Notes under the pieces: generated by a model
What the model was told of the DNA's origin: nothing
The model's input: the letters and a program-made list of their open reading frames with translations, nothing else
Database searches by the model: none
Made by a program: the position numbers and the translations under genes
Shown: piece by piece, positions 1 through 64,000 of the stretch
Layout: the number at the start of each line of letters is the position of its first letter
Numbering within the stretch: the stretch's first letter is position 1
Origin: Moheibacter sediminis
Lineage (GTDB): Bacteria > Bacteroidota > Bacteroidia > Flavobacteriales > Weeksellaceae
Length of the DNA: 64,000 nucleotides
NCBI RefSeq assembly: GCF_900176425.1
Contig: NZ_FWXS01000004.1
Span: forward strand, 1 to 64,000
Reading direction: 5' to 3'

Positions 1-353
1 GAAGAGGAGTTGCAATGTAAAGCCCGACCCTGAGGTTCTGGTATTTATAATTATATCAAATCTTCTTTCCCAAAGCAGATTCCTAAATTATTATTCTAAA
101 CTTTAGGATTTCTCTATAAATAATACTCATGTTTCTTATAATGAATGATATATGAGATTGCTAATTGAGGATTTTATTTTAGATATAATGCAAATAAATT
201 TCTTTCTTATTACATTTTAAAGTTAATTTACTAAGATTTTACTCTGATAATTTATTTTAAAGTATAAAGTTTATGAGAAATAAAATCAATATCAAGTTGA
301 ATGGTATGTTCGTTTATACTTGTGATTATTTCAATGATTTTGAATAATTATGC
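1..353. other. AT-rich left-edge stretch, no gene recognised
   Basis: No convincing coding region, tRNA or terminator is visible here. The first 40 bases are more GC-rich than the rest. They can be read on the plus strand as a short open stretch ending within about 110 bases, so they could be the 3' end of a gene cut by the window edge. The remainder is AT-rich spacer downstream of the minus-strand gene that ends at 354. Confidence 0.4.
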
Positions 354-2246
354 TTAATAAACAAATCTTGGATTGTACTCTATGAGTTCAGGTTTTCCGA
401 AGTCAAAGTCCATGAGTTCATAATCTCGGTTGTCGAAGGTGTTGGTTTTGAATATATTATCTCCATGTCCGGGAATGCTATTGTACCATGCAAAAGATAG
501 TTGGAAATTGTTGAACACCAAATAATCATTCGTAAACATTACACCAATTCCAACTTTTGCATAGAGCTTACTGTTGATTAAATATTCTCCTTCATTGCTT
601 ATTAATCCTAACGATGAACTTAAAAATGGAGAAATCCGAAATCCAAGGAATTCGTAAGGAGAATAGGACTGTATCTGGATTTCAGTAAGCCATTTATTTG
701 TACCAATGACATCTACACTGTGAAAGCCTACGATGCCCAATGGATCATGTTCGTTGAGCGTAAGTCGGTCACCTCGTGAATCTACACGATTGTTTCCTAC
801 GATAATGTTCGAGGAAATAAAATTTCTAAATTTCCATTGCCCCCAAGTCATTAATCTGGTGAAATAATTTGTTTTGAGAGAAAAGACAGATTGTTCTGAT
901 TTTGAACCTTTAAGAAATCCACCATATTGTGCTTCAAAACCAAAATAACCCAATTTGTAATAATTCCCCATTTTAAATCCTCCCGCGAGATAAAAGCGGT
1001 TTCTTTGATTTTTATTCTGAATACCTGCGGTAATTCCATACGACATTCCCACAGGGATATCCTCTACGATATCATAATTTCGGATAAATCTGTCCTGAAC
1101 GAAATTTCTTCTTGAAATACCGATGCCAACGAGATAAAATTCTTCATCTGAATAATAATCAATCGGATCAATCAGTGGCGTTGGACTTTGCACATAATCT
1201 ACTTTGAAATAACGTCCCGATACAATTAAATTATTTAATCTTTCGGCAGCTGTTTTTTCAGTATCGAAAAGCCGGATTGCATAACCGCCCCAATAATCCT
1301 GTAAATTGTATTTGAAATTTTGCGCAAAAATCCCTTTGTCATTAGGTATAGAGTCCTGATAAGCTCTCTGACCGACATAGATACCACCCGCCCATCTTGT
1401 AAGTGGAGAGAAAAATCTTCTTTGAAATGAAATTCCTTTGGTGTATTGGTTTTCTTCGTCACTGTAATAGCCAACGTTGAATGAAATGAAAGTCCGTTGG
1501 ATATTGGGAACTGTATAACGGGTGGAAAATCTGTTGTTTCCGGTTTCAAAATTTTGTCTGTATCGACTGTCAAAATCATGTCCTAATCCCATAAAATTTC
1601 GGTCTCTCAATCTCAATCCCACTCTGCTTCCGGAATAAGTAAGATTTGGAACAATTGTCCAGGAATCCAAAGTACGTACGACCAAATCTACGCTGTCAGA
1701 ATTTTCGCCTACAGGAACTGTTTCGATTTGTACTCTTCTTATAAATCGCTGGCTTCTCATCAAACGTTCCGATTCCAGTATTTCTAAAGAATCTAAAACA
1801 TCACCTGACTTGGGAAGTAAATAATTCCTGACAACAAATTTTTTAGTTTTGGCATGTAGAAAATTTCCTGCTTTTTCAAGGAAAGAATTAGGTATTTCAG
1901 TAGAATCTGTGAGGGAGTACCCAAACGGATCATGTGATTCTATTTCTATATTTCTTATGATTTTTCCTTCGGAATCTTCGAATGATTTCTGAGACTCTCC
2001 AAATTTATCAGTAGTTGCATTTGCTTTTTTCGTTTTAGGATTTCGGATAAATAATTTGTGAATGAACCGATTGAATTTATTTTTGTTCTTGTAATTATCC
2101 ATCGATTGTAAAAATCTTTCGTCTTTCTCTGAAACTTTATCTTTGGTTTCTGTGCTGTCCTTTTCGGGAGTAATCTGAGCAAATGCAGAATGGTTCACAA
2201 ATATGAAAGTAAAACATAATAATACCGTGAATCCTATATTCTTCAT
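354..2246 (-). CDS. outer membrane POTRA/beta-barrel protein (BamA/TamA-like)
   Basis: A 630-residue exported protein. Residues 1-23 form a signal peptide ending AFA before QITPEK. Residues 25-90 are charged and low-complexity. Residues about 95-195 resemble a single POTRA domain, with the pattern IRNIEIES, then a long helix-rich part, then VDLVVRTLDSW. Residues 200-630 alternate aromatic and polar residues, as in an outer membrane barrel of the BamA/TamA/surface-antigen type, and include repeated RNFMG/RNFVQ-like turns. It is shorter than BamA (about 800-900 residues in this phylum) and has one POTRA rather than five, so it is more likely an accessory Omp85-like barrel than BamA itself. It is transcribed alone from the promoter at 2302-2332 and diverges from the C25 peptidase gene. 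The barrel assignment is firm; the substrate is unknown. Confidence 0.7.
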   Translation of the reverse strand: MKNIGFTVLLCFTFIFVNHSAFAQITPEKDSTETKDKVSEKDERFLQSMDNYKNKNKFNRFIHKLFIRNPKTKKANATTDKFGESQKSFEDSEGKIIRNIEIESHDPFGYSLTDSTEIPNSFLEKAGNFLHAKTKKFVVRNYLLPKSGDVLDSLEILESERLMRSQRFIRRVQIETVPVGENSDSVDLVVRTLDSWTIVPNLTYSGSRVGLRLRDRNFMGLGHDFDSRYRQNFETGNNRFSTRYTVPNIQRTFISFNVGYYSDEENQYTKGISFQRRFFSPLTRWAGGIYVGQRAYQDSIPNDKGIFAQNFKYNLQDYWGGYAIRLFDTEKTAAERLNNLIVSGRYFKVDYVQSPTPLIDPIDYYSDEEFYLVGIGISRRNFVQDRFIRNYDIVEDIPVGMSYGITAGIQNKNQRNRFYLAGGFKMGNYYKLGYFGFEAQYGGFLKGSKSEQSVFSLKTNYFTRLMTWGQWKFRNFISSNIIVGNNRVDSRGDRLTLNEHDPLGIVGFHSVDVIGTNKWLTEIQIQSYSPYEFLGFRISPFLSSSLGLISNEGEYLINSKLYAKVGIGVMFTNDYLVFNNFQLSFAWYNSIPGHGDNIFKTNTFDNRDYELMDFDFGKPELIEYNPRFVY

Positions 2247-2301
2247 TAATCAATTTTCTAAAAATAAAGTTAAGTATTAAAGGAATTAGTTTGGCAATAT
2301 T

Positions 2302-2332
2302 CAAATCTAACTATAAAATAATTAATTATCAA
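2302..2332 (-). promoter_or_regulatory. Bacteroidetes-type promoter for the 354-2246 gene
   Basis: On the minus strand the sequence reads TTG, 20 bases, TAGATTTG. This matches the Bacteroidetes sigma-A consensus TTG-N(17-23)-TAnnTTTG exactly. The -7 element is 2302-2309 and the TTG is 2330-2332, leaving about 50 bases of leader before the start codon at 2246. Confidence 0.65.
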
Positions 2333-2379
2333 TCAGAATAATTTGTACATTCGATTTTGATTTTCAAATATTTAACCAC

Positions 2380-4638
2380 ATGAAAAAAATATTTATTTAC
2401 TGCGGGCTTGCTTTTTTATTCTTAAATACTACGCAAGCCCAGAATTTCAAACTAGAATCTGCAATCCAAAATTCAATTGAATTTACACACACATTAAATC
2501 CTTTTGAAAGGAATTCAATTCTCATAAGTGGTAATAATTACCATAATTTTGGATTAAGTCATAAAGTTCTTACTTCAGAATTGGGAGCTCCGGCAATTCC
2601 ATTTTTTTCACAAGCTGTCATGGTTCCAAAAAAAGGAAATGTTTCTTATGAAATCCAACATGATGGTTTTTATGAAATTGAAAATATAGAAATAACACCA
2701 TCTAAAGGAAATTTAAAGAGAAATGTAAATCCGGATACAATACCTTATACTTTTAGTGAGGTTTACAATCAAGATGCATTTTATCCTGGAGAATTATCTG
2801 TGATGAGTGATCCTTATATTTTGAGAGATACGCGTGGCACTACAGTTTCTTTGTATCCTTTTCAATACAATCCGGTTCAGAAAAAACTAAGGATTTATAA
2901 TAATTTAAGAGTAGTTGTGAATACAAACTCTAGTCAAACAGGAACGAATGAAATTCAGAAAATTAATAATTTTAAATCTTCTGTTTTTAATGATATATAC
3001 AACCATCATTATTTGAATCCATCTGAGAATCCAGCATATACCCCTATTTCCGAAATTGGTTCTATGCTGATCATAGCTGATTCTGAATATGTAGGTGAAC
3101 TGACAAGATTTGTAGATTGGAAAAATGAATCAGGAATTAAAACGAATATCGTAACAACTACTCAAACAGGAGCCACAGATACAGCAATAAAGAGTTTTGT
3201 AGAAGATTATTATGAAAACAATCCTGATTTGGTCTTTGTACTTCTGGCAGGAGATTCAGATAAAGTAGCTTCACATACTTATGGTTCTTCCGGTTGGGAA
3301 CAACTTTGGAGCGACAGTTACTATGGTCAGATAGAAGGCGGGAATAATGATTTTTATCCGGAATTACTGGTCGGAAGATTGTCGGGAGATGCAGAGGAAA
3401 TCGGAGTTATGGTAAGCCGCATTTTAGAATATGAAAAAAATCCAATGGAAGGAGTTTGGATGAAAAATGCGATAGGGCTAGGATCTAATGAAGGTTCGGG
3501 TTATGGTGATGACGGAGAAGCAGATTACCAGCATTTGAGAAATATCAGAACAGAATTACAGGAATTTGGATATGAAGACGTACACGAATTTTATCAAGGT
3601 TCGCAAGGAGGAGGAGATGCTGCCGGAGAGCCAACTCCAACTATGATTAATAATGCTATAGATGAGGGAATAGGTCTTTTCAATTATACCGGACACGGAT
3701 GGCTGGATGGTATGTCAACAGGGAATTATACTTCAAATGATGTTCTGAATTTAACCAATAATGGCAAATATCCATTTGTAGTTTCAGTTGCCTGTAACAA
3801 CGGGACTTTTGTTGGAGAAACAACCATAGGAGAAGTATTTTTACGCGCTACATACGAGCAAAATCCGGCAGGTGCGATTGCATTTGCAGGGTCTTCAATA
3901 CTTATGGCTTGGGCTCCTCCTATGCAGACGCAAGATGAAATGACAAATATTTTAACCGAAGTTTATGATAACCACAAAAACATCACATTAGGAGGACTCT
4001 TTTACAATTCTCAAATTAGTATGATGTCAGAGTATAATTCAAATTCAACAGCAAAAGAAGTAATGCAGACATGGATTTTGTTCGGAGATCCGTCAACGGT
4101 ATTCAGATACGACGTTACGCAGGAAATTACGGCTCAACATGCAGAAATAATAGCTGAAAATGCTTCAGAATTTGAAGTGACCGATTGTAGTGCAGAAGGA
4201 GCATTGGCAACATTGAGTCAAAATGGTGTGATTTTAGGAAAAGCTAATATTTCAGAAGGTATCGCAAATATAGAATTAGCAGAGTCTCTCGATCCAGATG
4301 CAGCATTGCCATTACTTACAATTACCAAACAAAATCATAAACCATATCAGTCTGAAATTGAAATGGGAATTATGGGTACAGTAAACCTGGCATTAAATGA
4401 AATCAGAGTTTATCCCAACCCAGCAAAGGATGTGGTAAATATTAATTGGAATTCCAATCAAAAAATTACACAAATTGAACTAAGAGACATGACAGGGCGA
4501 TTATTGTCAAACAGTAAACTGACAAATAATAATTCAAATTCTTATCAGTTAAATATTTCTAATTATCCTAAAGGAAATTATTTATTGACCTTTGTACTAG
4601 ATGGTAAAACTTTCAGTAAAAAATTAATTATGAAATAA
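2380..4638 (+). CDS. gingipain-like C25 family cysteine peptidase, T9SS cargo
   Basis: A 752-residue secreted peptidase. Residues 1-20 are a signal peptide (ending TTQAQ). A propeptide-like region follows to about residue 225, and then the caspase-like C25 fold. The catalytic dyad is visible: His439 in NYTGHGW and Cys472 in VSVACNNGTF, each after a hydrophobic strand as in gingipain R. An Ig-like stretch lies near 580-660. The last 75 residues form a type A T9SS sorting domain, starting at IRVYPNPAKD and ending in KKLIMK, so the protein should cross the outer membrane and be surface-anchored or released. At 752 residues it is too short to be the sortase PorU, which is also C25. It is a single gene followed by a strong terminator. 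Arg versus Lys specificity cannot be read from the sequence. Confidence 0.9.
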   Translation: MKKIFIYCGLAFLFLNTTQAQNFKLESAIQNSIEFTHTLNPFERNSILISGNNYHNFGLSHKVLTSELGAPAIPFFSQAVMVPKKGNVSYEIQHDGFYEIENIEITPSKGNLKRNVNPDTIPYTFSEVYNQDAFYPGELSVMSDPYILRDTRGTTVSLYPFQYNPVQKKLRIYNNLRVVVNTNSSQTGTNEIQKINNFKSSVFNDIYNHHYLNPSENPAYTPISEIGSMLIIADSEYVGELTRFVDWKNESGIKTNIVTTTQTGATDTAIKSFVEDYYENNPDLVFVLLAGDSDKVASHTYGSSGWEQLWSDSYYGQIEGGNNDFYPELLVGRLSGDAEEIGVMVSRILEYEKNPMEGVWMKNAIGLGSNEGSGYGDDGEADYQHLRNIRTELQEFGYEDVHEFYQGSQGGGDAAGEPTPTMINNAIDEGIGLFNYTGHGWLDGMSTGNYTSNDVLNLTNNGKYPFVVSVACNNGTFVGETTIGEVFLRATYEQNPAGAIAFAGSSILMAWAPPMQTQDEMTNILTEVYDNHKNITLGGLFYNSQISMMSEYNSNSTAKEVMQTWILFGDPSTVFRYDVTQEITAQHAEIIAENASEFEVTDCSAEGALATLSQNGVILGKANISEGIANIELAESLDPDAALPLLTITKQNHKPYQSEIEMGIMGTVNLALNEIRVYPNPAKDVVNINWNSNQKITQIELRDMTGRLLSNSKLTNNNSNSYQLNISNYPKGNYLLTFVLDGKTFSKKLIMK

Positions 4639-4655
4639 TTATAATTTGTAAAAAT

Positions 4656-4690
4656 AAAAGCCGTTTTCAATAAAGAGAACGGCTTTTTTT
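4656..4690 (+). terminator. rho-independent terminator after the C25 peptidase gene
   Basis: AAAAGCCGTT and AACGGCTTTT pair across a 12-base loop, and a run of seven T follows. It separates the peptidase gene from the small lipoprotein gene. Confidence 0.85.
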
Positions 4691-4703
4691 ATAAATTCAA
4701 TTT

Positions 4704-5009
4704 ATGAAAAAACATATCGGAACTTTACTTTTAACCGGATTGCTCATAAGCTGTACGATTCAGTCAAAATCAAATGAAGATAGTTCCAGAGAGATAAATG
4801 GAATGGGATTTATAAGATTAGAAAAAAAGTGTTTCATATTGGAAACAGAAAAAGAAACTTATTTCCCGATTAATCTAAATGACGATTTAAAGATAGAAGG
4901 AATTCGCGTTAAATTTAAATTACAAATTATACCACATGCAATCAAAGATGCATCATGCACTGATTTTCAACCTGCCGAAATAAAAGAAATAATTCCTTAC
5001 AGGAAATAG
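4704..5009 (+). CDS. small lipoprotein of unknown function
   Basis: A 101-residue protein with a lipoprotein signal: MKKHIGTLLLTGLLISC, with Cys17 as the lipidated residue. The mature part is about 85 residues, hydrophilic, with two further cysteines (43 and 86) that could form a disulfide, and alternating beta-prone segments. No family is recognised. It starts 13 bases after the preceding terminator T-run and is followed by the AI-2E transporter gene, which has its own -7 element, so it is probably monocistronic. The lipid anchor is seen; the role is unknown. Confidence 0.65.
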   Translation: MKKHIGTLLLTGLLISCTIQSKSNEDSSREINGMGFIRLEKKCFILETEKETYFPINLNDDLKIEGIRVKFKLQIIPHAIKDASCTDFQPAEIKEIIPYRK

Positions 5010-5029
5010 GACACTAAGCGGATTTCATT

Positions 5030-5037
5030 TAAATTTG
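5030..5037 (+). promoter_or_regulatory. -7 element (TAAATTTG) before the AI-2E transporter gene
   Basis: An exact match to TAnnTTTG 24 bases upstream of the start codon at 5062. No TTG lies at the expected -33 distance, so only half of the promoter is supported. Confidence 0.4.
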
Positions 5038-5061
5038 ATAACAGCTAAACTCTAGTACAAT

Positions 5062-6114
5062 ATGTTCAGAAAATATATTCCCAATAGCATTTTAAGACAA
5101 GTGCTTTTTCTATTGATATCACTGTTGATGGTCATCTTGGTAATCTATCATTTATCCGCCTTTATCCCTGGATTTTTGGGTGCGTTTTGTTTGTATGTTT
5201 TATTGATTCATCCGCTCAGATGGATGATTTTTAAATGGCGTATGAAACGTTTGTTAGCAGTTGTTTTGTTGATGTTTACGAGTATAATCATCATCGCAGC
5301 GCCTCTCTATCTTTTGATAAGTATGCTGACTGATAAAGTAGCCATTGCGCTTGAAAGCAAAGATAAAATTCAGCAGGACATTCAAACTGCAGTAGAGCAG
5401 GTTAGCAACTCACTGGGCGTGGATATTTTGCATGAAATTAATTTTTCAGATATAACCTCTGTCGGTATCAAAATCATCCAGGAAGTTTTGAATACTTCGA
5501 TTAATAGCCTTGTGCAATTGGGAGTTGCCTATTTGATACTTTATTTTATGCTGATGAATTATCGTAAAATGGAAAATTGGTTTTATGACAATATACCATT
5601 GAAAACCGAAAACCTGATTATCTTAAATAAAGACCTTCGTGATTTGGTGATTTCCAATGCAGTAGGAGTTCCTGTGGTGGCTGTGCTTCAAGCTTTTGTA
5701 GCTTATTTAGGTTATCTGATGTTTGGGCTGGAAGGTGCATTCGGGTGGTTTGTTTTGACCATATTTGCAGCCATGATTCCAGTTTTAGGCGCTTCTTTGG
5801 TTTACATTCCTGCTGGGATTTATATGCTCGCAAAAGGTGATACTACCAATGCTTATCTGCTGCTCGCATACAGTTTTATCATCGTTGGTTTGGCGGATAA
5901 TCTTTTCAGACTCTGGACGCAGAAAGTAATGGCAGATGTGCACCCGCTCATTACCATTTTTGGAGTAATTTTAGGGATAAATGTGTTTGGATTTATAGGA
6001 ATTATTTTTGGACCTATTTTACTTTCATTAGTAATTTGGATGTTTAGAATTTATAAACTTGAATTCTCAAGCGAAGCACAAACCAAAACTGAAACCCATA
6101 GTGAGAATTTATAA
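5062..6114 (+). CDS. AI-2E family transporter (membrane permease)
   Basis: A 350-residue polytopic inner membrane protein with the layout of the AI-2E/PerM family (PF01594). Two N-terminal hydrophobic hairpins cover about residues 10-50 and 58-90. A soluble helical segment covers 90-140, and about five C-terminal membrane segments lie between 145 and 335. The family-typical region near residues 260-290 reads DNLFRLWTQKVMADVHPLITIFGVILG, which matches the conserved DN-P-hydrophobic-GVILG pattern. Members export small molecules or ions; the first-described member exports autoinducer-2, but most homologues have no proven substrate. The C-terminal tail is hydrophilic. The gene appears single, with a weak AT-rich hairpin downstream at 6184. 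Confidence 0.85.
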   Translation: MFRKYIPNSILRQVLFLLISLLMVILVIYHLSAFIPGFLGAFCLYVLLIHPLRWMIFKWRMKRLLAVVLLMFTSIIIIAAPLYLLISMLTDKVAIALESKDKIQQDIQTAVEQVSNSLGVDILHEINFSDITSVGIKIIQEVLNTSINSLVQLGVAYLILYFMLMNYRKMENWFYDNIPLKTENLIILNKDLRDLVISNAVGVPVVAVLQAFVAYLGYLMFGLEGAFGWFVLTIFAAMIPVLGASLVYIPAGIYMLAKGDTTNAYLLLAYSFIIVGLADNLFRLWTQKVMADVHPLITIFGVILGINVFGFIGIIFGPILLSLVIWMFRIYKLEFSSEAQTKTETHSENL

Positions 6115-6160
6115 CCTTATCTTTTTCAGTTGATTCACAATCGTTAAACAAATAAATTTG

Positions 6161-6328
6161 TATTTTTGTTCTAACAAAAAATTCTGATAATATTTTATTA
6201 TTCAGTTTTTGGGGGTCATTTTAGGTCAATTGTCTTTCTGCCACCGGATTTTAATTAGCATCACGCAACTAAAATTCATTTCGAAATTCAAAATTCCCTT
6301 TAATCGTGCCCCCTTTTATTATAGAATT
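6161..6328 (+). other. intergenic stretch with promoter-like box and G5/C5 pairing
   Basis: The stretch holds TATTTTTG at 6161-6168, an AT-rich hairpin at 6184-6205 followed by five T, then GGGGG at 6211-6215 and CCCCC at 6309-6313 followed by TTTT. The G5 and C5 runs could close a fold of about 100 bases ending in a T-tract. No open reading frame of interest is present. It may be only the two facing gene ends, or a small RNA. Confidence 0.3.
6184..6210 (+). terminator. AT-rich hairpin, possible terminator
   Basis: CTGATAATA pairs with TATTATTCAG (one bulge) and is followed by TTTTT on the plus strand. On the minus strand it is followed by AATTTTTT, so it could serve the AI-2E gene and the facing SUI1-family gene. 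Confidence 0.45.
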
Positions 6329-6655
6329 TTATCCTCCCACACGCTTCACTTTAAACCCTTTGTCTTTTAAGAATTGCATGATTTTGTCGCGGTAATCGCC
6401 TTGAATGATTATTTTTTCATCTTTGAAACTTCCGCCGACGCTGAGTAGTTTTTTGATTTCTTTTGCCAATTGCTTGAAATCTTCATCAGCTCCCGTGTAA
6501 CCTTCTATTATGGTTTGCGGCTTCCCATTTCGCTTTTCAAATTTGCAAATCATGGGTTCGTGCTGCATCCAAAGTTCATTTTCAGTTTCCTGAATTTCTT
6601 CTTCAGATGTTACGTGGTCCGGAAATAAATTCTTGAGTTGGTCTTGTAAATCCAT
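6329..6655 (-). CDS. SUI1/eIF1-like translation initiation factor family protein (YciH type)
   Basis: A 108-residue protein whose C-terminal 75 residues match the SUI1/eIF1 fold found in bacterial YciH. There is a short beta strand (MICKFEKRNGKPQTIIEGY), then KQLAKEIKKLLSVGGSFKDE, which carries the family GxGGS-like turn (here SVGGSFKD), then IIIQGDYRDKIMQFLKDKGF and the basic end VKRVGG. In eukaryotes and archaea the family monitors start-codon choice; bacterial members are thought to influence translation initiation or stress responses. The N-terminal 30 residues are acidic. It is monocistronic. The -7 box lies only 4 bases upstream of the ATG, so the transcript may be leaderless. Confidence 0.8.
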   Translation of the reverse strand: MDLQDQLKNLFPDHVTSEEEIQETENELWMQHEPMICKFEKRNGKPQTIIEGYTGADEDFKQLAKEIKKLLSVGGSFKDEKIIIQGDYRDKIMQFLKDKGFKVKRVGG

Positions 6656-6659
6656 AATC

Positions 6660-6694
6660 CAAAATTAAAGAAATTCATTTTATTTTCACTCAAA
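6660..6694 (-). promoter_or_regulatory. promoter immediately upstream of the SUI1-family gene
   Basis: On the minus strand TTTG (6691-6694), 23 bases, TAATTTTG (6660-6667), then 4 bases to the ATG at 6655. The spacing is at the long end of the accepted 17-23 range. If used, transcription would start at or inside the first codons. Confidence 0.45.
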
Positions 6695-6729
6695 TTAAAT
6701 TTCTAAAATTAACTCAAATCAAATTTTAA

Positions 6730-7092
6730 TTACCAGCCGTCAGGTGCAATCTCCGAGGAAACCGTCCCTTTCGTACTGATGTAATGGAAAAAATCTTCTA
6801 CTTTTTTCGGTGCAGGTGAGAAAATAGTAATCAAAGTGCCCGGATTGTTTTCAATCGGATTGATTACAGTGTGCAACGTTCCTCTGGGAATGAAAGCTGT
6901 ATCCCCAGTTTTTATAGGGAAATCCTTATCGTCGATATGCACAATAAATTCTCCCGAAACGATGTAGATAATTTCATCTTCGTTACCATGAATGTGGGGC
7001 GGTGGACCACCTGCCAATTCAAAAATTTTGGGTATGGAAGTTTGGATGAACAAATCTTCTTGCGTATCCACCGAGGAAATTTTGCAATGCAA
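6730..7092 (-). CDS. cupin-domain protein, probably missing its N-terminus
   Basis: A conserved single-domain cupin. Motif 1 is GGPPPHIHGNEDEIIYIVSG and motif 2 is GDTAFIPRGTLHTVINP, so the metal-binding His, Glu and His residues are present. It is closely related to the cupin encoded at 7510-8085: both share GGPP-HIH, the PRGT-HT stretch and ENNPG. Against that paralogue it lacks a signal peptide and the first 50 or so residues. The listed start is TTG (codon Leu-His-Cys). The frame stays open about 60 bases further upstream, encoding paralogue-like sequence (KFIRTKPKDAF), before a stop, with no ATG. The gene overlaps the 3' end of the truncated gene at 7019-7513. I infer a deletion fused the two; translation may be weak or absent. 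Confidence 0.6.
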   Translation of the reverse strand: MHCKISSVDTQEDLFIQTSIPKIFELAGGPPPHIHGNEDEIIYIVSGEFIVHIDDKDFPIKTGDTAFIPRGTLHTVINPIENNPGTLITIFSPAPKKVEDFFHYISTKGTVSSEIAPDGW

Positions 7093-7513
7093 AAAGGCAT
7101 CTTTGGGTTTCGTCCGTATAAATTTTTCCGATTTGATCTGAAATATCTTTGAGAAGCGGTTCTAATGGTGGCATATTTCTTCGCCAAAAATCATTGTTTT
7201 CAGCCGCAATCACCAATCGCCCATCGGGTAAAAAATGAGGAATTCCATATATTGCATTGGGATGTGCATATGTTTTCCAATCCATTGGATTTAGAATTAA
7301 TAAGGTATAATCGGCTTTAACTTTGAATTTATTTTGAAAAAAAGTGTCCGCTTCCGCAAAATTCTCTACAATTTTGTCGGCACGATTTTCTGCACCTTTA
7401 CTGAAATAAACTTTTTGTGAAACATCTTTTAACGGAACTAGATTCTCATAAGATTGTGTAAATGAAATCCCGGAAATCAACAAGACAATCAAAATTAATA
7501 ATGAGTTTTTCAT
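7019..7513 (-). CDS. secreted peptidase-like protein, probably truncated by deletion
   Basis: A 164-residue open frame with a signal peptide (residues 1-19, ending ISFTQS). Residues 20-140 form a plausible mature domain: LLILNPMDW, then YGIPHFLPDGRLVIAAENNDFWRR, then PPLEPLLKDISDQIGKIY. From memory, related flavobacterial proteins continue past this point into a helix with an HExxH-type motif. Here the frame instead runs about 25 residues through the other-frame sequence of the downstream cupin and stops. I infer that the 3' half of this gene and the 5' end of the cupin were deleted together near position 7110. Its start overlaps the stop of the upstream cupin gene (ATGA), so all three were one operon. 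It may be non-functional. Confidence 0.55.
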   Translation of the reverse strand: MKNSLLILIVLLISGISFTQSYENLVPLKDVSQKVYFSKGAENRADKIVENFAEADTFFQNKFKVKADYTLLILNPMDWKTYAHPNAIYGIPHFLPDGRLVIAAENNDFWRRNMPPLEPLLKDISDQIGKIYTDETQRCLFALQNFLGGYARRFVHPNFHTQNF

Positions 7514-8085
7514 GTTTTTAAATTTTTATAATAAGCATCAATGTCAATAGGAGGACCAACATCTGAAAGGTCAGCAGAAGATTCTTTGGGGAAATTTCCG
7601 GAAGCGATAGTTTTGAAATAAGCTTCCATTTCGTCACTTCCCGGAATATGAATTGAAATCAACGAACCGGGATTGTTTTCGTGTGGATTGGCAAAAGTAT
7701 GGGGCGTTCCTCTCGGAATAAATGTAGCATCACCTGTTTTCGCAGTAAAAATTTGTTTGTCAAGTTGAATTAAAAATTCACCCGAAACCACAAAAAATAT
7801 CTCATCCTGCAATTTGTGGATGTGAAGCGGCGGACCGCCTTTGAATTTAATAGAACCAGGTAAAGTAGTTCCCATCAACAGCTGTCCGTCCGAATCTTTA
7901 TTGGAAACCACGCAACGCAACAGTTCGTTAGCGATGGTTTTTTGTTCGCCATTAAAACGGCTTTCATTGGCTTTTATAAAGAAACCTTTTTGTGGTGGTG
8001 AAAATAATTTAAAATCTAAAAGTTTTCCAAATGAAAGCACAGGAACAGAAAGCAGTCCGGTCAAAATAAAATTTCTTCTTCTCAT
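7510..8085 (-). CDS. exported cupin-domain protein with Tat-like signal
   Basis: A 191-residue protein. The N-terminus MRRRNFILTGLLSVPVLSFG is a twin-arginine-type signal (Arg-Arg before a hydrophobic core), suggesting export of a folded, possibly metal-loaded protein. The cupin core covers residues about 85-160. Motif 1 has GGPPLHIHKLQDE and motif 2 GDATFIPRGTPHTFANP, giving the usual two His, Glu and third His metal ligands. The C-terminal tail ends VGPPIDIDAYYKNLKT. It is the first gene of a three-gene minus-strand operon whose last member is a paralogous cupin. Cupins of this type include small dioxygenases, isomerases and binding proteins; the substrate cannot be read here. Confidence 0.75.
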   Translation of the reverse strand: MRRRNFILTGLLSVPVLSFGKLLDFKLFSPPQKGFFIKANESRFNGEQKTIANELLRCVVSNKDSDGQLLMGTTLPGSIKFKGGPPLHIHKLQDEIFFVVSGEFLIQLDKQIFTAKTGDATFIPRGTPHTFANPHENNPGSLISIHIPGSDEMEAYFKTIASGNFPKESSADLSDVGPPIDIDAYYKNLKT

Positions 8086-8129
8086 AATAAGTATTTAGGA
8101 GATTATTTTTCATTAAAGTTAAATGTTTG

Positions 8130-8158
8130 ATTCTACATAATGTAAATCATTTTGTCAA
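8130..8158 (-). promoter_or_regulatory. E. coli-like TTGACA-N17-TAGAAT promoter candidate
   Basis: The minus strand reads TTGACA (8153-8158), 17 bases, TAGAAT (8130-8135), 45 bases before the cupin start at 8085. This is a near-consensus proteobacterial sigma-70 promoter, which is not the Bacteroidetes consensus. It may be chance in AT-rich DNA. Confidence 0.3.
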
Positions 8159-8250
8159 ATGAAATTTTGAATTTGTGAATGGTAATTTTCAACAGTCGAA
8201 CTGCATTCATTCCATAAAATCATTCTATTTTTGACATAAATAATTTCAAT

Positions 8251-9366
8251 ATGAATTTAAGTTTTTGGGAACTCGAAACCTATTTTAGAAATGTCGATTT
8301 TACCATAATAGGAAGCGGAATTGTAGGATTGAGCACTGCTTATCATTTACGAAAAAAAAATCCTGAAGCGAAAATCATCATCATCGAAAAAGGAATGCTG
8401 CCTGAAGGTGCCAGTACCAAAAATGCAGGTTTTGCTTGTTTCGGAACTTTGTCTGAAATTCTTTGGTATCTGGAATCAAATCCTGAAGAAGAAGTTTATA
8501 AATTGGTGGAAAGAAGGTTCAAAGGTTTGCAAAAATTGCGCTCATTGATTCCTGATAAAAAAATGGATTATAATCAGTTCGGTGGTTATGAAATTTTTAG
8601 GAAAAATGACAAAGATTTGATGGAAGTTAGTTTATCCAATTTAGATAAAATTAATTCATGGCTGAAACCTATTTTTAATGAAAATGTTTATAGAAAATCT
8701 GAAACAGATTTCTGTTTCAAAAACACAGTCGGAATGATTGAAACAGATTTCGAAGGACACATTCATACCGGAAAAATGATGAAATCTTTTGTGGAATTAG
8801 TTATTTCAAATCAAATTTCGATTTTAAATAATGTCGAAGTAACTGCCATCAATGAGTTGAATCCAGGAGTTGAATTAGAATTAAAAAATGAATTCACAAT
8901 CAAAACAGGGAAAGTTTTCCTTTGTACGAATGCGTTTACTAAAAAATTGGTTGATTTGGATGTCGTTCCAGCGAGAGCGCAAGTTTTGGTGACGAAACCA
9001 ATTGAAAATTTAAAATTGAAAGGTTGTTTTCATATGGATGAAGGATTTTATTATTTCAGAAATATTGGCAATCGTGTTTTGCTCGGCGGCGGAAGAAATC
9101 TTGATTTGAAAGGCGAAACCACAACTGAATTTGGGACGACGGAATTGATTCAAAATCAATTGGAAACTTATTTGCGAGAAATCATTCTTCCCCATCAAAA
9201 ATTTGAAATAGACCATCGCTGGAGTGGAATTATGGGCATGGGTGCACATAGAAATCCGATCGTGAAACAATTGTCCGAAAATGTGTATTGCGGCGTTCGT
9301 CTGACGGGAACCGGGATTGCTATCGGGTCGTTGGTAGGAGAGGAGTTAGCGGATTTATTAGATTAA
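8251..9366 (+). CDS. FAD-dependent oxidoreductase (DAO family)
   Basis: A 371-residue flavoenzyme of the D-amino-acid-oxidase/glycine-oxidase family (PF01266). The dinucleotide-binding motif is GSGIVG at residues 21-26, followed at 45-52 by the IIIEKG strand with the ribose-binding acid. GASTKNAGFACFG follows and is the usual FAD contact. The C-terminus carries RVLLGGGRN and a final GVRLTGTGIAIGSLVGEELADLL, which close the FAD site. There is no signal peptide, so it should be cytoplasmic; the family oxidatively deaminates amines or amino acids, with H2O2 formed. The FKBP gene starts 25 bases downstream and is probably cotranscribed. A -7 element (TATTTTTG, 8226-8233) lies 17 bases upstream of the start. 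The substrate is unknown. Confidence 0.85.
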   Translation: MNLSFWELETYFRNVDFTIIGSGIVGLSTAYHLRKKNPEAKIIIIEKGMLPEGASTKNAGFACFGTLSEILWYLESNPEEEVYKLVERRFKGLQKLRSLIPDKKMDYNQFGGYEIFRKNDKDLMEVSLSNLDKINSWLKPIFNENVYRKSETDFCFKNTVGMIETDFEGHIHTGKMMKSFVELVISNQISILNNVEVTAINELNPGVELELKNEFTIKTGKVFLCTNAFTKKLVDLDVVPARAQVLVTKPIENLKLKGCFHMDEGFYYFRNIGNRVLLGGGRNLDLKGETTTEFGTTELIQNQLETYLREIILPHQKFEIDHRWSGIMGMGAHRNPIVKQLSENVYCGVRLTGTGIAIGSLVGEELADLLD

Positions 9367-9391
9367 TTATACATTTACAAAAAAATAAAAA

Positions 9392-9829
9392 ATGGGCGTA
9401 GCAGATATATTATTCAAAAGAAAACAAGAATTGGCAGCGAAAAACCTGAAAGAAGGTCAGGATTTCATGGAAGAAAATGGCAAAAAAGAAGGTGTAATTA
9501 CTTTAGAAAATGGATTACAATATGAAATCTTAACTGACGCCGAAGGACCAAAACCGAACATCAAAAGCAATGTAAAATGCCATTACCATGGAACAACAAT
9601 TAACGGAGAAGTTTTCGATAGTTCTGTGAAACGCGGCGTACCAGCTACTTTTCCGCTCAATCGTGTGATTGCAGGTTGGACGGTTGGCGTTCAGTTGATG
9701 TCTGTTGGGAGTAAATATAGATTTGTAATTCCCGCATGGCTTGCGTATGGCGAAGAACAAATCAGTAAAGAAATCGGACCAAATTCTACTTTGATTTTTG
9801 AAGTGGAGTTGTTGGGGATTGAAGGGTGA
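9392..9829 (+). CDS. FKBP-type peptidyl-prolyl cis-trans isomerase
   Basis: A 145-residue protein with an N-terminal helix (residues 1-30, MGVADILFKRKQELAAKN), then a full FKBP domain. The domain runs from VITLENGLQYEILT through the beta strand NVKCHYHGTTINGEVFDSS, the active-site VIAGWTVGVQLMSVGSKYRFVIP, LAYGE and the closing strand TLIFEVELLGIEG. The key aromatic and acidic pocket residues (Tyr, Phe-Asp, Trp, Tyr) are present. No signal peptide is visible, so it is likely cytoplasmic, unlike periplasmic FkpA. It catalyses proline isomerisation during protein folding. It follows the FAD oxidoreductase by 25 bases and ends at a bidirectional terminator. Confidence 0.92.
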   Translation: MGVADILFKRKQELAAKNLKEGQDFMEENGKKEGVITLENGLQYEILTDAEGPKPNIKSNVKCHYHGTTINGEVFDSSVKRGVPATFPLNRVIAGWTVGVQLMSVGSKYRFVIPAWLAYGEEQISKEIGPNSTLIFEVELLGIEG

Positions 9830-9860
9830 CAATGATACATTAAATTATATAATCTAAACA

Positions 9861-9903
9861 AAAAAGCTTGCTGAAAAATAAATTTTAGCAAGCTTTTTAT
9901 TTT
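9861..9903. terminator. bidirectional terminator between convergent genes
   Basis: AAAAAGCTTGCT pairs with AGCAAGCTTTTT (9861-9898), followed by ATTTTT on the plus strand and flanked by A-runs that give U-runs on the minus strand. It serves the FKBP gene and the facing M1 aminopeptidase gene. Confidence 0.85.
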
Positions 9904-9914
9904 TTTATAATGGA

Positions 9915-11843
9915 TTATTTCACCAAAACTTTCATCAATTGCGTTCTGTTTCCGGATTGGATTTGAACCATATAAGTTCCGGTTGTCCAGTTTTGAGAAT
10001 TGATTTGAACTTTAGCATTATTCAAATCTTTAGAATGATAAATCACTTTTCCTGAAACATCAAAAACTTTAATTTCATCTATGTTTTCTTTATTTTCAAT
10101 GGTAAATGATTCATTTGCGGGATTTGGATAAATTGAAGCTTTTGTTGAGTTAGCAGCATCCAATTCTTCATTACCCAAAGTCGTACTTCCGATTCTGCAA
10201 ACCACATCAAAACTAGGATTTACAGTATAATTTGTTACTGCAAAAGACAAATCAGTTACGTCGAAGGATTGTCCGTTTTGAGTTAAATTAAATCTTCTGG
10301 TAGCAGTTTGTCCGCCACTTCCACGGAATTGAATTTCCAACGGAGTTTCAAAGAAATCTACTGAATTATGAGATTGATTTTGATTAATAATAACTGTAAT
10401 ATTGTTACTTCCGCTATGCTTATTTACGGCAATATTGAAAATCGGGTGACCTTGACCGTAAATCCAGTCAGCAAAATAATTGTCCCAATTCATTCCGGTA
10501 GAAGCCTCCAAACTTGACTTGAATTGAGGAGTTGTTGCATAACCATAAGTAAGTGCAGGGTCGTTCAGGTAATTTTTCATAGACTGATAAAATAATGCAT
10601 CATCATTAATTATATACCTAATTAAATGGACCATCATAGAAGCCTTTGCATAAGTCAATCGATAATTGAAAATTCGGTCTTCATTTTCAGGTTCAGGATT
10701 CCAAACCGAACCCCAGTTATTATCCGTTATGTACCAAACATAATCTTCTTTCCAGCTTTTAAAAGCATTTTCACCAAAAATTTCCTGCGTCATCAAACCA
10801 TCGCTATATTCAGCAAAACCTTCATTGAGCCATATATCACTCCAAGTCCCGCAAGTAACCTGATTTCCAAACCATTGATGTCCTAATTCATGAACTACCA
10901 ACCCAAAATCAAAATTTGCCACGAAACTCATCGTTGAATGTTCCATTCCTCCACCACGTTCCCATTCTGCATGACCGTATTTTTCTAATTTGTAAGGATA
11001 ATCTCCAAACTTTTCACTCAAAGATGAAATATAACTTGGAACCTGATCCAAAGAAGATTGCGCTCCAGATAAAGACTCCGGGTAAACATAATTGATAATC
11101 GGAACATTCGTACCGCTGATATCTACAGAATTGTTGTATTCAATATAATTCGTAACCGCAATTGCAACCAAATAAACCGGGATCGGATAATTGTGCTGCC
11201 AGTGTGAAACTGAATTTCCGCCGCCAATATTTGTAACAGATTTCAAAAGTCCGTTGGAAGCGGCTTTCATACTGGATGGATGCGTTACATGGATGTCAAT
11301 TTTTTTAACTTTATCAAGCAAATCATCTTTGCAAACCCACCAAGCTGAAGCGTGAAATGACTCGGAAATCGTTTCCGCAATCGGATTTCCATTATGGCTG
11401 AAAACGCTGTACCCGCTGGAAGTATTGGCATTTCCTGAAAAACTGATGGCAATAGAATCCAAATGATTTTGTGGAAGAGATGCAGGCAAGTTAATCGTCA
11501 AAACATCTCCTGAACGGGTGAAATTTGTAATAGGAGCCGAATGATAACTGATTGATTCTATGTCCAGATTTTGTTTTGCATTGATTTTTATCTGATTCAA
11601 AAGCTCAGTTGTTGTGAAATGCATAGTTGTTTTTCCTGAAAAATTTGAAACGTTTGGATCTGCATGAATTTCTAGACGATAATATTCAGGAACATAATCT
11701 GCATCTAAAAGAACTCCTTCTTCTGCATGTGTATGTTGTCCATTTTGAAATGCATTTTTTTCTTGAATGGAATGTTCGTAATTGCGTTGTGCCAAGGAAA
11801 ATATAAATCCCAGACAAAATAGGATGGTAAAATTTAATTTCAT
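9915..11843 (-). CDS. secreted M1 family aminopeptidase with T9SS sorting domain
   Basis: A 642-residue zinc metallopeptidase. Residues 1-18 are a signal peptide. The beta-rich N-terminal domain (about 45-240) is typical of M1. The catalytic domain has HELGH at 318-322 and the third zinc ligand Glu341 in WLNEGFAEY, the standard HExxH-x18-E. The substrate-binding GAMEN motif is replaced by GGGMEHS just upstream, so the N-terminal-amine recognition differs from classic aminopeptidase N. The C-terminal part from about 565 (IYPNPANESF to LMKVLVK) is a type A T9SS sorting domain, so the enzyme is exported to the cell surface. It lacks the large ERAP-like helical domain, so it is a short M1. It lies 12 bases downstream of hemL and is probably cotranscribed with it. 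Confidence 0.92.
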   Translation of the reverse strand: MKLNFTILFCLGFIFSLAQRNYEHSIQEKNAFQNGQHTHAEEGVLLDADYVPEYYRLEIHADPNVSNFSGKTTMHFTTTELLNQIKINAKQNLDIESISYHSAPITNFTRSGDVLTINLPASLPQNHLDSIAISFSGNANTSSGYSVFSHNGNPIAETISESFHASAWWVCKDDLLDKVKKIDIHVTHPSSMKAASNGLLKSVTNIGGGNSVSHWQHNYPIPVYLVAIAVTNYIEYNNSVDISGTNVPIINYVYPESLSGAQSSLDQVPSYISSLSEKFGDYPYKLEKYGHAEWERGGGMEHSTMSFVANFDFGLVVHELGHQWFGNQVTCGTWSDIWLNEGFAEYSDGLMTQEIFGENAFKSWKEDYVWYITDNNWGSVWNPEPENEDRIFNYRLTYAKASMMVHLIRYIINDDALFYQSMKNYLNDPALTYGYATTPQFKSSLEASTGMNWDNYFADWIYGQGHPIFNIAVNKHSGSNNITVIINQNQSHNSVDFFETPLEIQFRGSGGQTATRRFNLTQNGQSFDVTDLSFAVTNYTVNPSFDVVCRIGSTTLGNEELDAANSTKASIYPNPANESFTIENKENIDEIKVFDVSGKVIYHSKDLNNAKVQINSQNWTTGTYMVQIQSGNRTQLMKVLVK

Positions 11844-11855
11844 GTTTAATGTGTG

Positions 11856-13145
11856 TTAATCAGTCGAAGGTACAAATTTTTCTATTGCAATTAATGTTTT
11901 TTCAATTTCTTCATTTTGAATGGAATCTGAAATAAACCAGGTTTCATAACCTGATGGAGGAAGATAAATTCCTTCATTCAATAAATGATGAAAAAATTGA
12001 TTGAATAAGCTATGATTTGCTTGTTGTGCATCATCAAAATTCGTGATTTTATTTTCTCCAAAAAAGAAAGAAATCATCGAACCTAATCTATTCGTAGTAT
12101 GTGCAATGCCTTTTTGAGAAAGGATGGAAGTAATTTCTTCGTGTAAAATTTTTGTGGTAGAATCAATCCTTTCATAAAGATTTAAATCATCTTTCAAAAT
12201 CGATAAAGTCGTTATTCCGGCACGCATTGCGATTGGATTTCCAGACAAAGTTCCGGCTTGGTAAACCGGTCCCAATGGCGCCAAATAATCCATAATTTCA
12301 CTTCTTCCGGTAAATGCTCCGACAGGAAAGCCCCCGCCGATAATTTTCCCGAAACAAACCAAATCCGCATTAATATTTAATTTTTCCTGAGCACCACCAA
12401 ATCCCAATCGGAATCCAGTCATCACTTCATCAAAAATCAAAAGAGCATTGTTTTCTGTACAAATTGTTCTCAGATTTTCTAAAAAATTTTCTTCAGGAAC
12501 AATGCAGCCCATATTTCCAGCAACAGGTTCGATAATGATGGCGGCAATTTCGCCTGAATTTGATTCAAACAAATTTTTAACCGATTCAAAATCATTGAAT
12601 TTTGCGAGTAAAGTATCTTTAGCAGTTCCTTGTGTAACGCCCGGACTGTTTGGATTTCCGAACGTCGCCGCACCGCTTCCGGCTTTGATTAAAAATGAGT
12701 CGGAATGTCCGTGATAGCACCCTTCAAATTTGATGATTTTATCTTTTCCCGTAAATCCTCTTGCCAGACGAATTGCACTCATGCAAGCTTCTGTGCCGGA
12801 ATTGACCATTCTGATTTTATCTACATTCGGGACATTTTCCACAATTAATTTTGCGATTTCCGTTTCCAGTTCAGTAGGCGTTCCATAAGAAAATCCTTTT
12901 TTTAGCTGATTGGTTACGGCTTCTAAAACCATCGGATGCGTGTGTCCCAAAATCAATGGTCCCCAGGAATTGATGTAATCTACATATGCTCTTCCATCTT
13001 CATCATATAAATAAGCACCCAACGCTTTTTGCATAAATATTGGCGTTCCGCCAACAGATTTAAATGCACGAACGGGTGAGTTTACGCCACCTGGAATGTA
13101 ATTTTGAGCTTCTTGAAAAAGTGTGCTGCTGCGTTGGTACAACAT
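11856..13145 (-). CDS. hemL: glutamate-1-semialdehyde 2,1-aminomutase
   Basis: A 429-residue PLP enzyme that converts glutamate-1-semialdehyde to 5-aminolevulinate in the C5 route of heme synthesis. Recognisable features are [10 protein letters not shown] at the N-terminus, [32 protein letters not shown] for phosphate and PLP contact, [10 protein letters not shown], the [12 protein letters not shown] strand with the PLP-ring Asp, and the Schiff-base Lys267 in [16 protein letters not shown]. The length equals the family norm and the full domain is intact. The start codon ATG at 13145 precedes [14 protein letters not shown], as in homologues. It is followed after 12 bases by the M1 aminopeptidase gene. 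No other heme gene lies in the window. Confidence 0.97.
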
Positions 13146-13265
13146 ATTAAATTTTTACTATGGATTTAAAAATGTAAATATAAAAAATCTAGCAGGATAC
13201 AAAGTTTAACTTTTCTTTTTAATTTATTGTTATACAACATTCATCGCTATTTTTAAACAAAACAC

Positions 13266-13295
13266 AAAAGCCTCCGTTTTTAAACAGAGGCTTTT
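13266..13295 (-). terminator. terminator downstream of the GreA/Rnk-like gene
   Basis: AAAAGCCTC and GAGGCTTTT pair around CGTTTTTAAACA, 23 bases beyond the stop of the minus-strand gene at 13319. The stem's own T-rich arm supplies the U-tract. Confidence 0.7.
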
Positions 13296-13318
13296 ATGTA
13301 AATTTCTGAAATACAATT

Positions 13319-13699
13319 TTAAACTATGAATGGTTCTACTTTTGAAATTTCAATTTTCTTTTCTCCGTCTTTAAAAGGCCAGAAAATAATATCTCCCGTT
13401 TTACGTCCTATAGTTGCTAAACCAATTTGAGATAGGATAGAATGTTTTCCCATTTTTAATTTTTCTTTATCAGGAGCAACAAAAGTGTACTCACTTTCCT
13501 GTAGGGTAGAATGATCTATAACCTTTATCCGACAATTGACCGTTACTATATCTGGAGAGAGGTCTTTTCTTAAGACTTGTTTTGCGTTTTTGAGTTCTGA
13601 AATCAAAATTTGTTCTTCCTGACTTGTTACTTTTTTTCTTCTTATTTGTTCTTTTATTAAATCGTAAAGTCCGGTTGTTAAAATAATATTTTCTGTCAT
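13319..13699 (-). CDS. GreA/GreB/Rnk-family protein
   Basis: A 126-residue cytoplasmic protein. The C-terminal 75 residues match the GreA/GreB C-terminal FKBP-like domain. They run from DIVTVNCRIKVIDHS, a strand followed by a turn, through ESEYTFVAPDKEKLKMGKHSILSQIGLATIGRKTGDIIFWPF. The KxSILSPLGxALLGxKxGD consensus is clearly recognisable. The N-terminal 45 residues are helical but too short for the GreA coiled coil that enters the RNA polymerase secondary channel. Its size is closer to Rnk-type regulators and short Bacteroidetes Gre-like proteins. It probably binds RNA polymerase, but antipause or cleavage activity should not be assumed. It is a single gene with its own terminator. Confidence 0.75.
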   Translation of the reverse strand: MTENIILTTGLYDLIKEQIRRKKVTSQEEQILISELKNAKQVLRKDLSPDIVTVNCRIKVIDHSTLQESEYTFVAPDKEKLKMGKHSILSQIGLATIGRKTGDIIFWPFKDGEKKIEISKVEPFIV

Positions 13700-14035
13700 G
13701 ATATTTCTTAATTTAAAATTCCCCTTTTTTACTTTATAAATGACTCAATGCCATAAGTTTATTATTAAACTATGCTGAAAGTAAACTTTAAAGAGTTTGA
13801 TAATTATATTTAAAAAAACTAAAAATTGCCCTGTCTTGAGTCATGACAGGGTTAGGAAATAAACTCTTTGGAGCGTTTTAGAAAAATATCATCATGTAAA
13901 TAAATCAATGACAGCAACATCGTGTGAAGTTGTTTCTTTTCTTTGAAGAAAAAGGTTGTTGTCATATTCTCATCTGTGATTAATGACGAAGTTACTGATT
14001 TAATTTATATTAGCAATGAGATTAACAGTAAGGAG
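13700..14035. other. 336-base intergenic region with two hairpins
   Basis: No coding region is supported. Positions 13829-13851 form a perfect 7-bp hairpin (CCCTGTC/GACAGGG, 9-base loop); on the minus strand it is followed by CAATTTTTAG, so it may end the transcript of the glucosaminidase gene. Positions 13909-13964 carry a second, longer inverted repeat (TGACAGCAAC against GTTGTTGTCA, one G-T pair), giving that transcript a structured 3' region. Confidence 0.45.
13829..13851 (-). terminator. hairpin terminator candidate distal to the glucosaminidase gene
   Basis: A perfect 7-bp stem CCCTGTC/GACAGGG with a minus-strand T-rich tail (AATTTTTAG). It lies 185 bases past the stop at 14036. Confidence 0.5.
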
Positions 14036-15088
14036 TTATTTTTTCTTAGTTTTCAAATTCAGAACAGTTCCTGCTTTGGGTTGTTGTCCTGCTTTTATTT
14101 TGTTAAAACTATACAGTTTTCCGATTTTCATTCCCACTTTTTGAGAAATCAAATACATATTGTCGCCTTGCTGAACTTTATAAAATTTCTCTTTTCCTGT
14201 AGTTTTCTTTTTATCAAGGAAAACAAATTGCCCAGGAGTGAGTTTTCCATTTTCAGGAAGTTCATTGAATGAAGCTAATTTTTTAGGACTGATTTCATAC
14301 AGATTAGCCAGTTTCGAAATAGATTCTCCGTCATAAGCAATTATGTATTGGATACCGTTTGCGTGTTTTTTGATGCGCATCATCGGGTTGTCTTCGCGTT
14401 TTGCAACTTCGATGGTTTTGGTCGTTTGCTCAATTGTTTCTTCTACGGTTTTGGAAATCGGGTCAGGAATTACGGCAGCAATTACTTCTCCTGCAGTTTC
14501 CGTGGCATCTGTCATTCCGGTCAATGATTTTGTGGAAGAAGGACCAAACATTTCAATCAATTTCTTTTCCACTTCGTGGGGGAGCAATTTGTCAAACTTA
14601 TCTAAATTATATTTTTCAATTCTTGAAATCAAAATACCCGCATACTTCGGATTGGTTGCATACCCGGCCTTTTTCAAACCATGCGCCCAAGCTTTGTAAT
14701 CGAGGATATCCAGTTTGAACAAATCTTTGTAATAAGGACGCTCAGCCAAAAATTTTGAATGGTCGCGGTAACTTTCCTGAACTGAATTGTAAACGCGGAA
14801 ACATTCGTTCGGCGCATCGTCTGTGTGGCTCATCGTTTTCCCGGTCCATTCGGTTTTACATTTGATTCCGAAATGATTCAATCCTTTTTCAGCCAATCGG
14901 CTTTGTCCTCCTCCCGTTTCTAAAATTCCTTGTGAAAGTGTTATGCTCGCAGGGATTTTGTATAAGTGCATTTCCTCAACCGCGAGTTTTGCATACAATC
15001 TGATGTACTCGATATCTTTGGATTCTTGCGCGAAATTTTTTATTGAAAACAATAATAAAAAAGTTAACAGTGCTAATTTTTTAATCAT
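14036..15088 (-). CDS. LysM-containing N-acetylglucosaminidase (peptidoglycan hydrolase)
   Basis: A 350-residue secreted cell-wall hydrolase. Residues 1-20 are a signal peptide (ending NFAQ). The glucosaminidase domain (PF01832, FlgJ/LytD-like) covers residues about 30-165. It has SITLSQGILETGGGQSRLA carrying the catalytic Glu, then NHFGIKCK, and later YKAWAHGLKKAGYATNPKYA. A linker of low complexity follows to about 235. Two LysM-like modules form the C-terminus: residues about 245-292 (IAYDGESISKLANLYEIS) and 300-345 (VQQGDNMYLISQKVGM), which bind peptidoglycan. It cleaves the glycan backbone during growth or division. It is the last gene of a four-gene minus-strand unit and overlaps its upstream neighbour by 4 bases. 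Confidence 0.92.
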   Translation of the reverse strand: MIKKLALLTFLLLFSIKNFAQESKDIEYIRLYAKLAVEEMHLYKIPASITLSQGILETGGGQSRLAEKGLNHFGIKCKTEWTGKTMSHTDDAPNECFRVYNSVQESYRDHSKFLAERPYYKDLFKLDILDYKAWAHGLKKAGYATNPKYAGILISRIEKYNLDKFDKLLPHEVEKKLIEMFGPSSTKSLTGMTDATETAGEVIAAVIPDPISKTVEETIEQTTKTIEVAKREDNPMMRIKKHANGIQYIIAYDGESISKLANLYEISPKKLASFNELPENGKLTPGQFVFLDKKKTTGKEKFYKVQQGDNMYLISQKVGMKIGKLYSFNKIKAGQQPKAGTVLNLKTKKK

Positions 15089-15996
15089 TTTATAATTGTT
15101 TTATTTTTTAATTCTAATTTTTTGTTCATTCCTTCAATTCCTTGCAAACCACCTGTGTGAACGGCTAGAATTTTGCTTCCTTTTGGAAAAAATTGTTTTT
15201 GAATCAATTCAAAAATTCCGTAAAACATTTTTCCGGTATAAATCGGTTCCAAATTTACGTCAAATCGGGATTTGAATTCGTTAATGAAATCTAATAATTC
15301 TTCATTCACTTTTGCATATCCGCCAAAATGAAAATCAGAAATCAGTTCCCAATTGGAACGCGAAGTAAATTTATTTATTTCATTTTTAAGAAATTCGGAA
15401 TTTTTCAAAGCAGGAAATCCTAAGGTTTTTTGATGTTTTTCAGACGAATTAATTATTCCCGAAATCGTTCCGCCCGTGCCGATTGCACAACAAATAAAAT
15501 CAAAATTAGAAGTATGTTCTCCTAAAATTTCTTCGCAGCCTTTCACCGCCAATTCATTCGTTCCGCCCTCGGGCAAAAGATAAAAATTGCCGAATTTGTT
15601 TTTTAAATTTTGAATGAAATTGTCTTCGGCTTTATTTCTGTAATTTTCTCTTGAAATGAAATGGAGTTTCATTCCGCAGTTTTGTGCAAAAGTCAAAGTT
15701 GAATTTTCATTGATTTTGTCCTCAATTTCTTCGCCGCGAATGATGCCGATGGTTTTGAGTCCGAATTCTTTTCCAGCTGCTGATACAGCGGAAATGTGAT
15801 TGGAATAAGCACCTCCAAAAGTCAAAATGGAATCGTAATTCCCTTTTTGAAATTCTTGCAGATTGTATTGGAGTTTTCGGAATTTATTTCCTGAAATAGT
15901 TGCATGAATTTCATCTTCGCGAAGGATATGCAATTCGATTTCATTTATTTTTGTAATGAATTGAACCCGGGATTGTATTTCAGGGAACTGAATCAT
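15085..15996 (-). CDS. PLP-dependent ACC deaminase/D-cysteine desulfhydrase family protein
   Basis: A 303-residue tryptophan-synthase-beta-fold PLP enzyme. The Schiff-base Lys38 lies in ATISGNKFRKLQYNL. The next conserved block is FGGAYSNHISAVSAAGKEFG, and the phosphate-binding glycine loop is AIGTGGTISGI. The C-terminal YTGKMFYGIFELIQ and HTGGLQGIEG are also typical. Homologues are annotated as 1-aminocyclopropane-1-carboxylate deaminase or D-cysteine desulfhydrase. Without an ethylene context, the D-cysteine/D-amino-acid role is likelier, but the two cannot be told apart by eye. It sits between a membrane protein and a peptidoglycan hydrolase with ATGA-type overlaps on both sides, which suggests translational coupling. 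Confidence 0.85.
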   Translation of the reverse strand: MIQFPEIQSRVQFITKINEIELHILREDEIHATISGNKFRKLQYNLQEFQKGNYDSILTFGGAYSNHISAVSAAGKEFGLKTIGIIRGEEIEDKINENSTLTFAQNCGMKLHFISRENYRNKAEDNFIQNLKNKFGNFYLLPEGGTNELAVKGCEEILGEHTSNFDFICCAIGTGGTISGIINSSEKHQKTLGFPALKNSEFLKNEINKFTSRSNWELISDFHFGGYAKVNEELLDFINEFKSRFDVNLEPIYTGKMFYGIFELIQKQFFPKGSKILAVHTGGLQGIEGMNKKLELKNKTIIK

Positions 15997-16319
15997 AAAT
16001 ATTTAATAAAATTCCAAAAATTCCTTTTCTTCAAAAACTCAAAATCAATTTCATTGGTATAAGCTTCTTTTTCAAAACTGATGTTGAAATAAGCAACATT
16101 TGGATTTTTGAATTGAATCCATCTTACCAGGAATTCAATTCCATACCAAATGAAAAAGAAAATCCAAAGCATTTCTATCTGCTGGCGCAAATGAATTTTT
16201 TCGTGATTGATGATTTTTTTATTTTCCTTGAGTTCTTTATCACGTAAAAATATAAAAGGATAGATGGCCAATCCTCTGAAATTCTTTGCAAAAAGCCATG
16301 AAAGTACAATTACAAACAT
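15993..16319 (-). CDS. small membrane protein with HExxH-like motif
   Basis: A 108-residue protein. Residues 1-10 and 14-25 are hydrophobic (MFVIVLSWLF; GLAIYPFIFL). Residues 40-46 read NHEKIHL, an HExxH pattern typical of small zinc-site proteins, then RQQIEM and a membrane segment LWIFFFIWYGIEFLV (about 50-64). The C-terminal part is soluble, with conserved-looking aromatic residues. In metallopeptidases of the M48/M56 type the HExxH sits on a membrane-adjacent helix much as here, but at this size a complete peptidase is doubtful. It starts 2 bases after the lipoprotein gene and overlaps the next gene by 4, so it belongs to the same operon. No family is named with confidence. Confidence 0.7.
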   Translation of the reverse strand: MFVIVLSWLFAKNFRGLAIYPFIFLRDKELKENKKIINHEKIHLRQQIEMLWIFFFIWYGIEFLVRWIQFKNPNVAYFNISFEKEAYTNEIDFEFLKKRNFWNFIKYL

Positions 16320-16321
16320 AA

Positions 16322-16807
16322 TTAATACTCAAGACGCATATTGAACTGCTCTGCAAATTTTTTCTGTTCGGCGAGTAAAGCTTCTTCCAACTCGAGGTAT
16401 TTTTGGGTTTCTCTGTCCATCAATTCAAAATCCTCAGGTTTCATTTTTTCGGCTCTTTCTGGAGAATTGATATTATAAATCAAACTGTCGATGTTATTTG
16501 TTTTTCCATACAAGAAATTCAAGTGTGAAAAATATTTCATAGCAGTTTCTTTGAAAGCCGTATTTCCTTTGAAATCCTTAAGATTTCTGATTTCATCCAT
16601 GGCTTCATTAATTTCTTTTACAAGTTCTATTCTGTGTTTTTTTATGTCTTCAACAGAAACTTCAGGACCGGCATAAATGGAATCTAACTTTGTAATGACT
16701 TCCAGCTGTGGCTCGATAATCGTGTCGTTATAGCTGATGGAATTATTTCCGGTGTTGCAGGAAATCAAAAAAGGAAAAACAATCAAGTATGCAAAGTATC
16801 TCATCAT
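16322..16807 (-). CDS. hypothetical lipoprotein with coiled-coil segment
   Basis: A 161-residue lipoprotein: MMRYFAYLIVFPFLISC, with Cys17 as the modified residue. The mature part is strongly helical and charged (IEPQLEVITKLDSIYAG, EDIKKHRIELVKEINEAMDEIRNL, then EALLAEQKKFAEQFNMRLEY). This suggests a helical bundle facing the periplasm. No catalytic motif is seen. It is the promoter-proximal gene of the operon that continues with the HExxH membrane protein, the PLP enzyme and the glucosaminidase. A -7 element (TAAATTTG) lies 18 bases upstream. Conserved linkage to cell-envelope genes suggests an envelope role, which is inference. Confidence 0.7.
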   Translation of the reverse strand: MMRYFAYLIVFPFLISCNTGNNSISYNDTIIEPQLEVITKLDSIYAGPEVSVEDIKKHRIELVKEINEAMDEIRNLKDFKGNTAFKETAMKYFSHLNFLYGKTNNIDSLIYNINSPERAEKMKPEDFELMDRETQKYLELEEALLAEQKKFAEQFNMRLEY

Positions 16808-16824
16808 GTCGGATTTATTTGATT

Positions 16825-16832
16825 CAAATTTA
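16825..16832 (-). promoter_or_regulatory. -7 element (TAAATTTG) for the 16807-14036 operon
   Basis: An exact TAnnTTTG match on the minus strand 18 bases before the start codon. The nearest upstream TTG is 28 bases away, outside the usual spacing. Confidence 0.4.
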
Positions 16833-16855
16833 AAAAATAAATATAACTATTGACT

Positions 16856-16895
16856 GAAAACAAAAATACCGTCACTCTCTAGAGAATGACGGTAT
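16856..16895 (-). terminator. terminator downstream of the TPR gene
   Basis: ATACCGTCA and TGACGGTAT pair around a self-complementary core TCTCTAGAGA, making a 30-base near-perfect palindrome (16866-16895). On the minus strand it is followed by TTTTTGTTTT. It ends the 18310-16992 pair. Confidence 0.85.
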
Positions 16896-16991
16896 CTTTT
16901 AACCAACCTAAACCTGAGGCAAAGATAGGGTCCGCAGTTGAATTGTGATATACCAAGATTTTGGTATTTTTGATAAAATCTGAAATTTTTA

Positions 16992-17792
16992 TCAATTTTT
17001 GTGAATGGTTTCGAGGTAAACTTTATTGATATGTTCATTGTAAGGGTCTCGCATGATTATTCCTTTTTTATAAAAATCAATTGCTTTTTCTTTGTGTTGA
17101 AAGTATTTTTCTTGTTGGTTTAAATTTTTATAAATCTGTCCGAGATAATAATGCGTTTCTGCATTTTCGTTTTCTGTCAATTGTTTTTGAAATTCTTGCA
17201 AAGCTTTTTCGTAACTCTTGATTTCAAAATAGGTTACGCCCAATTGGTAATAATCATACAAACCGATCGTGTGGGTTTCATCGGCTAATTGTTTTTCAAA
17301 AATTTCGATTGCTTTTTCTTTTTGATCTAATTGACTGTAACAGATTGCTTTGACGATGTTCAAATGATAATCCCCGTTATTGGTCATGCCTAAATCGTAA
17401 TCACGGATTTTGTCCAAAGAATCTATGTCTGCAATTGCGCCAATGTTGTCACCAAAAAATTTAGCTTTTACACTTCCTCTAAAACCTAAATAATTTTCAG
17501 CATCATATTTTACCGCTTTGTCGATGTTGATTTTCCAGTTTACAAAATCTCCCGATTTTAAATAAGGTATAGATTTCTCATGGTGGGCTTTTGCGTAGTC
17601 TGGATGTTTTTCTAAAATTTTATCAAGACCTTCCATCCATTCTTTTTGAAACTGATAATAACCTTTGGCCGACAAATCCTCATACATTATACAAGCTTCA
17701 TATTTTTGATTATCACCCATCATCTTAAAATAATTGCAGTTTTCCTGAGCAAAAATTGTAAAAGGAATTAAGAATAAGATTAGGTTTTTCAT
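16992..17792 (-). CDS. secreted tetratricopeptide repeat protein
   Basis: A 266-residue protein with a signal peptide (residues 1-15, MKNLILFLIPFTIFA) and helical TPR-like repeats over most of the mature part. The clearest repeats are about 155-190 (AICYSQLDQKEKAIEIFEKQL), 195-225 (YYQLGVTYFEIKSYEKALQEF) and 230-250 (YYLGQIYKNLNQQEKYFQHKEKA). Two cysteines near residues 19 and 34 could form a disulfide. TPR proteins act as protein-binding scaffolds; the partner here is probably periplasmic. Its start overlaps the stop of the upstream lipoprotein gene by 4 bases, implying coupling. Specific function unknown. Confidence 0.8.
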   Translation of the reverse strand: MKNLILFLIPFTIFAQENCNYFKMMGDNQKYEACIMYEDLSAKGYYQFQKEWMEGLDKILEKHPDYAKAHHEKSIPYLKSGDFVNWKINIDKAVKYDAENYLGFRGSVKAKFFGDNIGAIADIDSLDKIRDYDLGMTNNGDYHLNIVKAICYSQLDQKEKAIEIFEKQLADETHTIGLYDYYQLGVTYFEIKSYEKALQEFQKQLTENENAETHYYLGQIYKNLNQQEKYFQHKEKAIDFYKKGIIMRDPYNEHINKVYLETIHKN

Positions 17793-18310
17793 GGTAGGAT
17801 TTTTACGATTTGACCATTTTCGATTTTAAAAATCAGATATTGGTAGTAATCAATTGGTTGATTTTCATTTTCTCTAAAATATTTTAATTTCCAACCATTC
17901 AAACTTTTTATGATTGATAGAAGTTGATCGGTAATGGATTTGTCAAATTCTTTTTCTTGATAGTTTTCATCTGATCCTATAATTCTAAATCGGTCAGTTT
18001 CACCTTTGCAATTTACAATGAAACGAATTCTGATTGAACCTGATTCCTTTTTTGCAGACTTTGGATTATATTTTTCTGAGAATATATTATCAATTTTGAT
18101 TTTTTCTTCTTCGAATTCCAATCCGTCACCCCAATTGAAATATTGAAATACATTTTCAGGATAGCACAGCTTAAAATCAGGATTATCAAGTTTTGAATCA
18201 AATTCTATATCGCCAATATGACGATTAGGATATTCATTTTTGAATGAATTAGATTCTTGCGCGCAGGAAATTTGAAATAGTATTATAAAAATAAGAACGC
18301 TATATTTCAT
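17789..18310 (-). CDS. lipoprotein with TonB-C-like domain
   Basis: A 173-residue lipoprotein: MKYSVLIFIILFQISC, with Cys16 lipidated. The frame is open 36 bases further upstream, but the -7 element at 18326-18333 lies inside that extension, so the ATG at 18310 is preferred. The C-terminal 80 residues (GSIRIRFIVNCKGETDRFRI, then ITDQLLSIIKSLNGWKL, then YYQYLIFKIENG) have the strand-helix-strand pattern of a TonB C-terminal-like domain. There is no membrane anchor for energy transduction. Such free domains are common in Bacteroidetes and their role is unknown. It is cotranscribed with the TPR gene (4-base overlap). Confidence 0.7.
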   Translation of the reverse strand: MKYSVLIFIILFQISCAQESNSFKNEYPNRHIGDIEFDSKLDNPDFKLCYPENVFQYFNWGDGLEFEEEKIKIDNIFSEKYNPKSAKKESGSIRIRFIVNCKGETDRFRIIGSDENYQEKEFDKSITDQLLSIIKSLNGWKLKYFRENENQPIDYYQYLIFKIENGQIVKILP

Positions 18311-18325
18311 AAGGTTAAGTTTCTT

Positions 18326-18333
18326 CAAATTTA
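18326..18333 (-). promoter_or_regulatory. -7 element (TAAATTTG) fixing the start of the 18310 gene
   Basis: An exact TAnnTTTG on the minus strand 15 bases before ATG 18310. A start at 18346 would lie upstream of the transcription start, so this element argues for the shorter protein. No TTG is found at the usual -33 position. Confidence 0.45.
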
Positions 18334-18383
18334 AATTTTTATCCAATATTTAAATCATTATTTTAGTTGAATTAATTTAAAAA

Positions 18384-19052
18384 ATGAAAAAGATAGTTGT
18401 TTTGACAGGAGCTGGAATTAGTGCAGAAAGTGGAATTTCAACCTTTCGTGATGCTAACGGTTTATGGGAAAATCATGACATCATGGAAGTTGCTTCGCTG
18501 GAAGGGTGGCGCAAAAACCCGGAATTGGTTTTAAATTTTTACAACCAGCGCAGAAAACAACTCAAAGAAGTAAAACCGAATTCAGCCCATTATTTTCTGA
18601 AAGATTTAGAAAAAAAATACAAAGTTGTAATTATTACCCAAAATGTTGACAATCTGCATGAAATGGCGGGTTCATCCAATGTCCTTCACTTACATGGAGA
18701 ATTGTTAAGAGCAAGAAGCGTGGAAAATGAAAATTTAGCTGTTGATTGGACAGAAGATATACATCTCGGTGATTTAGCGGAAGACGGCGCACAATTGCGT
18801 CCGCATATCGTTTGGTTTGGTGAAATGGTTCCGATGATGGAACGCGCAATTGATGAAGTTTCAGATGCAGACATAATGTTGGTAATTGGGACTTCGCTGC
18901 AGGTTTATCCGGCGGCTTCGCTTATTGATTATATGGAACGTGGAAAACCGATTTATGTAATCGATCCGAATTCCGTTTCAGTTCCCAATAATCCAAACAT
19001 AAAAGTGATCCAAAAGAAAGCAACCGAAGGCATTTTGGAATTGAATTTATAA
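18384..19052 (+). CDS. NAD-dependent deacylase (sirtuin, SIRT5/CobB-like)
   Basis: A 222-residue sirtuin. The NAD site shows GAGISAESGISTFRD, TQNVDNLHE and GTSLQVYPAA. The catalytic His104 is in LHLHGEL. Residues Tyr53 and Arg56 (FYNQRRKQ) match the Tyr-x-x-Arg pair that binds succinyl or malonyl groups in SIRT5 and CobB, so desuccinylase/demalonylase activity is likely. The protein contains no cysteine at all, so the usual four-cysteine zinc site is missing: the segment between LLRARS and LRPHIVWFGE has polar residues instead. It is cytoplasmic. A small barrel-like protein gene follows after 12 bases. The family is certain; the acyl preference is inferred from the two pocket residues. Confidence 0.93.
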   Translation: MKKIVVLTGAGISAESGISTFRDANGLWENHDIMEVASLEGWRKNPELVLNFYNQRRKQLKEVKPNSAHYFLKDLEKKYKVVIITQNVDNLHEMAGSSNVLHLHGELLRARSVENENLAVDWTEDIHLGDLAEDGAQLRPHIVWFGEMVPMMERAIDEVSDADIMLVIGTSLQVYPAASLIDYMERGKPIYVIDPNSVSVPNNPNIKVIQKKATEGILELNL

Positions 19053-19064
19053 TTTAAATTGAAC

Positions 19065-19541
19065 ATGAAAACTCTAAGTTTAATTCTGTTTATTGCGGGT
19101 AATTTAATAGTTAATGCACAATTCATCGGTGTCGGAACCAAATTCGATAAAAAATTTATGTTTCAGGCAACTGCCAATATTCCCATTAAATTTGATTCAA
19201 ATTATAAATTTGATTTGGCTTTCGGCGTGGATTATACAACTTCCAACGATCAAGCTCCTTCCGGATTGCAGCCTCAAGTGACTGGAATCATGTATCTGGT
19301 TGACGATAAAAATAAATCATATCTCATCTACGGTGGATTGACAGCGGGATATCTGTTTGATTTCAACAAGGAATTTGACAGTCAGATTCGCCTTACACCG
19401 CATATTTATTTCGAGCTATCGAGTTTATTTTACGCCAAAGCAGGGGTAGATTATGCAATGGCTGTAAATAAGGTTTATCCTTTTGTTTCCATTGGCATTG
19501 GAGGTGGCCATATGTTCAGGCATTTCACTATGTCATGGTAG
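19065..19541 (+). CDS. secreted beta-rich (outer membrane barrel-like) hypothetical protein
   Basis: A 158-residue protein with a signal peptide (MKTLSLILFIAGNLIVNAQ). The ATG at 19065 is preferred over an in-frame TTG six bases earlier. The mature part alternates hydrophobic and polar residues with many aromatics: YKFDLAFGVDYTT, LIYGGLTAGYLFDF, IRLTPHIYFELSS, YAKAGVDYAMAV, FVSIGIGGGHMF. This is the pattern of a small eight-stranded outer membrane barrel. No family can be named. It lies 12 bases after the sirtuin gene, though the functions seem unrelated, and a hairpin follows directly after its stop. Confidence 0.65.
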   Translation: MKTLSLILFIAGNLIVNAQFIGVGTKFDKKFMFQATANIPIKFDSNYKFDLAFGVDYTTSNDQAPSGLQPQVTGIMYLVDDKNKSYLIYGGLTAGYLFDFNKEFDSQIRLTPHIYFELSSLFYAKAGVDYAMAVNKVYPFVSIGIGGGHMFRHFTMSW

Positions 19542-19571
19542 ATTTGGCTTAAATTTAATTTTAAGCCAAAT
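19542..19571 (+). terminator. hairpin directly after the barrel-like gene
   Basis: ATTTGGCTTAAA and TTTAAGCCAAAT form a perfect 12-bp stem around a 6-base loop, beginning next to the stop codon. The following T-run is interrupted (TTCAAATTCATTTTC), so it may be a weak terminator or an mRNA-stabilising hairpin. Confidence 0.6.
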
Positions 19572-19651
19572 TCAAATTCATTTTCAATTCTAAATAAATT
19601 TCACGTTTTTTGGAAAGAAATTTGTTCTGATTTCAAACTAAATAAAATTTA

Positions 19652-22519
19652 ATGAAGAAGTTTTTTGCAGTTTTTACCTTTCTGTTTTTGATTCAATCTA
19701 TAAATGCACAGCAGGATTCCCCGTTTTATGTTGATTCTTTGCAGATGAAATGGGTCAATGATAAATACAATGCCATGACTTTGGAAGAAAAAGTAGGGCA
19801 GTTATTCATCGTCGCGGCTTATTCCAACAAAGATGCAGCACATGAATTAGAAATTGAAAATCTCGTAAAAACCGAAGCCATTGGCGGTTTGATTTTTATG
19901 CAGGACGATGCTTTGAAACAAGTTGATTTGACCAACCGATACAACAAAGTTGCTAAAATTCCTTTGCTAATTGGAATGGATGCCGAATGGGGACTGGCAA
20001 TGCGATTGAAAGATGTTACCCGTTATCCCTGGGCAATGGGAATCGGTGCCATTCAGGACAATAATTTGGTAAAAGAAATGGGCGTTGCCATCGGTGAGCA
20101 ATCCAATCGAATGGGCGTAAACTTTAATTTTGCTCCGGTGGTCGATGTCAATACCAATCCCAAAAATCCGATTATTGGGAACCGTTCTTATGGTTCCGAT
20201 GTCAGCAATGTCGCTCAGAAAGGAATTGCGTACATGAATGGAATGAAAGAAAAGAAAGTTCTTGCTTCTGCCAAGCATTTTCCCGGGCATGGCGATACGA
20301 GTACAGATTCGCATTATACAATGCCCGTTGTAGGGCACGATTTGCAAAGGTTAAATTCAGTAGAATTGGCACCGTTCAAGCAATTAATTGATGCAGGAGT
20401 TGCTTCGATTATGGTGGCGCATTTGAGCGTTCCGACTTTAGAGCCCGACCCGAAAATTCCTTCTTCTTTGTCTAAAAAAATCATTACGGATTTACTTAAA
20501 AATCAAATGAACTTTAAAGGTTTAATCATCACCGATGCTTTGAATATGGATGGTGTTGCCAAAGCGTATCCGGCGGGAGAAGTAGATGCGCTGGCATTTG
20601 AAGCGGGAAATGATATTTTACTTTTTTCCCAAGCGGTAAAAACCGGAAAAGAAAAAATAATTGCCAAAATTAATTCAGGAGAAATCACGGAAGAACGCTT
20701 GGCAGAAAGCGTTAAAAAAATACTGATGGCGAAATATTATGTTGGCTTAAACATATATAAACCATTGGATAATAAAAATTTAATTCAGGATTTAAACCAT
20801 GTGAAATACAAAGAATTGATTGCTAAATTGTATGAAAATGCAGCAACGGTTCTCAAAAACGAAGAAAATTTAATTCCTATTAAAAATTTAGACAAAATCA
20901 AGGTTGCTTACGTTCCTTTGGAAGAAGCAGAATATCAGAATTTTTACGACCGTTTGCAGTTTCATGTTCCGGTAGATTTGGTCAATATCAAGTCGGCTTC
21001 TGAAGTTTCAAAATTAAAAGATTACGATTATGTAATCATCGGTTTGCATAAATCAAACGAAACGGCTTACAAAAGTTATAAAATTTCCGATGCTTCCAAA
21101 TCGATTATCAAATCCGTTTCAGCACAGAATTCAACCATTTTATCCTTGTTCGGAAGTCCTTATGCTTTGATGGATTTAGATGTAAGCCAGACAAAATCCG
21201 TTTTGGTTTTTTACCAGAATTTAAATACAACACAAGACATTGCTGCAGGTGTGATTTTTGGAGCGATGAGCGCCAACGGAAAATTACCAGTCGATGTAAA
21301 TGACCAATGGAAATTTGGAAATTCAGTTTCAATAAGCGGAATCCAGCGTCTAGGTTTTGCCGAACCCGAAGCGGTTGGAATGAATGCTGATGTCATTTAT
21401 AAAATAGACCAAATCGCTCAAAGTGCCATTGATCAGGGAGCGACTCCGGGGTTGCAAATCGTAGCCATTCGAAAAGGAAAAGTGATTTACGACAAAGCAT
21501 TTGGATACGAAAGTACCGAACGAAAAAAAAAAGTAAGCACTAAAGATATTTACGATGTCGCTTCCGTCACCAAAGTAACTGCAACTTTGCCTTTGCTGAT
21601 GAAGGAAGTGAGCGATGGAGCTATGCATTTAGACCAAAATCTTTCCAGTATTTTGCCAAGAGCAAATTCTACCAACAAAGCCAATTTAAAACTGAGAGAA
21701 ATTCTCGCTCATCAAGCCGGACTTCCACCGTGGATTGGGTTTTACAAGGAATCTGTCAATGTGAAAAATGCAAGATTGTACCTCGATTATTATTCGCGCA
21801 AACAAGATGAAGAACATCCGATAAAAGTGACCGATAATATCTACATCATCGGTTCCATCAAAGATACCATCATGGATGATATTTTGTATGCACCGTTGGG
21901 AGCAAAGAAGTACGAATACAGCGATTTGGGGTATTATTTGTTTCAGGATTATTTAGAAACTAAATACGAAAAAAATCTGGATTCGCTAGCGCAGGAATCT
22001 TTCTACAAACCTTTGGGGATGTACAGTACTGCTTATAATCCATTAGATAAGTTCTCTAAAGACCAAATCATTCCGACCGCAAAAGATAGAACCTACAGAA
22101 ATCAATTATTGCACGGCTATGTTCAGGACGAAGGTGCAGCAATGATGGGCGGAATTGCTGGTCATGCCGGACTTTTCTCCACCGCGCAGGATTTATCCAA
22201 AATGATGCAGATGTACCTCAATGGTGGTACTTACGGCGGTGTGAAAATCCTAAATCCCGAAGCGATCAATGAATTCACAAAAGACCAATATTCCGGAAAC
22301 AGGCGAGGAGCGGGGTTCGACAAACTTGCCGATAAAAATAACCACGGATTCGGGCACACCGGATTTACAGGAACGATGGTTTGGGTAGATCCAGATAAGC
22401 AGCTCGTTTATGTATTTTTGTCCAATCGTGTCAATCCTTCGGTAGATAATAATTCACTTGCCAATAAAAAATACCGCGAAAATATAAGGCAGGCTTTGTA
22501 TGATGCGATTGTGAATTGA
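19652..22519 (+). CDS. GH3 glycosidase fused to class C beta-lactamase-like serine hydrolase
   Basis: A 955-residue exported two-enzyme protein. Residues 1-19 are a signal peptide. Residues about 35-375 form a glycoside hydrolase family 3 N-terminal domain of NagZ type; the loop KHFPGHGDTSTDSH (Lys208, His209) carries the His-Asp pair typical of beta-N-acetylhexosaminidases. A GH3 C-terminal-like Rossmann segment covers about 390-560. From about 580 to the end is a serine hydrolase (S12/beta-lactamase) domain with Ser638-Val-Thr-Lys641, Tyr756-Ser-Asp758 and His902-Thr-Gly904, equivalent to SxxK, YxN and KTG. Both catalytic sets look intact. The likely role is turnover of peptidoglycan in the periplasm, with glycan and peptide or ester cleavage on one chain. 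The substrate of the second domain is not established. Confidence 0.9.
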   Translation: MKKFFAVFTFLFLIQSINAQQDSPFYVDSLQMKWVNDKYNAMTLEEKVGQLFIVAAYSNKDAAHELEIENLVKTEAIGGLIFMQDDALKQVDLTNRYNKVAKIPLLIGMDAEWGLAMRLKDVTRYPWAMGIGAIQDNNLVKEMGVAIGEQSNRMGVNFNFAPVVDVNTNPKNPIIGNRSYGSDVSNVAQKGIAYMNGMKEKKVLASAKHFPGHGDTSTDSHYTMPVVGHDLQRLNSVELAPFKQLIDAGVASIMVAHLSVPTLEPDPKIPSSLSKKIITDLLKNQMNFKGLIITDALNMDGVAKAYPAGEVDALAFEAGNDILLFSQAVKTGKEKIIAKINSGEITEERLAESVKKILMAKYYVGLNIYKPLDNKNLIQDLNHVKYKELIAKLYENAATVLKNEENLIPIKNLDKIKVAYVPLEEAEYQNFYDRLQFHVPVDLVNIKSASEVSKLKDYDYVIIGLHKSNETAYKSYKISDASKSIIKSVSAQNSTILSLFGSPYALMDLDVSQTKSVLVFYQNLNTTQDIAAGVIFGAMSANGKLPVDVNDQWKFGNSVSISGIQRLGFAEPEAVGMNADVIYKIDQIAQSAIDQGATPGLQIVAIRKGKVIYDKAFGYESTERKKKVSTKDIYDVASVTKVTATLPLLMKEVSDGAMHLDQNLSSILPRANSTNKANLKLREILAHQAGLPPWIGFYKESVNVKNARLYLDYYSRKQDEEHPIKVTDNIYIIGSIKDTIMDDILYAPLGAKKYEYSDLGYYLFQDYLETKYEKNLDSLAQESFYKPLGMYSTAYNPLDKFSKDQIIPTAKDRTYRNQLLHGYVQDEGAAMMGGIAGHAGLFSTAQDLSKMMQMYLNGGTYGGVKILNPEAINEFTKDQYSGNRRGAGFDKLADKNNHGFGHTGFTGTMVWVDPDKQLVYVFLSNRVNPSVDNNSLANKKYRENIRQALYDAIVN

Positions 22520-22525
22520 ATATCA

Positions 22526-23992
22526 TTATTCATCTAAATATTCATTGCCTTCTTTATCTAGCCAGCCTTTTTGACCGTTGGGAAGTGTGAAGCGGGCGAA
22601 ATTTCTATCAAGAACTCCTAATTTTTTATACTTAATTTCTTTTATTATGGGATAATATGTAGAGAGTCCATCTTTCTCAATCCTATATGTATCTTGGTCT
22701 ATCGGAATTACTTGGTCTAAATTTTTAGGTAATTCGTTGTTAATGCGAATGATATTTTCAGGTGGGTTTTCTAATAGTAAATATTCAATTGTACTCAGAT
22801 CATATTTTCCATTTTTTAATTTACAATAAAGCAAAATAGGATATGATTTTTTATAATCAGCTTCTGAGTAAAGTGTCATTGTTTCCATAAAATCATCAAA
22901 GTATCTTATTGAATCATATTGAGCAGCATGATACAGTTTTCCGGTAACTTTATGTTCATAGTTATAAAATGTGGTATCTTTTGAAATCCAACGGTACTTA
23001 TCAAAATCATCACCATTTGATTTCATATAAAAATCATCATTTTTTTTGATAATTTTAAATTCGACTTCTCTATCGGGAAACATATAAGATAAATCAACAA
23101 AATCAGGCCCATCTCCTCTTTTATAATTTTTTCCAAGTAAATTGATTTTTCTGACTTTGTTTTTTTGAAGAATTTGAAGGATTGGAAAATATTTTTCTAC
23201 ATAAAATGCCCTGACATTTTTAAGTGGAAGTTTTTGAAGGCGTGAATTATAAATATTGATTTTATTGTTTTGATAAGTTACTATAAATGGACTTTTTATA
23301 CAGATTGAATCAAACGAGTCATTCAATACATTTTGTCCAAAAACATTTTTATAAATTATTTTTTTGTCCGCTAGGGTATCGGTGATGTAATTTCCAATTC
23401 CACCGTTTATGTCGATTGCTTTTAACTTTCCGATTTTACTTACTTTACTTTTATCATAAGGAGAATTATGCAAAAGTGTTAATTTGTTTTTATGCGAAAT
23501 GATAAAGCTGGTAGTATAATTTTCAAAACAAAGAATTTTTTTGCCATTACCGAAATCTATGATAAAATAATAGGATTGAGATTCCGGATAAGTCCTTTTT
23601 TTGTCAAAATAGAAATCTGTTCTGCTATGGATGATAGATTCATTATTTAACGCAAAAAAGCGATGGATTTCATCATCTTCCTTTGCAGTAAACATTACAT
23701 TTTTTATTTTATTGAAATCATATGAACTTATATCGGATGCATAAAAAATAGTTTCCCCTTCGGTTTCAGATTTAAGTATTTCCAGGCTTGTTTTTTCAAG
23801 CTTAAAATTTACTTTTTCAGAAATTTTGCTAGGAAAGTTGAGTTGGAGTTGATAGTATTCATTATCCTTTTTGATAATAATTCCCGTTTTTTTGGTTACG
23901 TATTCTAATTCTCCATCGGTGAATTGGAAAGTCTGCTGCCCAAGACAAAAACTGCTTAAAACTGCAAATGATATGTAAAAGATTGATTTCAT
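22526..23992 (-). CDS. large secreted protein of unknown function, WG-repeat-like end
   Basis: A 488-residue protein with a signal peptide (MKSIFYISFAVLSSFCLGQ). The mature part is beta-rich and very rich in Lys, Tyr and Asn. It consists of short segments resembling degenerate repeats, such as YQLQLNFPSKISEK, YYFIIDFGNGKKILCF and FIVTYQNNKINIYNS. The last residues, NGQKGWLDKEGNEYLDE, look like a WG repeat (Gly-x-x-Gly-Trp-x-Asp-x-x-Gly). No enzyme motif is visible. The start codon overlaps the upstream gene's stop (TAATG), so the two are translationally coupled. It is convergent with the GH3 fusion gene, 6 bases between stops. I do not recognise the family. Confidence 0.7.
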   Translation of the reverse strand: MKSIFYISFAVLSSFCLGQQTFQFTDGELEYVTKKTGIIIKKDNEYYQLQLNFPSKISEKVNFKLEKTSLEILKSETEGETIFYASDISSYDFNKIKNVMFTAKEDDEIHRFFALNNESIIHSRTDFYFDKKRTYPESQSYYFIIDFGNGKKILCFENYTTSFIISHKNKLTLLHNSPYDKSKVSKIGKLKAIDINGGIGNYITDTLADKKIIYKNVFGQNVLNDSFDSICIKSPFIVTYQNNKINIYNSRLQKLPLKNVRAFYVEKYFPILQILQKNKVRKINLLGKNYKRGDGPDFVDLSYMFPDREVEFKIIKKNDDFYMKSNGDDFDKYRWISKDTTFYNYEHKVTGKLYHAAQYDSIRYFDDFMETMTLYSEADYKKSYPILLYCKLKNGKYDLSTIEYLLLENPPENIIRINNELPKNLDQVIPIDQDTYRIEKDGLSTYYPIIKEIKYKKLGVLDRNFARFTLPNGQKGWLDKEGNEYLDE

Positions 23993-24813
23993 TATTCAAT
24001 AATTGAAGGAAGATAGATTTGAGGAAATTGTTCTCTAGTTTCACTTTTGACTTCCTTTATAAATGATAATATTTGCTCAGTTGTAAACTCATCTAGGTTG
24101 TAAGAAGTGCAATGTTCCCCTTCTTCACCAAAGCTGTTTGAGCTTTTAGGAATGATTAAATTATTTTGTTTTTCAAAATCCTTGATTGTGTTTTGAATAG
24201 CTTCGTATGAATCCCATTTGTCATCTCTAGTGCAACAAACTGAACCATAGCAGTCAGAATAGTAGAATTTTATTGCATTTGTTTCAGTTTCAGTCTTTCG
24301 GAAGGTTATATTTGTATTGTCGGGCACTATCAAGCTGTCCACTTTATAACCGGTATTGTTTCTTTTGATATGGTAAACTTTCCGCCTATGTGCATTTTTT
24401 ATGTGTATGCCTGTTCTTTTTTGTTCTTCAATGATTTCTTTATGGAATTCCCAGTCTGGTGTAAATAAGAAAAATTCATTCTGCGCAGGTAAAAAAGATT
24501 TTCTGTCAAAGTATAATTCTAAAGGAATTTTTTCATCTTCGATAAAAAATCCAATCGGCATTTTTTCAGCCTTGATTGGAATATCAATCAAAAAATTATT
24601 TCCATCAGTAGCAATATTTTTTTTTCTGACTAAAATGATATTTTGAATGGTATCTTTAAATTTTATTTGAGTGATTTTCTTTTCAGAATTCTTCTTTCCA
24701 AAATCATCAGGAATCCCGATTTCTGATTTTTCTTTATAAAAAATCTGTGGAGTCTGCGCATGAATATTTTGAAGTAATAGGATTAAAAATATGAATGTAA
24801 GTAAGTTTTTCAT
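23992..24813 (-). CDS. secreted protein of unknown function, coupled to downstream gene
   Basis: A 273-residue protein with a signal peptide (MKNLLTFIFLILLLQNIHAQ). The central part is beta-rich (IQNIILVRKKNIATDG, VYHIKRNNTGYKVDSLIV). Near residues 190-250 there is a cysteine cluster, DCYGSVCCTRDDKWDSYEAI followed later by GEEGEHCTSYNL, giving four cysteines that could bind metal or form disulfides. The C-terminal helix (FTTEQILSFIKEVKSETREQF) is amphipathic. No family is recognised. It shares an operon with the 488-residue protein by a TAATG overlap, suggesting a stoichiometric pair at the envelope. Confidence 0.65.
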   Translation of the reverse strand: MKNLLTFIFLILLLQNIHAQTPQIFYKEKSEIGIPDDFGKKNSEKKITQIKFKDTIQNIILVRKKNIATDGNNFLIDIPIKAEKMPIGFFIEDEKIPLELYFDRKSFLPAQNEFFLFTPDWEFHKEIIEEQKRTGIHIKNAHRRKVYHIKRNNTGYKVDSLIVPDNTNITFRKTETETNAIKFYYSDCYGSVCCTRDDKWDSYEAIQNTIKDFEKQNNLIIPKSSNSFGEEGEHCTSYNLDEFTTEQILSFIKEVKSETREQFPQIYLPSIIE

Positions 24814-24855
24814 GATGATTCATTTATTATTCAGATGCAAAAAATCATTCAATGG

Positions 24856-24888
24856 TTGTACGCAAGCTAAAGATTTAAAATAACTTTG
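24856..24888 (+). promoter_or_regulatory. promoter for the LOG-family gene
   Basis: TTG (24856-24858), 22 bases, TAACTTTG (24881-24888). This matches TTG-N(17-23)-TAnnTTTG. The predicted leader, about 57 bases, includes the AACTTCT repeats. Confidence 0.55.
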
Positions 24889-24909
24889 GCAAAATGAATT
24901 AAAAGCGAA

Positions 24910-24947
24910 TTTCTAACTTCGCACTTCTAATTTCTAACTTCTAATTT
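24910..24947. repeat. short CTAACTTCTAATTT repeat array
   Basis: Tandem variants of TTCTAACTTC/TTCTAATTTC fill the leader of the LOG-family gene. A closely similar array lies at 38365-38397 between sufC and sufD. Such arrays are not coding. Confidence 0.6.
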
Positions 24948-24951
24948 TAAT

Positions 24952-25533
24952 ATGAAATCCATCTGTGTATTTTGTGCCTCCAGTTTAGGAAATGATCCGA
25001 TTTATTCTGAAACAGCCTTTGAGCTCGGAAAATTCCTTGCCGAAAATCAAATCGCTTTGATTTATGGCGGCGCACAAGTAGGTTTGATGGGGAAAGTAGC
25101 AGCAGGAACTCTTTCACAAAATGGAAAAGCAATCGGTATCATTCCCGAATTCCTAAAAACCAAAGAAATCGCACACGCTTCCCTCACAGAATTAATTACC
25201 GTCAAAACCATGCACGAACGAAAAGCGCTCATGCATGATAAATCCGACGCTTTCATCGCATTGCCGGGCGGATTCGGAACCATGGAAGAATTATTTGAAA
25301 TCCTCACTTGGGCACAATTGAGTTTACACCAAAAACCCATCGGTATTTTAAATGTAAACGGATTTTACGACCCCTTGATTCAATTGGTTGAAACTATGAT
25401 TTCGTCAGGGTTGTTAAAACAAGAATACAAAGGAATGCTGCTCATCAGCGATTCCATCGAAGATTTGATCAGCCAGATGAATTTATACGAAGTCCCTTTT
25501 GTTACGAAATGGAATGAACTAAATATTCATTAA
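24952..25533 (+). CDS. LOG-family (TIGR00730) nucleotide phosphoribohydrolase
   Basis: A 193-residue Rossmann-fold enzyme of the LOG/YvdD family. Diagnostic motifs are YGGAQVGLMGKVA near residue 40 and the nucleotide-binding PGGFGTMEE at 105-113, with the catalytic Arg and Glu in MHERKALM and TMEELFE. Family members release the base from nucleoside 5'-monophosphates; in plant-associated organisms this yields cytokinins, while in other bacteria it probably serves nucleotide turnover. The length is the family norm. It is transcribed from its own promoter at 24856-24888 and sits 126 bases before trpS, which has a separate promoter. Confidence 0.92.
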   Translation: MKSICVFCASSLGNDPIYSETAFELGKFLAENQIALIYGGAQVGLMGKVAAGTLSQNGKAIGIIPEFLKTKEIAHASLTELITVKTMHERKALMHDKSDAFIALPGGFGTMEELFEILTWAQLSLHQKPIGILNVNGFYDPLIQLVETMISSGLLKQEYKGMLLISDSIEDLISQMNLYEVPFVTKWNELNIH

Positions 25534-25578
25534 TTAATCTTTACAGATTTTATTTTTCAAAAATCTTGTCTCTCATGT

Positions 25579-25610
25579 CTTGCATCATGTGTCAGACAAA
25601 ATTATCTTTG
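25579..25610 (+). promoter_or_regulatory. promoter for trpS
   Basis: CTTG (25579-25582), 20 bases, TATCTTTG (25603-25610): both boxes match the Bacteroidetes consensus. The leader to the trpS start at 25660 is about 45 bases. No T-box, leader peptide or Trp-codon run is visible. Confidence 0.65.
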
Positions 25611-25659
25611 TCAATAATTCATTCAAAATTGATAATTCAAAATTTAAAATAATTTAAGA

Positions 25660-26631
25660 ATGCCAAGAGTACTGACCGGAATCCAAGCAACAGGAACGCC
25701 ACATTTAGGCAATATTTTAGGAGCGATTTCCCCTGCAATCGAGATGAACAATGCGTCCAGCGAACAATCATTCATTTTCATAGCAGACCTGCATTCGCTT
25801 ACTCAAATCAAAGACGCAGAAACTTTAAAACAAAACACCTACGAAACAGCTGCTTGTTGGCTTGCATTGGGTTTAGATACGGAAAAAGCAGTTTTTTATC
25901 GTCAGTCTGACGTGCCGCAGGTTACGGAACTCATGTGGTATTTGTTGAATTTCTTTCCATTTCAACGATTGACTTTAGCGCATTCGTTCAAAGACAAACA
26001 AGATTACCTTTCTGATGTAAATGCAGGATTGTTTACTTATCCGATTCTAATGGCCGCTGACATTTTGTTGTATGATGCGGAAGTCGTTCCTGTAGGGAAA
26101 GACCAGTTGCAGCATTTAGAAATTTCCCGTGATGTAGCCGAAAGATTTAACCATCAGATGGGTGAAACTTTCGTTTTGCCACAAGCTAAAATCAGCGAAG
26201 AAGTGATGATCGTTCCGGGAGCGGATGGACAAAAAATGAGCAAATCCAGAAACAATTTCATCAATATTTTCCTTCCTGAAAAAGAACTGAAAAAACAAGT
26301 AATGGGAATTCAAACCGACAGTACGCCACTTGAAGATCCTAAAAATCCTGATACCGACAATGTTTTTGCATTGTATAAATTGGTTGCTTCACCAGAGCAA
26401 ATCGAAGAAATGCGTCAAAATTATCTAAAAGGCGGTTATGGTTACGGTCATGCCAAAAATGCTTTGCTGGAAGTTTTGCTGGAGAAATATGGAGAAGCCA
26501 GAGCCAAATTCAATTATTACTTGGAAAACAAGGGCGAATTAGATAAATTTCTTTTGGAAGGTTCTGACAAAGCGCAACTTGTAGCTAGGGAAGTTCTGAA
26601 ACGCGTCAGGGGCAAATTAGGTTTAAAGTAA
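25660..26631 (+). CDS. trpS: tryptophan--tRNA ligase
   Basis: A 323-residue class I aminoacyl-tRNA synthetase. The N-terminal TGIQATGTPHLGN is the HIGH-type signature. MAADILLYDAEVVPVGKDQLQHLEISRDVAERFN is the conserved tryptophan-pocket and dimer region, and the KMSKS loop is intact at 192-196, followed by SRNNFINIF. The size is normal for bacterial TrpRS. It charges tRNA-Trp in the cytoplasm. It is expressed from a consensus promoter and is followed after 30 bases by the TPR/AraC regulator gene, which may be cotranscribed. Nothing unusual is seen in the core. Confidence 0.97.
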   Translation: MPRVLTGIQATGTPHLGNILGAISPAIEMNNASSEQSFIFIADLHSLTQIKDAETLKQNTYETAACWLALGLDTEKAVFYRQSDVPQVTELMWYLLNFFPFQRLTLAHSFKDKQDYLSDVNAGLFTYPILMAADILLYDAEVVPVGKDQLQHLEISRDVAERFNHQMGETFVLPQAKISEEVMIVPGADGQKMSKSRNNFINIFLPEKELKKQVMGIQTDSTPLEDPKNPDTDNVFALYKLVASPEQIEEMRQNYLKGGYGYGHAKNALLEVLLEKYGEARAKFNYYLENKGELDKFLLEGSDKAQLVAREVLKRVRGKLGLK

Positions 26632-26661
26632 ATTATAAGTTTTGATGAGGGTGGGCGTCCG

Positions 26662-28071
26662 ATGAAATTGAAAATACTAATCATATTATTTTTGTTATCG
26701 GCACTGCTTCAGGCACAATCTGTTTCCAGAAATGAAAAAATACTCCAAGAATCTTCGGAATTAATTTACGAAAATTTACAGGAAGCCCAACGTTTGTTGA
26801 GTTTTGTCAATCATTCGAACTCAGAGAAAGAGCATCGCATTTTGTCGTTATTAATTTTAGCAGATGCTTCTTATTTGAAAGGAGATTTCGTTGCAGTAAT
26901 GAATTATATTTATCACGCGCAAGAATTGCTTGATGAAAAAGATTCGGATTTGAAATTTTTGGTTGAAATTTATTTGTCAAAATATTACCGCATTTTAGGA
27001 TTTCAAGATTTATCAAATGATTATTTAGGAAGATTTAATCAAAAAGAAATTCTTTCCAATTATAATATTAAACCTCAAATTTTATTAGAAAAAGCAATTC
27101 GTTCAGACAATTCAAACGAAAAATTAAAACTTTTAAATTTAGGTTTCAATCAACTCGATACAACGAAAATTTTTGGAAATTCGCTCAAAAATGAATTTAG
27201 ATTTCAGTTAATTGAAATTTCTCAAGATTCCTCTGAAAAATATTTAAAAGAAATTATTGATTCTAAAAGCAAAATTTTCTCAGCAAGAGCTTATTTGCAA
27301 AATGAAAATTATTTGATGAAAGCTGATTCTTTATTGAAGTTAAATCCCGACGTGATTTTACAATTGGAATTACACGAGAAATTGGCAAAATATTATTTAA
27401 AATCAAACCAAAAAGATTTATACAAACAAAATATTCTCGAAAGAAATGAGCTCGAAAACATAATTGACCAAAGCAAAATCAAAGCCCGTGATTTGGTGAT
27501 TTCACATATCGAGAATCAGAGAAAAGAAGAGAAATCGGTATTTGAAAATTATCTGTTTTGGATTTTAACAGTTTTAGTTTTGCTCAGTTTGTATGGTGTT
27601 TTTTATTATCTCAAAACCAAAAGAGATTACAAACGTTTTCTTGCCATAATGCAGAAAAATCAGGAAGAACAGAGAGAAAAATTGGGTAAAACCAATTCAA
27701 TCCCGGAAAAAACAGAGCAGCTTTTGCTCAAGAAATTAGAGAAATTTGAGCAATCCCAAAAATTCATTCAGCCCGATATTTCGTTGACCAACCTTGCAAA
27801 GTCACTTGATACCAATACCAAATATCTTTCCGACATCATCAATCGAAATAAAGGTTGTAATTTTAACCAATATATTAATGAACACCGTATCAATTACATC
27901 ATCGAAAAAATGAAATCTGAACCTAAATACCTGAATTATAAAATGTTTTACCTGGCGCAGGAATGTGGATTTTCCTCGCAAAGCAGTTTCAGTACAGTGT
28001 TCAAATCCGTGACGGGAATTTCACCTTTGTCATTCATCAAATTTCTAAAAAATGAACGCAAAGCGGATTAA
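26662..28071 (+). CDS. TPR-transmembrane-AraC family transcriptional regulator
   Basis: A 469-residue one-component membrane regulator. Residues 1-18 are a signal peptide or first membrane segment. Residues 20-285 are helical TPR-like repeats predicted to be periplasmic. A membrane segment lies at about 294-315 (NYLFWILTVLVLLSLYGVFYYL), followed by a cytoplasmic coiled coil. The C-terminal 95 residues are an AraC-type DNA-binding domain with two helix-turn-helix units: SLTNLAKSLDTNTKYLSDIINRN, and later LAQECGFSSQSSFSTVFKSVTGISP, which carries the family signature. The layout resembles hybrid regulators without a kinase: sensing by TPRs outside, DNA binding inside. It overlaps the next gene by 20 bases, a TPR-membrane partner without the DNA-binding part. 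Target genes are unknown. Confidence 0.88.
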   Translation: MKLKILIILFLLSALLQAQSVSRNEKILQESSELIYENLQEAQRLLSFVNHSNSEKEHRILSLLILADASYLKGDFVAVMNYIYHAQELLDEKDSDLKFLVEIYLSKYYRILGFQDLSNDYLGRFNQKEILSNYNIKPQILLEKAIRSDNSNEKLKLLNLGFNQLDTTKIFGNSLKNEFRFQLIEISQDSSEKYLKEIIDSKSKIFSARAYLQNENYLMKADSLLKLNPDVILQLELHEKLAKYYLKSNQKDLYKQNILERNELENIIDQSKIKARDLVISHIENQRKEEKSVFENYLFWILTVLVLLSLYGVFYYLKTKRDYKRFLAIMQKNQEEQREKLGKTNSIPEKTEQLLLKKLEKFEQSQKFIQPDISLTNLAKSLDTNTKYLSDIINRNKGCNFNQYINEHRINYIIEKMKSEPKYLNYKMFYLAQECGFSSQSSFSTVFKSVTGISPLSFIKFLKNERKAD

Positions 28072-29137
28072 GTATTTTGTTTTTCTTTTGTTTTTCAGCT
28101 TTTTAAGTGTTCACGCGCAGGAAATTAAAACCAATGAAAAATTGCTTGAAGATGCGATGAAAAATGTATATACCAATCCTCTAAAATCCATAGAAATAGG
28201 AGAGGCATTTTTAGCGAATCCAGGCAATGAGCCTGCTATGGAATTTAGGTATTTAATGCTTTTGGCACAGGCTTACGTGATGATTCCAGATTATGAAAAA
28301 TCGCTGGATTATGCCAGCCGCGCTTATAAAATCGCAGAAGAAAATAAATTGTATCCCAACCAAATCAACGCCAGTACTTTTCTCGGAAATCATTATCTCC
28401 GTTTAAAATTGAATGAAAAATCCTGGCAAGCGCTGGAACGTTCGGAAAAGATCATTCGCGAACATCCTTTACCAGATTCTTTGGACCACATCCAAGGAAA
28501 TGTTTATTTGCTGAAAGGCTATTTATTTGAAAGTGATGCGGAATATACAAAAGCAATTGAAGCATTTACGAAAGCGACTTCCATCTTTAAAAAAACAAAA
28601 AATCAGGAATTAGGAAGAATCAATACTGGCGTTGCGCTTACGCACAAAGGAAGAGTACAGATTGTAGATAATCAGTTGGATTCGGCGGAATTTTCATTTC
28701 AGGAAGTAATTAAAATTTCATCGCTCAATAAACAAAACGGCGTTGATGCTTTTGCTTATCTCAGTTTGGCAGAAGTTTATTCCCGACAGGAAAAATTTGA
28801 AAAATCAAACCAAACACTTTTTCAAGCTTTAGAAATTTCAGAGAATTCTTCTCAGAAAGAATTGGAAAAAGAAATTTATAAATCGCTTGCAGATAATTTT
28901 TTCAAGATGAATAATCTGGACAATTATTCCAAATACGATTCACTTTATAAAAAAGCTTTAGATGAATTCAATCAAAGTGAAATAAATTCTGTTCAAAAAC
29001 TTGCAAAATCTGTAGAAAATTCCGCTGAAGATTCCAAAAACCGGACTTGGTTGATTGTAATTTCATGCGCAATTTTACTCATTTTAGTCAGTTTTCTCTT
29101 TTTCAGGTCTTATGGATTAAAAAAGAAGATGAAATAA
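28052..29137 (+). CDS. TPR protein with C-terminal membrane anchor
   Basis: A 361-residue protein with a signal peptide (to about residue 22, SVHAQ). Helical TPR repeats cover about 30-290 (YLMLLAQAYVMIPDYEKSLDYASRAYKIAEE is typical), and a membrane helix lies at 334-353 (WLIVISCAILLILVSFLFFR) before a short basic cytoplasmic tail. The first two thirds share the layout of the upstream regulator, but there is no DNA-binding domain. The start ATG at 28052 lies 20 bases inside the upstream gene and gives a complete signal peptide, so the genes are coupled. It could form hetero-oligomers with the regulator and modulate its sensing; that is inference. Confidence 0.78.
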   Translation: MNAKRIKYFVFLLFFSFLSVHAQEIKTNEKLLEDAMKNVYTNPLKSIEIGEAFLANPGNEPAMEFRYLMLLAQAYVMIPDYEKSLDYASRAYKIAEENKLYPNQINASTFLGNHYLRLKLNEKSWQALERSEKIIREHPLPDSLDHIQGNVYLLKGYLFESDAEYTKAIEAFTKATSIFKKTKNQELGRINTGVALTHKGRVQIVDNQLDSAEFSFQEVIKISSLNKQNGVDAFAYLSLAEVYSRQEKFEKSNQTLFQALEISENSSQKELEKEIYKSLADNFFKMNNLDNYSKYDSLYKKALDEFNQSEINSVQKLAKSVENSAEDSKNRTWLIVISCAILLILVSFLFFRSYGLKKKMK

Positions 29138-29179
29138 AATAAGGTTTTTAATATGTTGAATTTAAGTGTTTTGTAAAAT

Positions 29180-29207
29180 AGATTTTTTTCAAAATCTTGA
29201 ATTTTTT
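29180..29207 (+). terminator. probable terminator after the TPR pair
   Basis: AGATTTT pairs with AAAATCT around a 4-base loop (29180-29197), followed by TGAATTTTTT. The stem is AT-rich, so it may be weak. Confidence 0.5.
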
Positions 29208-29290
29208 CTCCAATCTCACTTCTCAAACTTTTTTCTGCTTTGATTTTAAAGATAATTTAGGCGGCATAAACATTTAAATAAATTGATACA

Positions 29291-30694
29291 ATGAGAAGAA
29301 ACATTTACGCCTTGATTTTTACATTTGCTTCCCTTACATCATGGGCGCAAAATTATGATGGTTTGTTGTACGGAAATGTCCGTCCTTCAGATACAAATTC
29401 TACTGCTTTGTATAAAACTTTAGAAACCTGCGACCAAAATGTCCCTATTCCCGATGACTTGACAAACGGTGCTTATCTTGGTGGTAACAGCGGTAACCGT
29501 GTTGCAGTGGACGTATCTGTTGATGAAGGAACGACGATGACCATTCATGAAATCAAAGTTAGTCTGGCCAAAAATGGGGCTGTTACTTTCGCCGATTTCA
29601 AATTTCATACGGACGCAGAAGGACTCCCTGGAGAGCAGCTCTTTGAAGTGACGGACACCGACATCATTGCCGAAGATACTTTGACTTATATCAATGTTGA
29701 GTTGGGGCATTTGAGAACATTCACGATTAGACTAAATACTCCTGTTATTTTAGATGGTTCAGAATATTCAAAATATTGGATGGAAGTTGTTTCCGATGCA
29801 CGTGCGTGGGGCGCAAATCCTTATGCGGAAGAGGCAATCGGTCATGGTCTTGCGATGAGTGGAACAAATTTCGAATGGTTTGAGTTAATAGGAATCGAAT
29901 CTCTTTACGAACTACATGCAACTTGTGAAGACGGTAGCACAGGTGGAAACTGTTCGCAAGCAAATATATCTAACGGTTTTGAAGACGGTTACAGCTTTGC
30001 AGGAATCAATAGCTACATTATCGCAGATGATTTTATTGTTGAAGAAGGCACAACTTTCAATGCACAAAAAGTAAAGTTAAATGTTCTTACGACATTGGAA
30101 AGCATTGGAAACGTTACACTGAATATCCGCTCAGACAATGCAGGAATCCCTGGAGATGTTATCCATACCGTAGCTGACATTGTGCCTGCATCAGAAGTTG
30201 AGGTAGGAATCGCTTTTGAAATGTTTACTGTATTTGAAGTGACTTTAGATTTGCCTTCTCCCATCGTATTAAATGCAGGAACTTATTGGTTGCAGCCTTT
30301 GAGTGATGTGAACTCATCTGATTGGGAAGTAACTTCAGAAGGAACGATTGGCGGAAGCGCTCGCATTTCAGACAATGGAGGAGCATGGCAGGCGATCGGA
30401 TATGATACGGTATTTGAAATCTCCGGTGAGTGTGGCTCATTAGGGATTGATGACATTGCTAAATCTGATTTCAATTATTATCCAAACCCGGTTAAAAATA
30501 CGTTGACTATCAACGCTGAGAAAAACATTAAATCTGTAGAGATTTACAACATGGCTGGACAAACAGTCCTTAACCAGAAATTAAATTCAAACAATTCAAC
30601 ATTCAACATTTCTTCTCTATCTGCAGGAATCTACATCGTAAAAGCAGTTTTGGAAAACGGACAAGTTGAAACTTTTAAAGTCATCAAGAAATAA
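29291..30694 (+). CDS. secreted T9SS cargo protein with two related beta domains
   Basis: A 467-residue protein. Residues 1-19 are a signal peptide (ending TSWAQ). Two divergent copies of a beta-sandwich-like domain follow. Copy one (about 65-200) has DEGTTMTIHEIKV, then DAEGLPGEQLFEV, then TFTIRLNTPVIL. Copy two (about 240-375) has EEGTTFNAQKVKL, then DNAGIPGDVIHTV, then FEVTLDLPSPIVL. The C-terminus (FNYYPNPVKNTL to FKVIKK) is a type A T9SS sorting domain, so it is exported across the outer membrane. The domain pair resembles carbohydrate- or surface-binding modules, but no catalytic residues are evident. It is a single gene with a good terminator. Codon composition is more GC-rich than in the neighbouring lipoprotein genes. 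Confidence 0.85.
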   Translation: MRRNIYALIFTFASLTSWAQNYDGLLYGNVRPSDTNSTALYKTLETCDQNVPIPDDLTNGAYLGGNSGNRVAVDVSVDEGTTMTIHEIKVSLAKNGAVTFADFKFHTDAEGLPGEQLFEVTDTDIIAEDTLTYINVELGHLRTFTIRLNTPVILDGSEYSKYWMEVVSDARAWGANPYAEEAIGHGLAMSGTNFEWFELIGIESLYELHATCEDGSTGGNCSQANISNGFEDGYSFAGINSYIIADDFIVEEGTTFNAQKVKLNVLTTLESIGNVTLNIRSDNAGIPGDVIHTVADIVPASEVEVGIAFEMFTVFEVTLDLPSPIVLNAGTYWLQPLSDVNSSDWEVTSEGTIGGSARISDNGGAWQAIGYDTVFEISGECGSLGIDDIAKSDFNYYPNPVKNTLTINAEKNIKSVEIYNMAGQTVLNQKLNSNNSTFNISSLSAGIYIVKAVLENGQVETFKVIKK

Positions 30695-30717
30695 TTTTCA
30701 ATTTTATAATTTAATTC

Positions 30718-30748
30718 AAAGACCATCTCGTAAGAAATGGTCTTTTTC
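30718..30748 (+). terminator. terminator after the T9SS cargo gene
   Basis: AAAGACCAT and ATGGTCTTT pair around a 10-base loop, followed by TTTCTA. Confidence 0.8.
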
Positions 30749-30752
30749 TATA

Positions 30753-30788
30753 TAAAAAACTCCACAAATCCTTTAAAATCTGCGGAGT
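30753..30788 (-). terminator. terminator after the collagen-like lipoprotein gene
   Basis: On the minus strand ACTCCGCAGAT pairs with ATTTGTGGAGT with two G-U pairs (30759-30788), followed by TTTTTTA. Confidence 0.7.
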
Positions 30789-30811
30789 CAAAATAAAAAA
30801 AAATATGAAAA

Positions 30812-31351
30812 TCACTGTTCCAATCCAAAATAATCTATCACTTCCTCATAACTCATCGCATAAAAATCTACACCTGCGTTTTTTCCTGAAGGTGAAGGAG
30901 GAATGATGACGTATCTGTATCTTAAACTTGAACTAAGAATTACACTTCCTGAATTATCATGCGTAAAACGGGTAATGAAAATTCTATTAGGTGCAGGTAT
31001 GAAACTGATTGTGTTGGCGATGCCTCCTGCATGGCTGGTATAGGGAAGGGGTACAACCGGGCCATAATTCATATAAACCAAAATTGTACTGTTGCTCAGG
31101 TAAGTAGCAGATAGTTCCGGAGCCGCCAGCTTTACATAATTGATGTTAGAAGCATCAATTATTGTGTCCCTTCGCTCACTGCCAAATAACCAGTCACTAA
31201 CTATTACATTCGCATTTCCGTCTTCACCATCCTCTCCCGCAGGACCTTGTTCGCCTTGGGGTCCTTCTTTGGGGCTGTCATCTTCTTGGCAAGAAGTAAG
31301 ACTCAAACACAAAATCACCAATAAAAACTGAAATAAATGAACTGCTTTCAT
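30812..31351 (-). CDS. lipoprotein with short collagen-like repeat
   Basis: A 179-residue lipoprotein. The signal ends LSLTSC (Cys21 lipidated). Right after the anchor lie about six Gly-x-y triplets (GPQGEQGPAGEDGEDGNA), a collagen-like stalk. A beta-rich globular domain follows to the end (VKLAAPELSATYLSNSTILVYM, IFITRFTHDN, LRYRYVIIPPS). Such lipoproteins are common and variable in Bacteroidetes and are presumed to be surface-exposed; no activity can be assigned. A -7 element TAGTTTTG (31376-31383) precedes the gene. It is the first of a run of minus-strand accessory genes. Confidence 0.75.
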   Translation of the reverse strand: MKAVHLFQFLLVILCLSLTSCQEDDSPKEGPQGEQGPAGEDGEDGNANVIVSDWLFGSERRDTIIDASNINYVKLAAPELSATYLSNSTILVYMNYGPVVPLPYTSHAGGIANTISFIPAPNRIFITRFTHDNSGSVILSSSLRYRYVIIPPSPSGKNAGVDFYAMSYEEVIDYFGLEQ

Positions 31352-31469
31352 ATTGTTTTAAATTAAAATTAAATTCAAAACTAAAAACGATTCATACCAT
31401 TAGCATTTAGCATTTTGTCAATTGTGATTCTCGGTTTACTAAGTGTGAAATATAAAAGATATTCCTGTC

Positions 31470-31511
31470 TAAACTTTCAAAATAAATAAACTTCACATCA
31501 TGCTCTTTCAG
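31470..31511 (-). pseudogene. decayed 3' end of a lipoprotein gene (paralogue of 32142-32663)
   Basis: This stretch is nearly identical to 32142-32186, the 3' end of the neighbouring lipoprotein gene. Both encode D-V-K-F-I-Y-F-E, but here a 2-base deletion removes the normal ending. The reading frame upstream quickly loses similarity and meets a stop after about 20 codons. I read it as the remnant of a duplicated gene. Confidence 0.55.
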
Positions 31512-31643
31512 TTTGGAGCGATAGATTTTTCGAAACTCCAGTATCATTACTTACCATATGGTGGCTTATTTTTCGATTTCATTTCTCCACAAACTTTTAA
31601 GCACTTCACGCTTAGATTCATTCATCAAAATCTCTTCCTGCAG

Positions 31644-32120
31644 TCAAATCTGCAAATTATCTCTATTGCTTACAGGTATTTCTTGTTTTTTATTGGAACG
31701 TGCTAAGTAATCAGAAAATTCATCGAAATCATACCAATTTTTATTATAAAGTCGTTGAAGGGTGTAAACAGCCAATTCACCCTCAGAAGCCATGAAAAAC
31801 GGACAAGTATGTACAATCGTAGTGTCAGTTTTGTCCAATCTGCTCAGCAGGTAATAGGATAAATTGTATTTCTGAACCTCAAATAAAGCTTTCCACTCCT
31901 TCGAATTATCCATCACACAACCCTCATTCCCAAACTTTCCATTTTTAGAATATTGACCTCCCGTCAAACAGCCATCTTTATTTACCACCACATTCCATAA
32001 ACTATCAATGTTTGATGTTGTATTTTCAACCGTATTCATGTGCTTAGTTGTTTCCATCTGCTCATTTTTATGACAGCTCAGAAGAAAAATAATTAATAAA
32101 ACAGAAACAATTCTTGTCAT
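31644..32120 (-). CDS. hypothetical lipoprotein
   Basis: A 158-residue lipoprotein with the signal MTRIVSVLLIIFLLSC (Cys16 lipidated). The mature part contains KDGCLTGGQY, GNEGCVMDN and HTCPFFMAS, so three cysteines beyond the anchor. SEGELAVYTLQRLYNKNWYDF follows, which resembles the helical part of periplasmic inhibitor-like lipoproteins. The family is not recognised with confidence. It lies 21 bases downstream of another lipoprotein gene in a minus-strand accessory cluster, with the remnant at 31470 further downstream. Confidence 0.6.
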   Translation of the reverse strand: MTRIVSVLLIIFLLSCHKNEQMETTKHMNTVENTTSNIDSLWNVVVNKDGCLTGGQYSKNGKFGNEGCVMDNSKEWKALFEVQKYNLSYYLLSRLDKTDTTIVHTCPFFMASEGELAVYTLQRLYNKNWYDFDEFSDYLARSNKKQEIPVSNRDNLQI

Positions 32121-32141
32121 TATATCATTGATTATTTATCA

Positions 32142-32663
32142 TTAAACTTTCTCAAAATAAATAAACTTCACATCACACTCCTTCAGAATCACGTAATAAT
32201 TCTCCGCATTCCCATAATTCTGAAAGATGATTTGATTGTCCCTCAAACCAGCCATTATTTCAGTCGGAATCGGCAGATTTTCTTCAGGCATATTTCCCTC
32301 AGGGTCTATGAAACCCTTACTTTCGTTCCATTCTATATTTTTGAAAGTGAGGTAATACTGCTCATTATCTTCCTTCGAAATTTCGGCATCGCCATTTACA
32401 TTACGTGCACGTGTTTTCAACTCATATTTCAAAATTCCTTTTACAGAAAAGATATTAAGACTCATTTTACAATCTGCGACATCATTTTCAAAACTATATT
32501 CTCCCTCGATTTCAAACGGTAAATCAAATTTTTCTTTAGGATTAGGTTCATTATGGATTTCATGGACAGTATCAGAAACAAAATTCGGCTCAACAGCATC
32601 TTCCACATTTTCTTTGCAAGAAAAGACAGTCAGTACAATCAAAACCCGGAATGTATTTTTCAT
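32142..32663 (-). CDS. hypothetical lipoprotein
   Basis: A 173-residue lipoprotein when started at ATG 32663: MKNTFRVLIVLTVFSC, with Cys16 lipidated. The frame extends 69 bases further upstream, but that extension would bury the signal, so the shorter start is preferred. The mature part is acidic, then beta-rich: FEIEGEYSFENDVADCKMSLNIF, LKYELKTRARN, YYLTFKNIEW, QIIFQNYGNAENYYVILKECDVKFIYFEKV. This is compatible with a single small barrel. No family is named. Its 3' end has a decayed copy at 31470-31511. Neighbours are other lipoproteins and exported unknowns. Confidence 0.65.
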   Translation of the reverse strand: MKNTFRVLIVLTVFSCKENVEDAVEPNFVSDTVHEIHNEPNPKEKFDLPFEIEGEYSFENDVADCKMSLNIFSVKGILKYELKTRARNVNGDAEISKEDNEQYYLTFKNIEWNESKGFIDPEGNMPEENLPIPTEIMAGLRDNQIIFQNYGNAENYYVILKECDVKFIYFEKV

Positions 32664-32740
32664 ATAAATTAAATTTTCACCCAAAACTGAACACCGCTGT
32701 AAGTAGTGGTAATATCCAATTAATTCAATCACTAATGTAT

Positions 32741-33658
32741 TTAACCGGGAAAAGGCATAGGTTCATCAGGCAGATGATCTCCCAAATAATAATCATCTAT
32801 GACAAATAACTTCCCCTCCCATTTTGCTTCCTTGAAAGTCAGATTATCTTCAGAAATAGAATAAACAATCGTTTTCAACTCCTCATTATATCGGATTCCG
32901 TTCTGTTTCAGAAAGCCAAAGCTTTGATGATTTTGGATGGTCTTATTGCTTACCAAACGTAGATATTTCCGGCTTTCCGCAAATTTCTTTTCATTATTGT
33001 GCTCTATCAAATTCCCTTTAAATCCCTCAACTGCAGCCCATTCTTTTTTTTCGGTTTTTACTACCAACGCACGTTGGCCGTCATCGCCCATGTCTTCTAT
33101 GATCAAAACATGATTTTTATCTATTTGATGAATTTTGATTACAGCCGCATTCGATGTCAAACCCTCACTTGTAAAAATAATTTTATTGCTGTCAATTTCC
33201 TTTACAAAATATTTTCCTTTACCATTTAACTTGTAGTAGTAAACACACAATTCATTTTTGCTCAACAAAAAAGGCTGTATGTAAATCGAAACAAAATTCG
33301 ACAACTTATAATCATACATTCCATAGAATGAAATCTTAAAATCCTCATTGTTTTCCGTAGATTGCACCATCTTTTCCCGCTTTACATTGCTGAATGAATA
33401 ACTATAATTACTTGATTCCGCCTCTGTTTTCAAACGGTCTGTGTTCTTGCTCTCCTTATCAAGCACAAACTTTCGGAAAACCTTCTCGACATTCTCCTTC
33501 AATTCCTTGGCTTCGCTCTCATTTTTTGCATCCGTTGCACGCTGATCATAATCCATATACAACATCAGTTCTTTGCGAAAATTCTCTAGTTTATCAATTT
33601 GACCAAATGAATTAATACCCGCCAAACACAAAGCAATTAACAAAGCTGCTTTTTTCAT
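32741..33658 (-). CDS. exported hypothetical protein
   Basis: A 305-residue protein with a signal peptide (MKKAALLIALCLAGINSFGQ). The first mature 70 residues are helical and charged (KLENFRKELMLYMDYDQRATDAKNE). From about residue 95 the protein is beta-rich, with regular strands (FKISFYGMYDYKLSNFVSIYIQPF, NHVLIIEDMGDDGQRALVV, GIRYNEELKTIVYSISEDNL). The C-terminus, DDYYLGDHLPDEPMPFPG, is proline-rich. No motif identifies a family. It starts the minus-strand cluster with the two lipoproteins that follow; spacing to the next is under 80 bases, so cotranscription is plausible. Confidence 0.6.
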   Translation of the reverse strand: MKKAALLIALCLAGINSFGQIDKLENFRKELMLYMDYDQRATDAKNESEAKELKENVEKVFRKFVLDKESKNTDRLKTEAESSNYSYSFSNVKREKMVQSTENNEDFKISFYGMYDYKLSNFVSIYIQPFLLSKNELCVYYYKLNGKGKYFVKEIDSNKIIFTSEGLTSNAAVIKIHQIDKNHVLIIEDMGDDGQRALVVKTEKKEWAAVEGFKGNLIEHNNEKKFAESRKYLRLVSNKTIQNHQSFGFLKQNGIRYNEELKTIVYSISEDNLTFKEAKWEGKLFVIDDYYLGDHLPDEPMPFPG

Positions 33659-33756
33659 ATTAAATTAATTTTTTTAAATCTCAAAGTAGTATCAAGTATT
33701 ATAGGTTTTCCAAATCCCTTACTACGAAATTGGAAAAAAAACTTATTTATAAGTAT

Positions 33757-34032
33757 TCATTTATAGAATTCATATTCATAATGATATTCTCTTATTTTAT
33801 CGTAACTCTTAGGTATAGATGATTTTAAAGAATTTTGTCCTGTAAAGTCATCCCATAATCTGTAAATTAATTTACCCAACGAATCATATTTTGTCAGACT
33901 TACAACCTTATTTTTACTATCTGATATTCTTACTTCTTTCACATTATTTCGTAGGATAATACTATCAAAATTATCTTGACCAAATGCTGAATAAAATGAA
34001 ATGAAAAAAATAGAAGCACAAATTTTTTCCAT
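33757..34032 (-). CDS. short exported hypothetical protein, possibly truncated
   Basis: A 91-residue frame with a signal peptide (MEKICASIFFISFYSAFGQ). The mature 70 residues include VKEVRISDSKNKVVSLTKYDSLGKLIYRLWDDF. This Tyr-Asp-x-x-Gly-Lys pattern, with alternating strands, is seen in exported YD/RHS-like Bacteroidetes proteins that are normally longer. It ends EYHYEYEFYK without a clear domain end, so it could be the surviving 5' part of a longer gene. It is flanked by sparse AT-rich DNA on both sides. Confidence 0.5.
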   Translation of the reverse strand: MEKICASIFFISFYSAFGQDNFDSIILRNNVKEVRISDSKNKVVSLTKYDSLGKLIYRLWDDFTGQNSLKSSIPKSYDKIREYHYEYEFYK

Positions 34033-34425
34033 ACAAGAACCTTATACATATCTCTCAAATATAAAATATTTATCCATGTCAAATTAATCAAATTTGCCCC
34101 TCTCCTTCTTCACAATCAAAGTCTTCAGATCCCTCACCTTATCCAGTGGTATTTTATAAAGCATCACCACCAGTTCATCACCATCATTTACCCGCTGAAG
34201 CCTTTTATGTTTTTGCATTAGCGTTTTGTGTTTTTGAGATTGCATTTTATAATTTGACCTTTCAATCCTCCGATAATAATCCCAACTTCTAACCTTCAAA
34301 ACCAAACATCAAGTATAAGACATCACGCATCCCGTACTTTCAATCACGCAATTGTTATAATTTATTAAAAATTAAGGAAATTCCCTTCTTCGGTCGTATC
34401 TTTGTAGTCCAAAATTCATATTAAA
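34033..34425. other. 393-base gap with a doubtful 73-codon frame
   Basis: Between the short exported protein and the suf operon there is only one minus-strand frame (34084-34305). It contains QSQKHKTLMQKHKRLQ, then a plausible protein-like end DELVVMLYKIPLDKVRDLKTLIV. It has no signal peptide and no recognised family, and may be a remnant. The rest is AT-rich and includes the promoter-like box before the SufA-like gene. Confidence 0.3.
34397..34404 (+). promoter_or_regulatory. -7 element (TATCTTTG) of the suf operon
   Basis: An exact TAnnTTTG match 21 bases upstream of the first suf gene. No TTG is present at the -33 position, and no IscR-like or Fur-like palindrome is evident nearby. Confidence 0.45.
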
Positions 34426-34755
34426 ATGATACAAGTTTCAGATACAGCAAAAAACAAAATAGCATCATTGATGCAAGAAGATGGAACGACCATCGAAGAA
34501 AGCTTTGTGAGAGTAGGCGTAGAAAGCGGCGGATGCTCAGGACTTTCTTACAAACTGATATTCGATCAGGAGAAAAAAGAAGGAGACAAAATCTTTGAAG
34601 ACAAAGGAGTAAAAATCGTAGTTGACAAAAAATCATTCCTTTATTTGGTAGGAACTACTTTGGAATATTCAGGCGGACTCAATGGAAAAGGATTTATCTT
34701 CAATAACCCAAATGCACAGCGCACCTGTGGTTGTGGAGAAAGTTTTTCACTTTAA
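34426..34755 (+). CDS. A-type Fe-S carrier (SufA/IscA/HesB family)
   Basis: A 109-residue protein of the HesB/IscA family. The three conserved cysteines are visible: Cys37 in VESGGCSGLSYK, and Cys101 and Cys103 in the C-terminal TCGCGESF. These ligate an iron-sulfur cluster or iron for transfer to apoproteins. As the first gene of the suf operon it would act as the SufA-like carrier for the SufBCD scaffold. The name sufA fits the context, but ErpA-type function cannot be excluded by sequence alone. The next gene's frame overlaps its end, but its likely start is 21 bases downstream. Confidence 0.92.
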   Translation: MIQVSDTAKNKIASLMQEDGTTIEESFVRVGVESGGCSGLSYKLIFDQEKKEGDKIFEDKGVKIVVDKKSFLYLVGTTLEYSGGLNGKGFIFNNPNAQRTCGCGESFSL

Positions 34756-34775
34756 TTAAATTAGATTTCATTCAA

Positions 34776-35618
34776 TTGAATTTATTAAAAATCATCATAT
34801 TAGTTCTTTCGGTAAACCTTTTCGCACAAGGGAAAACAGATGTGAGCAAGTTCAAAACTTTTATGCCCGATGAGAATTCGGTAAAGTTTAACGAAGCTTA
34901 TACACAGAACTTCTTTTTCGGAAATTTTGGAATCAAGCACCTTATCAATGCCATTCCCGTCAATGAAAAAGGAGTCAAAACCATCAAAGTTTTGTCCGGC
35001 TCAGAAACCATGATGGATTTTTCTTTTGATTCAAATGGAAATTTAACCCAAATGAAAGTCTCCAGAGCACTTTCAGGCGAAGACATAACAGTTGATTATG
35101 TGTACAAAGAAAATTTAATTTCAGAAGAAATTTTTACAACTTCTGAAGGAAAGAAAACCAATAAATTCTATTATTCAGGAGGAAAGATGAACGTCGAAAC
35201 AAGTAAAGGAATGTTAGACGTTTACACACTTCGAGATAAAATTTTATACAAAACAAGTTACCTCGATGGAAAATTGGTTTTTAAAGACCGGATCGAAGGC
35301 AAATGCAGAATCACGCAATACAAACAAGACGATATAAACAAGATTTGTTTTAGTAATTTCAATTACCAAATCCCTTTTGTTTTGGAAGAATTTACTTCCC
35401 TCGAAGACGTAAAAACAGGAAAAGTTTCTTTGAAAAAAGACAAAACTATAGAAGTTAAAAAACAATCTGACACCCAATATTCAATTTTAAGCAATCAAAA
35501 AGAAGTTTACCAATTGTATTTGGACAAAGATTTGAGAATCAGAGAATTTAAATTCTTAGGAAATAAATCAGAACATGTAAATCCCTTAGATTTTACATTT
35601 TCATATACTTATTATTAA
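34776..35618 (+). CDS. exported protein of unknown function inside the suf operon
   Basis: A 280-residue protein when started at TTG 34776, which gives a clear signal peptide ([18 protein letters not shown]). No ATG exists upstream, and earlier in-frame starts lie inside the preceding gene. The mature part consists of short repeated beta hairpins: [63 protein letters not shown]. This is like exported YD-rich or MORN-like antiparallel repeats. It has no cysteine cluster typical of Fe-S work. It sits between the SufA-like gene and sufB with one base before sufB, so it must be cotranscribed. A periplasmic product of a cytoplasmic Fe-S operon is unexpected. Confidence 0.7.
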
Positions 35619-35619
35619 A

Positions 35620-37077
35620 ATGAGCAATACAAAATATACAGAAGACGATTTGAGACAGGATTTGTCGAGCCGAAAAGAATACGAGTTCGGCTTTACAACC
35701 GATGTGGAATATGAAGAATTTCCCATAGGTCTCAACGAAGACATCGTTCGCGAAATTTCTAAACGCAAAGAAGAGCCCGAGTGGATGACGGAATGGCGTT
35801 TGGAAGCTTACCGCGAATGGCTCAAAATGACTGAGCCTGAGTGGGCAAATGTTCATTATGAAAAACCAAGTTTTCAGGACATTGCTTACTATGCAGCTCC
35901 CAAAAAGAAACCGGAACTCGCAAGCTTAGACGAGGTCGATCCTGAACTTTTAAGAACTTTTGAGAAATTGGGGATTTCCATTGACGAACAAAAACGTTTG
36001 AGTGGAGTAGCCGTTGATATTGTGATTGACAGTGTTTCCGTGAAAACCACTTTCCGTGAGAAATTGGGCGAATTGGGAATTATTTTCATGTCAATCAGTG
36101 AAGCCATAAAAGAACATCCTGAATTGGTAAAAAAATACATCGGAAAAGTTGTTCCGAGAACCGATAATTTTTATGCAGCATTGAATTCTGCGGTATTTTC
36201 TGACGGTTCGTTTTGTTACATTCCCAAAGGCGTTCGTTGCCCGATGGAACTTTCCACTTATTTTAGAATCAACCAAGCTGGAACCGGTCAGTTCGAAAGA
36301 ACCTTATTGATTGCGGACGAAGGTGCTTATGTTTCTTATCTGGAAGGATGTACAGCTCCTATGCGCGACGAAAATCAATTGCACGCCGCAGTTGTGGAAT
36401 TAATTGCGATGGACAATGCCGAAATTAAATATTCCACCGTTCAGAATTGGTACCCCGGAAATGAAGAAGGAAAAGGAGGTGTTTTTAACTTCGTAACAAA
36501 AAGGGGAGTAGCAGAGAAAAATGCAAAAATCTCTTGGACACAGGTTGAAACGGGTTCGGCAGTTACTTGGAAATACCCGAGCTGTATTTTGAAAGGAGAC
36601 AATGCAACGGGTGAATTTTATTCAATAGCAGTAACCAATAATTACCAGCAAGCCGACACTGGAACGAAAATGGTTCATATCGGTAAAAACACAAAATCAA
36701 CTATTATTTCAAAAGGAATTTCTGCAGGTAAGTCACAAAACAGTTACCGCGGATTGGTGAAAATGGGTGCCAATGCAGACGGCGCGAGAAATTTCTCTCA
36801 ATGTGATTCTTTATTGATGGGGAATGAATGTGGTGCACATACTTTTCCATACATCGAAATCAAAAACAAAACAGCCAAACTCGAACACGAAGCGACGACT
36901 TCCAAAATCGGGGAAGACCAATTGTTCTATTGCAACCAAAGAGGAATCGATACAGAGAAAGCAATTGCTTTGATTGTAAACGGATTCAGCCGTGAGGTAT
37001 TGGATAAATTACCGATGGAATTCGCAGTAGAAGCCAAGAAATTATTGGAAATTTCTTTGGAAGGTTCAGTAGGATAA
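35620..37077 (+). CDS. sufB: Fe-S cluster assembly scaffold SufB
   Basis: A 485-residue subunit of the SufBC2D scaffold on which Fe-S clusters are built. The N-terminal helical part ([26 protein letters not shown]) and the long right-handed beta-helix core are intact. The core has [42 protein letters not shown] and the characteristic C-terminal [44 protein letters not shown]. Length matches the family. It receives sulfur from SufS and assembles with SufC and SufD encoded downstream. The order is interrupted by the four-helix-bundle gene before sufC. Confidence 0.97.
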
Positions 37078-37094
37078 TTAAGTTTAATGTTCAA

Positions 37095-37112
37095 GGTTTA
37101 AAGTTTAAGGTT
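37095..37112. repeat. left arm of inverted repeat framing the four-helix-bundle gene
   Basis: GGTTTAAAGTTTAAGGTT. Its reverse complement matches 37507-37523 for 17 bases without mismatch. The next base begins the TTG start codon of the framed gene. The 8-mer GTTCAAGG just before it (37089-37096) recurs directly at 37493-37500. Confidence 0.8.
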
Positions 37113-37514
37113 TTGGCGACAATAGAAAGATTTGAAGATTTAGAAATTTGGAAAGAAGCTAGAATTATTTCCAAAAAAATCTTTGCAATTTCTACTGAAA
37201 CCGAATTAAAAACTGATTTTGGACTTAAAAATCAAATAAAAAATTTTTCAGGTTCTGTTATGGATAATATTGCTGAAGGGTTTGAAAGAGGCGGAAATCT
37301 TGAATTCAGACAATTTTTGTCAGTAGCTAAAGGATCTGCAGTAGAAACACGATCTCAATTATATCGTTTATTTGACTCAAATTATATTGAAAATGATAAA
37401 TTCGAAGAATTGAAATCTGATTTAGAAAAATTAAGTGGTAAGATTACCAATTTTATAAAATATTTAAACAATAATGATTTTAAAGGAAATAAGTTCAAGG
37501 AAGGACAACCTTAA
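37113..37514 (+). CDS. four-helix-bundle protein (23S rRNA intervening-sequence family)
   Basis: A 133-residue cytoplasmic protein of the TIGR02436 family. It has the family pattern FEDLEIWKEARIISKKIFAI, then LKNQIKNFSGSVMDNIAEGFERG, then EFRQFLSVAKGSAVETRSQLYRL. These are found in proteins encoded by intervening sequences in 23S rRNA and in free-standing genes across Bacteroidetes; related Avd proteins bind nucleic acids. The start is TTG (no ATG before residue 50, which is in the conserved core). The gene lies between sufB and sufC, with the left inverted-repeat arm touching its start and the right arm covering its stop codon. That argues for acquisition as a compact unit. It is unlikely to serve Fe-S assembly. 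Confidence 0.85.
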   Translation: MATIERFEDLEIWKEARIISKKIFAISTETELKTDFGLKNQIKNFSGSVMDNIAEGFERGGNLEFRQFLSVAKGSAVETRSQLYRLFDSNYIENDKFEELKSDLEKLSGKITNFIKYLNNNDFKGNKFKEGQP

Positions 37515-37537
37515 ACTTTAAACTTTAAACTTTAAAC
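37507..37537. repeat. right inverted-repeat arm plus TTTAAAC tandem array
   Basis: AACCTTAAACTTTAAAC (37507-37523) is the perfect complement of the left arm, and TTTAAAC repeats continue to 37537. The stop codon TAA of the four-helix-bundle gene (37512-37514) lies inside the arm. sufC starts 7 bases after the array. Confidence 0.8.
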
Positions 37538-37544
37538 AAACTAT

Positions 37545-38300
37545 ATGTTGTCAATTAACAATTTACACGCCCAAATCGAAGACGGTTCGGAAATTTTAAA
37601 AGGAATTAATTTAGAAATAAAACCCGGAGAAGTCCATGCCATCATGGGACCGAACGGTTCAGGGAAAAGTACGCTTTCTTCTGTAATTGCCGGAAAAGAA
37701 GAATATGAAGTAACCCAAGGAAACGTCGACTTATTTGGCGAAGATTTATTGGAAATGGGAGCAGATGAACGTGCACACAAGGGTGTGTTTTTGTCGTTTC
37801 AATATCCTGTAGAAATTCCTGGTGTGACCGTTACAAATTTCATCAAAACAGCCATCAATTCAACCCGAAAAGCACAAGGATTGGAAGAAATGGGCGCGTC
37901 GGAAATGTTGAAATTAATTCGTGAAAAAGCAGAGTTATTGGGAATTCGTAAAGATTTTCTATCTCGTTCTTTGAACGAAGGATTTTCTGGAGGAGAAAAG
38001 AAAAGAAACGAAATTTTCCAGATGATGATGCTCAATCCCAAATTGGCAATTTTGGACGAAACAGACTCAGGATTAGATATTGACGCTTTGAGAATCGTTG
38101 CAGACGGTGTAAATGCTTTCAAAAATGAAAATAATGCAGTTTTATTAATTACGCATTACCAACGTTTATTGGATTACATCGTTCCCGATTTTGTTCACGT
38201 TTTGTACAACGGAAAAATCATCAAATCCGGTAACAAATCATTGGCTTTGGAACTCGAAGCAAAAGGCTACGATTGGGTGATTGAAGAGGCGGCAGTTTAA
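37545..38300 (+). CDS. sufC: Fe-S cluster assembly ATPase SufC
   Basis: A 251-residue ABC-type ATPase. The Walker A motif is GPNGSGKST near residues 34-42, the signature is FSGGEKKRNEIFQ, and Walker B with the catalytic acid is LAILDETDSGLDIDALRI, where the usual SufC DSGLD replaces DSALD. The switch His is in LLITHYQRLLDYI. It powers conformational change in the SufBCD scaffold. Length and motifs are normal. The start ATG follows the TTTAAAC array by 7 bases, so the promoter-distal part of the operon must be transcribed through the inserted unit or from within it. Confidence 0.97.
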   Translation: MLSINNLHAQIEDGSEILKGINLEIKPGEVHAIMGPNGSGKSTLSSVIAGKEEYEVTQGNVDLFGEDLLEMGADERAHKGVFLSFQYPVEIPGVTVTNFIKTAINSTRKAQGLEEMGASEMLKLIREKAELLGIRKDFLSRSLNEGFSGGEKKRNEIFQMMMLNPKLAILDETDSGLDIDALRIVADGVNAFKNENNAVLLITHYQRLLDYIVPDFVHVLYNGKIIKSGNKSLALELEAKGYDWVIEEAAV

Positions 38301-38340
38301 TTTTATTATTTTGAATGCTGCATTTTAAATTTTAAATGAA

Positions 38341-38397
38341 TTTAGAATTAGAAAAAAGAGAAATCTAACTTCTAACTTCTAACTTCTAATTTCTAAA
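38341..38397. repeat. CTAACTT array with opposing arm between sufC and sufD
   Basis: TTTAGAATTAGAAA (38341-38354) is close to the complement of the end of the array CTAACTTCTAACTTCTAACTTCTAATTTCTAAA (38365-38397). The array resembles the one at 24910-24947. Together they look like an empty counterpart of the repeat structure around the four-helix-bundle gene. Confidence 0.55.
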
Positions 38398-38399
38398 AT

Positions 38400-39722
38400 A
38401 TGATTGATTTAAAAGAAAATTTGGTTTCGAGACATTTGGTTTTCAACGAAAAGAATTCCAAAAATAAATTCGTAGATGAATTACGTCACGAGGCCATCGA
38501 AATATTTGACAAACAAGGTTTTCCCAATAAAAAGGACGAAGAATGGAAATACACTAATCTCGCGCCTTTGTTAAAAACCGATTATAAGTTATTTCCTGAA
38601 TCCGAAGATATTTCTATTGGATATCAGGATGTTAAACAGTATTTCATTCACGACATGGATACGTACAAAATCGTATTTGTGAACGGGATTTACAGCAGTT
38701 ATTTGTCGAGCACAACGCATGAAGAAGCCGATATTTGTGTGCTTTCAAGTGCGATGAGCAAAATGATGCACCAGCCTGTAGTTGAAAATTTTTACGGGAA
38801 AATTGCAGACAGAAAACAAAGTTTGGTTTCTCTCAATACCGCATTCTTCAAAGATGGGGCATACATTTATGTGCCGGACAAAGTCATTCTTTCAAAGCCG
38901 ATTCAGTTGATGTTTTTCTCAACAGCAAACGAAAGCGAAGTGATGTATCATCCGCGAAATTTGGTTGTTTTGGGTAATAATTCTCAGGCACAAATTATCG
39001 AAAGACATCAGACTTTGAACGGAAAATCTAATTTGACGAATGTTGTAACTGAAATTCATGTGGGGAAAAATTCAGAATTGGACTATTACAAAGTTCAGAA
39101 TGACAGCCTCGAAGCTTCTTTGATTGACAATACGTTCATTGAGCAGGAGCGCGACAGCCGTGTTGCCGTTCAGACTTTTTCTTTTGGCGGGAAAATCACA
39201 AGAAACAATTTGAATTTCAAACAAAAAGGAGAAAATTGCAATTCGATTTTGAATGGCGTAACGGTGATTTCGGGTAAACAACATGTAGATCACCATACTT
39301 TGGTAGAACATACCGAACCACATTGCGAAAGCCATGAATTGTACAAAGGAATTTATGACGAACAATCTCATGGTGTTTTCAACGGAAAAGTTTTTGTTCA
39401 TCCTGAAGCTCAGAAATTAAATGCTTTTCAGCAAAATAATAATGTTTTGTTGACAAATCAGGCAACAATAGACACCAAACCACAGTTGGAAATCTTTGCA
39501 GACGATGTGAAATGTTCACACGGATGTACGGTTGGACAGTTGGACGACAGCGCATTGTTTTACATGCAGCAACGTGGAATTCCGAAAAATGAAGCCAAAG
39601 CACTTTTATTGTATGCTTTTGCAGCAGATGTTTTAGAGCACGTTCAAATTCCACAGATCAAAAAGAGAATCACAAAACTAATTGCGCAGAAGTTGGGTGT
39701 GAATATTGATTTTGATTTGTAA
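38400..39722 (+). CDS. sufD: Fe-S cluster assembly protein SufD
   Basis: A 440-residue partner of SufB in the SufBC2D complex. The N-terminal helical region contains GFPNKKDEEWKYTNLAPLL, a typical SufD stretch. A beta-helix core follows, with FVNGIYSSYLS, PVVENFYGKIADRKQSLVSLNTAFFKDGAYIYVPDK and LNAFQQNNNVLLTNQATIDTKPQLEIFADDVKCSHGCTVGQLDDSALFYMQQRGI. The conserved HGCTVGQLD stretch, with its His and Cys, marks the SufB-SufD interface where the cluster forms. Length is normal. It lies 99 bases after sufC, separated by a repeat array, and 44 bases before an unknown lipoprotein gene. Confidence 0.96.
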   Translation: MIDLKENLVSRHLVFNEKNSKNKFVDELRHEAIEIFDKQGFPNKKDEEWKYTNLAPLLKTDYKLFPESEDISIGYQDVKQYFIHDMDTYKIVFVNGIYSSYLSSTTHEEADICVLSSAMSKMMHQPVVENFYGKIADRKQSLVSLNTAFFKDGAYIYVPDKVILSKPIQLMFFSTANESEVMYHPRNLVVLGNNSQAQIIERHQTLNGKSNLTNVVTEIHVGKNSELDYYKVQNDSLEASLIDNTFIEQERDSRVAVQTFSFGGKITRNNLNFKQKGENCNSILNGVTVISGKQHVDHHTLVEHTEPHCESHELYKGIYDEQSHGVFNGKVFVHPEAQKLNAFQQNNNVLLTNQATIDTKPQLEIFADDVKCSHGCTVGQLDDSALFYMQQRGIPKNEAKALLLYAFAADVLEHVQIPQIKKRITKLIAQKLGVNIDFDL

Positions 39723-39766
39723 TTATTGAAAAATAAATTCTTTATTTCTGACTATAGTTTGAAATC

Positions 39767-40432
39767 ATGCGGTTGATAATCTTTTTATTTCTTTTTATAT
39801 TAATTAGTTGTGGTAAAGAAGAGGTTAAAAAAGCTGATCATAAAGAAGAGAGTAAAACAATTCAGAAATCAGAAGTTGTTGATTCAATTTTCAATGATAT
39901 ATTGGTTAAATTAGATAGTATTAATCAAAATGATTCAACACAAATTTTAAAAAAGCCTAGATTAATCGGTCTCAAAATAAATCCGCCCCTTTGGGAAGTA
40001 CATGAAATAATTGTCAATACAGAATCTAATTATTTAATTTTTAATCAAATAACCGATCGTTCGAGATTTGAATTGCCTGCATATTCTTATCAATTGACAG
40101 ATGAAGAAAAAGAGAAATATATTGAATTGCAGAAAAAACTTCATTACAGTAAAAATTTTACAACTGAAATAAATCAGAAAGAAGTTAATGAAATTCAGAA
40201 TCTCATTGATAATTTAAAAGAAGAAGACTATAAAGATAATTTGGTTGAAATGATGGATGGTTATACTTATGTTTTTACTCTGGTGGGAGAAAAATCCATA
40301 GCTCAGTTTAAGACAAACAAACCATCAGAAGTTCAGATAAGATTAATCAAATTAATTTTACTACTTTCCGGAAAATATGCGAAAGATTCTGCAACTAAGA
40401 AAAATATAGAAATATTTAATAAAGATTTATAA
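39767..40432 (+). CDS. lipoprotein of unknown function in the suf operon
   Basis: A 221-residue lipoprotein: MRLIIFLFLFILISC, Cys15 lipidated, followed by a Lys/Glu-rich tether (GKEEVKKADHKEESKTIQKSE). The globular part has beta strands (PRLIGLKINPPLWEVHEIIV), then TDEEKEKYIELQKKL and EVNEIQNLIDNLKEEDY helices, then YTYVFTLVGEKSIAQFKTNKPS and a C-terminal helix. No known family. The base composition is more AT-rich than sufD and sufS on either side, which suggests a later arrival. It starts 44 bases after sufD and ends 18 bases before sufS, so it is transcribed with both. Confidence 0.7.
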   Translation: MRLIIFLFLFILISCGKEEVKKADHKEESKTIQKSEVVDSIFNDILVKLDSINQNDSTQILKKPRLIGLKINPPLWEVHEIIVNTESNYLIFNQITDRSRFELPAYSYQLTDEEKEKYIELQKKLHYSKNFTTEINQKEVNEIQNLIDNLKEEDYKDNLVEMMDGYTYVFTLVGEKSIAQFKTNKPSEVQIRLIKLILLLSGKYAKDSATKKNIEIFNKDL

Positions 40433-40450
40433 AAAACTAAAATTTAAAAA

Positions 40451-41674
40451 TTGAACTTTAAACTTTCAGATATCCGCTCCCAATTCCCGATTCTTGACCG
40501 CGAAGTCAATGGCAATCCATTGATTTATATGGACAATGCCGCCACTTCCCAAAAACCGCAAATGGTTTTGGATGCGATTGAAAATTATTACGGAAAATTC
40601 AACGCAAATGTTCACCGTGGCATCCACACCATCAGTCAGGAAGCAACGATTATGATGGAAGATGCGCGTGAAAAAGTGAGAGCTTTCATCAATGCAGAAC
40701 ACGTACATGAAATCATTTTCACCAAAGGAACAACCGAAGGAATCAATTTAGTAGCGAACGTTTTGCGTGAAGTGATAAAACCCGGTGATGAAATCATCAC
40801 AACAGAAATCGAACACCATTCCAATATCGTTCCTTGGCAGATGCTATGTGAAAGAACCGGAGCAAAATTGAAATACATTCCACTTGATAAGAACGGAAGA
40901 TTACAAGTTGAAAAGTTAGATGAACTTCTAACGGAAAAAACAAAACTCGTAACTATTAACCAGATTTCAAATGCTTTGGGTGTAATTAACCCGGTTGAAG
41001 AAATTATAACCAAAGCACACCAGACAGGTGCCTGGGTGTTGATTGATGGAGCACAGTCGATTCCGCATACCAAAGTAGATATTCAGAAATTGGATGCTGA
41101 TTTTTTCATCTTTTCCGGACATAAAATGTATGCGCCGACCGGAACGGGAATTTTATATGGAAAAGAAAATATTTTAAACGAATTACCGCCTTTTCACGGT
41201 GGTGGAGAAATGATTAAAGAAGTTTGGATGGATCATTCCACCTATGCAGGATTACCATTTAAATTTGAAGCTGGAACACCAAATATTGAAGGAAATATCG
41301 TTTTAGGAACCGCGATTGATTTCATGAATGAAATTGGAATTGAAAACATTCACCAACATGAAAATGAATTGGTTCAATACACAACTGAAAAACTTTCTGA
41401 ATTAGAGGAAATCATCATTTACGGAAAAAATCTGCCACGTTCTGGAGCTGTTTCTTTCAATTTAAATTTGAAAGGCGTGCATCCTTCCGACGTTGGGATG
41501 ATTCTCGACAAAAAAGGAATTGCGGTGCGTACCGGACACCATTGTGCACAGCCGATTATGCGCCATTTCCAGATTCCCGGAACGGTTCGTGCGTCGTTTG
41601 CGGTTTTCAATACCAAAGAAGAAGTTGACCAATTGATTGCCGGCGTGAAACAGGCAATCCGTATGCTGGCTTAA
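40451..41674 (+). CDS. sufS: cysteine desulfurase SufS
   Basis: A 407-residue class V PLP enzyme supplying sulfur from L-cysteine to SufBCD. The Schiff-base Lys225 lies in FSGHKMYAPTG, and the persulfide-forming Cys365 in RTGHHCAQPIM, the group II (SufS/CsdA) arrangement. The PLP-binding EHHSNIVPW and TINQISNALG stretches are present. The start codon is TTG at 40451: the first ATG is residue 27 within the conserved YMDNAATSQKP region, so it cannot be the start. It is the last gene of the operon. No separate sufE gene lies in the window, so the sulfur acceptor must be elsewhere. Confidence 0.97.
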   Translation: MNFKLSDIRSQFPILDREVNGNPLIYMDNAATSQKPQMVLDAIENYYGKFNANVHRGIHTISQEATIMMEDAREKVRAFINAEHVHEIIFTKGTTEGINLVANVLREVIKPGDEIITTEIEHHSNIVPWQMLCERTGAKLKYIPLDKNGRLQVEKLDELLTEKTKLVTINQISNALGVINPVEEIITKAHQTGAWVLIDGAQSIPHTKVDIQKLDADFFIFSGHKMYAPTGTGILYGKENILNELPPFHGGGEMIKEVWMDHSTYAGLPFKFEAGTPNIEGNIVLGTAIDFMNEIGIENIHQHENELVQYTTEKLSELEEIIIYGKNLPRSGAVSFNLNLKGVHPSDVGMILDKKGIAVRTGHHCAQPIMRHFQIPGTVRASFAVFNTKEEVDQLIAGVKQAIRMLA

Positions 41675-41705
41675 CCTTTTAAAATTAAATCCTAACTTTA
41701 TCGGG

Positions 41706-42383
41706 ATGAAAATTTTTATAGTCGAAGACGATCCCATTATCAATTCCAATATCCGCGAAGCATTGACTGCTGAAGGTTTCCATTGCGAATTTGTATTTGA
41801 TGGAATGTTGGCGGAACGAATTCTCAAAAGAAATAAATTCGACTGCGTCATTCTCGACATCAATCTTCCCGGGAAAAACGGTTTCGATTTATGTGCTGAA
41901 TTCAGAAAATTCGATTCCGAAACACCTGTTTTGATGCTGACTGCTTTTGAAGAATTGGAAGACAAAGTACGTGGATTTGATTGTGGTGCAGACGATTATC
42001 TTACGAAGCCTTTTTTTATGCGTGAGTTGCTTTTGCGCGTTCAGTCATTGATTCGAAGAAATAAACAAATTTCAAATTCAGGAAATAAAATTTCGGTTGG
42101 CGACATCATCATCGACGAAGCAAAAAAAACAGTTTTTCGTGCGGAAACGGAAGTGAAATTGACACCGCGCGAATACCAAATTCTCCTAAAACTTTGCAGA
42201 AACAAAGGAGAAATTCTTTCAAAAGAAGAGCTCATTTCTGAAATTTGGGGAACTTCCGTAAGTGTAAATACCAATACGATAGAAGTTTATGTCAATTTTC
42301 TCAGAAATAAAATTGACAAGCCATTTAATCAAAATTCAATCAAAACCAAAGTTGGATTTGGTTATTACCTCGATTTGGAATGA
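41706..42383 (+). CDS. OmpR-family response regulator
   Basis: A 225-residue response regulator. The receiver domain (residues 1-118) has the acidic pair Asp8/Asp9, phospho-acceptor Asp51 in VILDINLPG, the switch Thr in LMLTAFEE and Lys in YLTKPFFMREL. The winged-helix DNA-binding domain (about 128-225) has VKLTPREYQILLKLCRNKGEILSKEELISEIWG and the recognition part TNTIEVYVNFLRNKID. Its stop overlaps the start of the histidine kinase gene by 4 bases, so it forms a two-component pair with it. It lies 31 bases after sufS, but a link with Fe-S assembly is not shown. Target genes are unknown; the CzcCBA-type pump nearby is one possibility. Confidence 0.95.
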   Translation: MKIFIVEDDPIINSNIREALTAEGFHCEFVFDGMLAERILKRNKFDCVILDINLPGKNGFDLCAEFRKFDSETPVLMLTAFEELEDKVRGFDCGADDYLTKPFFMRELLLRVQSLIRRNKQISNSGNKISVGDIIIDEAKKTVFRAETEVKLTPREYQILLKLCRNKGEILSKEELISEIWGTSVSVNTNTIEVYVNFLRNKIDKPFNQNSIKTKVGFGYYLDLE

Positions 42384-43756
42384 GAATCAGAAACAAAATA
42401 CTCATCTATTTTTCTTCGACCGTAATTTTTTTGGTTGCACTTGCATTTTCGGGCATTTTCATTCTTTTTTCTGAGTATAGGGAGGAGGAATTTCAGCAGC
42501 AGCAAAATGATAAAATCCAATATACCATTAAGTTGATTGACAAATACAAAGAGATGAGTGCGGAGGTTTCTTATCTTTTGGATGAGCAGGATATCAATGA
42601 TTTTTATGATGAAAAACTACTCATTTACAACAAAGACAAAAAGCTGATTTTTGCGAGTTTAGACAGTTTGGAAATTGATAAAGCCAATTATCTTTTGAAT
42701 AATTTATCGGTTTCAAAAAGATGGATAGAAACCAAAGATGAAAAATACGATTTGATTGGCGTTTATGCAGAGCATAATCAGAGTGGATATTACGCTATCA
42801 GCAAGGCTTACGATGCATTTGGCTATGATAAATTAAATTTCTTGCGCAATGTTTTAATCGGGATTTTTATTGCCATTGCCATTGTCGTCTTATTGATTTC
42901 ATTTTATCTGTCAAACCGCATCACCAAACCGATTGAGCGTTTTACTTTAATGCTCAACCAACTGGATTTTACAAACGATTCGCAGCAAACAATTCAACAA
43001 GATAATTCTTCTTCTGAACTCAAAAATCTGACAGAGAAATTCAATCATTTATTACAGCGAACGCAGGAATCATTTGCCTTTCAGAAACATTCTATCAACC
43101 ATATTTCTCACGAGCTCAAAACGCCTTTAGCGGTTCTTTTGACGGAATTGGAAAGATTGAGCTCAAAAGACGATTTGGATGAAATTAAAATTTCGCTCGA
43201 AGAACAAATCATTCAGGTTAAATTTTTGGGCGATACCATCAACTCATTGCTTCAAATTTCTAAAATTGAAACGCATCAAAATTCTGATTTTCAAGTAATT
43301 AGAATTGATGATGCTTTGTTTGATAAAATTGCTGAAATCAATAAAATATTTCCTGAATTTAATTTTAAAATTCAATTTTATCCCAAAGAATTTTCAGAAG
43401 GAAACTTAATGGTTTTAGGGAATGAAAATCTTTTGAGACAGGCAATTGCAAATCTTTTGATGAACGCGGTCATTTATTCCGACAACCAAAAAGCGGAAAT
43501 TAAAATTGATTGCTCCAAGAAAAATGAAGTTCAGATTGCCATTTCCAATACAGGAAAAAATCTTTCGGAAGAAGAACAAAAACATCTCTTCACGCACTTT
43601 TTCAGAGGCGAAAATACACAAGGGAAAAATGGTTTCGGATTGGGGCTAGCATTGACTAAAAGGATTTTGGAACTGCATTTTGGAGAAATTCATTACAATT
43701 CTCCCAAAGATGATTTGAATGTTTTTACGATAAGTTTCAAAACCCTTACTAAATAA
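42380..43756 (+). CDS. membrane sensor histidine kinase
   Basis: A 458-residue sensor kinase partnered with the upstream OmpR-type regulator. Transmembrane segments cover residues about 7-29 and 155-177, enclosing a periplasmic sensor loop of about 125 residues without a recognised domain. A HAMP-like stretch follows (SNRITKPIERFTLMLNQLDF). The dimerisation and phosphoacceptor helix has His244 in INHISHELKTPLAVL. The ATPase domain shows the N box (QAIANLLMNAVIYS), G1-like ISNTGKNLSEEE and G2 GKNGFGLGLALTKRI. All catalytic motifs are intact. The signal is unknown. Confidence 0.94.
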   Translation: MRIRNKILIYFSSTVIFLVALAFSGIFILFSEYREEEFQQQQNDKIQYTIKLIDKYKEMSAEVSYLLDEQDINDFYDEKLLIYNKDKKLIFASLDSLEIDKANYLLNNLSVSKRWIETKDEKYDLIGVYAEHNQSGYYAISKAYDAFGYDKLNFLRNVLIGIFIAIAIVVLLISFYLSNRITKPIERFTLMLNQLDFTNDSQQTIQQDNSSSELKNLTEKFNHLLQRTQESFAFQKHSINHISHELKTPLAVLLTELERLSSKDDLDEIKISLEEQIIQVKFLGDTINSLLQISKIETHQNSDFQVIRIDDALFDKIAEINKIFPEFNFKIQFYPKEFSEGNLMVLGNENLLRQAIANLLMNAVIYSDNQKAEIKIDCSKKNEVQIAISNTGKNLSEEEQKHLFTHFFRGENTQGKNGFGLGLALTKRILELHFGEIHYNSPKDDLNVFTISFKTLTK

Positions 43757-43758
43757 AA

Positions 43759-43794
43759 AGCCTCGAAATTCAGAGAATTCCGAGACTTGTATTA
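43759..43794 (-). terminator. terminator of the repeat-rich T9SS gene
   Basis: On the minus strand AGTCTCGGAATT pairs with AATTTCGAGGCT (G-U pairs included) around CTCTG, followed by TTTTTA. On the plus strand the G-U positions become A-C mismatches, so the hairpin works mainly for the minus-strand gene. Confidence 0.7.
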
Positions 43795-43813
43795 TTTAAT
43801 TATTGAAAAGATG

Positions 43814-46144
43814 TTATTTGATCAATAATTTTTTGGATTTCAAGATTCCGTTTTGTGTTTTTACGACAACAATTACAACTCCTTTTGCGAGGTTTTGTAT
43901 TTGATAACGACTGTTGTTGATTTCATTTTTTCTGTGAAGAACTTTTCCTTCAAGGTTAAATAATTCTACAGAAACGATTTTTTCGTTTTCTGCAACAATT
44001 ACAACATCTTGGTTATGAGTATAAATCTGAATTGAATTCAAGTTGAAATCTCCGGTTATTAATTCACCACTTACCGTCAAAACAAAAGAACCTTCGAAAG
44101 CGTTGTAATTTTCATTTCCTTCGTTATTAGCTTGTATGGTTGTTGTGCCTTCACCTACGATTGTTACAGTGTTTCCGTTTACAGTAGCTACGTTTGTATC
44201 GCTGCTTGTGTAAGTGATTGTGATGCCTTGATCTGTATTGGCAATCAATTCAAAAGGATCATCACCGATAACTTTTGTGATGTCTTCCAATTCTGGTGTT
44301 ACAGTTTGATTTCCTTTAGCAATTTCGAAGCTGATTGTAGCTTCATTACTTGTCCCATTTTCATTGGCAGCTGTTACATTGACAGAAGAATTTCCTGCTG
44401 TTGTAGGAGTTCCTGAAATGATACCAGTAGCCGTATCTAGGTTTAAACCATCTGGTAAAGTACCTGATACGATAGTATAGCTTGTTGGGTTTTCAGTCGC
44501 TTGTATCTGGAATGAAGCAGCAGTTCCGACAACTCCATTGAAAGTTTCCTCGGTGATGACCGGAGCATCTGTAGTTTCTTCGGTCAATTTATAAAGTACA
44601 TACTTTTTCTGATTGGTTGTATAACATGCAAATCTTTCTTGATTGGTGTTTGAATTGTATTGAAGAATTCTATTTGTAACACCCATATTTGTGAAAATAA
44701 AAATATCAGACTCATCTTCATCCGATCCAAAAGTAATGTTCCATCTTTGATTATCAGCCGTTACATCATCAACAATTTGAACGTTGTTAGAACTCCCTGT
44801 GTAAGAAACGTATTTTGCAGATTCTTCATTGTAAATAGATTTACCTGTACCATTGGTTTCAATTTTCCAAACCATAGAAACTTCAGGATTTGTAACTACT
44901 TCTTCGACTGGAGAAATAGCAGAACGTACTAAATAGGTTCCGGTATGTTCATTGCTCATTGCCCAATCTCCAAACTCAGGGTTGGCAGCGATTATGTAAT
45001 ATCCATCAGTAAGTTCATCTATGGAATTAATTTTTACAAAAGTTCCGTTTCCGTCATATCCTCCGCCTGTATTTTCTTCCGTTACCGTCAAAACAAAAGA
45101 ACCTTCGAAAGCATTGTAATTTTCATTTCCTTCGTTATTAGCCTGTATGGTTGTTGTGCCTTCACCTACGATTGTTACAGTGTTTCCGTTTACAGTAGCT
45201 ACGTTTGTATCGCTGCTTGTGTAAGTGATTGTGATGCCTTGATCTGTATTGGCAATCAATTCAAAAGGATCATCACCGATAACTTTTGTGATGTCTTCCA
45301 ATTCTGGTGTTACAGTTTGATTTCCTTTAGCAATTTCGAAGCTGATTGTAGCTTCATCACTTGTCCCATTTTCATTGGCAGCTGTTACATTGACAGAAGA
45401 ATTTCCTGCTGTTGTAGGATTTCCTGAAATGATACCAGCAGCCGTATCTAGGTTTAAACCATCTGGTAAAGTACCTGATACGATAGTATAGCTTGTTGGG
45501 TTTTCAGTAGCTTGTATCTGGAATGAAGCAGCAGTTCCAACAACTCCATTGAAAGTTTCCTCAGTTATGACTGGTGAAATTTCAGTATCATCAGAATAAG
45601 CAGTCCAAGAAATATTATCAATTGTAACTTGTTTGTTTCCATTTGAAGTGCCCGTAGGATAAGTGATTTTAATGGTTACTTCCCCTGATAAATTGACGTC
45701 TGTAGAAAATTCATGTATAGTAGTGTCAGTACCTGATCCTCCAAAAGTTGGAGTTGTAAATACTAGATTTCCGTTAGCGTATACACCAAGTATTCTGTTG
45801 TTAGAACCACCAGTAAATGCTTTTCTAGCATCAAATGAAAAATTCCCTACACCATTGGGGATCACAAATTCTACAGCACTTTGCTCATCAATTCTTCTTA
45901 AAATAATTCCTTTTCCGTCAATGGAAAAATCATCAGAAGTTTCTAAACCTTCGTTTCTTGCATGTACGTAGTTTACAGTTACTCCAGTTGTTTCTCCAGA
46001 AAAACTTCCGTTTGCATAAGATGTGTTTAAAGAGGTTTGGGTTTCAAAAGTTTCTGTTCCCTGAGCATGCAAAAACTGAATCGCTCCAATGTTTAATAAT
46101 AAAACTAATGGTAAAATCAGCTTTAAATAATAAATGTTTCTCAT
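43814..46144 (-). CDS. T9SS-secreted adhesin-like protein with duplicated Ig-like modules
   Basis: A 776-residue surface protein. The start ATG at 46144 gives a signal peptide (MRNIYYLKLILPLVLLL to FLHAQ); an upstream ATG at 46174 lies within the promoter region. Residues about 25-185 form an N-terminal beta domain. A module of about 164 residues then occurs twice (about 190-355 and 528-690). Each module has a putative-Ig part (PTSYTIVSGTLPDGLNLDT, ISGNPTTAGNS) followed by a second Ig-like part (SDTNVATVNGNTVTIVGEG). A lectin-like or unknown domain separates them (YYIIAANPEFGDWAMSNEH). The last 75 residues, ending LKSKKLLIK, are a T9SS sorting domain, though without the usual YPNP box. It is probably a cell-surface adhesin; ligands are unknown. 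Confidence 0.85.
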   Translation of the reverse strand: MRNIYYLKLILPLVLLLNIGAIQFLHAQGTETFETQTSLNTSYANGSFSGETTGVTVNYVHARNEGLETSDDFSIDGKGIILRRIDEQSAVEFVIPNGVGNFSFDARKAFTGGSNNRILGVYANGNLVFTTPTFGGSGTDTTIHEFSTDVNLSGEVTIKITYPTGTSNGNKQVTIDNISWTAYSDDTEISPVITEETFNGVVGTAASFQIQATENPTSYTIVSGTLPDGLNLDTAAGIISGNPTTAGNSSVNVTAANENGTSDEATISFEIAKGNQTVTPELEDITKVIGDDPFELIANTDQGITITYTSSDTNVATVNGNTVTIVGEGTTTIQANNEGNENYNAFEGSFVLTVTEENTGGGYDGNGTFVKINSIDELTDGYYIIAANPEFGDWAMSNEHTGTYLVRSAISPVEEVVTNPEVSMVWKIETNGTGKSIYNEESAKYVSYTGSSNNVQIVDDVTADNQRWNITFGSDEDESDIFIFTNMGVTNRILQYNSNTNQERFACYTTNQKKYVLYKLTEETTDAPVITEETFNGVVGTAASFQIQATENPTSYTIVSGTLPDGLNLDTATGIISGTPTTAGNSSVNVTAANENGTSNEATISFEIAKGNQTVTPELEDITKVIGDDPFELIANTDQGITITYTSSDTNVATVNGNTVTIVGEGTTTIQANNEGNENYNAFEGSFVLTVSGELITGDFNLNSIQIYTHNQDVVIVAENEKIVSVELFNLEGKVLHRKNEINNSRYQIQNLAKGVVIVVVKTQNGILKSKKLLIK
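44071..44562. repeat. 492-bp direct repeat, copy A
   Basis: It is identical to 45082-45573 except for about ten single-base differences that I counted by eye (about 98% identity), with no gaps and an offset of 1011 bases. It lies wholly inside the coding sequence of the T9SS protein and encodes its C-terminal Ig-like module. Confidence 0.9.
45082..45573. repeat. 492-bp direct repeat, copy B
   Basis: The partner of 44071-44562. Encodes the N-terminal-side Ig-like module of the same protein. The high identity, including third codon positions, points to recent duplication or ongoing gene conversion. Confidence 0.9.
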
Positions 46145-46171
46145 ATATACTTTTTTGATTAAAAGAATCGG

Positions 46172-46179
46172 CAAAGATA
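46172..46179 (-). promoter_or_regulatory. -7 element (TATCTTTG) for the T9SS adhesin-like gene
   Basis: An exact TAnnTTTG on the minus strand, 27 bases before ATG 46144. Its position excludes the upstream in-frame ATG at 46174. No TTG lies at the proper -33 spacing. Confidence 0.45.
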
Positions 46180-46344
46180 GTTCTCTTCCATAAAACCATA
46201 TTTATAATAAATTATGTAATAAATCATTGCTCAATATTTTTATTAGATTATCCAATTTAAATTTTACATGATTAAGCACAATTTTATCCGCTTTAAGCCA
46301 ATTTTAAGGTTGTGATTGACACATTTGCCAACTCATTTAAAGTT

Positions 46345-47649
46345 ATGGCAAAACCAATCAATTTTTATTTCTTCGGAATTCTTTTTTCCTTCTTCATTTC
46401 GGTTCCAGCACAGGACACGATTCGCCTCAGCCGACAAGAAAGTGAAGCGGTTTTTCTCAGTGAAAATCTTTCATTACTTGCAGAAAAGCTCAACATTCCC
46501 AAAGCCGAAGCCGCGGTACAGCAGGCTAAACTCTGGCCCAATCCTAATCTTACATTTGACCAGGTTAATTTCTGGGCAACAGACAGGCAGACGGGCGGAC
46601 AGGAAGTTTCACCACCTCTTTGGGATGGTTTCGGCAAAAATCAACAGTTTGCTTTTGAAATCGAACAGTTGATTTATACAGCCGGAAAGCGAAAAAAAAT
46701 AGTTGCGCTGGAGAAGGTTTCGGTTGACCAATCAAAACAATATTTCGAAGATTTACTTAGAAATCTGAAAATCGAATTCAGGTCTTTGCTGACTGATTTA
46801 CAATACATTCAGTTGCAGCAAAAGTCTCTGAAAAATCTTTTTGTTTCCGTGCAGGAATTGACCAATGCTTACGAAAGACAATTCAATCTGCAGAACATAT
46901 CCAAAAGTGAATATGCGCGATTGAAAGCCAAAGAGCTAGAATTGAGAAAGGAAATATTTGACTTGCAGAAATCATCTTCGGAAGTTCAGAAAGAATTAAA
47001 AATCCTCTTGCACCAAAATCCAAATTCTGTTCTCGTCATTGCTGACGAAGGTTTTGAAATAGAAGTGGAAGAATCGCAGATTTTGTTTGCGACGGATTTT
47101 ATGGAACAAGTGGAATCCACTCGCCCTGATTTGCAGCTTGCGGTTTTGGAAGAGGATTATTTCAGCAAATTATACGATTATGAAAGAGCGCAGCGCGTTC
47201 CGGATTTTTCACTGAAAGCTACTTATGACCGAAATGGAAGCACGATGCTTGATTTTGTGGGATTTGGAATTTCGATTGATTTGCCAGTTTTCAACCGCAA
47301 TCAGGGGAATATAAAAATTGCCCAATTAGGAATCGAACAATCCAAGATTCAAACACAACGAGTCCGACATGAAATCCAGTCTGAAATTTTCAGAAATACA
47401 CAGGATTTATTGAACGCTATTCAATTGCGTGACCAAATCAAAAAAGATTATAATTTGTCTTTGGATGAATTGCTTTCTGCACACAATAAAAATCTCAAAA
47501 ACAGAAATATAAGCATGTTAGAATACCTGGATTTTGTCGATGCGTATCTCGATAATCAGAAAACAGTTCTCGATGTCAGCAAAGAAGTAAATGATGCTTT
47601 GGAAGAACTGAATTTCGCTGTGGGAAAAGATATACTTGAAAATAATTAA
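46345..47649 (+). CDS. TolC-family outer membrane factor of a CzcCBA-type efflux system
   Basis: A 434-residue outer membrane channel subunit. The ATG at 46345 gives a signal peptide (MAKPINFYFFGILFSFFISVPAQ); an in-frame GTG 33 bases upstream is less likely. The mature part has the two-fold long-helix layout of TolC/CzcC: LPKAEAAVQQAKLWPNPNL near the start of the first half, and ESTRPDLQLAVLEEDYFSKLYDYERAQRVPDFSLKATYD in the second. It forms the outer membrane exit for the pump encoded by the next two genes, 10 and 8 bases apart. No signature gives metal specificity. Confidence 0.9.
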   Translation: MAKPINFYFFGILFSFFISVPAQDTIRLSRQESEAVFLSENLSLLAEKLNIPKAEAAVQQAKLWPNPNLTFDQVNFWATDRQTGGQEVSPPLWDGFGKNQQFAFEIEQLIYTAGKRKKIVALEKVSVDQSKQYFEDLLRNLKIEFRSLLTDLQYIQLQQKSLKNLFVSVQELTNAYERQFNLQNISKSEYARLKAKELELRKEIFDLQKSSSEVQKELKILLHQNPNSVLVIADEGFEIEVEESQILFATDFMEQVESTRPDLQLAVLEEDYFSKLYDYERAQRVPDFSLKATYDRNGSTMLDFVGFGISIDLPVFNRNQGNIKIAQLGIEQSKIQTQRVRHEIQSEIFRNTQDLLNAIQLRDQIKKDYNLSLDELLSAHNKNLKNRNISMLEYLDFVDAYLDNQKTVLDVSKEVNDALEELNFAVGKDILENN

Positions 47650-47659
47650 TTAAAATAGA

Positions 47660-48754
47660 ATGAAAAAATACACCATAATATCCTTGGCGTGTGCTATTTC
47701 TTTTTTGCTTTTAAATTGTAAAAAAGAAAAAACTTCGCCTGTCGAACCAACCACTCAATTTTGTATAAATGAAAATTTCAAATCAAAAATTGAAGTCAAG
47801 GAAGTAAAAACTGAAAACGTTGCAGAAAGAGTTCATTTGACCGGACACGTAGAAACTAATCCTGATAAAGTGGTTGAATTTACGAGCCTTGTCAACGGAA
47901 TCATCGTGAAAACGCATTTTTCATTGGGTGACAGAGTGACCAAAGGTCAGGTTTTGGCTGAGTTAAAAAGTACGGAATTGAGTTCACTACAAGCACAGCT
48001 TTCTACGATTAATTCCCAAATTCATGTAAGTCAAAGAAATTTGAAAGCGACGGAAGAATTGTTCAGCGACGGAATTTCATCGCAAAAGGAAATTCTTGAA
48101 ATTCAAAATGATCTGGAATCATTTAAAGCTGAAAAATTAAGAATCAGCAGCGACATCGAATTGTACAGCGGAAGTACTCAGAAAGGAGTTTTCCTGATCA
48201 AAGCACCGGCTTCGGGAATCATTACTTCAAAATCAATTTCCAACGGAAAACAAATTACATCAGAAGGAGAATCACTTTTCACGATTTCTGATGTAAATGA
48301 AGTTTGGATCATGGCAAATATCTACGCAACCAACATCAATGAAATCAAAACCGGAATGAAAGTGGAAATCACTTCGCTTTCTTATCCAGACAGGGTTTTT
48401 AATGGAATTATATCCATGATTCCACCGGTTTTGGATGAAGAATCAAAAGTGTTGAAAGCGAGAGTTGTCATTCCAAACGATGATGGTTTATTGAAACCTG
48501 GAATGTTGGTGGATTTGATGGCGTTGAAAGATTCAGAAGAAAAAGCGGTGACGATTCCGGTGGAAAGCATTGTTTTCTCAAATAATGAAAATTACGTTTT
48601 GGTTTATACTTCAGATTGTAACATTGAAGTTCGAAAAATCGAAATCATTGCTACAAGTGAGAAAAATATTTATGTAGGCTCAGGATTGAAAGAAGGAGAA
48701 AAAATCATTTCAAAAAATCAATTGCTGGTGTTTGAACAAATCAAAAATTTCTAA
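47660..48754 (+). CDS. periplasmic adaptor of RND efflux system (CzcB-like lipoprotein)
   Basis: A 364-residue membrane fusion protein: MKKYTIISLACAISFLLLNC, Cys20 lipidated. The barrel-sandwich half-motifs flank a coiled-coil hairpin (about residues 110-170, SSLQAQLSTINSQIHVSQRNLKATEELF). VFLIKAPASGIITSKSISNGKQIT marks the lipoyl domain. The C-terminal beta-barrel has MKVEITSLSYPDRVFNGIISMIPP and VLKARVVIPNDDGLLKPGMLVDLM. It bridges the RND pump and the TolC-type channel encoded on either side. It has no His-rich metal-binding stretch at either end, unlike classic CzcB. Confidence 0.92.
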   Translation: MKKYTIISLACAISFLLLNCKKEKTSPVEPTTQFCINENFKSKIEVKEVKTENVAERVHLTGHVETNPDKVVEFTSLVNGIIVKTHFSLGDRVTKGQVLAELKSTELSSLQAQLSTINSQIHVSQRNLKATEELFSDGISSQKEILEIQNDLESFKAEKLRISSDIELYSGSTQKGVFLIKAPASGIITSKSISNGKQITSEGESLFTISDVNEVWIMANIYATNINEIKTGMKVEITSLSYPDRVFNGIISMIPPVLDEESKVLKARVVIPNDDGLLKPGMLVDLMALKDSEEKAVTIPVESIVFSNNENYVLVYTSDCNIEVRKIEIIATSEKNIYVGSGLKEGEKIISKNQLLVFEQIKNF

Positions 48755-48762
48755 ACAAACAA

Positions 48763-51700
48763 ATGACTAAATTTATTCAAAACATAGTCGGATTCTCTCT
48801 GAAGAATTCTGTAATCGTATTTTTTCTTACGGCACTTTTGGTGGTAGTTGGTGTGATAAGTTACTTGCACACGCCTATTGAAGCATATCCCGATGTGACT
48901 AATACCCGCGCGAGAATCATCACGCAATGGCCGGGAAGAAGTGCGGAAGAAGTAGAGAAATTTGTGACGTTGCCTTTGATGAAGGAAATGAATACAATTC
49001 CCAAAAAATCAGATGTTCGTTCCACTTCCTTATTTGGATTGTCGGTGGTTACGGTACTTTTTGATGATGATGTAGATGATTTTTTTGCGCAGCAATATGC
49101 ATCTAATCGTTTGCAAGGAGTGAATCTTCCGGATGGCGCGGAAGCTGATATAGAACCGCCTTCGGGAGCAACCGGAGAAATTTTCCGTTATGTAGTAAAA
49201 AGTGAAAGACCAATCAAAGAAGTTACTGCGATTCAGGATTGGGTAATCGAGCGAGAACTCGTTGCGGTTCCCGGCGTTGCTGATGTTGTCAGTTTTGGTG
49301 GGGAAGAGAAAATTTATGAAATTAAAATTAATCCTACCGAATTAGCCAATTATGATTTATCGCCATTGGATGTTTTCGAAGCGGTTTCTAAAAGTAATAT
49401 CAATGTTGGTGGAGATGTGATTGAACGTGGAAGTCAAGCGTATGTTGTGAGAGGAATCGGCTTATTGGAGAAGAAAGAAGACATAGAAAATATTTTGATT
49501 GAAGTCAGAAATTCAGTTCCGATTTTGGTGAAACATGTTGCTTCTGTAGAAATAAATGCCAAACCGCGTTTGGGACAAGTTGGACTGCAGGATGACAATG
49601 ATTTGGTACAAGGAGTTGTGATGATGTTGCGCGGGGAAAATCCAAGTGATGTCATTCCTCGTTTGAAAGATAAAATTGCAGAATTAAATAACAATATTCT
49701 TCCGGCTGATGTGAAAATTGAACCTTTCATCGACCGAACTGAATTGGTGAATTCTACCGTAAATACAGTTAGTAAAAATTTAGTTGAAGGAATTCTTTTC
49801 GTATCCATCATCGTATTTATTTTCTTATTTAACTGGCGAACAACAGTAATTGTAGCTTCAGTCATTCCACTTGCGTTTTTATTTGCCATCATTATGCTGC
49901 GGATTCAGGGACTTCCGGCGAATTTGATTTCGCTAGGAGCGATTGACTTTGGATTATTACTCGAAGGAACTTTAGTCATTGTTGAAACCGTTTTTGTTGC
50001 AATGGAAAAGAAAGCACACCATGTGGGCATGAGCCGTTTTAACAAAATGAGCAAATTAGGATTGATTAAAAAGAGTGCGGGAAGCGTTGCGGGTTACATT
50101 GTTTTTGCACAAATTATCTTGATTGTTGCATTGATTCCAATTTTCTCATTCCAGAAAGTAGAAGGGAAAATGTTCTCGCCGCTTGCATTTACATTGGGTT
50201 ATGCACTTTTGGGCTCATTGATTTTGAGTATTACTTATGTACCTGCCATGTGTAAATTGATGCTGACAAAAAACATTCGTGAAAGAGACAATGTCATTTC
50301 AAAATTCTTTAAAAACGGAATGTTCAAAATGTTTCTTTGGAGTAATAAATTGAGAAAACTTACAATTACATTATTTGTCGGATTAATTGCCGCCTGCACC
50401 ACCGCATTTATGTTTTACGGCACTGAATTCATCCCAAAATTAGATGAAGGCGCATTGTATGTACGAGCGACTTTGCCAAACAGCGTTAATCTCGAAGAAT
50501 CAGTTCGTCTGGCAGAAGAAATGAAATCCAAAATTCGTGATTTCGAAGAAGTTAAATTTGTTTTGAATCAAGTCGGAAGACCCAATGACGGAACCGATCC
50601 AACCGGATTCTTCAATATTGAATTCCACATTCAGCTTTACCCAAAAGGTGATTGGAAACGCAAGGTCGACAAAGATGAATTGATCAACGAAATGCGTTCT
50701 GTACTAGAAGCCTATCCCGGAATCGTCTTTGGATTCAGCCAGCCGATTCAGGATAATGTGGAAGAATATGTTGCGGGTGTGAAAAGTTCGCTTGTCATTA
50801 AAATTTTCGGAGAAGATTTATTTGAATTGGAAAAATACGCAGATCAAGTTGCGAACAGTATTCGTCCTGTCGAAGGAATTACAGACATCAACGTTTACCG
50901 AAACATTGGTTTGCCTGAATTGAGAATTCAACTGCATGACAGCAAAATGGCGCGTTATGGAATTGATGTTGCAGACGCACAGGCCGTTGTAGAAATGGCA
51001 ATCGGCGGTCGAGCTGCAACAAGTTTCTACGAAAATGAAAGAGTTTTTGATGTGCGTCTTCGCTTTGAGGAAGAATATAGAAATGATGAAACAAAAATTG
51101 GTGAAATCCTGATTCCGGGCATGGATGGCAAAAAAGTTCCACTCAATGAAATTGCAACCATCAGTTACCTGACCGGTCCGACATTCATTTACCGTGAAGG
51201 AAGCAGCCGTTACATCGCAGTTGGGTTCAGCATCGAAGGACGAGATTTGGGAAGTACAATCACAGAAGCAAGAGCAAAAGTAGACAAGGAAGTCAATCTT
51301 TCTTCGGGACACAAAATGGAGTGGGCTGGCGAATTTGAAAGCAAAGAAAGAGCTTCAGCACAGCTGGCAGTCATCGTTCCTGCAGTATTGATTCTGATTT
51401 TGTTTTTATTGTATTTCAATTTTGGAACCGTAAAAGATACCATGATTGCCGCCAGTACGATTCCTTTTGCATTTATCGGGGGATTCATTTCACTCTGGGT
51501 AACCGGAACCGTATTTGGAATTTCCGCAGGAATTGGTTTCATCATTTTATTTGGTGTAAATACCATCAACAGCATTATCCTCATTGCCGTCATGAAAGAA
51601 AATATGCGGCATGCAAATCTTAAAGATGCCATCTCCAATGGAGTTCACAGCCGCGTGCGTCCGATCATCATGATTGCATTGATGGGATCCATGGGATTGC

Positions 51701-51861
51701 TTCCGGCAGCACTTTCAACGGGAATGGGGTCAGAAATCCAGAAACCACTGGCGATTATGATTGTAGGAGGATTGTTGATTTGTATGGTGCTTTCATTAAC
51801 TGTTTTACCGCAAATATTTTATTATGCATACAGAAGAAAAAAGACAAAGTTTTTAGATTAA
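48763..51861 (+). CDS. heavy-metal efflux RND pump (CzcA-like), Glu in relay motif
   Basis: A 1032-residue inner membrane RND transporter with twelve predicted membrane helices and two large periplasmic loops. YPDVTNTRARIITQWPGRSAEEVEKFVTLP and FGLSVVTVLFDDDVDDFFAQQYASNRL are typical of the heavy-metal (HME) subfamily of CzcA/CusA. Transmembrane helix 4 carries Asp395-Phe-Gly with Glu401 and Glu408, matching the D-x5-D-x6-E relay of CzcA, but with Glu401 where CzcA has Asp. This helps place it in the DFG type (Zn/Co/Ni-like) rather than the CusA copper/silver type; actual substrate unknown. It is the last gene of the three-gene operon and is followed by a strong terminator. Confidence 0.94.
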   Translation: MTKFIQNIVGFSLKNSVIVFFLTALLVVVGVISYLHTPIEAYPDVTNTRARIITQWPGRSAEEVEKFVTLPLMKEMNTIPKKSDVRSTSLFGLSVVTVLFDDDVDDFFAQQYASNRLQGVNLPDGAEADIEPPSGATGEIFRYVVKSERPIKEVTAIQDWVIERELVAVPGVADVVSFGGEEKIYEIKINPTELANYDLSPLDVFEAVSKSNINVGGDVIERGSQAYVVRGIGLLEKKEDIENILIEVRNSVPILVKHVASVEINAKPRLGQVGLQDDNDLVQGVVMMLRGENPSDVIPRLKDKIAELNNNILPADVKIEPFIDRTELVNSTVNTVSKNLVEGILFVSIIVFIFLFNWRTTVIVASVIPLAFLFAIIMLRIQGLPANLISLGAIDFGLLLEGTLVIVETVFVAMEKKAHHVGMSRFNKMSKLGLIKKSAGSVAGYIVFAQIILIVALIPIFSFQKVEGKMFSPLAFTLGYALLGSLILSITYVPAMCKLMLTKNIRERDNVISKFFKNGMFKMFLWSNKLRKLTITLFVGLIAACTTAFMFYGTEFIPKLDEGALYVRATLPNSVNLEESVRLAEEMKSKIRDFEEVKFVLNQVGRPNDGTDPTGFFNIEFHIQLYPKGDWKRKVDKDELINEMRSVLEAYPGIVFGFSQPIQDNVEEYVAGVKSSLVIKIFGEDLFELEKYADQVANSIRPVEGITDINVYRNIGLPELRIQLHDSKMARYGIDVADAQAVVEMAIGGRAATSFYENERVFDVRLRFEEEYRNDETKIGEILIPGMDGKKVPLNEIATISYLTGPTFIYREGSSRYIAVGFSIEGRDLGSTITEARAKVDKEVNLSSGHKMEWAGEFESKERASAQLAVIVPAVLILILFLLYFNFGTVKDTMIAASTIPFAFIGGFISLWVTGTVFGISAGIGFIILFGVNTINSIILIAVMKENMRHANLKDAISNGVHSRVRPIIMIALMGSMGLLPAALSTGMGSEIQKPLAIMIVGGLLICMVLSLTVLPQIFYYAYRRKKTKFLD

Positions 51862-51874
51862 TGTTTTATAGTTG

Positions 51875-51915
51875 CCTGGTAAGGAAGTTTCATTTCTGAC
51901 TTATCAGGTTTTTTT
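51875..51915 (+). terminator. terminator of the efflux operon
   Basis: CCTGGTAAG pairs with CTTATCAGG (one G-U pair) around a 16-base loop, followed by seven or more T (51909-51915). Confidence 0.8.
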
Positions 51916-51942
51916 ATTCTTTTTAAATTTAATTTTATAGGA

Positions 51943-51977
51943 AAAAGGACACAAGTTTCGTTTGTGTCCTTTTGTTT
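51943..51977 (-). terminator. terminator of the GbsR-linked operon
   Basis: AAAAGGACACAA pairs perfectly with TTGTGTCCTTTT around a 7-base loop, 13 bases past the stop at 51986. The T-rich arm serves the minus strand; the same stem ends GTTTT on the plus strand and may act in both directions. Confidence 0.8.
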
Positions 51978-51985
51978 TAAATTGA

Positions 51986-52432
51986 TTAATTCATTTTGAT
52001 TAAATACCCTAAAAATCCGCCTGTAATTATTGTTGGAATTGAGCCGAAAAGTAGAATCCAAAAAGCAGGTTTGAAATAATAGTCGTTAATAACTTCATTT
52101 ATATCGTATCCTTTGTTTATTTCAGGAATTCCAAATTCTATAAACCCTACCGATGAACCACAAAAGATTCCAACAATTAAGATTAAGAATAACCCTAAAA
52201 TTCCAACAGGAATAGAAATATATTTTACTTTTTGAATAATTGAACTCATCCATTCTGCTATAAATTTTCCAGAAATATAAAGTCCAATAATTCCAATTGA
52301 TAAATTCAAGGGCATTCTGGTTATAAATTCCCAAACTAATTTTGGACTCTGAAATATAATTAATAAGAATGTTACAGCAATTAAAAGATTGATGCTTATA
52401 ATTCCAAAAGTCAAAAATACAGGCGTTTTCAT
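51986..52432 (-). CDS. four-helix membrane protein of unknown function
   Basis: A 148-residue polytopic membrane protein with hydrophobic segments at about 5-28 (VFLTFGIISINLLIAVTFLLIIF), 43-58, 72-94 (YISIPVGILGLFLILIVGIFCG) and 125-145. A start at 52432 (MKTPVF) leaves 10 bases after the upstream gene; a longer frame would overlap that gene by 53 bases. No transporter or enzyme motif is visible. It is the last of three small membrane proteins downstream of the GbsR-type regulator. Confidence 0.6.
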   Translation of the reverse strand: MKTPVFLTFGIISINLLIAVTFLLIIFQSPKLVWEFITRMPLNLSIGIIGLYISGKFIAEWMSSIIQKVKYISIPVGILGLFLILIVGIFCGSSVGFIEFGIPEINKGYDINEVINDYYFKPAFWILLFGSIPTIITGGFLGYLIKMN

Positions 52433-52442
52433 GTTTTTAGAT

Positions 52443-52826
52443 TTAGATATTAAAAGCTTCTCTACGTTCTTTTTCCATAGATTTTCTTCTTCCACGCATG
52501 AACAGGAATAAATTCAGCATCAACATAATTCCAAGATAAATCGCAAATCCACCGATTTTAGAGCTCAAACGCACAATCAAATCTTCTGTGTCAGTAATCG
52601 CATACATCTGTGTGATGAGAAGTGCGAAGCCGATGTTGAGCAGGTAAAATCCGATTTTGAAAAGAGAATTGGTCGCGTATGCTATGTCTTCTTTTTTGTG
52701 GAAAATGTCAAGCATGAAAATTTTTCCGTTTTTAAATAATTGATTTGAAACCAAAATGGTCATCAAAATCACGACAGGTAAATAAATCAAATAAGCTGTC
52801 AGATTGAGGTTAAGTGTTGTTTCCAT
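52443..52826 (-). CDS. small membrane protein, paralogue of 52848-53186
   Basis: A 127-residue protein with three to four membrane segments: about 10-27 (AYLIYLPVVILMTILVS), 57-74 (IGFYLLNIGFALLITQM) and 95-112 (AIYLGIMLMLNLFLFMR). It aligns with the next-upstream gene product: both have a charged cytosolic segment, then NSLFKIGFYLLNIGFA against NRLLLTGYYLVNLGYA, then a conserved E-x-I-x(3)-SxxIG stretch. The C-terminal tail is basic (RGRRKSMEKERRE). Not a known family to me. It is the middle gene of the GbsR operon, 21 bases downstream of its paralogue. Confidence 0.7.
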   Translation of the reverse strand: METTLNLNLTAYLIYLPVVILMTILVSNQLFKNGKIFMLDIFHKKEDIAYATNSLFKIGFYLLNIGFALLITQMYAITDTEDLIVRLSSKIGGFAIYLGIMLMLNLFLFMRGRRKSMEKERREAFNI

Positions 52827-52847
52827 AATTGTTTGTTTTTATAATTA

Positions 52848-53186
52848 TTAAATTGTTTTTTTTCTTAGAAGATAAATTGTGGTCATGTTGATATAATGGA
52901 GAATGCAAAGAATAAGGATGATAGAGCCGATTCTCGACGCTGTCTCAGCGATTAATTCATGGTAATTCTGAATCGGATTCCAGTTGTTGAGATTGATGGC
53001 GGCATAACCCAGATTGACTAAATAATATCCAGTCAAAAGCAGTCTGTTAGTTGATTCACAAACCGCAGTATCTTTTATCAGACTGTTCATGTAAACAAAT
53101 CCCAATTTGTAAAATTTCCAGCCCACGAAGATGGTGATGTAAAAAGTGATCGTGATATAAATGATATAAGAAACTATATTAATCAT
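52848..53186 (-). CDS. small membrane protein, first of a paralogous pair
   Basis: A 112-residue protein with membrane segments at about 4-25 (IVSYIIYITITFYITIFVGW), 50-65 (GYYLVNLGYAAINLN) and 88-105 (IGSIILILCILHYINM). The layout and the motif N-R-L-L-L-T-G-Y-Y-L-V-N-L-G match the downstream 127-residue protein. It sits 52 bases after the regulator gene, likely on the same transcript. The duplicated pair under one MarR/GbsR-type regulator suggests a hetero-oligomeric membrane assembly; that is inference. Confidence 0.7.
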   Translation of the reverse strand: MINIVSYIIYITITFYITIFVGWKFYKLGFVYMNSLIKDTAVCESTNRLLLTGYYLVNLGYAAINLNNWNPIQNYHELIAETASRIGSIILILCILHYINMTTIYLLRKKTI

Positions 53187-53238
53187 ACTGAATGTTTTGT
53201 ATTTTCAGAAATATTTGAAAATTAAAATTAAAAAAATA

Positions 53239-53739
53239 TTATTTCATCAGATTGGTTATTTTTCCCACCAACCAATGTTCGTCACTTTTTATGGCCAATT
53301 CCATGATGTTGTTGATTTTTGTCGAAACTGATGCGAAATCCTTCATCAGTTTTCCAAATTCTTTAGCTTCTTCAGAGCTTTCATCAATGTTCTGAAGCGT
53401 TTCCAAAAATTCAATAACAGGCTCTATTTCTCGTTTTCTTCTTTCTTTCGTAATTTGTTTAAACAAATACCAAACGTCTTTGTCGGCAACGAAATACTCC
53501 TTTCTATCACCTTTTATCAATTCTTTTCTGACAATTCCCCAATCCATCAAAGCACGCAAATTCATATTTGCATTTCCTCGTGAAATTTGCAAATTTTCCA
53601 TCACGTCATCTGTAGAAACCGGCTCGTTTGAAGTAAGTAAAAAAGCGTGAATCTGAGCCATAGTGCGGTTGATTCCCCAATTTACAGCAAAAGTTCCCCA
53701 AGTTTGGATGAATTTCTCTTTGGATTCTTCAAGTTTCAT
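53239..53739 (-). CDS. GbsR/MarR-family transcriptional regulator
   Basis: A 166-residue winged-helix regulator of the GbsR type. It opens WGTFAVNWGINRTMAQIHAFLLTSNEPVSTDDVMENLQISRGNANMNLRALMDWGIVRKE, matching the conserved HTH and the Trp-Gly start typical of GbsR proteins. The wing is KGDRKEYFVADKDVW. The C-terminal half forms dimerisation helices. In Bacillus GbsR senses choline; most Bacteroidetes members have unknown signals. The gene heads an operon with three small membrane proteins and has a consensus promoter with AT-rich repeats (AAATTTAG) that could be an autoregulatory operator. Confidence 0.88.
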   Translation of the reverse strand: MKLEESKEKFIQTWGTFAVNWGINRTMAQIHAFLLTSNEPVSTDDVMENLQISRGNANMNLRALMDWGIVRKELIKGDRKEYFVADKDVWYLFKQITKERRKREIEPVIEFLETLQNIDESSEEAKEFGKLMKDFASVSTKINNIMELAIKSDEHWLVGKITNLMK

Positions 53740-53756
53740 TCTTTTTTATTTTGAAA

Positions 53757-53787
53757 CAAATTTAAACTAAATTTTCTAAATTTTCAA
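53757..53787 (-). promoter_or_regulatory. promoter of the GbsR operon
   Basis: On the minus strand TTG (53785-53787, within TTTTTG), 20 bases, TAAATTTG (53757-53764), both boxes exact. The spacer holds AAATTTAG twice, which could be a repressor site. Confidence 0.7.
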
Positions 53788-53893
53788 AAATTATTGAAAA
53801 TAAAATAATAATAAATTTTTCTTGGAATAATAGAATGCAATCCAAATGGCATAAAACTTGTAAAAACGTGAGCAGAAATATTTGAATTAATCC

Positions 53894-53901
53894 TAATTTT
53901 G
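53894..53901 (+). promoter_or_regulatory. -7 element (TAATTTTG) before the DUF2911 gene
   Basis: An exact TAnnTTTG match 13 bases upstream of ATG 53915. The upstream TTG is not at the usual spacing. Confidence 0.4.
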
Positions 53902-53914
53902 CAAAAACTATAAT

Positions 53915-54430
53915 ATGAAATCCTTCATTTTTTTATTCGCATTTATCCTTTTCGGATTTTTAAACGCTCAAACCGAAGCGTCTAAGAATAACAGAGTTAG
54001 TCCAATCGATTCAGTTGAAATCAAATTAAAAGACAGCCTTCAGGTGGAAATCGTTTATAGCCGCCCATACCTAAAAGGAAGAGAATTTTCGAAACTTGTT
54101 CCTTACGGACAAGTTTGGCGCACAGGTGCGAATGAAGCCACCGTTTTTGAAATCAATGAAAATGTTGTGATCGAAGGAAAAATGCTTCCTGCAGGCAAAT
54201 ACAGTTTGTACACCATTCCTGGAGAAAATGAAACCATCGTTATTTTCAACAAAGATTGGAACCAATGGGGAACAAAATATAACGAAAAACGCGATGCGTT
54301 GAGGATTTCCGTTCCAACCATACGTTCAGAAGAATCTGTAGAGCAGTTCACAATTGATTTGGACGAAACAGGTGCTGCGTGCTTGGTTTGGGGAAACACC
54401 TTGTTTACATTCCACATCCAAAACGCTTAA
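53915..54430 (+). CDS. secreted DUF2911-family protein
   Basis: A 171-residue exported protein. The signal peptide is MKSFIFLFAFILFGFLNAQ. The mature part matches DUF2911: VEIVYSRPYLKGREFSKLVPYGQVWRTGANEAT, then LPAGKYSLYTIPG, IVIFNKDWNQWGT and the closing FTFHI strand. The family is common in Bacteroidetes and has no known activity. Its stop codon (54428-54430) overlaps the stop codon of the convergent TonB-dependent receptor gene by two bases, so no terminator separates them. Confidence 0.88.
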   Translation: MKSFIFLFAFILFGFLNAQTEASKNNRVSPIDSVEIKLKDSLQVEIVYSRPYLKGREFSKLVPYGQVWRTGANEATVFEINENVVIEGKMLPAGKYSLYTIPGENETIVIFNKDWNQWGTKYNEKRDALRISVPTIRSEESVEQFTIDLDETGAACLVWGNTLFTFHIQNA

Positions 54431-56868
54431 CTATTTGCGCCGGCGCGCTGTTTGAGATCGTCTGCACCGCCCGTTCTTCTTCTTTGCGGAACATTGCTGT
54501 TTCCAAAATTATAAGTATATGAAATCACGAAAGTTCGTGTGTCTCGTCGTACTTTAAAATGTTCTTTATAATCGTTGAATTCCGTATCGGCAACCGCTCC
54601 GTTGGTAAAGAAAATATCGTTGAAAGCCAATTTAATGGTACTGTTTTGAAATCTTTTCTGAAATCCTAAATTCAAAAACCAAATAGGTTCTACATCCATA
54701 AATGCATAAATTTCTCTTGCTCTGTAGTTTCCTGTAATTTCAGCTGAATAGCCATTTCCTAATTTGAAATTATTAACTGAATTAAAATTATAAGTGAAAT
54801 TTCCTTTTTCTTTCAAAGTCGTATTGGCAACCGTTCCGGAATAAGAACCATAATAAAAATTCAAGCTGTTATTTGAATTCCACCATTTTGTAATGTCAAC
54901 CGGAATTACCATAAACAACCCGAAAATATCAGCGGTATCCAGATTTTTACTGGTTTGAACGGTTACCTGCAAATCATCTTCCGAGGGAGCAATCACTTCA
55001 GTTATATTATCTGTAGTTCGTGCAAAACTCAAAGTAGTATAAATTTTTTGATTCAATACATGTGTCAATTCCAATGAATGTGTGCTTTGTGGTTTCAAAT
55101 AAGGATTTCCTTCTTTGTAAGTTGTCGGATCTAAAAAGAATTTAAACGGATTCAATTGGTCATAACCTGGTCTTGAAATTCTTCTGCTGTAATTCAATTC
55201 CAAACTATTTTTATCATTCAAAGCATAACTCACAAATCCACTCGGAAAAAGCTGTGTGTAACTGTCTTTGAACGAAGTGCTGGATACCAGTTGTTCTCCC
55301 GTGATGTTGGTATTTTCAACTCTTAAACCTGCATAAATATTCCATTTTCCAAATTGTTTAGAACCGTTTAGATAAGCAGCATTGATGTTTTCTGAATAAA
55401 TAAAATGATTGCTTTTTGTCGGATCAAAAACAGGCGTTTCAGAACTTACATCGTAGAATTCCAGATTGTTATCTGCTTTTACATAACTCGATTTGATTCC
55501 CGCTTCCAATTTGATTTCATTGTTTAAATTCGTTACAAAATCCGATTTCAACCCATAAATTTTCAAATCTCCGACCACATCTCCACGAAGCAAATAAGGA
55601 CTTTGAATTTCATTTTGATTCAAATCAAAATAGCGTGTTTTAAAATTCTGTTCTGTATCATTCCCAAAATTTGCAAAATCAAAATCAGTCGTCAATTCCG
55701 TTCCGATAGTGTCTAAAATGACTTTATGGTTGAGGTTGGCGGAATAATTGTACCAGCTGTCACGCGAATTATTTTTCGTTTCAAATCTTGAACTTAATTC
55801 ATTTGAAGCATCGTAAACATCTGAATAATTTTGTCCCGTCGGATTGAATTTATTGCTGATGGCACTTCCTGAGAATCCCATTGTGTGTTTGTCATTCACA
55901 TAAAAATCCGCACCACCTCGGACAATATGATTTCTAAAGTTCATTTTCAGGAAATTGTCCTGCTCATAAGCTCCGGTGAAATTTCCATCTTCAAAAAACT
56001 GCCTGTTCAACAATAATTCGTTGAACCATTCGCGGTATGCAAAACTGTAGCTTCCGAAAATATTGACCTTATTGTTTCGATGATTTAAGCTGACGCTGCT
56101 GTTGCTTTTCGAATAAATTCCTTGCCCGTATGAAGAAGTGATGCTTCCGTTGGTGCCTTTTCTTTTGTCTTTTTTTAATTTAATGTTGATGATGGACGAG
56201 CCTGCAGCATCGTATTTCGCGCCCGGATTGGTTATAAATTCAATCTTTTCAATGCTTGATGACGGAAGACCTCGCAGATAATTAGCCAAATTTGAACCCG
56301 ACATCTGCGTGATTTTTCCATCGATTTGTACCAAAATTCCACCTCTGCCACGAAGTGAAATATTGTCATTATTATCCACATTTACACCCGGTGCTTTTTC
56401 CAGAATCTCAAATGCTGAAGAACCCGTAGCCGATATGCTGTTTTCTACATTCAATGTCATCACTCCATCTTTACGTTCGATGTAAGGTTTGGTTTTTACC
56501 ACTACAGCTTCGTTCAATTGTTGGACTTGTGCCTGATAAACAAATGGCATCATTTCCATATTATTTTCTGCAGCAAACGCTTCTCCAGACTGAGCACTCT
56601 GCAGCATATCTGTAACTTCCAGAAAGTATTTTCCTTTTGGGATTCCCTCAAAAATGTACAAACCATTTTCATCGGTGGTTTCGGTTTTAATGAGTGAATT
56701 GTCATCTGCATTCATCAAATTGACAATCCCAAAAGCAACCGGAAATCCTGATTCATCCAATACTTTTCCCGAAATATTCAGGTCATTATTTGGGGTTGTT
56801 TGCCCTCTAACCAAACTAAAAATTGTGGTTGCAATAAAAAAGCTAATAGCAAATAAAATACGTATCAT
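54427..56868 (-). CDS. TonB-dependent receptor-like outer membrane protein
   Basis: An 813-residue outer membrane protein. The signal peptide covers residues 1-22. A carboxypeptidase-D-regulatory-like domain follows (about 30-115; SGKVLDESGFPVAFGIVN, YIFEGIPKGKYFLEV). Then comes a plug domain with GVMTLNVENSISATGSSAFEILEKAPGVNVDNNDNISLRGRGGILVQIDG and a barrel of alternating strands ending in the Phe-rich TFVISYTYNFGN. It lacks the long N-terminal SusC-type extension and no SusD gene is adjacent, so it is of the outer-membrane-barrel (PF14905-like) type. The ligand is unknown. It is encoded 13 bases after the MarR regulator and is probably controlled by it. Confidence 0.88.
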   Translation of the reverse strand: MIRILFAISFFIATTIFSLVRGQTTPNNDLNISGKVLDESGFPVAFGIVNLMNADDNSLIKTETTDENGLYIFEGIPKGKYFLEVTDMLQSAQSGEAFAAENNMEMMPFVYQAQVQQLNEAVVVKTKPYIERKDGVMTLNVENSISATGSSAFEILEKAPGVNVDNNDNISLRGRGGILVQIDGKITQMSGSNLANYLRGLPSSSIEKIEFITNPGAKYDAAGSSIINIKLKKDKRKGTNGSITSSYGQGIYSKSNSSVSLNHRNNKVNIFGSYSFAYREWFNELLLNRQFFEDGNFTGAYEQDNFLKMNFRNHIVRGGADFYVNDKHTMGFSGSAISNKFNPTGQNYSDVYDASNELSSRFETKNNSRDSWYNYSANLNHKVILDTIGTELTTDFDFANFGNDTEQNFKTRYFDLNQNEIQSPYLLRGDVVGDLKIYGLKSDFVTNLNNEIKLEAGIKSSYVKADNNLEFYDVSSETPVFDPTKSNHFIYSENINAAYLNGSKQFGKWNIYAGLRVENTNITGEQLVSSTSFKDSYTQLFPSGFVSYALNDKNSLELNYSRRISRPGYDQLNPFKFFLDPTTYKEGNPYLKPQSTHSLELTHVLNQKIYTTLSFARTTDNITEVIAPSEDDLQVTVQTSKNLDTADIFGLFMVIPVDITKWWNSNNSLNFYYGSYSGTVANTTLKEKGNFTYNFNSVNNFKLGNGYSAEITGNYRAREIYAFMDVEPIWFLNLGFQKRFQNSTIKLAFNDIFFTNGAVADTEFNDYKEHFKVRRDTRTFVISYTYNFGNSNVPQRRRTGGADDLKQRAGANS

Positions 56869-56881
56869 AGGTGTAAGGATT

Positions 56882-57316
56882 TTAAATTTGTTGACAGTTT
56901 TCGGTTATTTTTTTGAGTAATGAGTGAAGTGTTTGCAATTCATTTTCGTTGATTCCATTCAATGCAGTTTTTGTGTTTTCCAAAACCAAAGCCTGAACAT
57001 CTTGCAGGATTTTCATTCCAGATTTAGTTATTTTCAAGTCAAATTTCCTTCTGTCCTGTGGATTAGGTTTTCTATCTAAATATTTTGCTTTCACGAGCAA
57101 TTCGATGATTCTGGTTACAGAAGCAGAATCTTTAAAAACTTTTTCTGCCAGTTCCTGTTGTTTGATTCCCGGATTTTCCATGATGGCTTTTAAAATTAGC
57201 CATTGGTCAATTGTGATTTTAAATCCTTGTTCTTTTAATCTTTTTTGCGCATAGTTTCTGTAAGTCCTTATGCTTTTGTCCATCGTATAGAATATAATGC
57301 TTTCTAATTTTTCCAC
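56882..57316 (-). CDS. MarR-family transcriptional regulator
   Basis: A 144-residue (from GTG 57316) or 133-residue (from ATG 57283) winged-helix regulator. ITIDQWLILKAIMENPGIKQQELAEKVFKDSASVTRIIELLVKAKYLDRKPNPQDRRKFDLKIT is a textbook MarR DNA-binding domain, with the wing Asp-Arg-Arg. The C-terminal helices (LENTKTALNGINENELQTLHSLLKKI) dimerise. An in-frame start at 57334 is excluded because it overlaps the -7 box at 57332-57339. It precedes the TonB receptor gene by 13 bases and has a palindromic site upstream, so autoregulation with receptor control is likely. The inducer is unknown. Confidence 0.9.
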   Translation of the reverse strand: MEKLESIIFYTMDKSIRTYRNYAQKRLKEQGFKITIDQWLILKAIMENPGIKQQELAEKVFKDSASVTRIIELLVKAKYLDRKPNPQDRRKFDLKITKSGMKILQDVQALVLENTKTALNGINENELQTLHSLLKKITENCQQI

Positions 57317-57331
57317 AATCTGAATTTTAAG

Positions 57332-57369
57332 CAAATATATAAATGATTTATCAATAGTTGATATATCAA
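57332..57369 (-). promoter_or_regulatory. MarR operon promoter with palindromic operator
   Basis: On the minus strand a -7 box TATATTTG occupies 57332-57339. Just upstream lie TTGATATATCAA (57358-57369), a perfect 12-bp palindrome, and the overlapping inverted repeat TATCAA-N3-TTGATA (57350-57364). Binding there would occlude the -33 region, as expected for MarR autorepression. Confidence 0.6.
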
Positions 57370-57442
57370 TTAAAATTATATTAATTTATTTTTAGAAGAT
57401 TTTTATTTTATTATGTGTTATTTTGCAACCTTTAACCAATAC

Positions 57443-58348
57443 ATGGGACCAATAGCAATTTTACTTATTTTTTTATTGTCAATTTCTTCATTAGCACAAG
57501 AAAGATATTTTGAAGATTCCAGCTTTTCTATGTTAGCGGGTGGTCAGTCTAAATATAAGCGCGTATATAATATTGAAAATGACCATGTAAATATTGAAGA
57601 TTATGTGGGATCTTATAGAGTCCATAAAGGACAAGTCTATGGATTAAATGATGTAAAGCAGATTGATAGTTATATATCTTATTGTGTTAGTTTAAATAAT
57701 ATTAATGCTGATAGGGATTACAGTAAAAATGCACAAGGTATTTTTAGAATTAATTCCAATAAGGGCAACAAACTGAGACAAGTTTATGTAAAAGGAAATT
57801 CAATTCGAACAGGTCAAGTGTGGGATGAGGAAGGAAATGAGAAATTAATTAACGGTACCGGTATTCTAAACATTGATTCGAGAGATGAGATTTCTACAAC
57901 AATTTACAAGGATTCGATGTTATTGAACGCTTATATAGTTCGCAAAGAAAAAAGAGATACGATATTCCAAGTCTTTCAGAAGAGAGCTGAACCTATAGGA
58001 GGTCTCAAAAATTATTATCAAAAAATATATGATAAGGTAGGCTTTCCAAAAAATGGTAAACCGGGAGAAACGATTAGTTTCAGCATTAAAGTAAAATTGA
58101 TAGTTAATGAAGATGGTGAATTATCAGATCTAAGTGCTGAAGCATTTTCTGTCAAGTTATTGAAATCATATCCTAAAAATGGAATTCCTATCCATCCCGA
58201 ACCATTAGCAGATCCTCAATATGATTATATGGGTGAAAAAATTATCAAAGAAATGAAAAAACTTCCCAAGTGGAATCCAGCTGAAAAGGATAATAAGCCA
58301 GTAAGAACTGAATCCATTTTAACATTTGGCTTTCATGTTTCTACATAA
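57443..58348 (+). CDS. secreted protein with TonB-C-like domain
   Basis: A 301-residue exported protein. The start ATG at 57443 gives MGPIAILLIFLLSISSLAQ; the frame extends 30 bases upstream, but that would lengthen the signal with polar residues. The middle has beta strands (IFRINSNKGNKLRQVYVKGN, DEISTTIYKDSMLLNAYIV). The final 100 residues resemble a TonB C-terminal-like domain: GETISFSIKVKLIVNEDGELSDLSAEAF, then IIKEMKKLPKWNPAEKDNKPVRTESILTFGFHV. The conserved P-x-W-x-P-A pattern before the last strand is clear. It has no N-terminal membrane anchor of true TonB. It diverges from the MarR operon across a shared promoter region. Confidence 0.75.
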   Translation: MGPIAILLIFLLSISSLAQERYFEDSSFSMLAGGQSKYKRVYNIENDHVNIEDYVGSYRVHKGQVYGLNDVKQIDSYISYCVSLNNINADRDYSKNAQGIFRINSNKGNKLRQVYVKGNSIRTGQVWDEEGNEKLINGTGILNIDSRDEISTTIYKDSMLLNAYIVRKEKRDTIFQVFQKRAEPIGGLKNYYQKIYDKVGFPKNGKPGETISFSIKVKLIVNEDGELSDLSAEAFSVKLLKSYPKNGIPIHPEPLADPQYDYMGEKIIKEMKKLPKWNPAEKDNKPVRTESILTFGFHVST

Positions 58349-58396
58349 GCGTACAGTTTTTACTTTTTCATTCGTTTCCTTTTAGTACTATTTCAC

Positions 58397-58404
58397 TACC
58401 TTTG
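58397..58404 (+). promoter_or_regulatory. -7 element (TACCTTTG) before the aldehyde dehydrogenase gene
   Basis: An exact TAnnTTTG 26 bases upstream of ATG 58431; no TTG at -33. Confidence 0.4.
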
Positions 58405-58430
58405 AACCTTTCAAAAAGTAAACAAACAAA

Positions 58431-59960
58431 ATGATACAAAACGAACTTAAAAAATTAGGATTAAGCGAGATAAACGACGGAACTTCAACCGGATCTAACT
58501 GGTTTTCAAACGGAGAAATCATCGAATCTTATTCACCGGTTGACGGAAAATTAATCGGAAAAGTAAAAACCACAACCAAAGAAGATTACGAAAAAACAAT
58601 AGCTTCCGCTCAGGAAGCATTCAAAACTTGGAGAACAACTCCGGCACCTTTGCGCGGAGAAATCGTTCGCCAATTCGGTGACAAATTAAGAGCCAACAAA
58701 GCAGAATTAGGAAAACTTGTTTCTTATGAAATGGGAAAATCCTACCAGGAAGGTTTAGGTGAAGTACAGGAAATGATCGACATCTGCGACTTCGCAGTAG
58801 GGCAGTCGCGCCAGTTATATGGTTTGACCATGCATTCGGAACGTCCCGGACACAGAATGTACGAACAATACCATCCGCTAGGAATCGTTGGAGTAATTTC
58901 AGCATTCAACTTCCCGGTAGCCGTTTGGTCTTGGAACGCAGCATTGGCTTGGATTTGTGGTGACGTTGTCATCTGGAAGCCAAGCGAAAAAACACCTTTG
59001 TGTGGGGTAGCTTGTCAGAAATTAATTCAAGAAGTTTTAAAAGAAAATAATTTGCCGGAAGGAATCTCTTGTTTGGTAAACGGTGATTACAAAGTAGGAG
59101 AGTTCATGTCACAAGACAAACGCATTCCTTTGGTTTCTGCAACGGGTTCTACACGTATGGGAAAAATTTTGGCGAAAGAAGTTGCAGGTCGTTTAGGAAC
59201 TTCTTTGTTGGAACTAGGCGGAAACAACGCCATCATCGTTACGCCCGATGCCGACATCAAAATGACCGTTATCGGAGCTGTTTTTGGAGCAGTTGGAACA
59301 GCAGGACAGCGTTGTACTTCGACACGTCGTTTGATCATTCACGAATCGATGTATGATAAAGTGAAAGATGCGATTGTTGCGGCTTATGGTCAATTAAAAA
59401 TCGGAAATCCTTTGGATGAAAAAATGCACGTTGGTCCATTGATTGACAAAGATGCTGTAAAAGCTTACCAAAATGCTTTGGTAAAAGTAAAAGAGCAAGG
59501 CGGAAATATCTTGGTTGAGGGTGGAGTTTTAGAAGGAGCAGATTACGAAAGCGGATGTTACGTAAAGCCTGCAATCGCTGAGGTTGAAAACCATTACGAA
59601 ATCGTTCAGCATGAGACTTTCGCGCCGATTCTATATTTTATTAAATATTCGGGTGATGTAGAAAATGCACTCGAAATCCAAAACGGAGTAGCGCAAGGAC
59701 TTTCATCTGCAATTATGACCAACAATTTGCGCGAAGCGGAAAAATTCCTGAGTGCAGGAGGTTCAGACTGTGGTATCGCAAACGTAAACATCGGAACTTC
59801 GGGAGCTGAAATCGGAGGTGCATTTGGTGGAGAAAAAGAAACAGGAGGCGGACGCGAATCTGGTTCTGATTCTTGGAAAATCTATATGAGAAGACAAACT
59901 AATACGATTAATTATACAACCAATCTTCCCTTGGCACAGGGAATTAAATTTGATCTATAA
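58431..59960 (+). CDS. aldehyde dehydrogenase, ALDH7 (aminoadipate-semialdehyde type)
   Basis: A 509-residue NAD-dependent aldehyde dehydrogenase. The general-base Glu261 is in LLELGGNNAI and the catalytic Cys295 in GQRCTSTRR, both at the standard spacing. Other family blocks are YHPLGIVGVISAFNFPVAVWSWNAALAWICGDVVIWKPSEKTP and TFAPILYFIKY. The cofactor loop is VSATGSTRMGKILA. The length, the GQRCTSTRRLIIHES continuation and the overall order match ALDH7 (antiquitin), which oxidises L-aminoadipate-6-semialdehyde/piperideine-6-carboxylate in lysine breakdown. It could act on another omega-amino aldehyde. It is a single gene with its own strong terminator. Confidence 0.93.
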   Translation: MIQNELKKLGLSEINDGTSTGSNWFSNGEIIESYSPVDGKLIGKVKTTTKEDYEKTIASAQEAFKTWRTTPAPLRGEIVRQFGDKLRANKAELGKLVSYEMGKSYQEGLGEVQEMIDICDFAVGQSRQLYGLTMHSERPGHRMYEQYHPLGIVGVISAFNFPVAVWSWNAALAWICGDVVIWKPSEKTPLCGVACQKLIQEVLKENNLPEGISCLVNGDYKVGEFMSQDKRIPLVSATGSTRMGKILAKEVAGRLGTSLLELGGNNAIIVTPDADIKMTVIGAVFGAVGTAGQRCTSTRRLIIHESMYDKVKDAIVAAYGQLKIGNPLDEKMHVGPLIDKDAVKAYQNALVKVKEQGGNILVEGGVLEGADYESGCYVKPAIAEVENHYEIVQHETFAPILYFIKYSGDVENALEIQNGVAQGLSSAIMTNNLREAEKFLSAGGSDCGIANVNIGTSGAEIGGAFGGEKETGGGRESGSDSWKIYMRRQTNTINYTTNLPLAQGIKFDL

Positions 59961-59986
59961 TTTCAAATTTTAAATATCATAAATCT

Positions 59987-60013
59987 AAAGACGGACAATT
60001 GTCCGTCTTTTTT
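59987..60013 (+). terminator. perfect palindromic terminator after the ALDH gene
   Basis: AAAGACGGACAATTGTCCGTCTTT is a perfect 24-base palindrome followed by TTT. The strong GC stem makes it the most convincing terminator in the window. Confidence 0.9.
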
Positions 60014-60104
60014 ATAAATTTATTGTTGTAAATTTAATTAACTCCGGTATTTAAGCTGATAGAACAACTGTACATCCCGCAAAATCATCCATAAAAAAAA
60101 TCCG

Positions 60105-60112
60105 TACGTTTG
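60105..60112 (+). promoter_or_regulatory. -7 element (TACGTTTG) 4 bases before the acyltransferase start
   Basis: An exact TAnnTTTG directly before ATG 60117 suggests a transcript with almost no leader. No -33 TTG is found, so use in vivo is uncertain. Confidence 0.4.
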
Positions 60113-60116
60113 TCTT

Positions 60117-60680
60117 ATGAAAAAACTAATCGGAAAATTCCTCTTAGGCATCATGGGCTGGAAACTCGATATAACCGTTCCTGTTAAAACCATACCAAAA
60201 TGCGTTCTCATAGCAGCTCCACATACCACTAACTGGGATTTTTATTATGCCGTTTCAGCTTTCTGGGCGATGGGCATCCCCATGAAATTTTTCATCAAAG
60301 ACAGCTGGACAAAACCTTGGTACGGATTTCTCATCAAAGCTCTCGGAGGCATTGGCATCAACCGTGCACAACGTTCCGACATGGTCGGTTTTGCCGCTAA
60401 ACAGTTAAACACTAAAAAGCATTTGTACATGCTCAATACACCCGAAGGGTCCCGTTCATACGCTGAAAAATGGAAAACCGGATTCTATTACATTGCACTA
60501 GAAGCCAAAGTTCCCATTCTGCTTGCGTATGCCGATTATCAGAAAAAAATGGCCGGAATCGGTAAGGTTATTGATGATATACAAAACAAAACCAAAGAAG
60601 AAGTTCTACAGGAAATCGAAGCTTATTATTTCAATATACAAGGTAAGTTTCCTGAGAATTATAACAAAAAAATTTACTGA
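60117..60680 (+). CDS. PlsC-type lysophospholipid acyltransferase
   Basis: A 187-residue glycerolipid acyltransferase-like protein. The catalytic His36-x4-Asp41 motif lies in APHTTNWDF, and the substrate-binding TPEGSRS at about residues 109-115 corresponds to the family motif FPEGTRS. A hydrophobic stretch near 43-60 could contact the membrane. It is shorter than PlsC of E. coli (245). In this form it may acylate lysophospholipids or other amphiphiles. Its TGA stop overlaps the next ATG (TGATG), so it is coupled to the thioesterase gene. Confidence 0.85.
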   Translation: MKKLIGKFLLGIMGWKLDITVPVKTIPKCVLIAAPHTTNWDFYYAVSAFWAMGIPMKFFIKDSWTKPWYGFLIKALGGIGINRAQRSDMVGFAAKQLNTKKHLYMLNTPEGSRSYAEKWKTGFYYIALEAKVPILLAYADYQKKMAGIGKVIDDIQNKTKEEVLQEIEAYYFNIQGKFPENYNKKIY

Positions 60681-61102
60681 TGGACAAACAAAATAAACTA
60701 GACCAGCTCAATGCCATGAATAAAAATACTTTGATGGAGGCTCTCGATATCAATTTTTCTGATGTTGGCGAAGGGTTCATGGAAGCCACAATGCCCGTCA
60801 ACCACAAAGTTCATCAACCCTATGGAATTCTCCATGGCGGCGCGAGCATCGCTTTAGCAGAAACCGTCGGCAGCGTTTTGTCTGCAACTTCCATAGATTA
60901 TAAAATTTATAAATCCGTTGGGATGCAGATGACCGCGAACCACCTTCGCCCCAAACGTGACGGTATTGTAACCGCCCGTGCAGAATTTATCAAACAAGGA
61001 CGCACTACACACCTAGTCAAAATCGAAATCCGTGACGAAGAAAACAACCTCATCTCCTATTGCCACTTGACCAATTCCATCGTTTCTATCAATTATGTTT
61101 AA
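60680..61102 (+). CDS. hotdog-fold thioesterase (1,4-dihydroxy-2-naphthoyl-CoA hydrolase type)
   Basis: A 140-residue hotdog-fold acyl-CoA thioesterase. The catalytic region YGILHGGASIALAETVGS places His52, Gly53 and Glu61 as in YdiI/MenI, where the Glu is the general base. MTANHLRPKRDGIVTARAEFIKQGRTTHLVKIEIRDEENNLI completes the fold. Its neighbour, an isochorismate synthase gene 64 bases downstream, supports a role in menaquinone synthesis, removing CoA from DHNA-CoA. Other CoA esters remain possible. Symbol menI is likely, but I do not assign it outright. Confidence 0.88.
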   Translation: MDKQNKLDQLNAMNKNTLMEALDINFSDVGEGFMEATMPVNHKVHQPYGILHGGASIALAETVGSVLSATSIDYKIYKSVGMQMTANHLRPKRDGIVTARAEFIKQGRTTHLVKIEIRDEENNLISYCHLTNSIVSINYV

Positions 61103-61166
61103 ATCTTTTCAGTTGGTTGAGCTTTTTAAAAGTTTTAAATTTTGACAAAGCTGAATTCTCAATAAT

Positions 61167-62177
61167 ATGAATGTAAATTTCTCAGGCAAATTAACCCAAG
61201 CCATTAATCTCCAAATGCCATTTGTTCTTTTCCGAAAACCAAATGAGGAGATGATTCAATTGATTGTAAATGATAATTCCGAAGAAAATATTTTCCTCAT
61301 TCATTCATTCGACAACGAAACAGAAAAATCAATTTCAGATAAAAATCCGATTCAGATTCATCAGGACGAATTCAATTTTGAATTTAAATTGAACTTAGAA
61401 TCGGGTGAAAATTTCAATCCTATTTCAGAAGAAAATTATGTCGAATTGATTCAAAAAACAATTGATGAAATTCAAACTTCAGAAACCAACAAAATCGTCA
61501 TCAGCCGAATCAAACAAATAGATAATCAATGTTTTAACTTATTCAGATCATTTAAAAATTTATTAGAAACGCATCCCGGCGCTTTGGTTTATATGTGGCA
61601 TAATCCCGGAAATGAAACTTGGATTGCCGCCACGCCAGAATTATTATTGAGTAAAAATGAAAATATCGTAAAAACCGTTTCACTCGCGGGAACAAAACTT
61701 TCCGAAACTGGATGGACATCCAAAGAATTTAACGAACAACAGATAGTCACTGATTATATTTTAGAAAATTTTTCTGAAATGAATGAAGTTGAATTGAAAG
61801 GACCTGAAACCATTCAAGCGGGAAAATTCCAACATTTGAAAAGTTATATTTCAGGTAAAATTCATTCAGAATTTTCTTTGGAAGATTTATTAGAGAAAAT
61901 GCATCCAACACCCGCAGTTTGTGGTTTGCCAAAAGAAAAAGCTTTTGAATTTATTGTAGAAAACGAAGGATACGACCGCAACTTTTATGCAGGTTACATC
62001 GGAATTGAAACTGAAAGCTCACAAGAATATTTCGTCAATCTTCGCTGTGCGCAATTCTATCAAAACAAAATTTGGATATATGTCGGTGGAGGAATCACCG
62101 CTGAAAGCAATCCTCAAAACGAATGGAACGAAACCGAACTGAAATCCGGAACCATTCTCAATTCCTTATTAAAATAA
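61167..62177 (+). CDS. menF: isochorismate synthase (chorismate-binding family)
   Basis: A 336-residue chorismate-utilising enzyme. The C-terminal two thirds carry the family fold: NKIVISRIKQI, then PGALVYMWHNPGNETWIAATPELLLS, KTVSLAGTKLSE, EFNEQQIVTDYI, VELKGPETIQAGKFQHLKSYISG, HPTPAVCGLPKEKAFEFI, and YDRNFYAGYIGIETES ending FVNLRCAQFY with YVGGGI. These include the Mg2+-binding Glu (ELKGPET) and the conserved His-Pro-Thr-Pro-Ala-Val-x-Gly. The short N-terminus and the neighbour thioesterase favour isochorismate synthase (MenF) over anthranilate or aminodeoxychorismate synthase. It is shorter than E. coli MenF (431) but usual for the phylum. Confidence 0.9.
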   Translation: MNVNFSGKLTQAINLQMPFVLFRKPNEEMIQLIVNDNSEENIFLIHSFDNETEKSISDKNPIQIHQDEFNFEFKLNLESGENFNPISEENYVELIQKTIDEIQTSETNKIVISRIKQIDNQCFNLFRSFKNLLETHPGALVYMWHNPGNETWIAATPELLLSKNENIVKTVSLAGTKLSETGWTSKEFNEQQIVTDYILENFSEMNEVELKGPETIQAGKFQHLKSYISGKIHSEFSLEDLLEKMHPTPAVCGLPKEKAFEFIVENEGYDRNFYAGYIGIETESSQEYFVNLRCAQFYQNKIWIYVGGGITAESNPQNEWNETELKSGTILNSLLK

Positions 62178-62206
62178 AAGGAGAACGCAAAAATTACATT
62201 CTCCTT
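62178..62206 (-). terminator. terminator of the superoxide dismutase gene
   Basis: AAGGAGAA and TTCTCCTT pair around a 13-base loop. On the minus strand it is followed by TTATTTTAAT, 29 bases past the stop at 62235. Confidence 0.6.
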
Positions 62207-62234
62207 CCACAATCAATTATACAATAACTAATTA

Positions 62235-63011
62235 TTATTTTGCCGCAACTGCCGCATCATAATTCTGTCCTATAAAATTCCAGTCAATCACATTGAAAAA
62301 TGCGTCGATGTATTCTGGTCTTTTGTTTTGGTATTTTAAATAATAAGCATGTTCCCAAACGTCAATTCCTAAAATCGGCGTTCCAGAAATTTCTTGTCCT
62401 GGCATCAATGGATTGTCTTGATTTGCAGTGCTTCCAACAGCCAATTTGCCATCTTTCACAACCAACCAAGCCCACCCTGAACCAAATCTTTTTGCACCTG
62501 CTTCAGAAAGTTGTTTTTTTAATTCATCAAACGAACCGATGTCTTTTTTGATGGCCTCAGCCAAAGCTCCGGTAGGTTCTCCGCCGCCATTTGGACTCAT
62601 GCTTGCGAAGTATAATCTGTGGTTGTAAAATCCACCCCCATTGTTTCTCAAAGCAGCATTTTTCAAATCCAGACTTTTCATGATTTCTTCAATAGATTTT
62701 CCTTCATTTGGTGTTCCTTTGATAGCTTCATTCAATTTGTTGGCATAACCTAAATAATGCTTTGAATAATGAACTTCCATAGTTTTTGAGTCAATCGATT
62801 TTGACAAATCAGAATAACCATATTTCAAAGCTTCTAATTGGAATGGGCCTGCATCTGTTTTTACATCTGCCGGATTTCCAACTGTTTCATTTGGAGTTGT
62901 TTCTTCTGTCGTAACTGTTTCGGGAGTTTCAGTTTCTGTTGCAGGCTTTTCACAAGCAATCATTCCAAAAGCCAAAATCAAAGCTGAAATTCCTATTGTT
63001 AATTTTTTCAT
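62235..63011 (-). CDS. lipid-anchored superoxide dismutase (Mn type)
   Basis: A 258-residue exported superoxide dismutase. The start ATG at 63011 gives MKKLTIGISALILAFGMIAC, an SP-II signal with Cys20 lipidated (a start three codons earlier is possible). A Thr/Glu-rich linker of about 30 residues precedes the SOD domain. All four metal ligands are present: His in TMEVHYSKHY, His in GGFYNHRLYF, and Asp plus His in DVWEHAYY. The Gln in GSTANQDNPL is at the Mn-type position, suggesting manganese or cambialistic use. It would protect the periplasm or outer surface. It is a single gene with a -7 box at 63028-63035. Confidence 0.92.
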   Translation of the reverse strand: MKKLTIGISALILAFGMIACEKPATETETPETVTTEETTPNETVGNPADVKTDAGPFQLEALKYGYSDLSKSIDSKTMEVHYSKHYLGYANKLNEAIKGTPNEGKSIEEIMKSLDLKNAALRNNGGGFYNHRLYFASMSPNGGGEPTGALAEAIKKDIGSFDELKKQLSEAGAKRFGSGWAWLVVKDGKLAVGSTANQDNPLMPGQEISGTPILGIDVWEHAYYLKYQNKRPEYIDAFFNVIDWNFIGQNYDAAVAAK

Positions 63012-63027
63012 ATTGTACATTTTACTT

Positions 63028-63035
63028 CAAATTTA
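63028..63035 (-). promoter_or_regulatory. -7 element (TAAATTTG) of the superoxide dismutase gene
   Basis: An exact TAnnTTTG on the minus strand 16 bases upstream of ATG 63011. The nearest TTG is about 30 bases further upstream, too far for the consensus. Confidence 0.45.
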
Positions 63036-63113
63036 ACAGAAATTATGCCAGAGAATAGTCTTTGTCAAAAACTATTATACTAAATTTAACATTCTAAAAT
63101 TAAAAGTAAATCT

Positions 63114-63896
63114 ATGGCAGAATTTGATTTAAATGATTTGGAAAAAATTTCCAGAAGTGAAGAAATCATCGATTTATTGGTTTCCAAAGGAATTATCAAA
63201 GAGAAAAAATTCCTTAAACAATTGGACTATGAAAAAGAATTGAACCAATTACAATATGAAATGTTGCGTTTGCAGGAATTTCTCATTACCAATAAAAAGA
63301 AACTTTTAATCATCTACGAAGGTCGGGATGCAGCCGGAAAAGGCGGAACGATCAGCCGCACGATTGCAAAATTAAACCCCAAACATTTCCGCGTAACTGC
63401 ACTTCCAAAACCCACCGAAATCGAAACACAACAATGGTATTTTCAGCGATACATTCAACAATTGCCCAAACAGGAAGAAATTGTTTTTTTCGATAGAAGT
63501 TGGTACAATAGGGCTGTGGTGGAGCCGGTTTTTGGATTTTGTACCCCTGAACAGCATGAGTCTTTTATGAGTCAAGTCAATTTGTTGGAACATTTGTTAA
63601 TCGATGATGGGGTCATTTTGATTAAATTTTTCCTCAACATATCTAAAGAAGAGCAGGCGAGTCGTCTTGCTGACCGCCAGGAAGACGAAATGAAACAATA
63701 TAAAATCGGTGGACTCGACAAGCTGGCACAGGAAAAATGGGACGATTACACAAAATACATCGACAAAATGCTCAAAGAAACTTCCACCGAAAAATCGCCT
63801 TGGATTGAGATTAAAACAGATGATAAGAAAGAAGCAAGGTTAGAAACGATGAAGTACATTCTGAATCATGTTTCCGGATTTAAAAAGAGTAAATAG
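63114..63896 (+). CDS. ppk2: polyphosphate kinase 2
   Basis: A 260-residue PPK2-family enzyme that transfers phosphate between polyphosphate and nucleotides. The Walker A loop is EGRDAAGKGG (residues 69-78, Lys76), followed by the lid region LPKPTEIETQQWYFQRYIQQLP. The Walker B-like motif is FFDRSWYNR with Asp127. The C-terminal lid contains RLADRQEDEMKQYKIGGLDKLAQEKWDDY, giving the conserved basic residues for polyphosphate binding. The single-domain length is that of class I PPK2 (ADP/GDP phosphorylation). It is the last gene in the window, and no ppk1 or ppx lies nearby. Confidence 0.95.
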   Translation: MAEFDLNDLEKISRSEEIIDLLVSKGIIKEKKFLKQLDYEKELNQLQYEMLRLQEFLITNKKKLLIIYEGRDAAGKGGTISRTIAKLNPKHFRVTALPKPTEIETQQWYFQRYIQQLPKQEEIVFFDRSWYNRAVVEPVFGFCTPEQHESFMSQVNLLEHLLIDDGVILIKFFLNISKEEQASRLADRQEDEMKQYKIGGLDKLAQEKWDDYTKYIDKMLKETSTEKSPWIEIKTDDKKEARLETMKYILNHVSGFKKSK

Positions 63897-64000
63897 TTTT
63901 TTTAAGATTATAAAATCCTGAAAATTGTTTAAAGTTTAATTCAACTTTCAAGTTTTTGATTTTAGTTCAAGAATTGTTAGTAAGCATTTTTAAATCTCAA
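63897..64000. other. right-edge AT-rich spacer
   Basis: Nothing is recognised: AT-rich DNA after the PPK2 stop, without a clear terminator or gene start before the window ends. Confidence 0.5.

Follow-up and report, generated by a model that had tools for sequence, protein, structure and literature searches.

What kind of unit occupies the gap between sufB and sufC in Moheibacter sediminis, where a small four-helix-bundle gene is set exactly between two inverted repeats, and how did it come to lie inside an operon? To our knowledge, how S23-bearing intervening sequences move is an old open question. The stretch analysed, referred to below as the window, comprises 64,000 nt (contig NZ_FWXS01000004.1, positions 1 to 64,000), and the features of the locus are collected in Table 1; here and throughout, host gene names (sufB, sufC, argC, groES and others) derive from the reading of protein sequences.

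Table 1. Coordinates of the S23 unit and its host genes in the window.
Feature	Position	Strand	Description
sufB (upstream host gene)	35620..37077	+	ORF of 485 aa; name from protein reading; same upstream gene in relatives
Left arm	37082..37112	+	heptads GTTTAAT GTTCAAG GTTTAAA GTTTAAG GTT; coding strand G-rich
S23 / four-helix-bundle gene	37113..37514	+	133 aa, TTG start; PF05635, TIGR02436
Right arm	37507..37537	+	heptads complementary to the left arm; contains the S23 stop codon
sufC (downstream host gene)	37545..38300	+	ORF of 251 aa; probe for filled/empty sites in relatives

The S23 gene and its arms in the window

The original prediction described a 17-bp inverted repeat framing the gene, and a perfect repeat of that length is indeed present at 37096-37112 against 37507-37523, its left coordinate having been set one base too far left (37095). 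It forms the core of the longer, imperfect arms of Table 1, which are 31 nt long and 90% complementary and are built of tandem heptads (GTTTAAA/GTTTAAG and variants); the right arm was recovered independently as a period-7 array by the array scan. The inverted repeat is therefore real, but the term is too narrow, since the arms are heptad arrays with a word that varies between units. The arms reach a match score of 47, attained by none of 4000 dinucleotide shuffles and by none of 402 sites of the same spacing elsewhere in the window (maximum 31 in both cases), and the inverted arms in the sufB-sufC gap are not a chance product. In the predicted RNA fold of the unit, 29 bp form between the left and the right arm. 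As had been noted, the ORF starts at the base adjoining the left arm, and the right arm contains the TAA stop of the ORF (37512-37514); the TTG start is backed by homologues, which begin with TTG in L043 (genome G001) and with ATG in L049 (G002) and L040 (G003). The claim that GTTCAAGG recurs directly on both sides stands insofar as two copies exist (37089-37096 and 37493-37500). The second copy, however, is located within the S23 ORF and is no flanking repeat, and the pair is intact in no relative examined, L043 having the ORF copy only, L049 the left copy only and L040 neither; for these two reasons GTTCAAGG is ruled out as a target duplication.

S23 is the sole ORF of the unit, which encodes no transposase. 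Its product had been read as a member of the 23S rRNA intervening-sequence (IVS) family, and profile matches bear this out, with PF05635 at E=3.6e-30 (104.8 bits against a curated cut-off of 33.8) and TIGR02436 at E=4.6e-27 (94.4 bits against 24). No transposase family of Pfam or NCBIfam matches S23; in Pfam, the only matches are PF05635 and a sub-threshold one to Erp_C. The AlphaFold2 model of the window protein (pLDDT 89.6) matches the structures 2gsc and 2rld, both with five chains per entry, and, more weakly, the Avd protein of diversity-generating retroelements (DGRs; 4dwl and 8ube; TM 0.65-0.71, E 0.03 and above). A Xanthomonas relative of S23 forms a homopentameric ring (Lin et al. 2006, cited in PMC4990558), and the available text of PMC4990558 describes the function of the S23 protein as not known. 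A role as a defence gene was considered and rejected, as none of three S23 proteins had a match in PADLOC.

A search of the host genome for other copies with the same arms had been proposed. The genome contains two PF05635 genes in all (E <= 0.001), the second of which lies between argC and argD in operon direction, with inverted heptads of a different word on its two sides (GTTTTGA type; arms and gene names assigned by eye). Heptads without an S23 gene are found at about 15 further places in this genome, mostly intergenic, and a heptad pattern scan returned 20 matches, its control with the reversed pattern 5. Within the window, the following gap of the operon, sufC-sufD, is partly taken up by a solo heptad array of the CTTCTAA type (38364-38396), and a further solo array is located at 24908-24947.

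Filled, empty and moved sites

On one account of the locus, S23 would be an ordinary vertically inherited operon gene and its arms a local hairpin regulating sufB-sufC. Gene and arms are indeed common to G000, G001 and G002, all of the same genus, at this position, and orthologous sites are often retained (331 same-site pairs at 60% or above). Against this, the sufB-sufC gap of G003, also of this genus, is empty (79 nt), and yet a homologue (L040) is present in that genome after a miaB-like gene, between arms of a related word. Moreover, among 30 sufC loci from 40 family genomes, 7 are filled, 12 are empty and 11 have a different gene upstream of sufC; the filled ones comprise three window-type and four type II units (one with an in-frame stop), one gap being filled by different S23 subfamilies. 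At groES-groEL, 20 of 30 genomes from four genera are empty, 9 are filled and 1 has a remnant. S23 units occupy as many as 118 distinct host gene pairs, and 358 unit pairs of at least 60% protein identity are located at different sites. Gene and repeats, consequently, do not sit at the same place in all relatives, and both empty sites and other copies exist, the two signs of mobility that the original prediction had named. Empty sites and moved copies refute the vertical account unless they are mis-assemblies, which leaves it highly improbable.

The boundaries of the moved segment coincide with the arms. In four related units at three sites, similarity ends at the outer arm ends, and the match between a cyanobacterial plasmid unit and one at another site is confined to 416 nt. 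The cleanest cases come from cyanobacterial plasmids, where a 428-bp insertion in Trichormus and Scytonema can be set against empty plasmids of Aulosira, Nostoc linckia and Tolypothrix, with flanks about 97% identical and GTAAT at both ends of the insertion (a 5-bp duplication). A 417-bp insertion in the Nostoc C052 plasmid is accompanied by an imperfect TTCT duplication; at a third plasmid site, a clear duplication was not seen, and the window copy itself has no clean empty site. Of the first six cyanobacterial plasmid units, five have inverted arms and three are antisense to their neighbours. The comparison of sites shows that arms and gene move together and that sites occur filled and empty. 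Mobility, as judged by this comparison, is well supported, and the unit at 37082-37537 is almost certainly mobile, in keeping with the earlier proposal of a mobile unit bounded by inverted arms inside an operon, which is backed by empty sites and by related arm-bearing units at unrelated sites.

Some loci hold more than one unit or a broken one. In two other genera (L190, 2277-2670; L172, 2418-2676), a window-type S23 homologue is located in the sufC-sufD gap and a type II S23 is also present, in sufB-sufC. At sufB-sufC of G025 (L181 and L197), a type II S23 has an in-frame TGA and is still framed by octad repeats. Internal stops or an odd length are seen in 19 of the 305 units overall.

S23 is very common, with at least 584 matching stretches in one genome scan. 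PF05635 is found in 6 of 6 genus, 84 of 100 family and 157 of 198 phylum genomes, and a query with the type II subfamily (motif GTSIGANIREAQ) finds matches in 70 of the 100 family genomes, of which the lowest-scoring may belong to type I. The set examined comprises 305 distinct units, identical ORFs being counted once and L051, L052 and L072 (broken or unclear starts) being left out of the arm comparison and the pooled set. In 291 units both neighbours are visible; 269 of these share the orientation of both, two groups of 8 are mixed and 6 are opposed to both; in the first set of 113, two lack one neighbour and 110 of the 111 others are co-oriented on both sides. The gene pairs occupied by co-oriented units include groES/groEL, carA/carB, argC/argD, sdhA/sdhB, fadB/fadA and sufB/sufC. 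Outside Bacteroidota, 37 named loci under 23 phylum names (three unassigned), mostly from metagenome assemblies, were sampled; 21 of 31 are co-oriented with both neighbours, 10 are mixed and none is opposed to both, the arm score is at least 28 in 26 of the 37, and the period is 7 in 25 and 8 in 4.

Such co-orientation (269/291) would fit spread via an RNA intermediate, in which S23, as a fold relative of DGR Avd, would work with a reverse transcriptase and insertion would follow the orientation of the host transcript. The resemblance of the S23 model to Avd is in line with this, as is the match of L061, not shared by the window protein, to PHROG 3206 'Avd protein of DGR' (E=5.5e-12). Selection for host transcription, however, explains co-orientation equally well. 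In addition, a PF00078 search detected reverse transcriptases in just 29 of 100 family genomes and none in S23-rich ones such as G077 (17 copies), G009 and G027 (11 each), antisense units are found on cyanobacterial plasmids (L496, L498, L499), and the cleanest insertion site bears a 5-bp duplication. An RNA intermediate is on this evidence quite unlikely. Dependence of S23 on a reverse transcriptase of the same genome was rejected, 71 of the 100 family genomes having no PF00078 match, and such an enzyme seems not to be needed.

A few contexts are unusual in other ways. The S23 unit of the Nostoc edaphicum plasmid pNe_5 (L496) lies antisense between the ribonucleotide reductase beta and alpha genes, with near-perfect TAGGGAG arms. 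In the Anabaena sp. 90 plasmid pANA02 (L500), a type I-D CRISPR locus carries an S23 unit between its cas6 and cas4 genes, where the unit follows a long repeat array spanning about 300 nt. Twelve loci with S23 genes come from IMG/VR viral contigs (L252-L263), several of them antisense to their neighbours. No rRNA match was found at 20 other loci picked for unusual context.

Paired arrays and solo arrays

The arms of the window unit are an instance of a general architecture. A unit's own left and right arms match with a mean score of 31.1, against 17.2 for arms taken from different units, and 79 of 110 own pairs exceed the 95th percentile of cross pairs. A score of at least 28 is reached by 72 of 110 S23 genes, whereas 73 control genes with co-oriented neighbours on both sides all stay below it, the top-scoring control (27) being itself an S23 gene. 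Periodic flanks were detected in 231 of 305 units; among the periods searched (4-12), only 7 (n=162), 8 (n=63) and 9 (n=6) were found, with most often 4-5 repeats per arm. The 74 units with no significant period, like the 38 of the first 110 scoring below 28, are decayed or of another kind. The arrays have a polarity: where skew is clear among the 305 units, the nearest left array is G-rich in 117 cases and C-rich in 14, and the nearest right array is C-rich in 129 and G-rich in 7.

The repeat word varies from unit to unit, yet agrees between the two arms of one unit, period-7 words being 1.5 letters apart within a unit and 3.2 across units. The period is far more stable: mapped on the protein tree of 219 units, where columns are few and many forks weak, it changes 16 times against 58.9 after shuffling, and among different-site pairs of at least 60% protein identity it is common to 240 of 258. 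In contrast, the distance between words grows as proteins diverge, from 0 at 80% identity or above (one pair only) to 1.76 and then 2.60 in different-site pairs, and it is at about the random level at 50-60%. It follows from these comparisons of period and word that arms travel with the gene, that the word drifts in step and that the period remains constant; across the units compared, the arms are shown to retain complementarity and period while the word drifts.

In predicted RNA folds of 50 units, a check that had also been proposed originally, at least 15 arm-arm pairs form in 43, and in 8 once the right arm is swapped. The arms of the antisense strand fold equally well (41/50), and the arm mismatches, 121 G.U against 190 A.C, display no wobble excess in the sense RNA. 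Because G.U pairs are not in excess among the mismatches, a constraint acting on the sense RNA through wobble pairs is not supported.

Flanks that match in direct orientation (score of at least 28) occur in 13 of 80 named loci. Most of the 10 such units that were read, L264 being left out as its ORF duplicates L057, have an additional hairpin or array next to the gene, and in the automatic scan of 305 units a pair of G-then-C arrays lying to one side of the gene turned up in 5 cases only. In L283, L293, L311, L208, L317 and L332, an extra heptad hairpin or array stands directly before or after S23, as if nested.

The repeats are not unique to the S23 unit, since solo arrays outnumber S23 arms: in S23-bearing family genomes, 105 kb of intergenic DNA contain 24 arrays of 7-9 nt period, of which 20 are solo and 4 are S23 arms. 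The window together with L161 contains three intergenic arrays, one of which is the right arm of the window unit. This abundance could reflect generic replication slippage, the S23 gene being a passenger that recombines between arrays and its protein being unrelated to the repeats; same-period solo arrays are common in S23-bearing genomes, and one survey is cited as describing heptamers as the commonest kind of simple repeat in most of the genomes covered (Mrazek et al. 2007, cited in PMC4679880). S23-free genomes, on the other hand, contain a single array, an A/T-rich stretch, in 85.5 kb of intergenic DNA, a figure drawn from only nine genomes that are partly related and four of which are GC-richer. 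Furthermore, the same word and a fixed polarity tend to mark both arms, and entry into an existing array should leave direct rather than inverted flanks. Slippage with a passenger gene is, on these grounds, unlikely, though somewhat less so than an RNA intermediate.

A gene-less heptad-array hairpin (AGTTATA) stands between co-oriented genes in G077 (L143:2613-2723), and it matches the arms of an S23 unit in its own genome better than the arms from any of 14 other genomes. More generally, solo arrays match S23 arms of the same genome with a mean best score of 27.6 against 22.2, the set sizes being different, and the same-genome likeness of solo arrays and S23 arms is suggestive. In S23-free groESL gaps, 5 of 21 exceed the 95% limit of their own shuffles, a weak sign of gene-less hairpins.

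Known systems and the proposed element

Compared with a DNA transposon, the unit has terminal inverted repeats, in the form of tandem arrays rather than a fixed sequence, and no transposase. Its protein model shares a fold with DGR Avd at the scores given above, but, unlike in a DGR, no reverse transcriptase lies beside the window unit: the window's contig has no PF00078 match, and the only one in the genome is on another contig. REP/REPIN sequences with RAYT, and MITEs, are short intergenic inverted repeats that spread with a genomic protein gene, with gene-less hairpins beside gene-bearing units. The S23 units differ from these in that S23 matches no transposase family and in that the arms are tandem arrays with variable words.

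Some rRNA IVSs contain no ORF. The IVS in the 23S rRNA of Coxiella burnetii, of 428 nt, has an S23 ORF and complementary borders and is excised by RNase III (Warrier et al. 2016, PMC4990558); tandem heptamers GACAGAT, whose number varies among strains, precede its S23 start ATG (PMC4990558). The operon units resemble it in their S23 ORF, in their size (417-428 bp in the clean plasmid pairs against 428 nt), in their complementary borders and in the heptamers upstream of the S23 start. Conversely, IVSs are described in the available text of PMC4990558 as residing in 16S and 23S rRNA genes, whereas the operon units lie between protein-coding genes in many phyla and have heptad arrays on both sides. 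The window unit thus has the S23 ORF and the heptads before the S23 start, but it lies in sufB-sufC and not in rRNA; because that location defines an IVS, the operon units are intervening-sequence-like and not IVS members as the available text of PMC4990558 defines them.

TAACTGA heptamer arrays have been reported in Beggiatoaceae, cyanobacteria and some Bacteroidetes (MacGregor 2015, PMC4679880); a protein that binds the repeats is considered there as a candidate for the mobile element (PMC4679880). As far as the available text of that paper goes, the arrays are, like the arms of the operon units, tandem heptamers located between genes, in many cases immediately ahead of a start codon, but, unlike the arms, they consist of one word and are almost always direct; 'S23' and 'helix bundle' do not occur in its main text. 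Among the titles and abstract openings retrieved by searches of open-access PubMed Central, none links S23 to paired heptad arrays or operon gaps, and for TIGR02436 those searches retrieved no paper.

Taken together, the window unit is probably, and with good confidence, a copy of a widespread mobile element in which an S23 gene lies between complementary tandem arrays of 7-9 nt, and which inserts as a whole, persists in transcribed operons and decays in place. The element would enter short intergenic gaps as a complete unit, and copies would persist mostly where the host operon transcribes them before decaying where they lie. S23, as a homopentamer like its solved relative, may bind the repeats, perhaps one per subunit, an arrangement that would suit the 4-5 repeats per arm, and the arrays may depend on it for their spread or upkeep; on balance, an action of S23 on the repeats is somewhat favoured. 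In the operon mRNA, the arms would form a long stem with the S23 message in the loop, which RNase III could cut as it does the 23S rRNA IVS; by this analogy, processing of the insert has about an even chance, and host genes might tolerate the insert because it is removed from the mRNA. The DNA itself may be moved in trans by an enzyme of the host or of another mobile element, a guess that we would put at roughly one in two.

A broader and more tentative proposal, which we hold to be possible but short of probable, is a transposase-less class of elements across phyla, in which each subunit of the ring-shaped S23 pentamer would read a single repeat of 7-9 nt, in either arm, and the pentamer would drive insertion, array growth and the spread of gene-less arrays. 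The protein would then set the period and leave the word free, and rRNA IVSs would be the few copies that landed in rRNA.

The finding is larger than the first reading of the locus, in that it appears to concern a family of mobile units of unusual arm design in operon gaps across bacteria, and the genomes compared suggest that a family of mobile DNA nested in the operons of many phyla has been mostly overlooked. If this is true, the rRNA copies would make up just a small, conspicuous fraction of a large family located between the genes of core operons, and its members would be marked in a way unlike the usual terminal repeat, with a conserved period, a free word and arms that change in step. 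The movement of intervening sequences would become directly testable in harmless laboratory bacteria, and many of the unusual heptamer arrays in S23-bearing genomes might be accounted for by the same element.
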